NCBI GenBank assembly: GCA_031181325.1
Contig: JAPSKX010000018.1
Span: 1 to 44,160, forward strand
Direction of reading: 5' to 3'
DNA: 44,160 nucleotides
DNA from: Paenibacillus sp.
Lineage (GTDB): Bacteria > Bacillota > Bacilli > Paenibacillales > YIM-B00363
This document shows, in pieces, positions 1 to 44,160 of this stretch. The position numbers were made by a program, and so were the translations under genes. The first letter of the stretch is position 1, and each line of letters begins with the position of its first letter. The notes beneath the pieces are model-generated. The model searched no databases. It was given only the letters and a program-made list of their open reading frames with translations, and was not told the DNA's origin.

Positions 1-1
1 C

Positions 2-748
2 GTCGGCCTCGGCGTGCCGGGCATCGTCGACGACGCCGGCGTCGTGCTCACGGCCCCGAACTTCGGCTGGCGCGATGCGCCGCTTCGCGAGATGTTCGAA
101 GCCCGCGTATCGAAGCCGGTCGTCATCGACAACGAGGCGAACGTCGGCGCCCTCGGCGAGAAGCAATACGGCATCGGGAAGGATATCGGCGACTTGATCT
201 ATATTAGCGCCGGCGTCGGCATTGGCACCGGACTCATCGTCGATCATAAGCTGTATCGCGGCGCTTCCGGCTTCTCCGGCGAGCTCGGCCATATGACGAT
301 CCAAGCGGATCAAGGGCTGCCGTGCGGGTGCGGCAGCGAAGGCTGTTGGGAGATGTACGCGTCCGAGCTTGCCTTGTCGTCGACGCAGCCGGGCCGCTCG
401 CCCGAGCTCGCCGAGCTGGAAGGCGCCCTGCGCCTCGCGGAAGCGGGCGACGCCGCGGCGATCGCGCTCTTCGAGCGGATCGGCCGGTATCTCGGCGTCG
501 GCATCGCGACGATCGTGAATGCGTTCAACCCCGAGCTCATCATCGTCGGCAATCGGCTCGCGATGGCCCGGGACTGGCTGGAGCGCCCGCTGCGCGACGC
601 CGTAGAGCGCCATTCGCTGCGCCATCACCTGGGCCGCTCCCGGCTCGAGTTCGCCTCGCTCGGCCTCGACTCCGCCGCGCTCGGCGCCGCCTCGCTCGCG
701 ATTTCGCGATTTTTGTCCGCGGTCAAAGCCGGGGAGGCGGGAGCGTAA
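2..748 (+). CDS. ROK family protein, probably NagC/XylR-type transcriptional repressor (5' end outside window)
   Basis: The reading frame is open at the left edge, so the N-terminus, where a winged helix would sit in a regulator, is not visible. What remains is the ROK sugar-binding/kinase fold. The first residues (VGLGVPGIVDD) and the zinc-binding signature GH...CGCGSEGCWE are typical of the family. At the position where ROK sugar kinases carry a catalytic Asp (E-N-D-A-N), this protein reads D-N-E-A-N, an Asp-to-Glu change common in the non-enzymatic XylR-like regulators. That, and the neighbouring glycan-use genes, favour a sugar-responsive repressor over a glucokinase. It converges on the Uma2 gene. 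The ROK assignment is firm; repressor versus kinase is inference. Confidence 0.85.
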   Translation, partial: VGLGVPGIVDDAGVVLTAPNFGWRDAPLREMFEARVSKPVVIDNEANVGALGEKQYGIGKDIGDLIYISAGVGIGTGLIVDHKLYRGASGFSGELGHMTIQADQGLPCGCGSEGCWEMYASELALSSTQPGRSPELAELEGALRLAEAGDAAAIALFERIGRYLGVGIATIVNAFNPELIIVGNRLAMARDWLERPLRDAVERHSLRHHLGRSRLEFASLGLDSAALGAASLAISRFLSAVKAGEAGA

Positions 749-755
749 GCTTAGC

Positions 756-820
756 GCTTATTTCCGAAGTTTCCGCTGCTCCGCCGAGTTAAGCTCACTT
801 TTATGCTTATTTCCGGAGTT
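756..820. repeat. Short direct repeat pair downstream of ROK gene
   Basis: GCTTATTTCCGAAGTT (756-771) recurs as GCTTATTTCCGGAGTT (805-820), 15 of 16 bases identical, 49 bp apart. It lies in the gap between the convergent ROK and Uma2 genes. No gene or hairpin explains it. It may be part of a dispersed intergenic repeat family. Confidence 0.5.
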
Positions 821-869
821 GTCGACAGATCGCCACTCCCCCGCGCAAGCAGTCGGGACAACAACGAAC

Positions 870-912
870 GGGCCGCTTGGGACAAGTAGATTACACTTGT
901 CCCAAGCGGCCC
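870..912 (-). terminator. Strong hairpin after the Uma2 gene
   Basis: A perfect 18-bp inverted repeat (870-887 with 895-912) encloses a 7-base loop. It begins 9 bases past the stop codon of the minus-strand Uma2 gene. The following minus-strand bases are only mildly T-rich (GTTCGTTGTTGT). It probably ends the Uma2 transcript and may also block readthrough from the convergent ROK gene. Confidence 0.75.
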
Positions 913-921
913 ATATCAAAC

Positions 922-1515
922 CTATTCCAACCATTCCGGCGGCAAATCGCGCGTCAGGTCGGCCATCGAGAACGAGACGCAGGCGAGGCGCTCCGATCGA
1001 ACCGGCTCGTCCTCCGCATACACTTCTATTAACTCGTACATACCGGATTCTCTCAACACATATTGCTCTAGCGTGAAGTTCGTCAAATCGACGATCCAAT
1101 ACTCCGGAACGCCGTATTTCGCGTAAACTTTCGTCTTATGCACCTTGTCGCGGCGGCGGGAATGCTCCGACGTAATTTCCGCGACGAGATCGGGCGACCC
1201 GAAGATGCCTCGCTTCGTGATCTGCGATTGGCGGCTCCGATGGATCATCACCACATCGGGTTGACGCACTTCGGTTTCGGATAAGACGACGTCGATCGGC
1301 GCACTGAAGATGAAATAGTCCTGTCGACATCCGGATTTCAGCAACGCATGCAGCTCATAGCTCACCGACTGGTGCGTCGGCGAAGGCGCCGGGCTCATCA
1401 GCTCCAAGCGCCCGCCCGCCACTTCGTACCGATTGCCGTCATCCGGCAGGCTTGCATACGTTTCATACGTTACTGGAGTTTCGGCAATGAGGTCGGACTG
1501 CTTCTTCGGCTTCAT
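922..1515 (-). CDS. Uma2 family (DUF820) putative restriction-endonuclease-fold protein
   Basis: About 197 residues. The core (PDVVMIHRSR, DLVAEITSEHSRRRDKVHKTKVYAKYG, PEYWIVD) is the hallmark of the Uma2/DUF820 family, which has a PD-(D/E)xK nuclease-like fold. The Asp of PDVV, the Glu of VAEI and the following K/Y-rich helix are at the expected places. Biochemical function is unknown for nearly all members; they are often present in many copies in cyanobacteria and Firmicutes. I chose the ATG at 1515 (MKPKKQ) because GGAGGG lies 6-7 bases upstream; a longer frame to 1566 has no comparable site. It stands alone, with its own terminator. Confidence 0.85.
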   Translation of the reverse strand: MKPKKQSDLIAETPVTYETYASLPDDGNRYEVAGGRLELMSPAPSPTHQSVSYELHALLKSGCRQDYFIFSAPIDVVLSETEVRQPDVVMIHRSRQSQITKRGIFGSPDLVAEITSEHSRRRDKVHKTKVYAKYGVPEYWIVDLTNFTLEQYVLRESGMYELIEVYAEDEPVRSERLACVSFSMADLTRDLPPEWLE

Positions 1516-1588
1516 CGATATCCCTCCGCGCGCGAACCTTTTCCCCATTCTATCACACCCCGCCACCGGAACGCACGTTCTGCCGATA

Positions 1589-1678
1589 TCAATGCGCTTG
1601 AGCGTCGAACAGCTCCGCGTACCGCCCGCCGGCGCGCGTCAGCTCGTTATGCGTGCCGATCTCGTCCAGACGACCGTC
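1589..1678 (-). pseudogene. C-terminal remnant of an ABC transporter ATP-binding protein
   Basis: The last 29 residues before the stop (ending GRYAELFDAQAH, with an EIGTHNELTRAGG segment) match the extreme C-terminus of exporter-type ABC ATPases, the D-G-x-x-x-E-x-G-T-H-x-E-L region after the H-loop. Nothing upstream in the same frame resembles the nucleotide-binding domain. It abuts a GH2 remnant, so the locus is a deletion scar. The identification rests on a short but characteristic tail. Confidence 0.6.
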
Positions 1679-1739
1679 AACAGTAGGAGCGCTTCGGTTC
1701 GCGGCTCCGCGCACGACATCCGTACCGCCATGGCGATAG

Positions 1740-2374
1740 CCGACGCATGCAGCGAAGTCGTCACCGCGACGTCCGCGCGCGCGAAGTCGTCCGTCAGCGT
1801 CGGACGCACGAACGCGTCCTCGATCCGCACGTCCCCGGTCGCCTCGAGAGAGACGTTGTCCCAGATTCCCTGATGAATCATCCGCGGGCAGAAATCCCAC
1901 CAATACGTCATCCGGCTCTTATGCGTGCGCACGTACCGCGTCTTGCTCACCTGCGGCTGCTCGTCGGGCGCGCGCTCGATCACGACCGCGAACACGTTGT
2001 CGCCGTCGAAGTCGATCGTCCCCGTCACGTCGAACGCCGTCGGCAAGAACATCCCCCGGTGGTCTCAGGTAAATGCGCGCTTCATAGTCGATTCCGTCGA
2101 AGCACATCCGCACGCGCCGTCCGCGCATCGAAGCCGGCGCCGCGAACCGCTTGCGGTACAGCCACGTCCGCTGCGGCACCCACTCGACGAGCAGCGAATT
2201 GCGCTCGAAGTGCGGGTCCGGCACCTCGCCCAGCGCCAATAAATCGTGCAGCACCGACCCCGGCACCGTCCCGCGCCGCCACCACCGAACGTCCTTCGTA
2301 TCGGGCTTCTCGCTGTTGCGCCAGATCCAGTCCTCGCCGACGAAATCCTTAAATTCCCAATCGTCGCCTAGTAA
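1740..2374 (-). pseudogene. Truncated, frameshifted GH2 beta-mannosidase-like gene
   Basis: Read on the minus strand from 2374, the translation begins LLGDDWEFKDFVGEDW and includes TVPGSVLHDLLALGEVPDP and RTWLYRKRF. This is the N-terminal sugar-binding domain of GH2 beta-mannosidases. After ARIYL (about 2070) the frame shifts and continues as GMFLPTAFDVTG, KTRYVRTHKSRMTYWW, DFCPRMIHQGIWDN and VRIEDAFVRP, then homology ends near 1740. A few codons appear lost at the frameshift, there is no start codon, and the whole catalytic TIM barrel is missing, so it cannot be functional. It follows the DeoR gene at the distal end of the glycan operon and was probably once its last enzyme. Confidence 0.8.
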
Positions 2375-2474
2375 CCTCGGACGTGCCGATCGAGGCCGGA
2401 TAAGGAAGGATGCGTTCGGGGCACGGACATCCCCGTTTTGCGTTTCATTCCGTCTTTCCGGAAAAGTAACGCGC

Positions 2475-3278
2475 TTACGCTTCCTCGCGGAGCGGCGGAG
2501 AGGTCGGACAGACGATCGTCCGAACCCCCGTCTGCTCGATCGACCGCAATACATGCGGGTCGACCAGATCGCTCGTAATCAAGAGATCCACGTCTTGGAA
2601 GGAAGCGAACGAGATCAGCGCCTGCTTCTCGAACTTGCTGTGGTCCGCGAGGATCACGACCTTCCGCCCCGCGGCGACCATCGCCTTCTTCATCTCGGCC
2701 TCGTACAGATCGAAGCTGCCGAAGCCGCGGTTCGTCGAGACGCCCGACGCGCCGAGGAAGGCGATGTCCGCGTTGTACTTGCGCAGCTCCCACTCGGCCT
2801 GCGACCCGACGAGGCTCATGGACTTGCGGATCAGCTTGCCGCCGATCACGAACACGTTCGCGTTCTCGTTCTGACTGCACTGCTCGGCGACGTTCATGCC
2901 GTTCGTCAGCACGGTCAATCCGTCGATCCCTCCAAGATGCTTCGCGAGACAGAGCGTCGTGGACCCGGCGTCCATCACGACGATATGGCCCGGACCGACG
3001 AGCGACGCCGCGGCTTCGGCGATTCGTTCCTTCTCTTCCGTGAAGTGTTTGGCGCGGTGCTGCACCGGAGGGACGCTTGCCAGCGAGTGCTGCAATTCCT
3101 CGACGAGCATCGCGCCGCCGTAATCCTTGCGGAGGATGCCTTCCCGCTCCAGCTGGGTCAGGTCACGGCGAATCGTCTCTTCCGATACGGAAAATTCTTT
3201 GACGAGCTCGGCGACTTTCACGCTTCGTTGTTCCATGAGCCGCTCTTTGATTTTAAGGCGGCGCTGCGCGACGAACAT
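2475..3278 (-). CDS. DeoR/GlpR family transcriptional regulator
   Basis: 267 residues, normal for the family. An N-terminal DeoR helix-turn-helix (VKVAELVKEFSVSEETIRRDL, residues about 19-40) and the GGA hinge (YGGAMLV) precede a DeoR sensor domain with the sugar-phosphate-binding DAGSTT motif and IVVMDAGSTTLCLAKHL context. The start at 3278 has GGGGGGA 5 bases upstream. It is 19 bases downstream of the alpha-mannosidase stop, as the last intact gene of the glycan operon, so it probably senses a phosphorylated sugar made by the pathway and represses the operon. Effector and operator are not known. Confidence 0.92.
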   Translation of the reverse strand: MFVAQRRLKIKERLMEQRSVKVAELVKEFSVSEETIRRDLTQLEREGILRKDYGGAMLVEELQHSLASVPPVQHRAKHFTEEKERIAEAAASLVGPGHIVVMDAGSTTLCLAKHLGGIDGLTVLTNGMNVAEQCSQNENANVFVIGGKLIRKSMSLVGSQAEWELRKYNADIAFLGASGVSTNRGFGSFDLYEAEMKKAMVAAGRKVVILADHSKFEKQALISFASFQDVDLLITSDLVDPHVLRSIEQTGVRTIVCPTSPPLREEA

Positions 3279-3297
3279 GGGAATCCCCCCGTTTATC

Positions 3298-5757
3298 TTA
3301 CCACTCGATCAGATCGACCTCGGTGACCGGCTGCGAGGCGTCGCTCGGGACGCGGAACGTCTTGATCTCGCACGGGCCGAACGACGCTTCGATCTCGCGA
3401 TGCAGATGCGGCAGGCGGATCGTCGTCTTCGTCGCCGACTTCGTCGTCTCGTACGCGCGGACGATCAGATCGTCGCTGTCCTCGTGCTTCTTGAGCACGC
3501 TGACGATCACATTGTCGTCGTCGACGCTGAGATACGAATTCCGCTGCGGCAGCTTGCCCTTGTGATACGTCTCGATGATCGTCGTGGGCCTGCGATTCAG
3601 CTCCCATGCCTTCTGCACGACGCCCGCCGTCTCCCAGCTGCCTTCGTGCGGATAGATCCGGTAGTTGAACGTCTGAATGCCTTGGTCGATGAACGTGTAA
3701 TGGCCGTTCGGGTCCGGAACGAGCGGATCGTGATGCGCGTAGATCGGGCTGCGCAGCACCGTGATCGCAAGCTCCTTATTCATGATGCTGTAGCTGTATT
3801 TCGCGTCGTTCATGAGCGTAACGCCGTACGCCGTGCCGCCGTGGCCCGGCGCCGTGCTCGGCAGAATGCCGCTGAAGTCGACCCAGTTTTGGCCCGGCTC
3901 CTCTTCCCCGTTATGCTCCCGCTCCTTGAAGCCGTACGGAATTTCGTACGTCTGCTTCGTGAAGTGCAGGTTGATCGGATAGACGAGCTTCAGCATCTTG
4001 AACTGTTCGCGCCAATCGACCGTTACTTTGACATCGATATAGTCGAGGTCCTTGTACATCGCGAAATCCTGCACAAGCTTCGAATTGCCGTATTCGCTCG
4101 CGACGCGCACGACCGACTTGATCGGCCCGTGCTCGACGCGGCGGACGCTCTTCGCCTGGAAGTCGCCGATCTCGTTCTGGAAGTGGAACACGTTGTGGCT
4201 CCACGTGTCGGACTTGTCTTCCATCACGACCGGACGGCCGGGCTTCCGAAGAAGCTCGCTGTTCACCCGCTTGTCGAACAAGCTGATCATGTGACCCGTC
4301 TTCGGATCGAAGTCGACGCGAATCCGGTCGTTCTCGAGCGACGTATCCGACGCCTTGATCGTCGGCGCGACGAGCTTCGGTTCGGCGGCGCTGCGCGGCT
4401 GCGGGTACACCTTGAACACGCGGTAGCCCATCGGCGGCAGATCGGCGATGAACGAGATGCGGAAGCGGCCGCCCGCCGTCGCCTGGGACTGCACGAGCTG
4501 GAACGGAATTTGCTTGCCGGCGTCGTCGTACAGCACGGATGTGTCCTTCATGCCGCCCACCTCGTGCTCGATATTCATCGGACCGCCCCACGAATGCGGG
4601 TTGAACACGACGAGCGGCTTCATGCCTTCTTCCTGCTCGATGTCGATATTCCAAGACAGCGATTGGATCGCGTAGTTCAGTCCGCGCTCGGCGATCGACA
4701 TCGCCTCGCCGTGCATGTTGCGCGCGTCCTCGTACGCCGGTTCGATGGACGTGCCCGCGAGAATGTCGTGGAACTGATTGAACAGCACGTTCTTCCACGC
4801 GAGATCGTAGTTCGTCGGGTACTTCTGGCCCGTCACCGACGCCGCGATCGCCGACCACGTCTCGGCGGCCATCAGTTTATTTTCCGCTTGGCGGTTCCAC
4901 TGCTTAATGCCCGAATGCGCCGCGTAGCAGCCGCTCGCGTGGTGCTGCAGATCGTCGTGCACGACCGGGATCGGCAGTCCCCGACGCTCCATCTCTTCGA
5001 AGAACTCCGTCGGGTTGGCGAGCACGAGCTGCGGGAAGGCCGGGTCCGCGTTCATCCGCTTCAAGCTGTCGATGTTTTCCTTCGTCGGGCCGCCGCCGTG
5101 GTTGCCGACGCCGTAGAACACAGCATAGTCGGTGAACGGGTCTTTGATTTCCGTCATGCAGCGGCGGATATGCTTCTCGAGATCCTTGCCCCACGAGCAG
5201 TATTCGAACGGCAGGCGGTACGTTAGCACCTGCGAGCCGTCGTCGGATTCCCAATAGAACAGACGGTTCGGCAGCCCCTTCTCGTTCGGCATCGGGCGCA
5301 TCATAATGTAGTAGTCCATGCCCTGCTTCTTTAAGATTTGCGGCATCATGCCGAAATGGCCGAACGAGTCGACGTTGTAGCCGACCTTCGCCGTCACGCC
5401 GAGCTTCTCTTTGAAATAGCGCTGGCCGTACAAGCCTTGCCGCACGAACGACTCGCCGCTCGGGATGTTGCAGTCCGGCTGAATCCACCAGCCGCCGACG
5501 ATATGCCAGCGCCCTTCGGCGACGCGCTGTTTGATTTCCTCGAACATGCCCGGATCGTTGTTCTCGATCCATTCGTACATCGCGGCCGAAGAATTCGTGA
5601 AGACGAAGTCGTCGTATTCCTTCATGCGGTCGAGCGCGGAGCGCGCCGTCGCCTTCGCTTCTTGGAAGCCTTCCTGCCATTGCCACAGCCACACCGGGTC
5701 GAGGTGGGCGTTGCCGATCATCCAGAACTTGTAGTCTTTCATGTTTTTGTTCGCCAT
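3298..5757 (-). CDS. GH38 alpha-mannosidase
   Basis: 819 residues. The start at 5757 (MANKNMKDYK) has GGGGAGA 9 bases upstream; the frame extends further up without a better site. The GH38 zinc/catalytic residues are visible: His18 and Asp20 in NAHLDPVWLW, the probable nucleophile Asp130 in NVDSFGHFG, and a His-rich segment (LQHHASGCYAAHSG). The central alpha-mannosidase domain and C-terminal beta-sandwich follow. No signal peptide is visible, so it should act in the cytoplasm on imported mannosides. Linkage (alpha-1,2/1,3/1,6 or mannosyl-glycerate type) cannot be read from sequence alone. Confidence 0.93.
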   Translation of the reverse strand: MANKNMKDYKFWMIGNAHLDPVWLWQWQEGFQEAKATARSALDRMKEYDDFVFTNSSAAMYEWIENNDPGMFEEIKQRVAEGRWHIVGGWWIQPDCNIPSGESFVRQGLYGQRYFKEKLGVTAKVGYNVDSFGHFGMMPQILKKQGMDYYIMMRPMPNEKGLPNRLFYWESDDGSQVLTYRLPFEYCSWGKDLEKHIRRCMTEIKDPFTDYAVFYGVGNHGGGPTKENIDSLKRMNADPAFPQLVLANPTEFFEEMERRGLPIPVVHDDLQHHASGCYAAHSGIKQWNRQAENKLMAAETWSAIAASVTGQKYPTNYDLAWKNVLFNQFHDILAGTSIEPAYEDARNMHGEAMSIAERGLNYAIQSLSWNIDIEQEEGMKPLVVFNPHSWGGPMNIEHEVGGMKDTSVLYDDAGKQIPFQLVQSQATAGGRFRISFIADLPPMGYRVFKVYPQPRSAAEPKLVAPTIKASDTSLENDRIRVDFDPKTGHMISLFDKRVNSELLRKPGRPVVMEDKSDTWSHNVFHFQNEIGDFQAKSVRRVEHGPIKSVVRVASEYGNSKLVQDFAMYKDLDYIDVKVTVDWREQFKMLKLVYPINLHFTKQTYEIPYGFKEREHNGEEEPGQNWVDFSGILPSTAPGHGGTAYGVTLMNDAKYSYSIMNKELAITVLRSPIYAHHDPLVPDPNGHYTFIDQGIQTFNYRIYPHEGSWETAGVVQKAWELNRRPTTIIETYHKGKLPQRNSYLSVDDDNVIVSVLKKHEDSDDLIVRAYETTKSATKTTIRLPHLHREIEASFGPCEIKTFRVPSDASQPVTEVDLIEW

Positions 5758-5792
5758 AAGTAAAGTTTCTCCCCGCTTTCTATTCGATCGAA

Positions 5793-6521
5793 TCAGTACA
5801 TGAATTTCGTATGGAACGGTTTGAACCAAGGGTTGAAATACACCCCGAGCTGCTTCTGCGCCTCGAGCACCTTCGCCCTCGCGTCGACGACGAGCGTCGG
5901 CGGCAGATGGCCGAACGACATGTAGTCGAAATCTTCGGCCGCCAGCTTCGCGAGCGACGCATGCCACGCGTCGAGGTCGGAGCCGATGCGCGGGTGGTAG
6001 CCGCCCCACATCGTATCCCCGGCGATCAACACGCGGACGTCCCCGACCTGCAGCACGAACGAGACGCAAGCCGCCGTGTGGCCCGGCGTATGAATCAGCT
6101 TCGTCTCGCAGCCGCCGATCGACGTCGTCGCGCCGTCTTCGAGGAGGCCGTCCACGGTCAGCTTCGGGAACGGCAGATCGTACAAGAACGAAGCCGTCAG
6201 CTCCGAATCGCCGGCTTCGACCGACGCGCGCGCCGCCTCGTGAAGATGAAGCGTCGCGTCGGGATTATCTTCCTTGAGGAGCGCGTACCCGGAAATATGG
6301 TCCCAATGCCCGTGCGTCGCGTACACGCGCTTGATGTCGCGCGGCGTCAGCCCGAGGCCTTCCAGATTGCGCTTCAGCGCCGGATAGCCTGCCGTCGACC
6401 CGCAATCGATCAAGGCCGGCTCGTCGCCGAGCACGAGGTAGGCGCTCGCGTCCCAGCCGTGCGTCAGCTTGTCTCCGGAGACGACGTATAGATTGCCGAT
6501 TAACTTTACCGCATGCGTCAT
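5793..6521 (-). CDS. Metallo-beta-lactamase-fold hydrolase
   Basis: 242 residues. All metal ligands of the fold are present: THGHWDH (His70, His72, Asp74, His75), His148 in HTPGHT, Asp168 in AGDTMW and a C-terminal FGH. This is the glyoxalase II-like branch of binuclear zinc hydrolases. The ATG at 6521 overlaps the upstream gene's TGA by 4 bases (ATGA), implying translational coupling, and AAGGAGAG precedes it. It sits between two GH38-type enzymes, which suggests hydrolysis of a lactone, ester or thioester arising in the same pathway. The substrate is unknown. Confidence 0.88.
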   Translation of the reverse strand: MTHAVKLIGNLYVVSGDKLTHGWDASAYLVLGDEPALIDCGSTAGYPALKRNLEGLGLTPRDIKRVYATHGHWDHISGYALLKEDNPDATLHLHEAARASVEAGDSELTASFLYDLPFPKLTVDGLLEDGATTSIGGCETKLIHTPGHTAACVSFVLQVGDVRVLIAGDTMWGGYHPRIGSDLDAWHASLAKLAAEDFDYMSFGHLPPTLVVDARAKVLEAQKQLGVYFNPWFKPFHTKFMY

Positions 6522-9500
6522 GCGCGCTTCTCTCCTTCTTCGCCGAATGCGATGCGGACGGTCGCAAGTCCGTAGGCGGCTGCGGCGATCCGAATCGAAC
6601 CGTCGGCCTCCGGCGCGACCTCCTTCGTATTTCGCTCGAGCAGGTCGGTCCGCCACGCGCGCGCGATGCGCTTTCCGGGGATCGACAGCGTACCGGTCTC
6701 GTCCGCGCCTCCGACGTTCTGCACGCGGACGATGAAGCCGTCGCCGTCCCGCGCCCGCTTCATCGCGGCGACGACGAGACCGTCGGCTTCGAAGGCCGCC
6801 AGTCGGCCGCCCTCCGCCGCGAGGTACGGCGCCTTCGGCTCTCGGAAATCTTGGAAGCTCATCCGCTGCGCGTAGAGCGGGCGGCGCGCCGACCAGCCGG
6901 CGCGATATGCGTCCGCGGGTCGGATCGTCGCGCCGCTGGCGAACGAATAGCCGAACCGCAGCTCGCCGCCCTGCGACGCCTTGTAGTTCGTATGCCAGTA
7001 GTTATTGAGCACATAGGAGAACACGGTGCCGCTCCGAAGCTTCATCTCCTTCGGCCACCGCCCCCGCACCAGATCGCCGATCGTAAACAGGGGCACGTCC
7101 GGGGAGGCGATGAACACGGCCGCCTCGGGGCGCTCGAGCCGGATGCCCGTCTGCAGCGGAAGCCACTCCTTGCAGCCGCCCGGCAGCTGATCGCGGTCCC
7201 AATCGACCCAACCGAGCTGGGAATCGGAGAGAACCGAGGCGTCCTGCAGCGCCGTAGGGAACGCGATGTAAACCGCTTCCTTCTCCCGGCGCTCCGCTTT
7301 CCGATACCCGTAGCGAACGTCCATCCGCTTCTCTCGGTCGTACAGCGTCCACTCGATGTCTAGCTCGCCGTACGGCACTTCGCCGGACAGTCGCAGCGTA
7401 CGGCCGACCGGCGACGTCTGCAGCGTCGCCTCCGTCAGCTTGAATTCCGCTCTCGCATGCATGCGGCCCTCCGCCAAGTCGGACTGGTTGCTCATCAATC
7501 GCGTGCCTTCGCCGCCTTCGGCGTAGACGAATTGTCCGAAGCCGTACGGCGAAGCGCCCGCTTCCGGCAACAGCTCCTCGCCGAGCTCGCGGTCGATCCA
7601 AGACGTCAAGCAGCCTCGGACCGGATCGAACGTCGCTTCGTACCAATCGTTCGCGAGCTTGAGCGGTTCCGGCCCGAGCGGCGAAGCCGGTTCGATCGAG
7701 GCTGCGGTCCCTTCGACCGAGGGTTGCAGGACGAAGCGTCGATACCCGAAGCCGGGAATCTCGTCCACCCATAGCTCCACCAGCGCTTGCGTGGGCAGCG
7801 TTCGAATCGGACGGAGCGGCACGCGGGCGCCCGTCGCTCCGTCGAACGCCGCTTCCCCCGGCATGATTTCGACTTGCGCCGGGCCCGAGACGGCGAAGCT
7901 GTGCGGGTTGTACACGACGATCCCCCGGCCGTCATTATTCCAGCATAGCGAGTGACGCGCCGCGGCGACGTGCAGCAGCCGCTTGCCCCATTGCTCCGCG
8001 TTGTCGGCCATGAGCCGCTTCGTCTCCCACTGGTCGCGCGCGAGCAGCGCGTCCGGCTCGGGCCCGGACAAGAAGGCGCCCCACGTATGCTCGTCGTACA
8101 GCAGGACGTCCCGCCAAGCGGCGTCGAACTGCCCTTGAGGATAGGCCCATCCTTCGTTATGCAGCACGGCCAGCGTCTCGAGCCGCTCCGCCGCGGGCAG
8201 CGACGCCTGCGCGGACCGGACGGCGACCGTCTCCCGCATCGAGGACCCGACGCCGTCTTCCCAATAGGCGCCGCCGTCGCCCCGGACTGTGACGAGCTTG
8301 TCGCCGAATCGCGCTTCGACGTCGCGGAAGAACGAGACGACGTCGCTCGGCACGAGCTTCGGATACGCATACGTCTCGTTCCAACGCTTCACGAACTCGT
8401 TCGGCTGCGGATCGAGATCCGTGTTGTCGGCTTCTTGCCCGTACAGCATCACGATGTCCGGCGCGTAATCGTCCCGCTCGTATTCTTGCAGCCATAGATC
8501 GAGGCCGCGAGCGGCCGCGTAAGCCGTCGGCGGGCTGCCGCACACCTTGCGCAGCTCGCAGTACATCTTCGCCAGCCAGCACAACACCTTGCCGCCGTTC
8601 GTGCCTTCCCAATAAAACGGCGACACGCGATGCAGCCCGCCGTTCAGTCGGAACGGACCGCGGTCTTGATTGTCGGCGTGGACAAGGTAGCGAACGCCGC
8701 TCCCCTCCAGCACGGCGGGCAGCGACCCGGTGAGCGAAGCGACGTCGACGACGGCCGCGAACTCCGGCTTCAGGCCGTGCGGCTGCAGCGTATCCGATAA
8801 GAATTCGCCGTTGCGGATTAAATCCTCGAGTCCCGCGTACTGCGTGAGCAGATCGACGTAGTTGGCGGCGACGCTCAGCTTGCCGGCTTTCATCGCGCGG
8901 AACAGCCGCTCGACCCGATCCGGCGAACGCGTCTGCAAGTACGTCTCGAGCGCCCAGCCCGAGTCGAGATGGTAAGCGAACGAAGGCTCGCCTTCTTCCG
9001 ATTCCAGCCAGTCGAGCGCCGTATCGATATTGCGGCACAGCCGCTCCGCCACCTCCCACTGCCGATGCGTGTAGCCGATGTCCGTATGGGCGTGCGGCGT
9101 AACGTACACGGTCCACTTGCGGCGCCTGCGGAACGTCCCGGCGAGCGCGACGGGGGACCCGTCGACGTCGCCCGTTAGCGCGTACCGCACATCGCCCGCC
9201 CCGTCCGGAATGTCGAACGGGATTGCGAGATGGCCGAACGGCATCGAACCGATACGCAGCGGAACCTCCGCCGCCAGGCCGTCTTCCCCTTCCAAGGACA
9301 GCGTCAGCCGTCCCGAGGCGATGCCGGCGCCTAGTTCGACGTACAGCTTGCATTCGTTACGAAGCGAGCCGGCGGCGCCGCGCGCATACACGACCGTCGA
9401 TACCGCTTCCGCGCGGGCGATGGGGGCTTCGGCCGCTTCCGCCTCGAACCATTCGATGGCGCGGTACAGCACGCCGGCGGCGTTCGCCATCCGGTCGAGC

Positions 9501-10015
9501 CGCTTCGCCGCTTCGACACGATCGACCCGGATCGTCTCGCCCGCGTCCCGGGCGACGAGCGCGAGCTCGTTCTTCCCTTGGCGAAGCAGACGACCCGGAA
9601 TGATGACGTCCGCGACGCCGTCGGCATAGATCGTCGTATGCAGGCCCGAGTGGAGCGCGATGTCCCCGGAGTCGGACGGAGCGGCGCGCAGCTGCACCTC
9701 GCCGTACGTCCCGTTGACGCCGACATCGAGGAAGGAAAGCCGAGGCATGATCGTCAGCAGGTGCAGACGCAGCAAATACGCCGGCGCCGGCGTCCCCGAG
9801 ATCGTGAATCGGATCGTATACGGATGCAGGCGATACCCGGATTCCGGGTCCGCCTCGCTCGGTTGAAACATCGGCCACTTGTCGCCGCCGTCCGCGCTCC
9901 GCCCGGCGTCCGCATCCCATGCGATATCGCCGAGCTTGCACGGTTCTTTATAGTTGTCCAGCAGTTGATCGGACGTTCCGTTCGGATCGCCGATCTTCCA
10001 CAGTCTTCGCAACAT
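6518..10015 (-). CDS. Large GH38-like glycoside hydrolase with N-terminal beta-sandwich domain
   Basis: 1165 residues, larger than usual for GH38. Residues 1 to about 290 form a non-catalytic region rich in beta-strand (DVGVNGTYGEV, GRLLRQGKNELAL) resembling the carbohydrate-binding sandwich of rhamnogalacturonan lyase-like proteins. The catalytic part starts at TPHAHTDIGYTHRQ (His308, His310, Asp312), the GH38/57-type metal motif. Asp424 in VVDVASLTGS lies where GH38 enzymes carry the nucleophile, and DEHTWGAF supplies another conserved His. C-terminal mannosidase-like beta domains follow. There is no signal peptide. It starts one base after the GH84 stop and overlaps the next gene. It is divergent enough that its glycosidic specificity should be treated as unknown. 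Confidence 0.85.
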   Translation of the reverse strand: MLRRLWKIGDPNGTSDQLLDNYKEPCKLGDIAWDADAGRSADGGDKWPMFQPSEADPESGYRLHPYTIRFTISGTPAPAYLLRLHLLTIMPRLSFLDVGVNGTYGEVQLRAAPSDSGDIALHSGLHTTIYADGVADVIIPGRLLRQGKNELALVARDAGETIRVDRVEAAKRLDRMANAAGVLYRAIEWFEAEAAEAPIARAEAVSTVVYARGAAGSLRNECKLYVELGAGIASGRLTLSLEGEDGLAAEVPLRIGSMPFGHLAIPFDIPDGAGDVRYALTGDVDGSPVALAGTFRRRRKWTVYVTPHAHTDIGYTHRQWEVAERLCRNIDTALDWLESEEGEPSFAYHLDSGWALETYLQTRSPDRVERLFRAMKAGKLSVAANYVDLLTQYAGLEDLIRNGEFLSDTLQPHGLKPEFAAVVDVASLTGSLPAVLEGSGVRYLVHADNQDRGPFRLNGGLHRVSPFYWEGTNGGKVLCWLAKMYCELRKVCGSPPTAYAAARGLDLWLQEYERDDYAPDIVMLYGQEADNTDLDPQPNEFVKRWNETYAYPKLVPSDVVSFFRDVEARFGDKLVTVRGDGGAYWEDGVGSSMRETVAVRSAQASLPAAERLETLAVLHNEGWAYPQGQFDAAWRDVLLYDEHTWGAFLSGPEPDALLARDQWETKRLMADNAEQWGKRLLHVAAARHSLCWNNDGRGIVVYNPHSFAVSGPAQVEIMPGEAAFDGATGARVPLRPIRTLPTQALVELWVDEIPGFGYRRFVLQPSVEGTAASIEPASPLGPEPLKLANDWYEATFDPVRGCLTSWIDRELGEELLPEAGASPYGFGQFVYAEGGEGTRLMSNQSDLAEGRMHARAEFKLTEATLQTSPVGRTLRLSGEVPYGELDIEWTLYDREKRMDVRYGYRKAERREKEAVYIAFPTALQDASVLSDSQLGWVDWDRDQLPGGCKEWLPLQTGIRLERPEAAVFIASPDVPLFTIGDLVRGRWPKEMKLRSGTVFSYVLNNYWHTNYKASQGGELRFGYSFASGATIRPADAYRAGWSARRPLYAQRMSFQDFREPKAPYLAAEGGRLAAFEADGLVVAAMKRARDGDGFIVRVQNVGGADETGTLSIPGKRIARAWRTDLLERNTKEVAPEADGSIRIAAAAYGLATVRIAFGEEGEKRA

Positions 10016-10016
10016 A

Positions 10017-11393
10017 TTAAGACTCCTTCCCGGCGTCCGGAGCTTCCGCCCGCTCGAGGGCCAGCGCCGCCAAGGCGCGGAGCGAGCCGTCCGTCATCCG
10101 CTTCGGCGATCGATCGATCTCGCCCTGCGACTCCTTCATCATGCGCAGCGGTCCGTCGTACGCTTCGCCGCGTTCGATCGCGCCGAGAACGAGAAGCGCC
10201 CGCCTCGCCGTCCAAAGCCAGTGCTCGAGCGTCTCGATCCAGGGAAGCAGATTGTTTCGCAGCGCGAGATTGTCCATCCGATTTTTCAAGTGATAGCACC
10301 CTTCGTCGAATGCGGTCAGCAGCTCCTCCAATCGACGAACCGATTCGCTTTCGGCCGCCCCCGGCGCTCCGGAACGGAACGCGCGAAGCGCAGCCCCCGA
10401 CAGCGCGTTCAAGCGCACCGAATTCGGTTCCCCGAGGCACGACTCCAGCGATTGTTCCGCGAACAAGCGGAACGCCGCTGCGCTCTTCTCGCCCGCCACG
10501 CTGCGGATCGCCTCCGCCCAAGAACGGTCGGGATCGTATGCGCGGGGATCGCGGAAGTAGTCGGCGAACGTGCGCAGCGCGAGCTTCGACGCTTCGCATT
10601 CCGCCATCAGATTGACGACGTACCCGTCGACGGCGCCGAGCAGCTCGGGGTCCCGGCCGCGAATCGGTCCGACATGCAGCTCCGGCCGCATGGCCAGATC
10701 GTTCACCGGATAGTTGTCCCAGACGACGGGCTTCCGCCGAACCGCAGCGCCGAACGCTTCCGCATCGCTTCGCCGGATCTCCTTCGCGCAGATGTCTTCT
10801 CCCGTATAGAAGATCGCCACGTCCGGATGCATGCGTTCGCCGAGCTCGCGCAAATACGGGGAGAACGGCGCCGTCCCGTGATAATCCGTCGGGCACATGC
10901 TAAGCGTGCACGCGGGATCCATCGCTTGCAGCGCCGCGTAGACCCGATTGCATACGTCGGCATGCGCTTCGGCGAACGTCGCGTACCGCTCGCCGTCGGC
11001 CGCATGCTTGAACTCCGAAGCGATGTCGTCCAGCAAAATACTGAAATCCCTTACGCCGATGCGATAAAACGCTTCGAGCTTCTCCATGACGAGGCGGAAG
11101 TCTTCTTCCGAGGCATAACTCATCGTCACCCCGGAGCCGATCGAATACACGAACGACACGCCGGCCTCCTTCGCGACGGACACCGTCCGGGAGAACGCCG
11201 CCATGACGTCCCCCGGATACGGCTCTCTCCACCGCATGCGATGCTGGCGGTCGTTCTTCGGGCCGTAAATATATTGATTGAACCCGAGCGATCCGATGCA
11301 GCGAATCATCTCGTCTCGCTCCGGGAACGTGTAATACACGCCGTAGAAGCCTTCGATGACGCCGCGTACGGGTACGGTCTCGGCGGTTCTCAT
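10017..11393 (-). CDS. GH84 beta-N-acetylglucosaminidase (O-GlcNAcase/NagJ-like)
   Basis: 458 residues. The GH84 TIM-barrel signature is clear: GVIEGFYGVYYTFPER near the N-terminus, YIYGPKNDRQHRMRWREPYP, and the catalytic Asp pair Asp122-Asp123 in ILLDDIASEF used for substrate-assisted catalysis through the N-acetyl group. It is shorter than secreted clostridial NagJ, lacking accessory modules and a signal peptide, so it is probably intracellular. Its ATG overlaps the ancestral stop of the aldolase by 4 bases, if that gene's frame is restored. Expected role: removal of terminal beta-GlcNAc from oligosaccharides imported by the linked ABC transporter. Confidence 0.92.
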   Translation of the reverse strand: MRTAETVPVRGVIEGFYGVYYTFPERDEMIRCIGSLGFNQYIYGPKNDRQHRMRWREPYPGDVMAAFSRTVSVAKEAGVSFVYSIGSGVTMSYASEEDFRLVMEKLEAFYRIGVRDFSILLDDIASEFKHAADGERYATFAEAHADVCNRVYAALQAMDPACTLSMCPTDYHGTAPFSPYLRELGERMHPDVAIFYTGEDICAKEIRRSDAEAFGAAVRRKPVVWDNYPVNDLAMRPELHVGPIRGRDPELLGAVDGYVVNLMAECEASKLALRTFADYFRDPRAYDPDRSWAEAIRSVAGEKSAAAFRLFAEQSLESCLGEPNSVRLNALSGAALRAFRSGAPGAAESESVRRLEELLTAFDEGCYHLKNRMDNLALRNNLLPWIETLEHWLWTARRALLVLGAIERGEAYDGPLRMMKESQGEIDRSPKRMTDGSLRALAALALERAEAPDAGKES

Positions 11394-11435
11394 CGCAGCG
11401 CGAACCTCTCCGCTTTCCCTTCGCTGCCGAGGAAG

Positions 11436-12314
11436 TTAGCGATCTTGTCGGCTACCGTCGCTTCGACCGCCGCGCGTCCGCGCTCGAGCGCGGACGCGCG
11501 GCAGCGCGAGGCACTCCGCGTTCGTCATTCGTTCCGTACGACCGAGCGCTTCGAGCAGCGAGAGCTCCAGGTCCGTCGCGATGTTCACCTTGCTGACGCC
11601 GCCGCCGGGCAAGGCGATGGCCTTCGCCATCATCTCCGCAGGGACGCCGGACCCGCCGTGCAGCACGAGGTGTACGGGCGTGAGCTTCCGAATCGCTTGC
11701 AGCCGCTCGTAATCGATCTTCGGCTGCTTCACCATGTAGACGCCGTGCGCCGTGCCGCAAGATACGGCGAGCGCGTCGACGCCGGTGCCCTGTACGAAGA
11801 TTTGAGCTTCCTGAGGGTCCGTGTACAACTCTTCGTCTTTATCCGTCTCGACGAAATCCGTCGTGCCGATCATGCCGAGCTCCGCTTCCACGGACACGCC
11901 GCGCGCATGCGCGTAATCGGCCGCTTCCTTCGAGCGGGAGATATTTTCCTGCAGCGGGCTCTCCGAAGCGTCGATCATGACGGACGTGAAGCCCGCTTCG
12001 ATCGCCTGCTCGATGACGCTCATCACCTTCGTATGATCGAGGTGAAGCACGAGCGGCACCGTAATGCCCTCCGAAGCGACGCGCGCGTAAAACTCGTCCG
12101 CGAATTCCTTCGGCGTAATGCCGTAACGCTCGAGCTCCTTGCTCGAAATTTGCACGATCGCGGGAGAATTCATCCTCTGCGCGGCCCGCAGCACCGGCGT
12201 AATCATCGCGGTATAGCGGGGGGAAAACGATCCGATCGCATACCCGTGTCGTTCCGCGACCTCGAGCGCCTGCTTCAATGTGAATACGTTGCTAGGCCGT
12301 TCTCTAGTAGTCAT
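11436..12314 (-). CDS. Class II (zinc) fructose/tagatose-bisphosphate aldolase family, C-terminal frameshift
   Basis: 292 residues as written. Zinc and catalytic residues are present: Asp93 and His94 in LHLDHTKV, His190 in CGTAHGVY, His219 in LVLHGGSG. The ATG at 12314 has AGGGAGAG upstream; a TTG at 12320 is too close to that site. The last ~25 residues (VRARARTRGGRSDGSRQDR) are Arg-rich nonsense. Removing one base near 11490 restores ALERGRAAVEATVADKIANF and an end at 11390, overlapping the GH84 ATG by 4 bases, giving 307 residues. The shift falls inside a 34-bp perfect palindrome, so it is either a sequencing/assembly error or a real lesion. It belongs to the FbaA/KbaY/GatY family; substrate unknown. 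Confidence 0.85.
   Translation of the reverse strand: MTTRERPSNVFTLKQALEVAERHGYAIGSFSPRYTAMITPVLRAAQRMNSPAIVQISSKELERYGITPKEFADEFYARVASEGITVPLVLHLDHTKVMSVIEQAIEAGFTSVMIDASESPLQENISRSKEAADYAHARGVSVEAELGMIGTTDFVETDKDEELYTDPQEAQIFVQGTGVDALAVSCGTAHGVYMVKQPKIDYERLQAIRKLTPVHLVLHGGSGVPAEMMAKAIALPGGGVSKVNIATDLELSLLEALGRTERMTNAECLALPRVRARARTRGGRSDGSRQDR
11469..11502. repeat. 34-bp perfect palindrome inside the aldolase gene
   Basis: The sequence 11469-11502 equals its own reverse complement and is centred on CTCGAG (11483-11488), with no loop. It is nearly all G/C apart from a few A/T. It coincides with the point where the aldolase reading frame breaks, so it may be a fold-back that misled sequencing or assembly, or a genuine mutation hotspot. 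Confidence 0.9.
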
Positions 12315-12346
12315 GGCCAAGATCTCTCCCTCTATCGATTGACTTT

Positions 12347-13018
12347 TTATTTATTTAACAATGCTTTAGCCCGTCGGACGCCGAGCGCGGGGCTCGACAG
12401 AAATTTCCCGCGGACGCCGTCCGGCAGCGTCTCGACGACGCGCGCCATCGACGCTTGCGCCAGCACGACGACGTCGCAGCGCGCTTGCAGCTCGAGCAGC
12501 GCCTCGCCCAGCACGCGGTCATGCCCTTCCCGGTCTCCGGCCATGAGCAGCCGGTACGCATCCGCAGCGATCATCGGATGGAACGTCGCTTCGGCGCCGG
12601 CTTCCCGCGCCTTCTCTTCGAGCAGCCGCGTCGTCGGACCGAGCGTCGTCTGCAGCGTCGCGGCCACGCCGATGTCGCGCCCGCGGCGGACGGCCTCTTC
12701 GGCCATCGCTTCGTCGATGCGCAGCACCGGCACGCGCACCTCGCGCGAGGCCGCCTTCGCCAGCTCGCCGACCGATGAGCATGCGCCCAAGACGACGTCG
12801 GCGCCGAGCGATTCCGCGATCTTCGCGTAATTCACCCAGCGCGATTCGATCGCGCCGACGTCCGCGCCGTTGCGCGCCAACTCGGGGAGAATCGAATCGT
12901 CCAGCAGGTTGATCACTTCGCAATCGCCGCCGATTTCCTCGAGCACGAGTGCTTTGAGCGAATCGACCGTCACGGGCGTCGTATGAATGATCGCAAGCTT
13001 CTTCCGCTTCTGTGTCAT
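12347..13018 (-). CDS. Asp/Glu/hydantoin racemase superfamily protein lacking the second catalytic Cys
   Basis: 223 residues with the racemase pseudo-symmetric fold: IIHTTPVTVDSL near the N-terminus, Cys80 in LGACSSVGE as the first catalytic Cys, and VVVLAQASMARV where a second Cys would normally complete the two-base pair. The Cys-to-Ala change there makes classic amino-acid racemisation unlikely. Family members with this pattern are usually annotated only by homology. It is the first gene after the transporter, 7 bases past the MalG-like stop, with AAAGGGTGA upstream, and precedes the aldolase. Its role may be isomerase/decarboxylase-like chemistry on a sugar-derived acid, which is speculative. 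Confidence 0.8.
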   Translation of the reverse strand: MTQKRKKLAIIHTTPVTVDSLKALVLEEIGGDCEVINLLDDSILPELARNGADVGAIESRWVNYAKIAESLGADVVLGACSSVGELAKAASREVRVPVLRIDEAMAEEAVRRGRDIGVAATLQTTLGPTTRLLEEKAREAGAEATFHPMIAADAYRLLMAGDREGHDRVLGEALLELQARCDVVVLAQASMARVVETLPDGVRGKFLSSPALGVRRAKALLNK

Positions 13019-13025
13019 GCCGCCG

Positions 13026-13904
13026 TCACCCTTTCGTCCCCGCCGAGATGTTCATCCCTTCGATAAAATAGCGTTGGAAGAAGAAAAACAGGAGCAGCAC
13101 CGGCAGCAGAACCAACACCGAGCCGGCCATCAAATAATGCCACTGATTGACGCCCGAGCTTACCTTGAACGCCTGCAAGCCGATCTGCAGCGTGTACATG
13201 TCCTCGCTCGCGACATAGATGAGCGGGCCGAGGAAGTCGTTCCACGCCCCGTTGAACGCCATAATCGCGATCGTCGCCATCACTGGCTTCGACAATGGCA
13301 ACATGAGCCTGGCCCACACGTAGAAATGATTGGCGCCATCGATTTTCGCGGCTTCGATCAAATCGTTCGGAATCGTCATGAAATATTGGCGGAACAAGAA
13401 AATTTGGAACGCGCCGCCGAAGAAAGCCGGTACGATCAGCGGCAAGTACGAACCGACCCAGCCTATTTTCGAAAACAACAGATACGTCGGAATCATCGTC
13501 ACGAAGCCCGGGATCGTCATCGTGCCGAGAATGATCAAGAACAACGCGCCGCGCCCCGGAAACTTAATCTTCGCGAAGCCGTAGGCGATGAACGAGTTCG
13601 ACAGCACTTGCCCGATGACGACGAAGAACGCGATGATCGCCGTATTCCACGTATACCTCGTGAAATTGCCCGCCGCCCACGTTTCCGTATAGTTGCTCCA
13701 CACGAACTTCTCGGGCCACCACGTCGGCGGATACTGAATAATTTCATCCAGCGACTTGAGAGACGTCTGGAGCATCCACCAGAGCGGCAGCAAGAAGGAG
13801 ACGCTGCCGACGATGAGCAAAACAAAGATCAACGTCTTGCGAATGCGCTCGCGGTTGCGGCGGCCTTCGAAGTAGGACGATCCGCTCGATGTCGTCTGGC
13901 TCAT
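13026..13904 (-). CDS. Carbohydrate ABC transporter permease, MalG/CUT1 type
   Basis: 292 residues with six predicted membrane segments. The cytoplasmic EAA loop that docks the ATPase reads EAAKIDGANHFYVWARLMLPLSKP. The N-terminus begins MSQTTSS before the first helix (FVLLIVGSVSFLLPLWW). Start at 13904 has AAGGAGGAG 9 bases upstream and overlaps the stop of the partner permease by 4 bases. No ATP-binding subunit is encoded here; CUT1 systems in Firmicutes commonly share an MsmX-type ATPase encoded elsewhere. Confidence 0.95.
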   Translation of the reverse strand: MSQTTSSGSSYFEGRRNRERIRKTLIFVLLIVGSVSFLLPLWWMLQTSLKSLDEIIQYPPTWWPEKFVWSNYTETWAAGNFTRYTWNTAIIAFFVVIGQVLSNSFIAYGFAKIKFPGRGALFLIILGTMTIPGFVTMIPTYLLFSKIGWVGSYLPLIVPAFFGGAFQIFLFRQYFMTIPNDLIEAAKIDGANHFYVWARLMLPLSKPVMATIAIMAFNGAWNDFLGPLIYVASEDMYTLQIGLQAFKVSSGVNQWHYLMAGSVLVLLPVLLLFFFFQRYFIEGMNISAGTKG

Positions 13905-14854
13905 CGGTTGTCTCCTCCTTCGTAGTGAACCCAGTATTTCGAAGCGATCATATTAAAGATCGTGACGGCGATGGCGATCAGGAACAAGAACCATGCCATG
14001 GCCATTGCATACCCCATATCGAACACCTTGAACGCTTTATTGAACATATGCAGGTTAAAGAACAACAGCGAGTTCATCGGCGAGCCCGGACTCGACGGGT
14101 CGGCGGACATAATGTAGCCTTCTTGGAATACCTGGAAACCGCCGATAAGGCTAGTAACAAGGTCGAAGAAAATGACCGGCGTCACCATCGGCACCGTGAT
14201 GTGCCAGAACTTGCGGAAGTGTCCCGCGCCGTCGAGCTCGGCCGCTTCGTACAGCTGTTCGGAGACGCCTTGTAACGCGGCGAGGTATAACAGCATCCCG
14301 CCGCCGACCGCCCAGAGCCTCATGAGAATCAAGGAATTTTTCGTCCATGCCGGGTCCGTCAGCCAGTTCGGGCCGTCGATGCCGACGAAGCCGAGCACGT
14401 TGTTCACAAGTCCGCTTTGCGGCTCCAGCAGCATCATCCACAGCATATAGACGCCGATCCCGGACAGAACGGCCGGCAAGTAGTAGATCGTGCGGAACAC
14501 CCGCATGCCCGGCACTTTCACGTTCAGCAGCACCGCAACGAGCAAGGAGCCGATCGTCGTGAGCGGCACCATGATAGCTACGTAGTACAATGTGTTTTTA
14601 AGCGATATCCAAAAGAGCGGGTCCCGTTCGAACATAATTTGATAGTTCCGGAGCCCGACCCAGTCCATTCGAGAAGTAATGTCGTAATTGGTGAAACTCG
14701 CGTAGAGGGAAAATAACAACGGTCCTCCCGTGAAGCAAAGAAACCCGATAATCCATGGGGCGACGAACATATATCCTTGCGCAGCTTCTCTTTTATCCAA
14801 TGACAGCCATTTTCTTTTATTTTTCGGCTTGGCTTGCATCGCTCCTGTTTCCAC
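13901..14854 (-). CDS. Carbohydrate ABC transporter permease, MalF/CUT1 type
   Basis: 317 residues with six membrane helices. The EAA loop reads YEAAELDGAGHFRKFWHITVP. The start is a GTG at 14854, chosen because AAGGAGGG lies 7 bases upstream; an internal ATG five codons later has no such site. It pairs with the MalG-like permease by an ATGA overlap and follows the binding-protein gene after a hairpin that probably reduces its expression relative to the lipoprotein. Confidence 0.95.
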   Translation of the reverse strand: METGAMQAKPKNKRKWLSLDKREAAQGYMFVAPWIIGFLCFTGGPLLFSLYASFTNYDITSRMDWVGLRNYQIMFERDPLFWISLKNTLYYVAIMVPLTTIGSLLVAVLLNVKVPGMRVFRTIYYLPAVLSGIGVYMLWMMLLEPQSGLVNNVLGFVGIDGPNWLTDPAWTKNSLILMRLWAVGGGMLLYLAALQGVSEQLYEAAELDGAGHFRKFWHITVPMVTPVIFFDLVTSLIGGFQVFQEGYIMSADPSSPGSPMNSLLFFNLHMFNKAFKVFDMGYAMAMAWFLFLIAIAVTIFNMIASKYWVHYEGGDNR

Positions 14855-14871
14855 GCCCTATCCCTCCTTCT

Positions 14872-14914
14872 TAAGAAATAAAGGGCGGAGCGGTTCGAGA
14901 ACCTCTCCACCCTT
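14872..14914 (-). terminator. Intercistronic attenuator between binding protein and permeases
   Basis: Bases 14881-14914 form a ~15-bp imperfect stem (one G-U pair, one mismatch, tight loop), followed on the minus strand by TTTATTTCTT and then at once by the permease ribosome binding site. Placement after a solute-binding-protein gene is typical of partial terminators that give more binding protein than permease. Confidence 0.7.
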
Positions 14915-14931
14915 CGTTTCGGCCCTGCGTA

Positions 14932-16290
14932 TTACTGATGTTGCGCGACGAGATCTTCGATCGCTTTTTGCGCTTTCGCGAGCGCGTCTTCCGGCGATTG
15001 CTGGCCTTGGATGGCCGCTTCGATTTCCGGATTGAGCAGCGTCGCGAAGTCCGGAGCGGAAACCGGAGCCGGCGTCATCTTCGTTACGGCCAGGTTCTCC
15101 ACGGAGAAAGCGTAAATCGGATCCGCCATCAAGTCCGCATCGCCGGCGACTTCTTTGTTCGCGACGTTGTCGAAGTTGAATTGCGCCCAATATTTCTGAG
15201 CGTCGTAATCCGTCATGAATTTCAAGAATTCCCAGCTTGCTTCCGGGTTTTTCGCGCCTTTCGGAATTTCGATCGAGAAGCCGCCGCCGACGCTCCAGTG
15301 GCCCGCGCCTTCTTTATATTCCGGAAGCGGAGCGACGCCGAAGTCGTCGCGGTTCGCCGCGAAGTCGCGAATTTGCGTCCAGAACGTGCCGACGTCGGCT
15401 TTCATCGCAAGCTTCCCGGCGATAAGCGGTTCGCTCGTCTTGGAGCCGAACGTCGCTTTGAACGTTTCGACGTTTTCTTTGCCGAGGCGCTCATCCCAGG
15501 ACATTACCCACTTCAATGCGTCGACGTGCTCCGGCGTGTTTACGTTGACTTTGCCGTCTACGCCGACCCACGCTTCGCCTTTGCCTGCGTTCAGCATGAA
15601 CAATTCGAAACCGCCTGCAAGCAACGGATGGTAACCAAGTCGTTCGATCTTGCCGTCCGCGCCGATCTTATCCAGCTTCTTCGCATACTCTTCCAACTCC
15701 GCCCACGTCTTCGGCGGCTTCTCCGGATCGAGGCCCGCTTCGGCGAACATCTTCTTGTTGTAGAACAAGAAGCGCGTATCCGTGTTGAACGGAAGGGCGT
15801 AGACGTCGCCGTTGTACTTCATCGCTTCGAAGAGGTTCTCGTGGAAGCGTCCGCTGATGTCGTCCTTCGCGAGGAACGGCGACAGGTTTTCCACTTGGTT
15901 CTTGTCGGCGCGCTGCGCGACCTTGGCGATCTCATGAATGATCACGTCCGGCGGGTTGCCTGCCGCGATTTGCGCGAGCGCCTTCGTCCAGCCTTCGCCG
16001 TACGGCAGGAAGACGTGTTTCACCGTAATCCAATCTTGCGAACCGTTAAAGTCGGATACGATCTTCTCGATGATCGGGCGGCGCGTCGTGGAACCCCAGT
16101 GCGTCCAGAACTCGAGCTCGACCTTCTCTTTCGGCTTATCGACGGCGGGCTGCTCCGCAGTCGGCGTCTCCGCCGCCGGCGTCTTCGCAGGCTCTTCCGC
16201 GTTATTGCCTCCGGAACATGCGGCCAGCAATGCCGACAAGCTCATGACCGACGCCAGAAGCAAGAATGCTGATTTCTTTGCTTTCTTCAT
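14932..16290 (-). CDS. ABC transporter solute-binding lipoprotein, family 1 (sugar)
   Basis: 452 residues. It begins with a lipoprotein signal: basic MKKAKK, a hydrophobic stretch and the lipobox LAAC, with lipidation expected at Cys25. The mature protein matches MalE-like family 1 binding proteins (FWTHWGSTTRRPIIEKIV, WPxx-type lobes, KMFAEAGLDPEKPPKTW, WEFLKFMTDYDAQKYW). It would be anchored outside the membrane and deliver an oligosaccharide to the two permeases. AGGGGGAG precedes the ATG at 16290. It is the promoter-proximal gene of the glycan operon. Ligand identity is inferred only from the GH38/GH84 enzymes downstream. Confidence 0.95.
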   Translation of the reverse strand: MKKAKKSAFLLLASVMSLSALLAACSGGNNAEEPAKTPAAETPTAEQPAVDKPKEKVELEFWTHWGSTTRRPIIEKIVSDFNGSQDWITVKHVFLPYGEGWTKALAQIAAGNPPDVIIHEIAKVAQRADKNQVENLSPFLAKDDISGRFHENLFEAMKYNGDVYALPFNTDTRFLFYNKKMFAEAGLDPEKPPKTWAELEEYAKKLDKIGADGKIERLGYHPLLAGGFELFMLNAGKGEAWVGVDGKVNVNTPEHVDALKWVMSWDERLGKENVETFKATFGSKTSEPLIAGKLAMKADVGTFWTQIRDFAANRDDFGVAPLPEYKEGAGHWSVGGGFSIEIPKGAKNPEASWEFLKFMTDYDAQKYWAQFNFDNVANKEVAGDADLMADPIYAFSVENLAVTKMTPAPVSAPDFATLLNPEIEAAIQGQQSPEDALAKAQKAIEDLVAQHQ

Positions 16291-16357
16291 ACTCTTGCAC
16301 TCCCCCTAAATAAGTAAGTAAATGTAAATTCCCCAAGACCACACACAACACAACACG

Positions 16358-16371
16358 TTGAAGCGGTTTCA
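16358..16371 (-). promoter_or_regulatory. cre-like operator downstream of the glycan-operon promoter
   Basis: TTGAAGCGGTTTCA matches the CcpA cre consensus TGWAANCGNTNWCA fully in its right half and partly in its left (12 of 14). It lies about 20-30 bases downstream of the predicted transcription start, where a bound repressor would block elongation or open-complex formation. Confidence 0.5.
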
Positions 16372-16396
16372 TTGTTGTTTCTTGGCTACATCCCTT

Positions 16397-16425
16397 ATTA
16401 TCAACACAACTTCTCTCCTTGTCAA
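16397..16425 (-). promoter_or_regulatory. Sigma-A promoter of the glycan operon
   Basis: On the minus strand TTGACA (16420-16425) and GATAAT (16397-16402) are separated by 17 bases. Transcription would start near 16390, leaving a leader of ~100 bases before the lipoprotein start codon. It is the only good promoter seen for the following 14 kb. Confidence 0.8.
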
Positions 16426-16431
16426 CAATGA

Positions 16432-16445
16432 ATTTAGCGCTTTCA
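16432..16445 (-). promoter_or_regulatory. Second cre-like site upstream of the -35 box
   Basis: On the minus strand TGAAAGCGCTAAAT matches the first 12 positions of the cre consensus TGWAANCGNTNWCA and fails at the final CA. It lies 7 bases upstream of the -35 box. Together with the site at 16358 it suggests catabolite control by CcpA or another LacI-family protein. Confidence 0.45.
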
Positions 16446-16450
16446 CCAAA

Positions 16451-16467
16451 ATAAAACGTTGTTTTAT
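16451..16467. promoter_or_regulatory. AT-rich dyad in the divergent intergenic region
   Basis: ATAAAAC-GTT-GTTTTAT is a 7-bp inverted repeat with a 3-base spacer, midway between the sulfatase pseudogene and the binding-protein promoter. It could be an operator for an unidentified regulator; nothing else supports it. Confidence 0.35.
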
Positions 16468-16572
16468 GTGGTATTGTTGATTTTATCGACAAAATTGTCC
16501 GTAAATCCGCCATGCGTGCTTTAATGGCGCCATAATTCCACACAATTCCCTGCATTGGAGGCTTTGCTTACT

Positions 16573-17444
16573 ATGTCCTCTGCCCCGAATATTATACTGA
16601 TTACGACCGATCAGCAGCGATACGACAGCGTCGGCGCGAGGGCGTTACGTTCCGGCGGGCGTATTGCCCCAACACGGTCTGCGCGCCGTCGCGCGTGTCG
16701 ATGATGACGGGGCTGCATCGCCCCCGAGCTTATCCCGCCGTTTCGGAACGGGACGCTCGCGGACAGCCGCTTCAACGGTTCGTTCGAAATCGCGGGCAAC
16801 GGGAAATCCGCATGGGGACCCTACTTCGCGAGGGAAGATTTCAAGAACCAAACGAGGGCGTACTATTACTCCGTGGTTCAATTGGTCGTTCGGCAAGTCG
16901 GACGCATCTTGGGCGCATTGGACGAGCTGGGGCTGGTCCGAAACACGTTCGTCATCTTCGCCTCCAGATCATGGCGAGATGCTCGGCGACCACGGCATCG
17001 GCCAGAAGGCGCCATTGGTTTATGAGGGGTAAGCGAAATTCCGCTGCTGATGAGGTTTCCTGACGGATTCAAGGCGCAGCCTCCGGCAGAACCGTGCGTC
17101 TCGCTCGTCGACTTGTTGCCGACGATCGCGGACCCGATCCGGCGCGAAGGCGTCAGCCTGCCGCCGATGCTCCGGGGCGAAGCGCCGCTCGCGCGGGAGG
17201 GGGTTCGCATCGAACACAAAGAAGAACCGGATCGCATCCGGTTCAAGTGTTGGATCACGCCGGAGTGGAAGCTTGCCGACTATACCGGCGAGTCGTTCGG
17301 CGAGTTATACGATGTAAAGAACGACCCCCGGGGAAACTCGCAATCTATACCGATCTCCCCGAATGCGCGTCCGTCAAGCAAGAGCCCCTGCTCGCCGATC
17401 GGGAGCGCGGCGAGCCGGCGAACCCGCGTCCGTACACCGCGTAA
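16573..17444 (+). pseudogene. Sulfatase (alkaline-phosphatase superfamily), multiply frameshifted
   Basis: The start is good: ATG at 16573 with TTGGAGG upstream and MSSAPNIILITTDQQRYD, the sulfatase N-terminus with its metal-binding Asp. After DSVG a deletion and frameshift lead to EGVTFRRAYCPN and then NTVCAPSRVSMMTG; the formylglycine motif CxPSR occupies 16680-16694. More lesions follow. TRAYYYSVVQLV and ELGLVRNTFVIF are in one frame, DHGEMLGDHGIGQK in another, and IPLLMRFPDG through YDVKNDPRG in a third; the tail ERGEPANPRPYTA reaches the stop at 17442. At least four frame changes and a length of ~290 codons against the usual ~450-500 rule out function. Its stop directly abuts the convergent lactonase stop. 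Confidence 0.9.
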
Positions 17445-18476
17445 TCAGTCGACGAGCGCGAGGCATACCGGCAAGCGTACGCCTTCGCAGCGATGCGCCT
17501 CTTCGAGCCAGCCCGTCGCGGCATCCATTGCGAAGACGCGAATCGCGTCCGATTCCTGCCCCGCGACCAGCACGAATCGGCCGTCCGGCGCGATCGCGAA
17601 GTTGCGCGGCGTCCTTACGCCGATCGGGGCGCAGCCCGCCGGCGCAAGACGGCCGTCGGCATCGACGCGGTAGACGGCAAGGCTGTCATGTCCTCGATTC
17701 GAAGCGTACGCGAATCGGCCGTCCGGCGCGACGTGAATATCGGCGCAATAGTTTTCGCCGTCGAATGCCTCGGGAAGCGTCGTCGCGAGATCCAGCAATA
17801 CCGCGCCGGACGGATCGTCGCCTTCCCAAGCGAACGTCGCGACGGTGCAAGACAGCTCGTTGACGACGTATGCGACCGGAAGCGTCGGGTGGAACGCCAG
17901 ATGGCGCGGCCCGGCGCCGTCCGGCAGCGCGAGGGCGCCCGCCCGCTCGAACGCGCCCGCCGCAATGTCATAGAAGACCAGTCGGTCGATTCCGAGGTCG
18001 GGAACGATCAAGCGCCGACCGCCCGGAGCGACGTATACGGAGTGCGGATGCGGTCCTTCCTGACGATCGGGCCTCGCGCCCTTGCCTTCGTGGACGGACA
18101 AGCCGGCGCGCTCCCCCAGCGAACCGTCCGGCAGCACGGGGAAGACCGCGACGCTGCCGCCTGAGTAGTTGGCGACGAACAGCCGCTTCCCGTCCGCCGA
18201 CAACGTCAGGTGGCACGGATCGGCGCCGCCCGTCGCGCGTTCGCCGAGCGGCGTCAGCCCGCCGTCCGGACGAATCGCGAACGCGTGCACCGCGCCTTCC
18301 GACTGCTCGCTCACGGCGTACAGCGCGGTGCCCGCCCGATTGACGATCAGGAACGACGGCCGTTCGACGCCGGCAATCCCCTCTTCGTACGTCAACGCCC
18401 CGGCGTCCGCGTCGAAGCGAAACCGGTGTATGCCCGGTTTCGACGCCTGCTCGTAAGATCCTACATACAGTTTCAT
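17445..18476 (-). CDS. Lactonase family (YbhE/Pgl-type seven-bladed propeller) protein
   Basis: 343 residues, the usual size. Repeated blade motifs (GTALYAVSE, GKRLFVANYSGGSVAVFPV, GRRLIVPDLGIDRLVFY, GRFAYASNRGHDSLAVYRV, GRFVLVAGQESDAIRVF) mark the 6-phosphogluconolactonase-type beta-propeller family PF10282. Many Firmicute members hydrolyse 6-phosphogluconolactone, but some act on other sugar lactones or have no known enzymatic role. It starts 6 bases after the glpX stop with GGGGAG upstream, so the two are co-transcribed, which points to central sugar-phosphate metabolism. Confidence 0.88.
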   Translation of the reverse strand: MKLYVGSYEQASKPGIHRFRFDADAGALTYEEGIAGVERPSFLIVNRAGTALYAVSEQSEGAVHAFAIRPDGGLTPLGERATGGADPCHLTLSADGKRLFVANYSGGSVAVFPVLPDGSLGERAGLSVHEGKGARPDRQEGPHPHSVYVAPGGRRLIVPDLGIDRLVFYDIAAGAFERAGALALPDGAGPRHLAFHPTLPVAYVVNELSCTVATFAWEGDDPSGAVLLDLATTLPEAFDGENYCADIHVAPDGRFAYASNRGHDSLAVYRVDADGRLAPAGCAPIGVRTPRNFAIAPDGRFVLVAGQESDAIRVFAMDAATGWLEEAHRCEGVRLPVCLALVD

Positions 18477-18482
18477 CCCTCG

Positions 18483-19460
18483 TTATCTCCCCTTCAGCTT
18501 CTCGAGGATCGGCTTGTTCGGCAAATAATGCAAGGACCGAACGTAGCGGATCGTCCGCGTGGCCGCCCGCATGACGACGGATTGGGTTTCGGCGCGCTGA
18601 TCGGCGAAATACCGTACGCCGCCTAAGATTTCGCCCGGCGTTACGCCGGTCGCCGCGAAGATGACGTCCTCCGTGCCCACCATATCGTCCATCGTAAGCA
18701 CCTTGTACGGATCCGAGATGCCCATGCGGATGCAGCGTTGGAACTCCTCGGCGTTCGCCGGCATCAGGCGCCCTTGCAGCTCGCCGTCCAAGCAGCGGAG
18801 CGCCGCGGCCGCGAGCACCCCTTCCGGCGCGCCGCCCGAGCCGACGTACAGATCGATGCCCGCGTCCTCGAAGGCGGGCGCGATCGCGCCGGCGACGTCC
18901 CCGTCCGACAGAAACTTGATCCGCACCCCGACGCGGCGCAGCGTCTTGATTTGCGTTTCGTGACGCGCGCGATCGAGGATCATGACCGTCAGGTCCGAGA
19001 TCGACTTGCCGAGCTCCTTCGCGGCGACGCGCAGCGTCTCCTCGAGGGGCCGCTCGATGCTAAGCTTCCCCTTCAGCTTCGGCCCAACGGCGAGCTTCTC
19101 CATATACATGTCCGGCGCGTGCAGCAGCTGCCCCTTATTCGCGACCGCGATGACGGACAGCGCGTTGTTCAGCCCCTTCGCGACGATCTCCGTCCCTTCC
19201 AGGGGATCGACCGCGACGTCGACCTCCGGACCGTCCAGATTGCCGACCGATTCGCCGATGTAGAGCATCGGAGCCTCGTCCATCTCCCCTTCGCCGATGA
19301 CGACCGTCCCCTTGATCGACACCGAATCGAACATCGCGCGCATCGCCTCCGTCGCTGCCCCGTCGGCGCCGTCCTTATCGCCGCGCCCCATCCACGGCGC
19401 CGAGGCTAACGCGGCAAGCTCCGTCACTCGGACCAATTCCAACGCCAGTTCCCTCTCCAT
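18483..19460 (-). CDS. glpX: Class II fructose-1,6-bisphosphatase
   Basis: 325 residues, standard for GlpX. Metal and substrate motifs are intact: GDKDGADGAATEAMR, IGEGEMDEAPMLYIGE, the inositol-phosphatase-like VAVDPLEGTEIVAKG and GSGGAPEGVLAAAALRCLDGE. It hydrolyses fructose-1,6-bisphosphate to fructose-6-phosphate in gluconeogenesis. I chose ATG 19460 (MERELALELVRVTE), the conserved GlpX start, with AAGGGGGAAGGG upstream; the frame extends 23 codons further without homology. Confidence 0.95.
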   Translation of the reverse strand: MERELALELVRVTELAALASAPWMGRGDKDGADGAATEAMRAMFDSVSIKGTVVIGEGEMDEAPMLYIGESVGNLDGPEVDVAVDPLEGTEIVAKGLNNALSVIAVANKGQLLHAPDMYMEKLAVGPKLKGKLSIERPLEETLRVAAKELGKSISDLTVMILDRARHETQIKTLRRVGVRIKFLSDGDVAGAIAPAFEDAGIDLYVGSGGAPEGVLAAAALRCLDGELQGRLMPANAEEFQRCIRMGISDPYKVLTMDDMVGTEDVIFAATGVTPGEILGGVRYFADQRAETQSVVMRAATRTIRYVRSLHYLPNKPILEKLKGR

Positions 19461-19548
19461 GCGTCTACCCTTCCCCCTTGGAATGAGCTTCTTCGTCCTC
19501 CCGTTCCCGCCTCTGGTCGCTTCTCCCATTGTACACGAAAATTGGCGG

Positions 19549-20814
19549 CTATGGTCCGCCTTCGTACAGCGGCAGCGAGATTTTACAGGTGGTGCCCTCC
19601 CCGATCCGGCTCGTCACTACGATCCGTCCGCCCATCTGCCGTACGATATGGAACGTCGCGAGCGTGCCGAGTCCCGTCCCTTTCTCCTTCGTCGAATAAT
19701 ACGGCGTACCGAGGCGCGCGATTTTCTCCGCCGACATCCCGCCGCCCGTATCGGTGACGTACAGCACAAGCTCCCGCCCCTCGACCGCCGAATGGAACTC
19801 TACAGTTCCGCCGCCTTGCGTCGCTTCGATCGCGTTCTTCCCGAGATTGATGACCGCTTGGCGGAATTTCGAACGGTCGCCGTACACCGCGGCGTCGACG
19901 TCGACTCGGTTGCGCACCGACACATTCCGGAAATTCGCGTAGGAGCTCAAGAGGTTCGCAACATACCGGAGCTCGTCCTTAACGTTCAATCGCTCCTTCT
20001 TCTCCGCTTCCGGCTTGCCGAGCGCAAGAAAATTCGAGATGATCAGCTGCGCGCGATCCAGCTCCTCTAGGCATATCGCGGAATACGAGGCGCGCTTCGC
20101 GTCGTCGAGCCGCCCGCCGCCGAGCAGCTGAACGAATCCGCGTACGGTCGTGAGAGGATTGCGCACTTCGTGGGCGACGGCGGCGGCCAGCTCGCTGACG
20201 ACCTTCATTTTCTCCGCGTGTAAGATTTCCTCGTTCATCCGGTGGTGCTTCCGTATAGCTTCCAGCAGGTAGACGTGCAAGCCGATCAACGCGCATTGCC
20301 CGATAATGAGCGGGAATTGCTTCTCGAACGCATCGAACAAGGCGTCGGTATATCCGCTCTGCAGACCGTAGTAAATGAGGACGGAACCGATTCGCAGCGC
20401 GAAGCAGATCCCGACCGCCGTCCAGACGCGCTGCCGGAAGCGAAAGCGATCGAACCTCCGGTGCGCCGCGAAGATCAGAACGATCGCGGGCAGCAGGGAT
20501 AGGAAAAAGTTCGCCATGTTCAGACCGCCGACGACGTCGCGGTACCAGAACATGGCGGCGAACAGAAAAATCGTTGCGATCGGCCCGCCGTACAGCGACC
20601 CCAGAATCAGCGGAACCGAACGTAAATCCACCGCGGAATCGAGGATGTGCACGGGGAACGTCATCGTGAACAGCATCGGTCCGACAAACGCGAAAAAGAC
20701 CGCCGCGGCATGCCTCCGGCCGGAGTCCATCCATCGGTACAAATATTGGTAAAACAACAAGGGCAGTAGGACGATGATGACGTTCAACAATAGATCTCGA
20801 TAGTCGCTGTCCAT
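19549..20814 (-). CDS. Orphan sensor histidine kinase, KinB-like (5TM LytS-YhcK sensor)
   Basis: 421 residues. The N-terminal ~195 residues form a 5-6 helix membrane sensor of the 5TMR-LYT type (RSVPLILGSLYGGPIATIFLFAAMFWYRD). The H-box AAAVAHEVRNPLTTVRGF carries the phospho-acceptor His, and the ATPase part has N-box INLGKNAIEAT, DTGGGMS and GTGLGTLATFHIV. This layout resembles phosphorelay kinases such as KinB that feed sporulation initiation. No response regulator is nearby, which also fits a phosphorelay input. It lies 88 bases upstream of glpX and begins after the SGNH terminator. Signal unknown. Confidence 0.9.
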   Translation of the reverse strand: MDSDYRDLLLNVIIVLLPLLFYQYLYRWMDSGRRHAAAVFFAFVGPMLFTMTFPVHILDSAVDLRSVPLILGSLYGGPIATIFLFAAMFWYRDVVGGLNMANFFLSLLPAIVLIFAAHRRFDRFRFRQRVWTAVGICFALRIGSVLIYYGLQSGYTDALFDAFEKQFPLIIGQCALIGLHVYLLEAIRKHHRMNEEILHAEKMKVVSELAAAVAHEVRNPLTTVRGFVQLLGGGRLDDAKRASYSAICLEELDRAQLIISNFLALGKPEAEKKERLNVKDELRYVANLLSSYANFRNVSVRNRVDVDAAVYGDRSKFRQAVINLGKNAIEATQGGGTVEFHSAVEGRELVLYVTDTGGGMSAEKIARLGTPYYSTKEKGTGLGTLATFHIVRQMGGRIVVTSRIGEGTTCKISLPLYEGGP

Positions 20815-20861
20815 CGGTGCGCAGAGTCCTTTCGCGTGTCGGTAAGATCGACCTGATTTCG

Positions 20862-20892
20862 AAAAAAGGCCGGCGGTGTCTCCGCCGGCCTT
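20862..20892 (-). terminator. Rho-independent terminator after the SGNH hydrolase gene
   Basis: A perfect 11-bp GC-rich stem (20866-20876 with 20882-20892) and a 5-base loop are followed on the minus strand by six T residues. It lies 9 bases past the SGNH stop. Confidence 0.93.
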
Positions 20893-20901
20893 GCGCTTGC
20901 T

Positions 20902-21552
20902 TCACTTCCACTCGAATTCGACCGCTTCGAGGAACGCCCGGGCGAGCGCGGCATGCCCCGTCAAGTTCGGGTGCACCCGATCCCACGCGAGCGTGGCGGG
21001 ATAGATGTGGTCCAGCAGCCGATCGAACGCCGCTTGCGTATCGACGAACCGCGCGCCGTGCTTCTCCGCGAGCTTCTTCACGACCGCGCCGTACCGGTCC
21101 ATGGCGGCGCGCATCGCGTCGCCCTTGTTCGGTTCGATATAAAACGGCGTCATCAGCACGATGCCTTCGACGAGCGGCTTCGTCCGCTCGATCAACGCTT
21201 CGAGCTTCGTCTCGTATTCCTCGATCCCGACATGCGACTCGTGGATCGTCGGAATGTCGAACTGCCGCCAGACGTCGTTAATGCCGATCATGATCGACAG
21301 CCAGTCCGGCTTCAGCTCGATGACGTCGGCGTCCCAGCGCGCCGCTAAATCCCGCACCGTATTGCCGCTCGTCCCCATATTGACGACGCGGATGCGCCGC
21401 TCGGGATATCGGACGTTAAGCTGCGCCTCGACCAGGGCGACGTACCCTTTGCCGATGGCGCCGAACAGTCCTTCCCCCCGCGGACGCGCCCGTTCGCAAT
21501 CCGTAATGGAATCCCCGATCATCACTAGCTTCTGCCCTTGCTTCAATAACAT
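20902..21552 (-). CDS. SGNH/GDSL-type esterase
   Basis: 216 residues. All four SGNH blocks are present: Ser15 in MIGDSITD, Gly60 in NMGTSGNTV, Asn92 in IMIGINDVWR, and Asp191/His194 in WDRVHPN. This subgroup includes carbohydrate acetylesterases (rhamnogalacturonan/xylan deacetylases) and lysophospholipases. There is no signal peptide, so it is intracellular. The ATG at 21552 (MLLKQGQKLV) is preferred over an upstream in-frame ATG at 21612 because GGGGGGA lies 8 bases before it and it leaves the usual short lead-in to block I. It lies 69 bases downstream of the GH65 fusion and probably removes acetyl groups from the same sugars. Confidence 0.9.
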   Translation of the reverse strand: MLLKQGQKLVMIGDSITDCERARPRGEGLFGAIGKGYVALVEAQLNVRYPERRIRVVNMGTSGNTVRDLAARWDADVIELKPDWLSIMIGINDVWRQFDIPTIHESHVGIEEYETKLEALIERTKPLVEGIVLMTPFYIEPNKGDAMRAAMDRYGAVVKKLAEKHGARFVDTQAAFDRLLDHIYPATLAWDRVHPNLTGHAALARAFLEAVEFEWK

Positions 21553-21621
21553 GCGCCCGTCCCCCCGGAGTAGATAAGTCTTACCCCTTATCTTACCGGA
21601 AAGGGCTTCCATCGTCGATAG

Positions 21622-24600
21622 CTATTCCCTCGCTACGGCCGTCGGTACCCGCCCGAGGAACCGATCCGTCAACGCCTCGAGGTCGAGCGCGTCGGTGCCG
21701 GACAGCACCCAGTCGGCTTCGCGCATCCGCTCCTCCAGCCCGACGCCGACGGCGAACATGCCGGCCGCTTTAATGGCCGCGACGCCGGCTTCCGCATCCT
21801 CGACGCCGACGCAGTTCCGGTACGGCACGCCGAGCGCTTCGGCCGCCGTCATGAAGATCTCGGGATCCGGCTTGCCCTTCGCCACCGCGCCGGCCTCGAC
21901 GATCGCGTCGAAGTAAGCGGTCAGGCCGAGCCGCTCGACGACGCGCCGCGCGTTGCGGCTGGCGGAAGCGATCGCGGTCTTGAGGCCCCGCGACTTGACG
22001 TCTCGCAGGAACGCCTCGACGCCCGGCAGCAGCGCCGCCGGCGTCAGCTTCTCGATCCGCTCGACGTACAACCGGTTCTTGCGTTCGGCGAGCGAGGCCT
22101 TCTCCTCCTCCGAGTACGTTCGGCTCGCGCGCTCCAGCACGATGTCGAGCGACGTCCGGCGATCGACGCCCTTCAGCCGCTCGTTCACGGACGGATCGAT
22201 CGGCACGCCCTGCTCGTCGGCGACGGCCTTCCAACACTCGTAATGGAACGATGCCGTATCGACGAGCACGCCGTCCAGATCGAAGACGATCGCTTCGAGC
22301 CGGGGACGCAAGGAGACGACCTCCGGCGCGCCGGGCTTCAGCCCCAGCGGCCGTCCTTCGTGCTCGACGGTCAACTCGCTCCCCTCGAGCAGCGTATACG
22401 TCGCATCCTCCGCCGTGACGCGCACCCGGAGCAGCTTGCCCCGGAACGAGACGACGAACGCGTAAGCGGTCCACTTCGGCGGGATGCGCGGAGCGAAGCG
22501 CAGCGTCCCTTCCCGCTCGCGCATCCCGCCGAAGCCGCTGGCGAGCGACAACCACGCGCCGGCCATCGCCGCCGTGTGCAGTCCGTCCTTCGTGTTGCCG
22601 TTCCGATCGTCGAGATCCATCCGCGCCGTGCGGAGGAAGTAGTCGCACGCCTTGTCGATGCGGCCGATCTCGGACGCTATGATGCTATAGATGCACGGCG
22701 AGAGCGACGAATCGTGCGTCGTCAACCGCTCGTAGAAGTCGAAGTCGCGGCGCTTCTGCGCAAGCGTGAAGCGGTGGCTCTGCAAGAACGACGCCAGCAC
22801 GACGTCCGCTTGCTTCAGCACTTGATGCCGGTAGATGACGAGCGGATGGTAATGGAGCAGCAGCGGATATTTGTCCGACGGCGCATGGTCGAAATCCCAC
22901 TCTGCCCGGTCTAAGAACGCATCGTCCTGCAGCGTAATGCCGCGCTCCGCGTCGTACGGGACGTACATGCGCTCCGCCGCTCGCTGCCACGCGTCGACTT
23001 CGGCGTCGTCCAGCGCGATCCGGCTCGCGAGCGAACGATATGCCTCCCGGTCCGACTCCCGGAGCCGCCGCGCCGTCGCCGCCGCGAACTCCAGATGATC
23101 CTTGGCCATCAGGTTCGTGAACGCGTTATTGTTCACGAGCGCCGTGTATTCGTCGGGGCCGGTGACGCCGTTAATGCAGAAGCCCTTATGCGGGATGTAA
23201 TCGCCGAGATCCGCCCAGAGGCGCGCCGTTTCGAAGAGGAGCTCCGCCCCTTTCTCGATCAAGAATGACTCGTCCTCCGTCGCCGCCATATACTTCTTCA
23301 GCGCATAAGCGATATCCGCGTTAATGTGGTATTGCGCCGTACCCGCCGGGAAATACGCCGACGTCTCTTCGCCGCCGATCGTGCGCCACGCGAACAAGGC
23401 GCCCTTGTGCGACATCGTGCGCGCCCGCGCCCGCGCCTTATCCAGGATGCTGTAACGGTAAGTCAGCAGCTGCTTCGCGATGTCCGGGCTCGTGTAGAGG
23501 AAGAACGGCAGAATGTACGTCTCCGTATCCCAGAAGTAATGTCCTTCGTACCCTTCCCCCGTCAGCCCTTTGGCGCCGATGTTCGTTTCCCCGTCCCGGC
23601 CGACCGATTGCAGCAGCTGGAACGCGTTGAAGCGAAGCCCTTGCTGCAGCGACGGATCGCCTTCGATCGATAGTTCGGCGCGCCGCCAGAACGCCGCGAG
23701 GAACGCCTCCTGCTCCCGCAGCAGCGCCTCGAAGCCGTCCGCCTTCGCCTTCTGCGCCGTATGCTCCGTCTCGAGCCGCAGCTTCGGCTCATCCAGCTCG
23801 GACGGCTCTTCCTTGGACGTGTGATATGCGATCGTCTTCACGAGCGTCGACGGTACGCCCTTATGCGCGGCGAACGTGAACCGGATCGCCGCGCCGTCCG
23901 CCGTCGTCCCCGCCTGAATCGCCGCAGGCTCCTCCGACTCGAGCCGATGCTCCGCGGCGCACATGACCGTAAAGCGCGAGCGTTTCGTCCGCTGCTGCAA
24001 GAACGCGAGCGTGCCGACCGCCGTCCGGTCGATCGTCTCGAGCGCCGGCTCCGTCAGCGCCGAACCGATCCGCGGATCGCCCTTAGACACTTGATTGCGC
24101 ACCGCGCCGTCGATCGTCGAGACGAGGCCGACCAAGCCGTGAAAGTTCACCGTCGTCACCGCATACCGAATGGCGGCGGCGTGCTTCCGCGCCAAGCTGA
24201 CGAGCCGCTCGATCCGCACGTCCACCTGATACCCGTTCGCCAGCTCGAGCCGCATGGCGCGGGTCAGCACGCCCTTGCGGAAATCGAGCGTCCGCTTATA
24301 ATCGAGCAGCTTGCAGGAGAAGAGATCGACGCGTTCTCCGTCGACGTGCAGCTCGATGCCGCGGGCGTCGGCGACGTTCAGCATCGTCTGCCCGATCCGC
24401 GCGTAGCCGTAGGCGTCCTCCGGGTAGCGGATCGGCTCCGTCTCGTAGAATCCGTTAATATACGTCCCGCGCGTCGAACGTCCCGCTTCGCCGCGCCAGC
24501 CCTCCTCGAAGTTGCCGCGCATGCCGAGATAGCCGTTGCCGAGGCTGAAGATCGTCTCGTCGTGCAGGTTCGTCGCCTCGTCCCAGGCAGTCTCGACGAC

Positions 24601-24663
24601 CGCCCATTCGTCGTATGCATAGAACGGCTTGAAATCCGGGTCTCTCGTATTCGTTCCAGCCAT
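21622..24663 (-). CDS. Bifunctional GH65 disaccharide phosphorylase fused to beta-phosphoglucomutase
   Basis: 1013 residues. Residues 1 to about 770 are a GH65 phosphorylase: N-terminal sandwich (ETIFSLGNGYLGMRGNFEEG), then an (alpha/alpha)6 barrel with the general-acid Glu in GVTGPDEYT and the phosphate-binding HDSSLSPCIYS. Residues about 790-1013 are a HAD beta-phosphoglucomutase: DLDGVLVDT (nucleophile and acid/base Asp), LKGVDRRTSL, SASRNA, KGKPDPEIF and VEDAEAGV. The product of the first half, beta-glucose-1-phosphate, is the substrate of the second, giving glucose-6-phosphate. AAGGGGA precedes the ATG. Disaccharide specificity (maltose, trehalose, kojibiose, nigerose) cannot be decided here. 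Confidence 0.93.
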   Translation of the reverse strand: MAGTNTRDPDFKPFYAYDEWAVVETAWDEATNLHDETIFSLGNGYLGMRGNFEEGWRGEAGRSTRGTYINGFYETEPIRYPEDAYGYARIGQTMLNVADARGIELHVDGERVDLFSCKLLDYKRTLDFRKGVLTRAMRLELANGYQVDVRIERLVSLARKHAAAIRYAVTTVNFHGLVGLVSTIDGAVRNQVSKGDPRIGSALTEPALETIDRTAVGTLAFLQQRTKRSRFTVMCAAEHRLESEEPAAIQAGTTADGAAIRFTFAAHKGVPSTLVKTIAYHTSKEEPSELDEPKLRLETEHTAQKAKADGFEALLREQEAFLAAFWRRAELSIEGDPSLQQGLRFNAFQLLQSVGRDGETNIGAKGLTGEGYEGHYFWDTETYILPFFLYTSPDIAKQLLTYRYSILDKARARARTMSHKGALFAWRTIGGEETSAYFPAGTAQYHINADIAYALKKYMAATEDESFLIEKGAELLFETARLWADLGDYIPHKGFCINGVTGPDEYTALVNNNAFTNLMAKDHLEFAAATARRLRESDREAYRSLASRIALDDAEVDAWQRAAERMYVPYDAERGITLQDDAFLDRAEWDFDHAPSDKYPLLLHYHPLVIYRHQVLKQADVVLASFLQSHRFTLAQKRRDFDFYERLTTHDSSLSPCIYSIIASEIGRIDKACDYFLRTARMDLDDRNGNTKDGLHTAAMAGAWLSLASGFGGMREREGTLRFAPRIPPKWTAYAFVVSFRGKLLRVRVTAEDATYTLLEGSELTVEHEGRPLGLKPGAPEVVSLRPRLEAIVFDLDGVLVDTASFHYECWKAVADEQGVPIDPSVNERLKGVDRRTSLDIVLERASRTYSEEEKASLAERKNRLYVERIEKLTPAALLPGVEAFLRDVKSRGLKTAIASASRNARRVVERLGLTAYFDAIVEAGAVAKGKPDPEIFMTAAEALGVPYRNCVGVEDAEAGVAAIKAAGMFAVGVGLEERMREADWVLSGTDALDLEALTDRFLGRVPTAVARE

Positions 24664-24751
24664 GCTGCATGTCCCCTTTTCGTTAACCTCTGCTATGGGG
24701 TAGCATGTTACAAGATCGAGAGAACCATGCGGGTCGGAACGGCGTGCATAA

Positions 24752-24774
24752 GAAAAACCGCCATGCGGGCGGTT
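24752..24774 (-). terminator. Terminator after the formylglycine-generating enzyme gene
   Basis: AACCGCC (24756-24762) pairs with GGCGGTT (24768-24774) around a 5-base loop, and on the minus strand the stem runs into TTTTTCTT. It closes the chromate-transporter/FGE operon upstream of the GH65 gene. Confidence 0.75.
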
Positions 24775-24828
24775 ATATCGTAAGCTGCTCGTATATAGTT
24801 GTACCGTATGCGCGGGACGCCGCCTGCC

Positions 24829-25797
24829 TCACGCGTCCGCCGCGCACCGGAAGCCGGCGTTGCCGGTCGAGCTGTCGGGCGTATTGGAGCTGCGCGCCGC
24901 GACGCGGTAGCGATTGCAGTACGATTTGTGGCACAAATACGACCCGCCCCGCATGACCCGGCTCGTCCCGTTCGGAGGTCCCTTCGGGTTCAGCGGACTC
25001 GCTTCCCGATGGTACGTCGGGTGGAACCAATCCGCGCACCACTCCCACACATTGCCCGAGACGTTGTACAGCCCGAAGCCGTTCGGCTCGAACGCGTCGA
25101 CGGGGCAGGTGCCGGCATATCCGTCGGAGGCATTGTTTTTCTCAGGGAATTTCCCTTGGAAAATGTTACACATATGCCGCCCCTCCGGCTTCAGCAAGTC
25201 GCCCCACGGGTACCGCTTGCCGACGAGGCCGCCGCGCGCCGCGTATTCCCATTCGGCCTCCGTCGGCAGCCGCTTGCCGGCCCACCGGCAGAACGCCTGC
25301 GCGTCGTTCCAGCTCACATGGACGACCGGATGGTCGCCGCGGCCTTCGATCGACGTGCCGGGACCTTCCGGCTGCGCCCAATACGCGCCATGCACCGTAA
25401 ACCACCAGGGCGTCTGCTGCGGCACCTGCGCGACCGTCCGCGCGACCGCTTCCGGCACGAGCAGATGGAAGACGAACGACCAGCCGAAGCGCTCTGCCTC
25501 CGTCCGATATCCGGTATCGGCGACGAACGCGGCGAATCGATCGTTCGTGACCGCGTACGGGTCGATGAGGAACGGCCCGACGGTCACCTCGCGAATCGGT
25601 CCCTCTCCGTCGGCGGGAAAGCCTTCTTCGTCGTCGGTCCCCATCCGGAACGCGCCGCCGGGCAGCCGGATCATCCCGTCCTTGCTCTCGGCTCCTGCCG
25701 CAGGCAGCGGCGCGTCGGCCGTTTCTCGCTCGGTGTTCGCCGCCGCGCGCGTCGGCGCGCAGCAAGAAGGGATGGAATCGATTTCTTTATACGCCAC
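24829..25797 (-). CDS. Formylglycine-generating enzyme (sulfatase-maturating, copper type)
   Basis: 322 residues from a GTG at 25797 with AAGGAGGAG 8 bases upstream. The FGE-sulfatase fold is evident (MIRLPGGAFRMGTDDEEGFPADGEGP, PVVHVSWNDAQAFCRWAGKRLPTEAEWEYAARGG, NVSGNVWEWCADWF). The copper-binding catalytic pair is Cys289 and Cys294 in SYLCHKSYCNRYRV, with the AARSSNTPDSSTGNAGFR tail of genuine FGEs, so it is not merely a paralogous SUMF domain. It oxidises the Cys of CxPxR in sulfatases to formylglycine. The only sulfatase in the window, at 16.6 kb, is a pseudogene. It follows the chromate-transporter genes by 20 bases. Confidence 0.93.
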   Translation of the reverse strand: MAYKEIDSIPSCCAPTRAAANTERETADAPLPAAGAESKDGMIRLPGGAFRMGTDDEEGFPADGEGPIREVTVGPFLIDPYAVTNDRFAAFVADTGYRTEAERFGWSFVFHLLVPEAVARTVAQVPQQTPWWFTVHGAYWAQPEGPGTSIEGRGDHPVVHVSWNDAQAFCRWAGKRLPTEAEWEYAARGGLVGKRYPWGDLLKPEGRHMCNIFQGKFPEKNNASDGYAGTCPVDAFEPNGFGLYNVSGNVWEWCADWFHPTYHREASPLNPKGPPNGTSRVMRGGSYLCHKSYCNRYRVAARSSNTPDSSTGNAGFRCAADA

Positions 25798-25817
25798 TAG
25801 GAAGCTCCTCCTTCGGA

Positions 25818-26384
25818 TTAACTGAACAGCGCCGCCCCCGCCAATCCGGACAGCAGAATGACGACGATCGGATGCGTCTTGTATTTCGTCAGAGCGACGA
25901 GCGAGACGAGGAAGATGGCGAGCGTCGCGAGCGTCTCCCAACCGATCGAGCCGAAGCTCGTCGGAATGACGCCGTTGCCGATCGCGAACGTGAGCGCCGC
26001 ATAGAAGATGAGTCCCGTTATGATCGGTCGCAGTCCGTAGAACCCCTTGTGGATCAAGTCGCTATTTTTTACTTTACGGAAGAACGTCGCCGCGATCAAG
26101 ACCGCGATAAGCGAGGGAAGCACCGTGCCGACCGTCGCCGCGAGGGCGCCCGGCACTCCCGCCATTCGATACCCGACGAAGATGGCGGAATTCGTGGCGA
26201 TCGGCCCCGGCGACATGCCGGCGACAGCGACGGCGTCCGTAAATTCCGGGAGCGTCATCCATGCATGGCGATGAACGACCTCCCGCTCGATGACCGGGAT
26301 CATCGAGTACCCTCCCCCGAACGATACCGCGCCGATCAGGAGGAACGTCAAGAACAGCTGAATCAACAATCCGGCGATTTCCAT
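25818..26384 (-). CDS. Chromate transporter family protein, half-size (second of pair)
   Basis: 188 residues with about six hydrophobic segments and the CHR motifs FGGGYSMIPVIEREVV and GMSPGPIATNSAIFVGYR. It is a single-domain (short) ChrA; short forms work as a heteropair, as with B. subtilis YwrA/YwrB-type genes. The ATG at 26384 lies one base after the upstream stop and has GGGGGA 11 bases before it; an ATG at 26396 has no spaced site. It may export chromate or, given the FGE gene next door, another oxyanion such as sulfate; the latter is conjecture. Confidence 0.88.
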   Translation of the reverse strand: MEIAGLLIQLFLTFLLIGAVSFGGGYSMIPVIEREVVHRHAWMTLPEFTDAVAVAGMSPGPIATNSAIFVGYRMAGVPGALAATVGTVLPSLIAVLIAATFFRKVKNSDLIHKGFYGLRPIITGLIFYAALTFAIGNGVIPTSFGSIGWETLATLAIFLVSLVALTKYKTHPIVVILLSGLAGAALFS

Positions 26385-26385
26385 C

Positions 26386-27054
26386 TCAGATGCCATCCCC
26401 CATCATGTAACCCCAATCGTCCTCTTGCGGATTCGAATCCAGCTTCGTCTTAAGCCCCGCCTTGGCGCGGATCGCGACCAGCGCGACGCCGACGAAGAAG
26501 CCGCTCGCGATCAAGAAGACCGGGTGAACGTTCGTCAGGAACAAGATCGCTACCGTCGCGGCCGTCACGCCGAAGGTCGTCTTATCGATCACCGCCGACT
26601 TCCCGATCTTCCAGCCCGCATAGCAGATGAGCGCGACGATCGCCGCGCGTACGCCTTCGAACGCGGCTTCGATCTTCGGATGCTCATGGGTCCGAAGGAA
26701 GAAGATCGAGAGAAGGAGCACGATCAGGAAGGTCGGCAGCAGCACGCCGGCCAGCGCCGCCAGCGCGCCCGCGAATCCGGCCAATCGATATCCGATGAAG
26801 GTCGCGGAATTGACGGCGATCGCGCCCGGAATCGACTGGGCTGCGGCGAACACGTCCGCGACGTCCTTCGTCTCCAGCCACTTCCGCCGTTCCACCACTT
26901 CCTGCTCGATCAGCGGAATCATCGCGTAACCGCCGCCGAACGTGACCGGACCGATCTTCAGGAAGCACAAGAAGATCTCCGGCAGCATGCCCCGACGCTT
27001 CGTCCGCGGCCGGTGCATGCCGATGCTTGCCTTCTGCGACCACGTGCGGTTCAC
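26386..27054 (-). CDS. Chromate transporter family protein, half-size (first of pair)
   Basis: 222 residues with the paired CHR motifs FGGGYAMIPLIEQEVV and SIPGAIAVNSATFIGYR, and hydrophobic segments that follow the same order as its partner. The start is GTG at 27054, preceded at 6 bases by GAGGAGGGG. The C-terminus ends in a hydrophilic tail whose TGA is adjacent to the partner's start, so the two are translated together. The pair makes up one two-domain transporter. Confidence 0.9.
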   Translation of the reverse strand: MNRTWSQKASIGMHRPRTKRRGMLPEIFLCFLKIGPVTFGGGYAMIPLIEQEVVERRKWLETKDVADVFAAAQSIPGAIAVNSATFIGYRLAGFAGALAALAGVLLPTFLIVLLLSIFFLRTHEHPKIEAAFEGVRAAIVALICYAGWKIGKSAVIDKTTFGVTAATVAILFLTNVHPVFLIASGFFVGVALVAIRAKAGLKTKLDSNPQEDDWGYMMGDGI

Positions 27055-27080
27055 AGGCGCCCCTCCTCTCCGAAATCATA

Positions 27081-27101
27081 ATGCTTGTTAGCATCATTAT
27101 A
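27081..27101 (-). promoter_or_regulatory. Promoter -10 box with overlapping dyad operator, chromate-transporter operon
   Basis: On the minus strand a perfect TATAAT (27096-27101) is followed by ATGCT-AACA-AGCAT (27081-27094), a dyad that would cover the transcription start. ATGCCA, 18 bases further up, matches the -35 consensus at 4 of 6 positions. A repressor bound here would compete with RNA polymerase. Confidence 0.55.
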
Positions 27102-27266
27102 ACGCAGTTTTTACTATTTTGGCATAAACTTTTGCCGATTTTCCTTAAATGATTTCGATATATGTTATAAATATCCCTTATTCGGGCATCATTCGACCAT
27201 TTTGATATAAAGTCTAGTTTTCCGCTAGGAATTAGGCGAATGCCTAGCAAGGCGTGGAAATCGCAG

Positions 27267-27294
27267 AAAAAAGCCGGCTATTTGCGCAGCCTGC
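27267..27294 (-). terminator. Terminator overlapping the end of the small Cys-rich gene
   Basis: AGCCTGC (27288-27294) pairs with GCCGGCT (27273-27279) with one mismatch; the minus strand then runs into six T residues. The stop codon lies in the hairpin loop region. Confidence 0.6.
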
Positions 27295-27511
27295 GATTGG
27301 CTAACAAATAGTCGGCGTCGGTGTCGACGATATACACGCTGCCCATGCAGCACGGGAAAACGAGCAGCTTCTTCTTGCCCTCCCGGATGTCTTTCAATTC
27401 CTTTTTGCGCATCGGCAGGATGACGTGATTCGATTCGCAGAACGGACATTCCGACACGTACACGTCGTTGCCCGAGGTTTCATAAGGCCAGGAGTGGGAA
27501 AACGGGATCAT
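27278..27511 (-). CDS. Small conserved-looking protein with CxxC and CC cysteines
   Basis: 77 residues, not assigned to a named family by me. Four cysteines are arranged as CPFC (around residues 22-25) and PCC (53-55), which would suit a zinc knuckle or rubredoxin-like site. Between them lie a basic helix (RKKELKDIREGKKK) and a hydrophobic strand (LLVFP). The C-terminus (DADYLLANRRLRK) is also basic. GGAAAGG precedes the ATG, a good promoter sits at 27556-27584 and a terminator at 27267, so it is a self-contained gene. Function unknown. Confidence 0.75.
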   Translation of the reverse strand: MIPFSHSWPYETSGNDVYVSECPFCESNHVILPMRKKELKDIREGKKKLLVFPCCMGSVYIVDTDADYLLANRRLRK

Positions 27512-27555
27512 AGCGTATAGCGTTCCTTTCCGCGGCTTGCCAGATTATGAGGTGT

Positions 27556-27584
27556 AGTATAGACCTTTCCGGCCTATGTTACAA
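27556..27584 (-). promoter_or_regulatory. Promoter of the small Cys-rich gene
   Basis: TTGTAA (27579-27584) and TATACT (27556-27561) on the minus strand are separated by 17 bases. On the plus strand a TACAAT at 27580-27585 could serve as the -10 box for the divergent DHODH-like gene, in which case the two promoters overlap. Confidence 0.65.
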
Positions 27585-27620
27585 TGGTTTCAAACCCGTG
27601 GGTAGAGGGGGGAGCTTCGC

Positions 27621-29600
27621 ATGCCGGATTGGTCTTATCATCCGATCTTCAAGCCGCTGCTGTTCGCGCTTCCGCCGGAGCGCGCGCGCCGCTATACGCT
27701 CCGCGCGATCGGGGCCGTCGGCCGCATGCCCGGCGGGGCGTTCCTCATCCGTACGCTCGGCCATCTGGAGACGCCGCCGGAGGCGAGCGCGACGCTGTGG
27801 GGCCTTCGCTTCGATTGTCCCGTCGGACTCGGTGGCGAGGTCGACCCCCGCGGGGAAGCGAGAACCGCCTTGTCGCAATTCGGCTTCGGCTATCTCGAGA
27901 TCGGTCCGATCTCGGAGCGAGGGACGCCGCCGGCGAATCTGCGGCGGGAGAAGGCCGCGCAGTCGATCCATACGGGGAATCGCTTCGCGAACGACGGCGT
28001 CGAGCGCATCGAACGGACGCTGCGTCGCGATCGACGGCGCGGCGGCCGGAGCAAGCCGCTTTTCCTGCGGCTGCGTCACGACGCCGGCGCCGCGCCGGCG
28101 GAGGCCGCCGCGCAATACGCCCGGCTGGCGGCGCGGCTCGCGCCTTACGCGGCGGCGTTCGTCGTCGACGCCATCGACGAGCGCCGGCCGGAGCCGGAGC
28201 GGAGCGCCGCGCTTCGCGGCGCCGCGGCGGCCGTTCGCGAGGCCGCGCCGGGCAAGCCGCTGTTGCTGTACGTCCCGCCCGACGCGTCGGACGAAGCGCT
28301 CGACGCTTACGCGGCGGAAGCGCGAGCGCACTGGGACGGCGTCGTCGTCGGCAGCGCCGTCGCCGATCCGAGCGGCGGCTGGCGCTCCGGCGCGGCCGCG
28401 CTCGATGACGCGCGTCGAGCGGTCGTCCGGCTCCGAAGCTTGCTCCCGCGTCCGTTCGGCATCGTCGCCGCCGGCGGCGTCGTCGAGCCGAAAGACGCCG
28501 TCGACTTGCGCCGGGACGGCGCCGATCTGATCGAGCTGAACGCCGGTCTCGTCTTCGCGGGTCCGGGCCTCCCCAAGCGGACGAACGAAGCGCTGCTGTA
28601 CGACGCGATCCGAGACGCCCCGGCGCCGGAGCCGCCGTCGTTCTGGAGGTCTTGGGGCTGGATGCAGCTGCTCGGCGTCGCCATGGGGATCGGCGGCGTC
28701 ATCGCGTGGCTGCTCGCCGCGACGACCGTCGTGCTCCCGTACGACACGCGCTTCCTCGGCATCGACCGCGACGCGCTGCATCGGTTGAACGAACGTCTGC
28801 TGCCGTTCATGGCGCATGACCGAATGACGCTCGCGGGCACGATGGTGTCGATCGGGATCATGTACATCGGCTTGGCGCGGTACGGCATGCGGCGGCGCCT
28901 GCACTGGGCCCGCATGGCGGCGATGACGTCCGGCGCCGTCGGATTTTCCGGATTTTTCCTTTATTTGGGGTACGGCTACTTCGATCCGCTGCATGCGGCC
29001 GTCTCCGCGGCGCTGCTGCCGATGTTTATCCTCGCGATGCGAGATACGAGAGACGAGCCGTCGCGTCTCCAGCCGGGCGACCGGAACGACGCCCGGTGGC
29101 GCAGGTCGTTGTACGGACAATTGGCCTTCGTCTGCGCCGGCGTCGGACTGACCGTCGGTGGCCTGGCGATCGCGGGAGTCGGCGTGACGCACGTCTTCGT
29201 CCCGTCGGACCTCGCGTACCTGGAGACGCGCGTCCCGCATCTCCACGAGGCGAACCCGCGGCTCGTTCCGGTCATCGCGCACGACCGCGCGGGCTTCGGA
29301 GGAGCGCTCTTCGCGGACGGGCTGGCCGTCCTGATGACGGCGCTCTGGGGATTGCAGCAAGGGGAGCGATGGGTCTGGCGCATGCTGCTGCTCGCGGGCC
29401 TTCCGGGCTTCGCCGCGGGACTCGGCGTCCATTGGTCGATCGGTTATACGGATTTCCTTCATCTGTTGCCCGTCTACGCGCTCGTTGCGCTCTATGCGAT
29501 CGGACTCGTCCTGCTGTATCCGTACTTGCACGCCCGGAACGACGCTCCGCCCGTGGCGGCGGCGGCTACGAAGAGCGCAGAGCCGGAATCGTTAAGGTGA
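27621..29600 (+). CDS. DHODH-like domain fused to a duplicated multi-helix membrane domain
   Basis: 659 residues. Residues 1-335 follow the class 2 dihydroorotate dehydrogenase fold (FKPLLFALPPERARRYTLRAI; LWGLRFDCPVGLGGEVD; GFGYLEIGPIS; NDGVERIERTL; and the FMN-phosphate region AAGGV...LIELNAGLVFAGPGL). The expected substrate and catalytic positions are changed: the FDKNG Lys region reads EVDPRG, the Ser-containing SSPNTPG segment reads DAIDERRPEP, and the VKI(A)P Lys is absent. From 346 to 640 come six or more membrane helices in two ~110-residue copies, each with AHDR (His399, His554) and D-x-LH (Asp455/His458, Asp611/His614). GGGGGGA precedes the ATG at 27621. It is probably not a pyrimidine enzyme; function unknown. 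Confidence 0.8.
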   Translation: MPDWSYHPIFKPLLFALPPERARRYTLRAIGAVGRMPGGAFLIRTLGHLETPPEASATLWGLRFDCPVGLGGEVDPRGEARTALSQFGFGYLEIGPISERGTPPANLRREKAAQSIHTGNRFANDGVERIERTLRRDRRRGGRSKPLFLRLRHDAGAAPAEAAAQYARLAARLAPYAAAFVVDAIDERRPEPERSAALRGAAAAVREAAPGKPLLLYVPPDASDEALDAYAAEARAHWDGVVVGSAVADPSGGWRSGAAALDDARRAVVRLRSLLPRPFGIVAAGGVVEPKDAVDLRRDGADLIELNAGLVFAGPGLPKRTNEALLYDAIRDAPAPEPPSFWRSWGWMQLLGVAMGIGGVIAWLLAATTVVLPYDTRFLGIDRDALHRLNERLLPFMAHDRMTLAGTMVSIGIMYIGLARYGMRRRLHWARMAAMTSGAVGFSGFFLYLGYGYFDPLHAAVSAALLPMFILAMRDTRDEPSRLQPGDRNDARWRRSLYGQLAFVCAGVGLTVGGLAIAGVGVTHVFVPSDLAYLETRVPHLHEANPRLVPVIAHDRAGFGGALFADGLAVLMTALWGLQQGERWVWRMLLLAGLPGFAAGLGVHWSIGYTDFLHLLPVYALVALYAIGLVLLYPYLHARNDAPPVAAAATKSAEPESLR

Positions 29601-30807
29601 CCGTCGTTCCCCGGCCGGGCTGGCTTTGGATCCGAAGCCGGCCCTGCAGGGAATGGACGAAATGATAACAATACATAAGGCCTGTCCCCGTACCGTTGCT
29701 GCGCGTATTGTATTTCGGCATGCCGAGCTGCTCGAGCTGCTCGTCCGTCATGCCGATGCCGTTATCCGAGACGACGATCGCGAGCTCTTTCCCTTTCCAA
29801 TACGAAGAGACGGACAGCTTGCCGCCGCGATGCAGCGCATTGGCGCCGTTGCGCAGCAGATGCATGAGGCACAGCCTCAGCTGCTCCTCGTTGCACAGGA
29901 GAACGATGTCCTCCGACACGGCGTTCACGAGATCGATTTTCTTCGTTTCGATCGCGGGCCAGATGTCGCGCAGCGCTCCTTCGATGCTCGCCGACACCGA
30001 AACGTTCGTCTTCTCCGCTTCCTGCAGCGTCGTGATCGTTAAGTACGTATGAATGATTTTCTCCGCTTCGTTCAACTCTTGCATGGCCGTATTCACGTAA
30101 TATAGGACTTGTTCGGACGGGTTTTGCCGTTTGATCAATTGCAGGAAGCCGCTGACCGTCGTCAGCGGGTTGCGCAGCTCGTGCGCGATCAGGACGGCGA
30201 GACTGCCGCTGACCGTCAGTTTCTCCATGCGGACGATCTCGCTGCGGACCGAAGCCGTCTCGCGAATATGCTCGGTCAGGAGCAGCGTCAACATCAGAAG
30301 CCCCGACTGTATGCCGGCGAAGAGGAGCGCGGCATCGATCGGCGGGAAGACGGCTTCGACGGCGCCGCTCGCGAAGAGAAGCACGGCGCCGAAGACGGAG
30401 AAGGCGGCGCACCATAACAGCTTCCGCAGCCATGCCGCCGCGAAGAACCTCGTTCGCGCGAAGCCGACGAACGCCGCGATCGCAAGCGAAACCGCGGCCG
30501 TCTCGAGCGTGTCGACGCCGGAGATGAAATGCCTCGCCGTCGCCGCGACGACCGACAACGCGGCGCCGACCGGCCATCCGCCGTATAAGGTGCCGGCGAT
30601 GAGGGGAATGAATTTCAAATCGAACGTATGAACATATTCGTACGTGTATGGAAAGAACATGCAGCCGACCAACGGGACGCTCATGAAGCATCCGATCGCG
30701 AGCGAGCCCTTGCGTTGGAACGGCAGCTGCCGCGAGAACGTCTGAAGCACGAGAAACGGATACGTGATGAACATGATATTGACCAGAATCGATGTGAAAT
30801 TGTTCAT
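29566..30807 (-). CDS. Second orphan sensor histidine kinase, KinB-like
   Basis: 413 residues. A six-helix N-terminal membrane sensor of the 5TMR-LYT kind (LKFIPLIAGTLYGGWPVGAAL) precedes the H-box AVLIAHELRNPLTTVSGFLQL and the ATPase motifs (MHLLRNGANALHRGG, DNGIGMT, GTGTGLMYCYHFV). It is similar in plan to the kinase at 19549-20814. I used ATG 30807, which has GAAGGGA just upstream, although a GTG at 30819 is also in frame. Its last 35 bases overlap the end of the convergent DHODH-like gene. There is no adjacent response regulator, which fits a phosphorelay input. Confidence 0.9.
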   Translation of the reverse strand: MNNFTSILVNIMFITYPFLVLQTFSRQLPFQRKGSLAIGCFMSVPLVGCMFFPYTYEYVHTFDLKFIPLIAGTLYGGWPVGAALSVVAATARHFISGVDTLETAAVSLAIAAFVGFARTRFFAAAWLRKLLWCAAFSVFGAVLLFASGAVEAVFPPIDAALLFAGIQSGLLMLTLLLTEHIRETASVRSEIVRMEKLTVSGSLAVLIAHELRNPLTTVSGFLQLIKRQNPSEQVLYYVNTAMQELNEAEKIIHTYLTITTLQEAEKTNVSVSASIEGALRDIWPAIETKKIDLVNAVSEDIVLLCNEEQLRLCLMHLLRNGANALHRGGKLSVSSYWKGKELAIVVSDNGIGMTDEQLEQLGMPKYNTRSNGTGTGLMYCYHFVHSLQGRLRIQSQPGRGTTVTLTIPALRSS

Positions 30808-30990
30808 GGTCCCTTCCACCCACTCATCGGTCCTCAGTGCCTCTCGACGTCGAATTTTGTCTCATTATACCATTAACTGCCAATGAATGGATATAAAAAA
30901 GACCTCATTCCCGTAGGAAGGAAGCCTTATTTTTGCGGGGATATCTTGTATAATGGAGCAAGCATTTATCGAATTCGGGAGGGCGGCCGC

Positions 30991-31872
30991 ATGGAAGATC
31001 GGTCGGGCCGGATGCGGCTCGCGGGCACGAAGGAATTGCATATTTTGCCCGACGTCCGTACGACGTTCCAGCTATTCGCCCCGCATCTGCGGCGCGTCGA
31101 CGCGTCATGGTCGTATCCGGCTCATGCGCATGCCATGTTCGAATTGAACGTCGTCATGGAAGGCGCGCAGCGCATCGAGATCGACGGCAGGCCGTTCGTG
31201 CAGCGGCCGGGCGACATCGCCATCGTCCGACCCGGCGAGCGCCATGCGGCGATGGCGGAGCCGGACGGGCCGATGGCGTATTTCTGTCTGCACTTTCAGG
31301 CGGACGACCCGCTGCTGCGCGGCGCGCTCCGCGCCTTGGACCGCGGAGTGTACCCGCGCGGCTCCGCGCTCGAACGGCGGATCGGCCCGGCGCTCGCCCG
31401 CCTCGTCGAGCTCGCGCTCGGCGACGGCGACGAGCAATCCGCCGCGGCCCGCATGCGGACGCTGTCCGCCGTGTACGCGCTATTGGCCGCGCTCTCCGAG
31501 GAGACGCCGGAGACCGGGCGCAACGCGTCCCCCGAAGCCGCGGCGCGGCTCGCGGAGCGCATCGCCGCGCGCATCGAACGGTCGGTAGCGAGCGGGGGCG
31601 CGGACGGCCCGGCGGACGCCGCCATTCTTCGCATCGCGGAGTCGCTCGGCTACAGCGCGTCGCATTGCGCCCGCGTCTTCCGCGAGGCGTACGGCATGTC
31701 GCCGCGCGCCTACCGTTCGGCGGTCGTCCTCCGCGAAGCCAAGCTGCTGCTGCTCGACCCGCTGCTCACGATCGAGTCGATCGCCGCGAAGCTCGGCTAC
31801 GACGATCCCGCCGCGTTCAGCAAGCAGTTCCGCCGGTGGACGGGCATGTCGCCGAGGGAGTACCGTTCATAG
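30991..31872 (+). CDS. AraC family transcriptional regulator with cupin sensor
   Basis: 293 residues. The N-terminal part is a cupin-like ligand domain (SYPAHAHAMFELNVVMEGAQR, VQRPGDIAIVRPGERHAAM). The C-terminal double helix-turn-helix is complete (ADAAILRIAESLGYSASHCARVF, REAYGMSPRAYRS; LTIESIAAKLGYDDPAAFSKQF, RRWTGMSPREYRS). ATG 30991 with GGGAGGG upstream is preferred over an in-frame ATG at 30883, because TATAAT at 30949-30954 would make that upstream part untranslated. It is divergent from the kinase and nearly touches the convergent fixX stop. Target genes are not evident. Confidence 0.92.
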   Translation: MEDRSGRMRLAGTKELHILPDVRTTFQLFAPHLRRVDASWSYPAHAHAMFELNVVMEGAQRIEIDGRPFVQRPGDIAIVRPGERHAAMAEPDGPMAYFCLHFQADDPLLRGALRALDRGVYPRGSALERRIGPALARLVELALGDGDEQSAAARMRTLSAVYALLAALSEETPETGRNASPEAAARLAERIAARIERSVASGGADGPADAAILRIAESLGYSASHCARVFREAYGMSPRAYRSAVVLREAKLLLLDPLLTIESIAAKLGYDDPAAFSKQFRRWTGMSPREYRS

Positions 31873-31879
31873 CGCGGAA

Positions 31880-32173
31880 TTACCCGTACTTGTACGTGAT
31901 CCCGTACCCGCCCTTCGGATATACCCAGTAGATGTTGTGCGAAGGGCAGGCGATGCGGCAGGTGCCGCATTCGATGCAATTTTCGTAGGCGACGGTCGTG
32001 ATCTTCTGTTTCCCGTCCCACTCGTACACGTCCGAGGGGCAGAAGTAGTTGCAATCCTTCGTCGTGCACTTCAGGCACGCGTCCCGCTCCTTAATGATCA
32101 GGTGCGACTGGTCGTCGCACTTATACCGAATCGTAAACAGCCGATCCGTCACCGCCGAATTGCCGCTGCTCAT
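31880..32173 (-). CDS. fixX: FixX-type ferredoxin-like protein
   Basis: 97 residues. It has the FixX pattern CLKCTTKDCNYFCPSDVYEW followed by NCIECGTCRIACP, giving the Cys set for a [4Fe-4S] cluster. It pairs with FixC to pass electrons from the bifurcating Etf to the quinone. I chose ATG 32173 (MSSGNS), which overlaps the fixC TGA by 4 bases and has GGAGGG upstream; an ATG at 32191 lies inside fixC with a poorer site. It is last in the fixABCX operon. Its stop is only 7 bases from the convergent AraC stop, with no room for a terminator between them. Confidence 0.93.
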   Translation of the reverse strand: MSSGNSAVTDRLFTIRYKCDDQSHLIIKERDACLKCTTKDCNYFCPSDVYEWDGKQKITTVAYENCIECGTCRIACPSHNIYWVYPKGGYGITYKYG

Positions 32174-33480
32174 CCGTTCATCGCCCTCCATCCCTTGTAG
32201 CCGAGCTTCATCAGGCCCGCCGGTCCGCCGGCAGCCTTCTTGATGATGTCGATCGCCTTCCTCTGCTTCGCCGCCTTCGTCTCCCCGTCCACGAGGAACA
32301 TCTGGTACGCCGCCTCGTTCGCCGCGCGCGGCAGCTTCTCGAACAGCAGCTCCGGATTTTCGTCCTTCAGCAGCTGATGCATTCCCTTGTATTTCTTCAG
32401 GTCTTTCCCCACGAACGACTCCCGGATATTACGGTCGTAGGAGGAAAGCGAGGCCGCGGAATAATTTTCGACCGCTCGTGCCCGAACAATCGCTTCCCCC
32501 GCCAGCCTTCCCGACGTCATCGCGAGGTTCGTGCCTTCGCGGTGTACGAAGTTGACGAGCTGCGCCGCGTCGCCGCAGACGACCCACCCGGCGCCCGACA
32601 GCGGCGGGATCGAATGGTACCCGCCCTCGGGAATGAGATGCCCGGAATACTCCTTCGTCTCGCCGCCTTGAATGAGCTTGCGGATCATCGGATGCTGCTT
32701 CACCGCGTCCAGCACGGCGTACGGCTTCACCTTCTTCTCTCGCAGATGGCTCACCATGACGCCGACGCCGAGCGAGATCGTCTCCTTGTTCGTGTACAGG
32801 AACCCCATGCCCGCCATGCCGAGCGACGTCTCGCCCATGAATTCGATCGTGACGCCCTCGTCGCCCTCGAGATTGAACCGATCCTCGAGCTTCTCCCGAG
32901 GCAGCGCGATGACCTCCTTCACGGCGAGCGACACCTGGTCGGGCTCCCACTCCTTATGAATGCCCATCGCCTTGCCGAGCAGCGAATTGACGCCGTCGGC
33001 GATGACGACGACGTTCGCGTACAGGTCGCCGTCCTCCCGGTCCGTGCGAACGCCGACGACCTTGTCGCCCTCGCGAATGACTTCGGTGACGACCGTCTCG
33101 TAGACGGGGACGGCGCCCGCCTCGACCGCCTTGCTCGCGAACCATTGGTCGAACTTGACCCGAAGGCCCGTAAAACAGTTGTACGGCGCCTTGTACGCCT
33201 CGTTCCGGTGGCCGAGCGTCACCATCGACTCCTTGCCCATGAGCCAGATGCGCTGCTCGACGATGTGCCGTTCGATCGGCGCGTTCTTCTCCGTCCAGAA
33301 TTCCGGCACGAGCTCCTCGATTTGCTTGCGGTACAATACGCCGCCGAACAAGTTTTTCGCGCCGGGGAACTCGCCCCGCTCGATCAGCGCCACGGACAGC
33401 CCCGCCCGCGCCATCGTCATCGCCGCCGCCGCGCCCGCCGGACCCGCCCCGACGACGACCGCGTCGAACTTCTCCGTCAT
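32170..33480 (-). CDS. fixC: FixC-type FAD-dependent Etf:quinone oxidoreductase
   Basis: 436 residues. The N-terminal Rossmann motif VVVGAGPAGAAAA binds FAD. FGGVLY, GKESMVTLGHRNEAYKAPYNC, VVIADGVNSLLGKAMGI and WVVCGDAAQLVNFVHREGTNLAMTSGRLAGEA match the geranylgeranyl-reductase-like/Etf-QO FixC family. It accepts electrons from EtfAB and reduces the membrane quinone together with FixX. The start at 33480 (MTEKFDAVVVG) has GGAAGGGG upstream; a longer frame to 33852 overlaps etfA and is spurious. Confidence 0.95.
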   Translation of the reverse strand: MTEKFDAVVVGAGPAGAAAAMTMARAGLSVALIERGEFPGAKNLFGGVLYRKQIEELVPEFWTEKNAPIERHIVEQRIWLMGKESMVTLGHRNEAYKAPYNCFTGLRVKFDQWFASKAVEAGAVPVYETVVTEVIREGDKVVGVRTDREDGDLYANVVVIADGVNSLLGKAMGIHKEWEPDQVSLAVKEVIALPREKLEDRFNLEGDEGVTIEFMGETSLGMAGMGFLYTNKETISLGVGVMVSHLREKKVKPYAVLDAVKQHPMIRKLIQGGETKEYSGHLIPEGGYHSIPPLSGAGWVVCGDAAQLVNFVHREGTNLAMTSGRLAGEAIVRARAVENYSAASLSSYDRNIRESFVGKDLKKYKGMHQLLKDENPELLFEKLPRAANEAAYQMFLVDGETKAAKQRKAIDIIKKAAGGPAGLMKLGYKGWRAMNG

Positions 33481-33514
33481 ACGCCCCACCCCTTCCTCTT
33501 CGGTTGATAATCCG

Positions 33515-34591
33515 CTACGCCGACTCCGGCGCCTTCGCTTCCATCGACTCGCCAAGTCCCCGGCGCGCCAGGACGCGCTCCGTGATCGCAGGCACGATCC
33601 GGAACAGGTCGCCGACGATCCCGTAATGGGCGATGCGGAAAATCGGCGCGTTCTCGTCCTTGTTGATCGCGATAATCGTCTCGGCGTTCGACATGCCGAC
33701 CGTATGCTGCACCGCGCCGGAGATGCCAATCGCGAAATACAGCTTCGGCCGTACCGTCTGACCGGTCTGCCCGACTTGATGCTCGTGCTTGATCCACCCT
33801 GCGTCGACCGCGGCCCGGGACGCGCCGACGACGCCCCCCAGCGCGTCCGCAAGCGCTTTCAGCATCTTGAACGCTTCGGGCCCGCCGAGTCCCCTGCCGC
33901 CCGCCACGATAATGTCCGCTTCCTCGAGGTTGACGCCGCCCGCCTCCTCCAGAAAATCCAGCACCTGCGTCGCGATGTCCTCCTCCTTCATCGGGCAGTC
34001 GATGCGCACGATCTCGCCCCGTCTAGACGCGTCGCGCTGCAGCGCCTGAAACACCCCGGGCCGCGCCGTCGCCATCTGCGGCCGGTATTGCTTACATAGA
34101 ATGGTAGCCATCATTTTCTCGGAAAAGGCCGGCCGACTCGCAAGCAGCAGCCTCGACGGATGCGGCTCCACGTCGAGCTCCGTCGTGTCCGCCGTCAGCC
34201 CCGTCGGCAGATGCGTCGCGATCGCGCCCGCGAGGTCGCGCCCCGTCGCCGTCGCGCCGAACAGGACGATCTCGGGCTTCGCGTCTTCGATGAGGCGCAG
34301 CATCGCTCTGCTGTAGGGGCGCGTCCGGTAGTCCTTCAGCTCCGTCGCGTCGCACAGATACGCGGTATCCGCCCCTCGGTATATGGCTTCCTGCGCCAGA
34401 GGCTCGACGTCGTGCCCGATGACGACCGCTTTCAGCGGCACCTCCAGCTTGTCGGCCAGCTTCCGCCCTTCGCCCAGCAGCTGCCAAGAGACGCTCTTCG
34501 CCCGTCCGGCGCGCTGCTCGACGAAGATCAAGACGCCTCGGTACGCCGACCAGTCGGGCATGTCAGCGGTTTCCCGATCCCGATCTCTCAT
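33515..34591 (-). CDS. fixB: Electron transfer flavoprotein alpha subunit (FixB type)
   Basis: 358 residues. The C-terminal FAD domain is canonical: AGGRGLGGPEAFKMLKALAD, GASRAAVDAGWIKHEHQVGQTGQTVRP, FAIGISGAVQHTVGM, AINKDENAPIFRIAHYGIVGD. ATG 34591 (MRDRDRE) has AAGGAGGAG 9 bases upstream. It forms the Etf heterodimer with FixA/EtfB. In FixABCX complexes this pair bifurcates NADH electrons between quinone and a low-potential ferredoxin or flavodoxin. There are no nif genes in the window, so whether it bifurcates here or serves an oxidation pathway is open. Confidence 0.95.
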   Translation of the reverse strand: MRDRDRETADMPDWSAYRGVLIFVEQRAGRAKSVSWQLLGEGRKLADKLEVPLKAVVIGHDVEPLAQEAIYRGADTAYLCDATELKDYRTRPYSRAMLRLIEDAKPEIVLFGATATGRDLAGAIATHLPTGLTADTTELDVEPHPSRLLLASRPAFSEKMMATILCKQYRPQMATARPGVFQALQRDASRRGEIVRIDCPMKEEDIATQVLDFLEEAGGVNLEEADIIVAGGRGLGGPEAFKMLKALADALGGVVGASRAAVDAGWIKHEHQVGQTGQTVRPKLYFAIGISGAVQHTVGMSNAETIIAINKDENAPIFRIAHYGIVGDLFRIVPAITERVLARRGLGESMEAKAPESA

Positions 34592-34608
34592 ACGTCCATC
34601 TCCTCCTT

Positions 34609-35448
34609 CTACGCTTTCGCCCAGCCGAACCGCTCGGGCAGACCGCCGCTCCACAGCTTGTCGACGAGCGCCTCCGCGGCCGCCTCCGCCGAATCCGCGG
34701 GCAGCATCGTCGTATTCGCCTTGCGCGCTTCGGGCACCCACGTCTTCGAGACGATCGTCGGCGAGCCCTTCAGCCCGATCTTCGCGCGCTCGAGGTCGGG
34801 GAAGTCGGCCGTCGTCCAGACGGTCGGCTTATAGCGCGCGGCCCGCAGCATGCCCGGCAACGTCGCGCGGCGCACCTTGTTCAGCTCCTTGAGGGCTGTA
34901 ACGAGCGCCGGCATGCGCGTTCGCACCACCTCGACGCCGTCCTCTACATGCCGATGCACCGTAATCGTGCGGTTCTCGGCATCGACCTCGACGACCTTGG
35001 AGACGTACGTCAGCTGCTCCGTGTCCAGCCGGCAGGCGACGCCCGGCCCGACCTGGCCCGTATCGCCGTCGAGCGTCTGCTTGCCGCAGAAGATAAGGTC
35101 GACCGGTCCCCACGTCTCCTCGACCTTGCGGATCGTCTTCGCGACGACGTACGACGTCGCCAGCGTATCCGCCCCGGCGAAGCCGCGGTCGGTGACGAGC
35201 ACCGCTTCGTCGGCGCCGAGCGAGATGCATTCTTTAAGCCCCTTCTCCGCGGGGGGCGGGCCCATCGTCACGACCGTGACGCGAGCCGCCTGTTCGTCTT
35301 TGATGCGCAGCGCCTCTTCGAGACCGTGCAGGTCGTAGAAATTCACGATGCTCGGCACCCCTTGGCGGATCAGCGTGTTGTCCTTCGGATCGATGCGGAT
35401 TTCCCGACTGTCGGGCACCTGCTTTACGCATACGACGATGTGCAGCAA
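34609..35448 (-). CDS. fixA: Electron transfer flavoprotein beta subunit (FixA type)
   Basis: About 279 residues. HIVVCVKQVPDSREIRID is the conserved N-terminus; GADEAVLVTDRGFAGADTLATSYV and CGKQTLDGDTGQVGPGVACRL are the nucleotide-binding segments, and PALVTALKELNKVRRATLPGML is the EtfB recognition-loop region. No ATG stands at the conserved start. A TTG at 35448 (giving MLHIVV) with GGAAAGG ~11 bases upstream fits best, while an in-frame ATG at 35490 or 35568 would add a non-homologous leader. A promoter lies at 35547-35575. It is the first gene of fixABCX. Confidence 0.93.
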   Translation of the reverse strand: MLHIVVCVKQVPDSREIRIDPKDNTLIRQGVPSIVNFYDLHGLEEALRIKDEQAARVTVVTMGPPPAEKGLKECISLGADEAVLVTDRGFAGADTLATSYVVAKTIRKVEETWGPVDLIFCGKQTLDGDTGQVGPGVACRLDTEQLTYVSKVVEVDAENRTITVHRHVEDGVEVVRTRMPALVTALKELNKVRRATLPGMLRAARYKPTVWTTADFPDLERAKIGLKGSPTIVSKTWVPEARKANTTMLPADSAEAAAEALVDKLWSGGLPERFGWAKA

Positions 35449-35546
35449 CGAGCGATCATCCTTTCCATTCGGTTGTGAAAAATGGTACATGACCTCGGAC
35501 GTGTTGTCTGAAAATTTTAGATTTTCTGAACAATCTTTATATCCAT

Positions 35547-35575
35547 ATTCTATGCGGTCCGAAAACATCCTTCAA
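35547..35575 (-). promoter_or_regulatory. Sigma-A promoter of the fixABCX operon
   Basis: TTGAAG (35570-35575) and TAGAAT (35547-35552) on the minus strand have a 17-base spacer. The transcript would start near 35540, leaving about 90 untranslated bases before the proposed TTG start of fixA. Confidence 0.7.
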
Positions 35576-35581
35576 GAAAAA

Positions 35582-35595
35582 TGTTACCGCTTACA
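35582..35595 (-). promoter_or_regulatory. Perfect cre site upstream of the fixABCX promoter
   Basis: On the minus strand TGTAAGCGGTAACA matches the CcpA consensus TGWAANCGNTNWCA at all 14 positions. It is centred about 49 bases upstream of the predicted start, just beyond the -35 box, a position seen at CcpA-activated promoters as well as repressed ones. Confidence 0.75.
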
Positions 35596-35599
35596 AAAA

Positions 35600-35950
35600 A
35601 AATAGGCGAGTGTTCCGGGGGCCGTGAAAAGGAAAACCTCTTTCGGAATCATCCCATGAATAAGCAGGAGCTTTTCCCGTTCGCATCGCGAAAACCGCTT
35701 GATGTCGGGCGATGGACGTGAGGTTTTCCTGTTCGCTGCGTGGTAATGCCCCGGGCCTATTCGAATTGACAGGCTGACCGATAGACCATCTCCAAGGGCT
35801 CTTGAACAGGCAAGCTGCGGACGTCCTTTCTTCGAGAATGACGATCCGAATTGCGCTTATAGCGCTGTGCATAGCTGTAGACTTGCGAAGCGTCAGGCGG
35901 ATGGCGAGGCATGCGGCGGTTCGTTGATGGACGGGACGCGATGCGCGGAA
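35600..35950. other. Non-coding stretch with a long-range inverted repeat; no gene recognised
   Basis: Short frames on the minus strand across this region have no ribosome binding site and no recognisable motif. AGGAAAACCTC near 35630 is the exact reverse complement of GAGGTTTTCCT near 35730, enclosing about 90 bases. This may be a structured RNA or the relic of a small mobile element. I could not match it to a known RNA family. Confidence 0.4.
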
Positions 35951-35957
35951 CGGAAAC

Positions 35958-36064
35958 AAAAAAAATCGCCAAAAAGGCGACCTCATCTTGAACGTATGGG
36001 CTTGATGATGTACACTATGGAAATGCATGTCGCGCAATTTATCACTGATGCATATAATCTTCTC
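35958..36064 (-). ncRNA. Candidate small RNA opposite the helD leader
   Basis: A consensus minus-strand promoter at 36071-36099 is followed ~106 bases later by a hairpin with eight T residues (35958-35983): 5 G-C/T-A pairs extended by G-U pairs, loop TTTTT. No good gene lies between. A frame starting MHFHSVHHQAHTF at 36027 is His-rich but has no ribosome binding site and runs through the terminator. The RNA would overlap the helD 5' leader in antisense. Confidence 0.45.
35988..36016 (+). promoter_or_regulatory. Probable helD promoter
   Basis: TTGAAC (35988-35993) and TACACT (36011-36016) on the plus strand are separated by 17 bases. The helD leader would be about 100 bases. A TATAAT at 36053-36058 is also present but lacks a -35 partner. 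Confidence 0.55.
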
Positions 36065-36070
36065 AATTAT

Positions 36071-36099
36071 ATTGTATCAGCTTCGCGCGCGAATGTCAA
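36071..36099 (-). promoter_or_regulatory. Consensus minus-strand promoter facing away from helD
   Basis: TTGACA (36094-36099), a 17-base spacer and TACAAT (36071-36076) form one of the two best sigma-A promoters in the window. It drives no recognisable protein-coding gene before the T-rich hairpin at 35958. Confidence 0.75.
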
Positions 36100-36124
36100 C
36101 ATCCTCTTCAAGGAGTGGTTTTTT

Positions 36125-38533
36125 TTGCATCCAACCGACCTCTGGGCAGCGGAGCGAAGCCGATTCGAAGACGTGCAGCGCCTCATCGTCGAACGGCTCG
36201 AACGGCTCGAGCCCCTCGCAGGAGAAGAGCGCGATCTCGTCGTAGGCCAGCGCAAGCAATTTTGGGAAGACGTCACTTTGAATTTCGGTTCGTACAGCGA
36301 AGCGCTGGAGACGGCTGCCAACGTCACCCAACAGGCAAGGCTCGTGAACGAGCGCGAACGCGCCCACCGCGCGCTCGTCCGTCAGATCGCCGCTCTGAAG
36401 CGGCTGCGCGAGGCGCCGTACTTCGGCTTCGTCGCCTTCCGCGAGGAAGGAACCTCGCCCGCCGCGGAACAAGCCGTGTACATCGGCTCCTCCACCTTGC
36501 TCGGCGACGACGGCGAGTCGCTGCTCGTCACCGACTGGCGGGCGCCGATCGCGTCGCTCTATTACGACTATCAACCCGGCGATGCGGCGTACGAGTCTCC
36601 CGACGGGGTCGTTCGCGGCGAGCTGACGCGGAAGCTTCAGTTCCTGACGGAGCGCGGGCGTTGGGTCGGCGCGTTCGACAGCGGCGTAACGATCGGCGAC
36701 GCGCTGCTCAGCCGCATGCTCGCGACGAATTCCGACGCCCGCATGAAGACGATCGTCTCGACGATTCAGAAGGAGCAGAACGCGGCCATCCGCAACGACG
36801 ACAAGCGGCTGCTCGTCGTGCACGGTCCGGCGGGAAGCGGCAAGACGTCCGCCGCGCTGCAGCGGGTCGCTTATTTGCTGTACAAACATCGAGACACGCT
36901 GCAGTCCGAACAGATGCTGCTCTTCTCGCCTAACCCGATGTTCATCAGCTACGTCGACACCGTGCTGCCGGAGCTCGGCGAGGAGCCGATCGGACAGACG
37001 ACCTTCCTCTCGTATCTCGAATACCGGTTCGGCCGCGAATTCGAGGTCGAGCATCCGTTCGACGGACTTGAATCGCTGCTCGGCGAGACGGACGAGGAAA
37101 CGGCCGCGCGGATCGAGCGCATCGTGCGCGCGAAGTCGGAGCCGTCGCTGCTCGAGGAGCTCGACGATTTCGTCAGGCGGTTGACGCCGGAGACGATTCC
37201 GTTCCGCGCCATTCGCCTGGACGGCAAGACGCTCGTCTCCCGCGACGCCGTCAAGGCCTGCTACGCTTCGACGGACGAGCGCCTCAAGGTGCCCGAGCGG
37301 CTGTTCGCGGCGAAGAAGCTGCTGCTGCGGAAGCTTTCCGAGCGCGAGGAAGCCGAATACGAGGCGGATTGGGTCTCGGACGCGTTGGAGACGGTCGGCG
37401 CGGACCTGCTGCGTCGGGCATACAAGGAAGTGCGGAAGCGGCAGAAGGGGCCGGACGCCGCATTCAACGAAAACACGCTCGAAGAGCGCATCCTGCGCGA
37501 GCTGATCGTGAAGGAACGCTTCGAGACGCTGCGCCGCCGCATCAAGCGGCTCCGGTTCGTCGACGTCCCCGCATTATACGTTGCTATCCTGCGCTCCGGC
37601 CGGTCCGACGATCCGGTCTGGGCGGCTTCGACCGAACGAACCGCCGAAGCGTTGAAGCAGAAGCGGATGCCTTACGACGATGCGGCGCTTTACTTGCATC
37701 TTCGCGACGCATTGGAAGGCGGGCGCGAACGGCGCGACGTGAAGCACGTGCTTATCGACGAGGCACAGGACTACTCCCCGCTTCAGCTGGAGTACATCAA
37801 GCGGCTGTTCCCCGTCGCTCGCATGACGATCGTCGGCGACTTCCGGCAAGCCATCTTTCCCTTCTCCGCCGCCTTGCACGAGACCGATGCCATGCTGCGA
37901 TTATACGGCGAAGCGGACACCGCCTTCGTGCCGTTCTCCCGCTGCTACCGGTCGACGCGCGACATCGTCGGCTTCGCGAAGCGCCTGCTCGCGGACGGCG
38001 GCCCCGACATCGTGCCGTTCGATCGCTCCGGCGATCCGCCGACGGTCGTCCTCGCCGAGAGCGACGACGCCGTCTTCGACGCCATCGCGCGCGACATCGG
38101 CCGCCTGCAGCGCGAAGGCTTCGCCTCGATCGCCGTCATCGCGAAGACGACCGCGGAGGCCGCGGCCGCGTTCGAACGGCTGCAGCCGCACGTCGACGAG
38201 CTCGCGCTCGTCTCGAGGGAGACGTCCCGCTTCCCGAAGGGACCCTGCGTCATCCCTTCCTATCTCGCGAAGGGGGTGGAATTCGACGCCGTCCTGATCG
38301 CGGACGCCACGGATCGGGCATACGGGAAGGAGAGGGAGCGCAAGCTGTTCTATACCTCCTGCACGCGGGCCATGCACCGGCTGCGTCTGTACGCGGCCGG
38401 TACGCCGTCGCCGTTCCTTGCCCAGGTCGATCCGGGCGCGTATACGATCGAGGACGTGGGAACATTTGGAAGGAGACCGTCTGCAACCGCAGCGCTCCGC
38501 CCGTCGTCTGAAGCATATAGACTAGAGAGGTAA
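36125..38533 (+). CDS. helD: HelD-type UvrD/Rep-like helicase, RNA polymerase recycling factor
   Basis: 802 residues, close to B. subtilis HelD (774). The start is a TTG at 36125 with AAGGAG about 10 bases upstream; the frame extends to 35867 but that part is leader. The N-terminal coiled-coil arm (RLIVERLERLEPLAGEERDLV... ARLVNERERAHRALVRQIAALKRL) is the part that enters the polymerase secondary channel in HelD. Walker A is GPAGSGKT (about 234-241). Walker B/motif II is LIDEAQDYSPLQ (Asp545-Glu546). Motif IV/VI-type segments (FSRCYRSTRDIVGF, SYLAKGVEFDAVLI, FYTSCTRAMHRLRLYA) are present. It removes stalled RNA polymerase from DNA. A bidirectional terminator follows. Confidence 0.93.
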   Translation: MHPTDLWAAERSRFEDVQRLIVERLERLEPLAGEERDLVVGQRKQFWEDVTLNFGSYSEALETAANVTQQARLVNERERAHRALVRQIAALKRLREAPYFGFVAFREEGTSPAAEQAVYIGSSTLLGDDGESLLVTDWRAPIASLYYDYQPGDAAYESPDGVVRGELTRKLQFLTERGRWVGAFDSGVTIGDALLSRMLATNSDARMKTIVSTIQKEQNAAIRNDDKRLLVVHGPAGSGKTSAALQRVAYLLYKHRDTLQSEQMLLFSPNPMFISYVDTVLPELGEEPIGQTTFLSYLEYRFGREFEVEHPFDGLESLLGETDEETAARIERIVRAKSEPSLLEELDDFVRRLTPETIPFRAIRLDGKTLVSRDAVKACYASTDERLKVPERLFAAKKLLLRKLSEREEAEYEADWVSDALETVGADLLRRAYKEVRKRQKGPDAAFNENTLEERILRELIVKERFETLRRRIKRLRFVDVPALYVAILRSGRSDDPVWAASTERTAEALKQKRMPYDDAALYLHLRDALEGGRERRDVKHVLIDEAQDYSPLQLEYIKRLFPVARMTIVGDFRQAIFPFSAALHETDAMLRLYGEADTAFVPFSRCYRSTRDIVGFAKRLLADGGPDIVPFDRSGDPPTVVLAESDDAVFDAIARDIGRLQREGFASIAVIAKTTAEAAAAFERLQPHVDELALVSRETSRFPKGPCVIPSYLAKGVEFDAVLIADATDRAYGKERERKLFYTSCTRAMHRLRLYAAGTPSPFLAQVDPGAYTIEDVGTFGRRPSATAALRPSSEAYRLER

Positions 38534-38599
38534 CACCTAAGGAGATATAAAGCAAAATATGCCGAAGCGGTCGGCCCTCGAGACCGATCCGGCACAATG

Positions 38600-38640
38600 A
38601 AAAGACGGTTCGGCGCCGAAGCGCGAACCGTCTTTTATTT
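38600..38640. terminator. Bidirectional terminator between helD and the FAH gene
   Basis: A perfect 13-bp stem (38600-38612 with 38624-38636) with an 11-base loop has T-runs on the plus strand (TTTTATTT) and A-rich sequence on the other side, so it can stop both helD and the convergent minus-strand operon. Confidence 0.93.
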
Positions 38641-38648
38641 TCATCTCC

Positions 38649-39554
38649 TTACGCTTCCGCAACCATCTTGTTCGTCAGCGAGCCCAGCTTCTCGATCTCG
38701 ATCGTGACGACGTCGCCCGGCTGCAGGTAGACGCGCTGCTCCGGCGGCAAGCCGAGCACGACGCCCTCCGGCGTTCCGGTCAGGATGATATCGCCCGGCA
38801 CGAGCGTCATATGCTGCGAGATGTAGCTGACGATCTCGTCGCAATGGAAGATCATGTCCGACGTATTGGAATGCTGGCGCACTTCGCCGTTCACGACGCA
38901 CTTGATGTCGAGCGCGTTCGGGTCGCCCACTTCGTCGGCCGTCACGAGGTACGGTCCGAGCGGCGAGAACTTGTCGCAGGATTTGCCGAGCAGCCACTGC
39001 GGCGTGCGCAGCTGCAGATCGCGGGCGGACAAGTCGTTCACGTTGCAATAGCCGAACACGTAGTCGAGCGCGGACGCCTTGTCGACGTATTTCGCCGTCT
39101 TGCCGATGACGATGACGAGCTCCGCCTCGTAGTCGACTTCGTTCGAGACGCGCGGCAGCGGCACGTCGTGCCCCTTGCCCGTCAGCGTATTGTTGAACTT
39201 GTTGAACAGAATCGGGTATTGCGGAATCGGCGCATTCGTCTCCTCCGCATGCTTGCGGTAGTTGAGACCGACGCAGATGATCTTGTTCGGGCGCGTCACG
39301 CATGGCCCGTACGTCAGCTCGTCCTCGACGCGCGCGACGCGGGAGGCGACGGAGGCGTCCGCGGACACCGCGTCTACGAGCGCGCTCAGCAGGCCGACCG
39401 CATCGTTCCCGCCCTCGATGACGGCATGCACGTCCGTCGGCACGTCGCCGACGCTCGGCAGCAGCGCCGCCGCCGCGGCGACGTCGATGACGCCGGACGC
39501 CGTCGCGACGCCTAGGCGGTACTCCCCATCTTCAACAAACGTTAGCAGCTTCAT
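38649..39554 (-). CDS. Fumarylacetoacetate hydrolase family protein, probable 2,4-diketo-3-deoxy-sugar-acid hydrolase
   Basis: 301 residues. FAH-fold motifs are complete: IICVGLNYRKHAEE, NEVDYEAELVIVIGK (metal Glu/Asp), FGYCNVNDLSARD, DKFSPLGPYLV, and HMTLVPGDIILTGTPEGV. In oxidative L-fucose/L-rhamnose routes this family cleaves 2,4-diketo-3-deoxy-sugar acids to pyruvate and a hydroxy acid (L-lactate for 6-deoxy sugars). The operon, with two SDRs and a UxaA-type dehydratase, suits that role better than tyrosine breakdown. It is the last gene, 15 bases after the SDR stop. Confidence 0.9.
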   Translation of the reverse strand: MKLLTFVEDGEYRLGVATASGVIDVAAAAALLPSVGDVPTDVHAVIEGGNDAVGLLSALVDAVSADASVASRVARVEDELTYGPCVTRPNKIICVGLNYRKHAEETNAPIPQYPILFNKFNNTLTGKGHDVPLPRVSNEVDYEAELVIVIGKTAKYVDKASALDYVFGYCNVNDLSARDLQLRTPQWLLGKSCDKFSPLGPYLVTADEVGDPNALDIKCVVNGEVRQHSNTSDMIFHCDEIVSYISQHMTLVPGDIILTGTPEGVVLGLPPEQRVYLQPGDVVTIEIEKLGSLTNKMVAEA

Positions 39555-39569
39555 GCTCCCCAGCCCTTC

Positions 39570-40343
39570 TTATGCGTTTTTTCCGAACACGACGCCGCCG
39601 TCGATATACAGCGGCGACCCCATCATAAACTTCGACTCGTCCGACGCGAGGAACAACGCGGCCTGCGCCACGTCCTCGGGGCGGCCCAAGTCGCCGCTCA
39701 GCTGTCTCGTCTTGAGCGAAGCGTACGCCGCCTCCGGATCGTCGTACGACTTCCGCAGATAGTCCTCTACGAACGGCGTCAAGATGGTCCCCGGCAGCAG
39801 CGCGTTGACGCGGATATTATAGGGAGCATAGTCCACCTGCATCGACTTCGTCAACGCCAAGACCGCCCCCTTCGTCGCGGAATACGACGCGCGCTTGGCG
39901 AGGCCGATCTCCGCGATACAGGACGACATGTTGATGATCGACCCGCTCCGCTGCTCCATCATGTACGGCAGAACGTATTTCGACGGCAGGAACACGCCGC
40001 GAATGTTAATGTTCACGACGCGGTCCCACGCCTCCGGCTCCACCTCGTGCAGCATGCCGACGCCGCTGACGCCCGCGTTGTTGAACAGCACGTCGATGCG
40101 GCCGTGGTCGGCGGCGACGGCGTCGGCCATCGCCTTCATTTGCTCCGGATTCGTGACGTCCGCTCGATAGAACGCCGCTTTCCCTCCGCCGGCGACGATC
40201 TCGTCGACGGTGCCTTGCCCTTGCTCCGCGTTCAGGTCGTTCACGACGACCATCGCTCCCTCGGACGCGAAACGCAGCGCGCTGGCCTTGCCGATGCCGG
40301 AGCCCGACCCGGTGATGAGGGCAACCTTATTCGCTAATCGCAT
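39570..40343 (-). CDS. SDR family dehydrogenase, NAD-type (probable 2-keto-3-deoxy-sugar-acid 4-dehydrogenase)
   Basis: 257 residues, classical SDR. The cofactor loop is TGSGSGIGKA, and Asp after the second strand (VVVNDLN) favours NAD+. NNAGVSG and the catalytic Ser/Tyr/Lys set in MSSCIAEIGLAKRASYSATKGA are intact. AAGGAGAA precedes the ATG at 40343. Since the next gene is an FAH-family hydrolase that would use a 2,4-diketo acid, I infer that this enzyme makes that diketo acid from 2-keto-3-deoxy-fuconate or a related compound. Specificity is not readable from sequence. Confidence 0.88.
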   Translation of the reverse strand: MRLANKVALITGSGSGIGKASALRFASEGAMVVVNDLNAEQGQGTVDEIVAGGGKAAFYRADVTNPEQMKAMADAVAADHGRIDVLFNNAGVSGVGMLHEVEPEAWDRVVNINIRGVFLPSKYVLPYMMEQRSGSIINMSSCIAEIGLAKRASYSATKGAVLALTKSMQVDYAPYNIRVNALLPGTILTPFVEDYLRKSYDDPEAAYASLKTRQLSGDLGRPEDVAQAALFLASDESKFMMGSPLYIDGGVVFGKNA

Positions 40344-40365
40344 AACCCACTTCTCCTTCGCAAGT

Positions 40366-40752
40366 TTATCCCGAGACGATGATGACGTTCGCGTAAGGCG
40401 TCGTGTCCCCGGTGCGGACGACCGCCCGCGACTCGGGGCAGATCTCCTTGAACCGCGCGTGCGGCACGAGCTTGATGTCGGTCCCAGGGAACGTCGACTT
40501 CATCAGCGCGTATCGCTCCGGGCTCGCTTCGACGAGCTCCTCCGCGACGATGATGCAGTCGATGACGAATTCGTCCCGAACGGCCAGCAGCACGTCCATG
40601 ACGGTCGGCAGATCGTCGACGAGCGCGAGATCGAGCCGCTCCGGACCGCGCGGCACCGGAAAGCCTCGATCGCAGATCGTCAGCAGATCCGTATGCCCCG
40701 TCTCCGTCAGTATCCGGTTCAGCGCCGGATGCAGAATGCCGCCGACCTTCAT
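40366..40752 (-). CDS. RbsD/FucU family sugar mutarotase (RbsD type)
   Basis: 128 residues. His20 and Asp28 (GHTDLLTICDRGFP) occupy the positions of the RbsD catalytic residues, and PYANVIIVSG forms the conserved C-terminus with its Tyr. RLDLALVDDLPTVMDVL makes it closer to D-ribose pyranase than to FucU, though no ribose kinase or transporter is nearby. Such enzymes speed interconversion of pyranose, furanose or anomeric forms. Here it would supply the sugar form used by the first dehydrogenase. AAGGAGG precedes the ATG, which overlaps the small upstream gene by 4 bases. Confidence 0.92.
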   Translation of the reverse strand: MKVGGILHPALNRILTETGHTDLLTICDRGFPVPRGPERLDLALVDDLPTVMDVLLAVRDEFVIDCIIVAEELVEASPERYALMKSTFPGTDIKLVPHARFKEICPESRAVVRTGDTTPYANVIIVSG

Positions 40753-40961
40753 CGTCCCGCCTCCTTCGCCGCGGCCGCCAATGCGCGTTCGCGCTGCGCC
40801 AGCGTGAGTTCCTCCCGGATCGAGGGGAAGGGACGCTTCAGATAGAACGTCTCCTCCGCTCCGTCCGCCGTTACGCCGACGAGCTCCCAGCCTTGCTCGC
40901 CGAGCGCGCGCAGTTCTTCGAACGCCGATGCGCGCGCGTATTCCCACCGCGTTGCCGCCAT
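40749..40961 (-). CDS. Small (70 aa) DUF4177-like protein, function unknown
   Basis: 70 residues. W-E-Y-A near the N-terminus and EELRALGEQGWELVGVTADG resemble the short DUF4177 fold (WEYK...LNxLGAEGWELV). This is followed by TFYLKRPFPSIREELTLAQRERAL, a charged helix. AAGGGGGC precedes the ATG at 40961, and its TGA overlaps the mutarotase ATG (ATGA), so it is certainly part of the operon. It could be a chaperone, partner or allosteric protein for one of the sugar enzymes; there is no direct evidence. Confidence 0.75.
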   Translation of the reverse strand: MAATRWEYARASAFEELRALGEQGWELVGVTADGAEETFYLKRPFPSIREELTLAQRERALAAAAKEAGR

Positions 40962-40979
40962 AGAAGCCGCCCCCTTCGT

Positions 40980-41774
40980 TTATCGATCGAGATGGTCGTC
41001 CGGCTGCGCCGCCTTGACGGTGAGGCCTCCGTCCACCATGAGCAGGTGGCCGTTCACTTGCATCGCTTCTTCCGATGCAAGGAACACGACCGCGTCGCCG
41101 ATCTGCCGCGCCGTGCCGAGCCGCTTCATCGGATTCGCCTCGATTTCCTTCTGCCGAATGGCCGGATCGGCCAAATAATCGGTGCACATATCGGTGTCGA
41201 CCGTGCTCGGACCGACCGCGTTCACGTTGATGCCGAACTTGCCGAGCTCGATCGCCATGCCCTTCGTCAGCATGTTCGCGGCCGCCTTCGACGACTGGTA
41301 GTGCGGAATGACCGGACTCGTCACGACGAGGCTCGCGGTCGACAGCACGTTGACGATTTTGCCGTAGCCCTTCTCGATCATCTTCGGCGCGGCCGTCTGC
41401 GAGCAGAGGAAGATCGACTTCACGTTCGTGTTGTACGTTCGATCCCATGTCTCTTCCGTTACCTTCAGGAACGATTCGAACGGCGCGACGCCTGCGTTAT
41501 TGACCAAGATTTCGACGTCGCCGAGCGTCCGCTCCACATGCTCGAACATGGCGGCGACCTGCGCCTTGCTGCCGACGTCCGCCTGGACGGCGACCGCTCT
41601 TCTCCCCATCGCCTCGACCTTGCGCACGACTTCCTCCGCCAGCGCCTTCGAGCGATCCGACGTATAGTTGACCGCCACGTGCGCGCCTTCCTCGGCGAGC
41701 CGGTAGACGATCGCTTCTCCGATGCCGCGGCTGCCGCCCGTAACGAGAGCGACGCGATCCTGCAATCTTTTCAT
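40980..41774 (-). CDS. SDR family dehydrogenase, NADP-type (probable sugar 1-dehydrogenase)
   Basis: 264 residues, classical SDR. TGGSRGIGEA binds the cofactor. VNYTSDRSKA after strand 2 has no acidic residue and an Arg, which favours NADP+. NNAGVAPF and the catalytic VLSTASLVVTSPVIPHYQSSKAA (Ser, Tyr, Lys) are intact. GGGAGAGGGA precedes the ATG. In oxidative L-fucose clusters one SDR oxidises the sugar to its 1,5-lactone; this gene, just after the dehydratase genes, is the best candidate. It could equally act on another step. Confidence 0.88.
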   Translation of the reverse strand: MKRLQDRVALVTGGSRGIGEAIVYRLAEEGAHVAVNYTSDRSKALAEEVVRKVEAMGRRAVAVQADVGSKAQVAAMFEHVERTLGDVEILVNNAGVAPFESFLKVTEETWDRTYNTNVKSIFLCSQTAAPKMIEKGYGKIVNVLSTASLVVTSPVIPHYQSSKAAANMLTKGMAIELGKFGINVNAVGPSTVDTDMCTDYLADPAIRQKEIEANPMKRLGTARQIGDAVVFLASEEAMQVNGHLLMVDGGLTVKAAQPDDHLDR

Positions 41775-41816
41775 GTGTGAGTCCCTCTCCCTCTATGTCC
41801 TTCGATCGAATGATTC

Positions 41817-42989
41817 TTACAAGCTAGGTCCGATGCGGTTGATGCTGAACTCTTGATGGCCGAGAATTTCCGCTTTCGTCAGCTTCCCGTCCGCCACCTC
41901 GACGATTTCCTTCCAGATCGCTTCGCCGGCTTCCTCGAGCGTCAGCTCGCCCGTCAGCATGCCGCTCACGTCGACGTCCATATTGTCGCTCATCCGCTCG
42001 AACATGCGGCGATTCCCCGTAATCTTAATGACCGGGATGACCGCGGCGCCCGTCGGCGTGCCGCGCCCCGTCGTGAAGCAGACGATGTGCGCGCCGCCCG
42101 CTGCCATGCCGGAGACGCATTCGATGTCGTTGCCCGGCGAATCCATGAAGTAGAGGCCGCCCTCCGGGATGTCCTCGGCGTATTCGATCACGCCGCGAAT
42201 CGGCGCCGTGCCGCACTTGCTGATGCAGCCGAGCGACTTCTCCTCGATCGTCGAAAGCCCGCCCGCGATGTTGCCCGGGCTCGGGTTGCCGCCCCGCATG
42301 TCGGCGCCCATGCGCTCGACTTCCTTCTCGAAGCGGTCCACGATCTCGTACAGCTTCTCCTTCGTCTCCGGCGTCGCGCAGCGCTCGGCGAGCACATGCT
42401 CCGCGCCGATGATCTCCGTCGTCTCGCCGATGACGATACCGCCGCCGCGCGCGATGAGCGCGTCCGCCGCGCCGCCGAGCGCCGGGTTCGAAGCGAGGCC
42501 GCTCGTCGCGTCGGAGCCGCCGCACTTCACGCCGACCTTCAGCTTCGAGATCGGAACCGGCACTTTCTCCTGCGCGTCGAGCCGGCTCTTCAGCTTCCGC
42601 GCCAGCTCCGCGCCGTGCTGAATCGCCTTCACCGAGCCGCCGACGGATTGGATGTCGAACCATTCGACGGGCTTGCCCGTCTTCTTGATTTCATTCGCGA
42701 GCGCCTCGGGATCGACGACCTCGCAGCCGAGCGAGATGATGAGGACGGCGCCGACGTTCGGGTTCTTCCCGGTGCCCGCGAGCACGTCGAACGTGCGGTC
42801 CTTATCGGAGCCGATCTGGCTGCAGCCGTGCTGATGCGGAATCGCCACCGCATCCGGTACGAGCTGCGCGATGCGGCTGCACACTTGGTTCGAGCAGATC
42901 ACCGTAGGAATGATTAACAGATGATTGCGAATGCCGATGTCGCCGTTGGAGCGTTGGTACCCCATGATCGTAGCCGTGCTGGTTGTCAT
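41817..42989 (-). CDS. UxaA family sugar-acid dehydratase, C-terminal (catalytic) subunit
   Basis: 390 residues, corresponding to the large C-terminal part of altronate/galactarate dehydratases. Motifs include MGYQRSNGDIGIRNHLLIIPTV, HQHGCSQIGSDKDRT, LGCEVVDPE, VGVKCGGSDATSG, GNIAGGLSTIEEKSLGCISKCG and MDSPGNDIECVSGMAAGGAH; the Cys/His residues ligate the metal. The SAF N-terminal domain is a separate gene overlapping by 4 bases. A split UxaA also occurs in the Campylobacter L-fucose locus, where it dehydrates L-fuconate. It could alternatively use altronate, arabinonate or galactonate. Confidence 0.92.
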   Translation of the reverse strand: MTTSTATIMGYQRSNGDIGIRNHLLIIPTVICSNQVCSRIAQLVPDAVAIPHQHGCSQIGSDKDRTFDVLAGTGKNPNVGAVLIISLGCEVVDPEALANEIKKTGKPVEWFDIQSVGGSVKAIQHGAELARKLKSRLDAQEKVPVPISKLKVGVKCGGSDATSGLASNPALGGAADALIARGGGIVIGETTEIIGAEHVLAERCATPETKEKLYEIVDRFEKEVERMGADMRGGNPSPGNIAGGLSTIEEKSLGCISKCGTAPIRGVIEYAEDIPEGGLYFMDSPGNDIECVSGMAAGGAHIVCFTTGRGTPTGAAVIPVIKITGNRRMFERMSDNMDVDVSGMLTGELTLEEAGEAIWKEIVEVADGKLTKAEILGHQEFSINRIGPSL

Positions 42990-43312
42990 GCGCTGGCTCC
43001 CTTCCCCGCTTGATCGCCGCGGCCGCGAATGCCCTCGATATTGTGCACGTGGACGTGCCGGCCGGCCGCGATGGCCGTCGTGGCGCGTCCGATCGTCTCG
43101 CCGTATTTCTTCACGTGCGTTCCTTCCGGAATGTCGACGATCGCCACCTTATGTCCGAACGCCACGTCCTCGACGACCGCGACCTGAAAGCGCTCTCCCG
43201 CGAACGTGAACGAGATCGTCTCGCCCGCCTTCACATCCCTGAGCGCGGTCGCCACATGATCGTCCGCATGCATGCGAATCGCGTCCGCACCGGCTTGCAC
43301 TTGTCCCGCCAT
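42986..43312 (-). CDS. UxaA family dehydratase, N-terminal SAF-domain subunit
   Basis: 108 residues, one SAF domain of the altronate dehydratase N-terminal type. RMHADDHVATALRDVKAG opens the domain; VAFGHKVAIVDIPEGTHVKKYGETIGRATTAI and a C-terminal RHVHVHNIEG supply the conserved His residues. AAGAGGCG precedes the ATG at 43312. It is the first gene of the operon, translationally coupled to the catalytic subunit. The promoter and probable operator lie just upstream. Confidence 0.93.
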   Translation of the reverse strand: MAGQVQAGADAIRMHADDHVATALRDVKAGETISFTFAGERFQVAVVEDVAFGHKVAIVDIPEGTHVKKYGETIGRATTAIAAGRHVHVHNIEGIRGRGDQAGKGASA

Positions 43313-43342
43313 CCGTCATATCGCCTCTTTTTCGCAAGATAA

Positions 43343-43356
43343 TGTTACCGATAACC
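43343..43356. promoter_or_regulatory. Probable LacI-family operator
   Basis: TGTTACCGATAACC contains the near-perfect dyad GTTA-CCGA-TAAC (43344-43355) with a central CG, typical of LacI-family operators. It lies immediately downstream of the -10 box of the uxaA promoter, over the transcription start, next to a divergent LacI gene. Confidence 0.7.
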
Positions 43357-43358
43357 CT

Positions 43359-43387
43359 AAGCTACCAAGAATCCTCCTTGCTGTCAA
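43359..43387 (-). promoter_or_regulatory. Promoter of the sugar-acid (uxaA...FAH) operon
   Basis: Minus-strand TTGACA (43382-43387) is 17 bases from TAGCTT (43359-43364). The weak -10 box and the adjacent dyad suit a regulated promoter. The divergent LacI gene may use TACAAT at 43402-43407 with TTGCTG at 43378-43383, so the two -35 regions overlap. Confidence 0.65.
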
Positions 43388-43432
43388 TTCTATTTTTCCA
43401 TTACAATAAAGCCAAGCCACACACGGAAAAGG

Positions 43433-44160
43433 GTGACTCCCATCGTTACGATCTACGATATCGCCAAGCTCGCCAACGTCTCGGCGATGACGGTCTCAAG
43501 AGTTATCAATAACACCGGACGCATCAGCGAGTCGACGCGCACCCGCGTCAAACAAGTGATGGAAGAGCTGAATTACGTCCCGAATTCGATGGCGCGCAGC
43601 CTCGTCAAGCAAGAGACGAAGATGCTGTCGCTGCTCATTACGGATATTACGAACCCGTTCTATACGACGCTGGCTCGCGGCGCGGAGGATACCGCCATGC
43701 GCAACGGCTACAAGCTGCTGTTCGGCAACAGCGACGAGGATTACGCGAAGGAGCGCGATTACGTGGATATGGTGCTGTCCACTCGCGCGGACGGCGTGCT
43801 GTTCGCGCCGGCGGGCGACGGCTCCGCGGAGCATCTGCGGATGCTGCAGCGGCATGGGGTGCCGTTCGTCGTGCTCGACCGGGAGGTGCCCGGCGTCGAA
43901 GCCGACCACGTGCTCGGCGACAGCCGGGAGGGCGCCCGCCGTCTCGTCGAGCATCTGCTGACGCTCGGCCACACGCGAATCGCCATGGTGGGCGGCCGGC
44001 AAGATGTCTCGACCGCGCGCCTGCGCTGCGCCGGGTACATGGAGGCGTTGAAGCTCGCCGACGTGCCGTTCGATCCTTCGCTCGTCGTCGACGCCGGCTA
44101 CACGGCGGTCGGCGGCGATGCGGCCGACAGCAAGGCGTCGACGATCCGTCCGCCGTCGAC
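43433..44160 (+). CDS. LacI family transcriptional regulator (3' end outside window)
   Basis: About 242 codons are visible. The helix-turn-helix VTIYDIAKLANVSAMTVSRVINN and hinge NYVPNSMARSLV are classical. The periplasmic-binding-like core starts at MLSLLITDITNPFYTTLARGAED and includes RADGVLFAPAGDG, VVLDREVPG and LLTLGHTRIAMVGG. The start is uncertain: GTG at 43433 is in frame but the possible site AAAGGGTGA overlaps it, and the conserved start would lie at an ATC (43442). The last ~15 codons before the edge diverge from the family, so a frameshift there is possible. It is divergent from the uxaA operon and likely represses it. Confidence 0.92.
   Translation, partial: MTPIVTIYDIAKLANVSAMTVSRVINNTGRISESTRTRVKQVMEELNYVPNSMARSLVKQETKMLSLLITDITNPFYTTLARGAEDTAMRNGYKLLFGNSDEDYAKERDYVDMVLSTRADGVLFAPAGDGSAEHLRMLQRHGVPFVVLDREVPGVEADHVLGDSREGARRLVEHLLTLGHTRIAMVGGRQDVSTARLRCAGYMEALKLADVPFDPSLVVDAGYTAVGGDAADSKASTIRPPS

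Follow-up and report, generated by a model that had tools for sequence, protein, structure and literature searches.

The window analysed here is a stretch of 44,160 nucleotides from the genome of a Paenibacillus species. It contains an open reading frame on the forward strand (27621..29600) that begins with ATG at 27621, is preceded by a probable ribosome-binding site read from the sequence (GAGGGGGGAG, 27605..27614, forward strand; purine-rich and 6 bases 5' of the ATG), and encodes a protein of 659 amino acids in which a pseudo-dihydroorotate dehydrogenase (DHODH) barrel is fused to a duplicated membrane module of eight helices. Residues 1-50 (27621..27770), which open with a near-invariant MPDWSY, form N-terminal helices that correspond to the membrane/quinone microdomain (alpha1-alpha2) of class-2 DHODH; residues 51-332 (27771..28616) form a DHODH-like alpha/beta barrel lacking the catalytic Ser, Lys and Asn; and residues 345-636 (28653..29528) form the membrane module with its 8 predicted transmembrane (TM) helices, divided into repeat 1 (residues 345-475, TM1-TM4, 28653..29045) and repeat 2 (residues 491-636, TM5-TM8, 29091..29528), all on the forward strand. 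An AlphaFold2 model built with a family alignment (pLDDT 94.0, pTM 0.91) has three N-terminal helices, the barrel and then eight long helices plus two short ones between TM1-TM2 and TM5-TM6, and its barrel superposes on DHODH structures with TM-scores of up to 0.82 (M. tuberculosis DHODH).

The gene is convergent with that of a sensor kinase of 5TMR_LYT-HisKA-HATPase_c architecture (29566..30819, reverse strand) and overlaps it by 35 bp, as the preliminary description of this DNA had reported; the kinase gene lies outside the conserved unit. Other genes nearby on the reverse strand include two overlapping half-size chromate transporter genes (25818-27054, both PF02417), which diverge from it; genes for a FixX-like ferredoxin and a FixC-like flavoprotein of ETF-QO type (31880-33486), quinone-linked and some 2.3 kb away from the fusion gene; and a gene of 1013 codons fusing a GH65 phosphorylase-type enzyme to a HAD hydrolase resembling beta-phosphoglucomutase (21622-24663).

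Residues 6-330 match class-2 DHODH over its full length, weakly (NCBIfam NF003652, E 7.6e-38; Pfam DHO_dh, E 7e-10), and the score against NF003652, the best NCBIfam equivalog, fails the curated threshold (131 bits versus a cut-off of 267). The active site was compared in an alignment of 64 rows, comprising the window protein and 63 members of less than 72% identity, with the true PyrD proteins of the same genomes; positions follow the numbering and residue roles of E. coli DHODH, placed by motif. The Lys66 position is mostly Pro, that of Asn111 mostly Glu or Ala, and that of Lys217 mostly Tyr. SSPNTPGLR, the segment that includes the catalytic Ser, has been either lost or replaced, and the columns of Asn177 and Arg182 consist mostly or entirely of gaps. 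Ser is found at position 175 in 9 of the 64 rows and Lys at position 217 in one, in each case in a gapped region from which the surrounding segment is missing. The preliminary description had recognized a DHODH backbone without the defining Lys, Ser and Asn segments in the window protein; these are indeed absent from it, and no row of the alignment restores the set. Arg at the Asn139 position (57 of 64 rows) and Asp or Glu at the Asn172 position (56 of 64) are conserved replacements, compatible with a flavin site that may have been filled in. Since the residues that align with contacts to flavin and substrate are replaced, the flavin part of the earlier interpretation is weakened. The phosphate-loop region (residues 285-323, 28473..28589, forward strand; GG(V/I)..EP.DA..GAD...GLV..GPGLPKR.NE) is retained: the Gly-Gly and GP positions of the FMN phosphate loops are largely kept in Bacilli and partly lost in a relative from Mycobacterium branderi, and all of 126 proteins compared have G314-P315-G316 and R320.

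A true pyrD, the presence of which had been suggested as a check, is located elsewhere in the window genome (G000:C95, E 3e-89) and in all 30 of the other carrier genomes tested (each E <= 1e-78). Because the catalytic set is replaced and a true pyrD coexists with it, the fusion protein is, judging by its sequence, a DHODH-like pseudoenzyme and not a pyrimidine enzyme, as the preliminary description had proposed. It resembles class-2 DHODH (PyrD, PF01180) in that the N-terminal membrane helices and the barrel fold align end to end and the phosphate-loop region is largely kept, but differs in the missing Ser/Lys/Asn set, the additional eight-helix module and an inverted pattern of conservation. 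That it might instead be a working, membrane-tethered DHODH with displaced catalytic residues is scarcely credible: the full-length profile match and the fold match of 0.82 would agree with this, but Ser175, Lys66, Lys217 and Asn177 are not conserved as such and the set reappears in no aligned member, every tested carrier has its own pyrD, and the barrel of the M. branderi member is too short for a DHODH.

The inversion is apparent from mean pairwise identities, which reach 62% across residues 1-50 and 61-63% in each of the repeats but 39% in the barrel, or, with other boundaries and sampling, 54% for the N-terminal helices, 36% for the barrel and 58% for the module; true PyrD proteins of the same four genomes have the reverse pattern, with 73% in the barrel and 67% at the N-terminus. 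The N-terminal helices are now probably important, presumably through packing on the membrane module. Comparison with two sister species gives the module a dN/dS of 0.20-0.24 and the barrel one of 0.30-0.31, values that indicate purifying selection on the gene.

The two halves of the module align far above chance, in line with the two copies described earlier: BLASTP gives 31% identity over 121 amino acids (E 1e-14), the Smith-Waterman score is 149, where 1000 composition shuffles reach at most 61 and 1000 hydropathy-preserving shuffles at most 80 (z of 14-21), and hhalign of the two repeat profiles gives a probability of 99.3% (E 1.8e-20). By these alignments the module is evidently an internal duplication of a four-helix unit; the unit is nearer to 130-145 residues than to the approximately 110 residues first estimated. 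Invariance was scored in 126 proteins, the M. branderi relative included. In repeat 1, D375 (28743..28745) and H399-D400-R401 (28815..28823, at the outer end of TM2 in the AlphaFold2 helix map) are invariant in 126 of 126, and H458 (28992..28994, outer end of TM4) is present in 125, with one Gln. In repeat 2, D530 (29208..29210), H554-D555-R556 (29280..29288, outer end of TM6 in the same map) and H614 (29460..29462, outer end of TM8) are invariant, as are Y609, W576, W584, W586 and H604 (29430..29432, outer end of TM7), the last of which belongs to repeat 2 only; all these codons are on the forward strand. His399, His458, His554 and His614 are at the residues given in the preliminary description, with spacings of 59 and 60. 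With the barrel taken to be cytosolic, and from the basic loops at TM2-TM3, TM4-TM5 and TM6-TM7 and the helix map, D375, HDR 399-401, D455/H458, D530, HDR 554-556, H604 and H614 may all be placed near the outer face of the membrane.

A profile search with the membrane module alone (the last 315 residues) matched no Pfam, NCBIfam or PDB family, and a fold search against PDB and viral structures gave nothing at E <= 0.001. The barrel is a variant of the known class-2 DHODH fold, and the module is without a named family in the libraries searched. No module was found in viral contigs, no match in a defence-system library, and no description of such a fusion in a search of the open-access literature. 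Of the PDB folds, the one matched to the module with the highest probability was chain O of 8xqw, a Ycf2-FtsHi complex (probability 0.97, TM-score 0.50, rmsd 9.5, E 0.2). Module profiles also pick up RNA polymerase beta in the PDB through D..YL..N.NLIP..HD..R, a motif shared by chance that brings false matches into weak searches. Candidate single-unit relatives elsewhere in the phylum, mostly in frames of about 1200 amino acids, resemble this polymerase motif and were treated as chance matches.

The module profile has matches in 103 of 395 genomes in a sample of the order and in 34 of 399 in a sample of the class (a few of the matches are fragments or weak), and a phylum sample added no carriers outside Bacilli. 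Nearly all carriers have one fused frame of about 590-690 amino acids starting with PDW(S/T)Y, and those with names are mostly Paenibacillus and Cohnella. In one carrier (G364; L153, ~1933-1977, reverse strand) the frame changes in the linker that joins the barrel to the module; the gene may be naturally split there, or the assembly may be in error. The protein WP_233811857.1 of Cytobacillus spongiae (L188:6001-7773) is the same fusion and differs only in its public name, "dihydroorotate dehydrogenase", which is a misannotation. Outside Bacilli, plasmid pJCM12687 of M. branderi encodes a relative of 505 amino acids annotated as a hypothetical protein (WP_083132801.1; L187:7509-9026), which shares the PDW(T)YHPL start (here VPDWTYHPL), GPG..R and, at 44% identity, the membrane module, but its barrel has shrunk to about 190 residues and has no Pfam or NCBIfam DHODH match. 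With the barrel shrunken and the module retained, the membrane module appears to be what is kept. A related N-terminal fragment of 75 amino acids, 69% identical over 61 amino acids, is encoded on a plasmid of M. intracellulare (L219:4001-4225).

The surroundings of the gene were compared among carriers. The convergent 35-bp overlap with the kinase recurs in the sister genome G003, but adjacency of the kinase is limited to the genus of the window, and the neighbours differ in G006 and in the other named carriers. In another sister, G002 (L015, G002:C3, ~1501-1680), the kinase and flanks are kept and the fusion gene is reduced by a recent deletion to a C-terminal remnant (residues 591-650, with one stop). 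Thus, the fusion gene appears to be dispensable and not tied to the kinase. A redox or flavin sensor signalling through the convergent kinase, to which the overlap in the window and in G003 would lend itself, is very improbable given the genus-limited adjacency and the retention of the kinase in G002 after loss of the gene. The earlier suggestion of a sensor rather than a pyrimidine enzyme stands in its second part, and a kinase-linked sensor is not supported, the kinase being a common neighbour only in the window's genus. Chromate transporter and Fix genes, FixX among them, are likewise common beside the fusion gene only in the genus among the loci compared, with C. spongiae, whose plasmid copy has a chromate transporter nearby as in the window, as an exception; no conserved redox neighbour was found in these loci. 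In three distant carriers (L159, L162, L170) the fusion gene comes after a series of apparent KbaA, PdaB and SpoIIM-like genes and then an OsmC-like gene (named by eye).

Several functions of the module were considered. The one favoured here, tentatively, is that the protein may consist of a dead DHODH that caps a duplicated membrane redox module with heme b or menaquinol, and a heme or quinone site in the module, as first suggested, is plausible. According to this proposal, the catalytically dead class-2 DHODH domain and its quinone-side N-terminal helices would cap the cytosolic face, and the working part would be the module of two four-helix bundles, each of which would bring an invariant Asp, the His-Asp-Arg triplet and one further His close to the outer leaflet. 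The histidines of TM2/TM4 and TM6/TM8 might then serve as axial ligands of heme b, or form a menaquinol site, and electrons would be moved within the membrane by the fusion protein; the helices are Gly-rich, two His would lie at one depth in each bundle, and the Arg could hold a heme propionate. The proposal agrees with the replaced catalytic positions, with the coexisting pyrD in 30 of 30 genomes and the lower conservation of the barrel than of the helices and module, with the invariance of D, HDR and H in both repeats as far as M. branderi, the 44% identity of its module beside a shrunken barrel, dN/dS of 0.20-0.31, and the predicted position of the invariant residues, by the helix map and basic inner loops, at the outer face. 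Against it are the Gln that replaces H458 in one member, the lack of a conserved redox neighbour in the loci compared, and the Asp and Arg of HDR together with D375 and D530, which would also suit a metal or catalytic site.

A metal or catalytic site is indeed nearly as likely as a redox module. The outer-leaflet D, HDR and D..H clusters could provide metal or acid-base sites for an enzyme within the membrane, whose substrate might for example be a lipid or an isoprenoid, and the barrel would then be a scaffold or a phosphate-ligand domain; this possibility would account for the joint invariance of Asp, His, Asp and Arg in both repeats, for the invariant W576, W584 and W586, and for the retained phosphate-loop residues and GPG..R, but the module matches no known membrane enzyme by profile or fold, retention of a catalytic site in both halves would be unusual, and D611 of repeat 2 varies. 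A transporter or channel, in which the duplicated module would carry a solute across the membrane with the barrel as the sensor of a cytosolic ligand, is unlikely: internal duplication is common in transporters, and the weak Foldseek matches of the module (among 50 listed) are mostly MFS proteins, but their TM-scores are close to 0.2 and their E values exceed 0.05, and a parallel 4+4 repeat with its invariant charges all near one face would be an atypical permeation path.

The redox proposal draws further on a likeness to the heme A synthase CtaA, an 8-helix protein in which heme b is held in the C bundle by two His (PMC7327177). The His register of the fusion protein (0/59/155/215) is close to that of the CtaA of the window genome (0/61/154/219), a likeness noticed post hoc. 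CtaA/Cox15 (PF02628) also resembles the module in having eight helices as two four-helix bundles (predicted here), an internal duplication, four His in TM2, TM4, TM6 and TM8, and H-R at TM2 and TM6 where the fusion has H-D-R, but the fusion has no conserved Cys pair, and CtaA itself coexists in the window genome. Homology to CtaA was rejected: hhalign gives 0.6%, and neither the whole module nor its halves rise above the level of reversed-sequence and other membrane-family controls, compared with 99% for the N-half against the C-half of CtaA as a positive control, and no CtaA structure is among the 50 Foldseek matches listed for the module. Since profile comparison detects no homology, the likeness to CtaA is used as a working analogy, not as evidence of membership. 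A more doubtful elaboration of the redox proposal is that the module may represent an undescribed duplicated di-heme or quinol four-helix family, independent of CtaA, with the dead DHODH and its quinone helices re-used as a cytosolic gate or cap in Bacilli and mycobacteria.

The name of a pyrimidine enzyme thus seems to conceal a conserved and widespread membrane family, in which a metabolic enzyme, its conservation pattern inverted, has been turned into a scaffold on a membrane domain without a named relative. Binding of heme or quinol by the histidines would make the family a new component of the respiratory membrane, and binding of metal would make it a new intramembrane enzyme.
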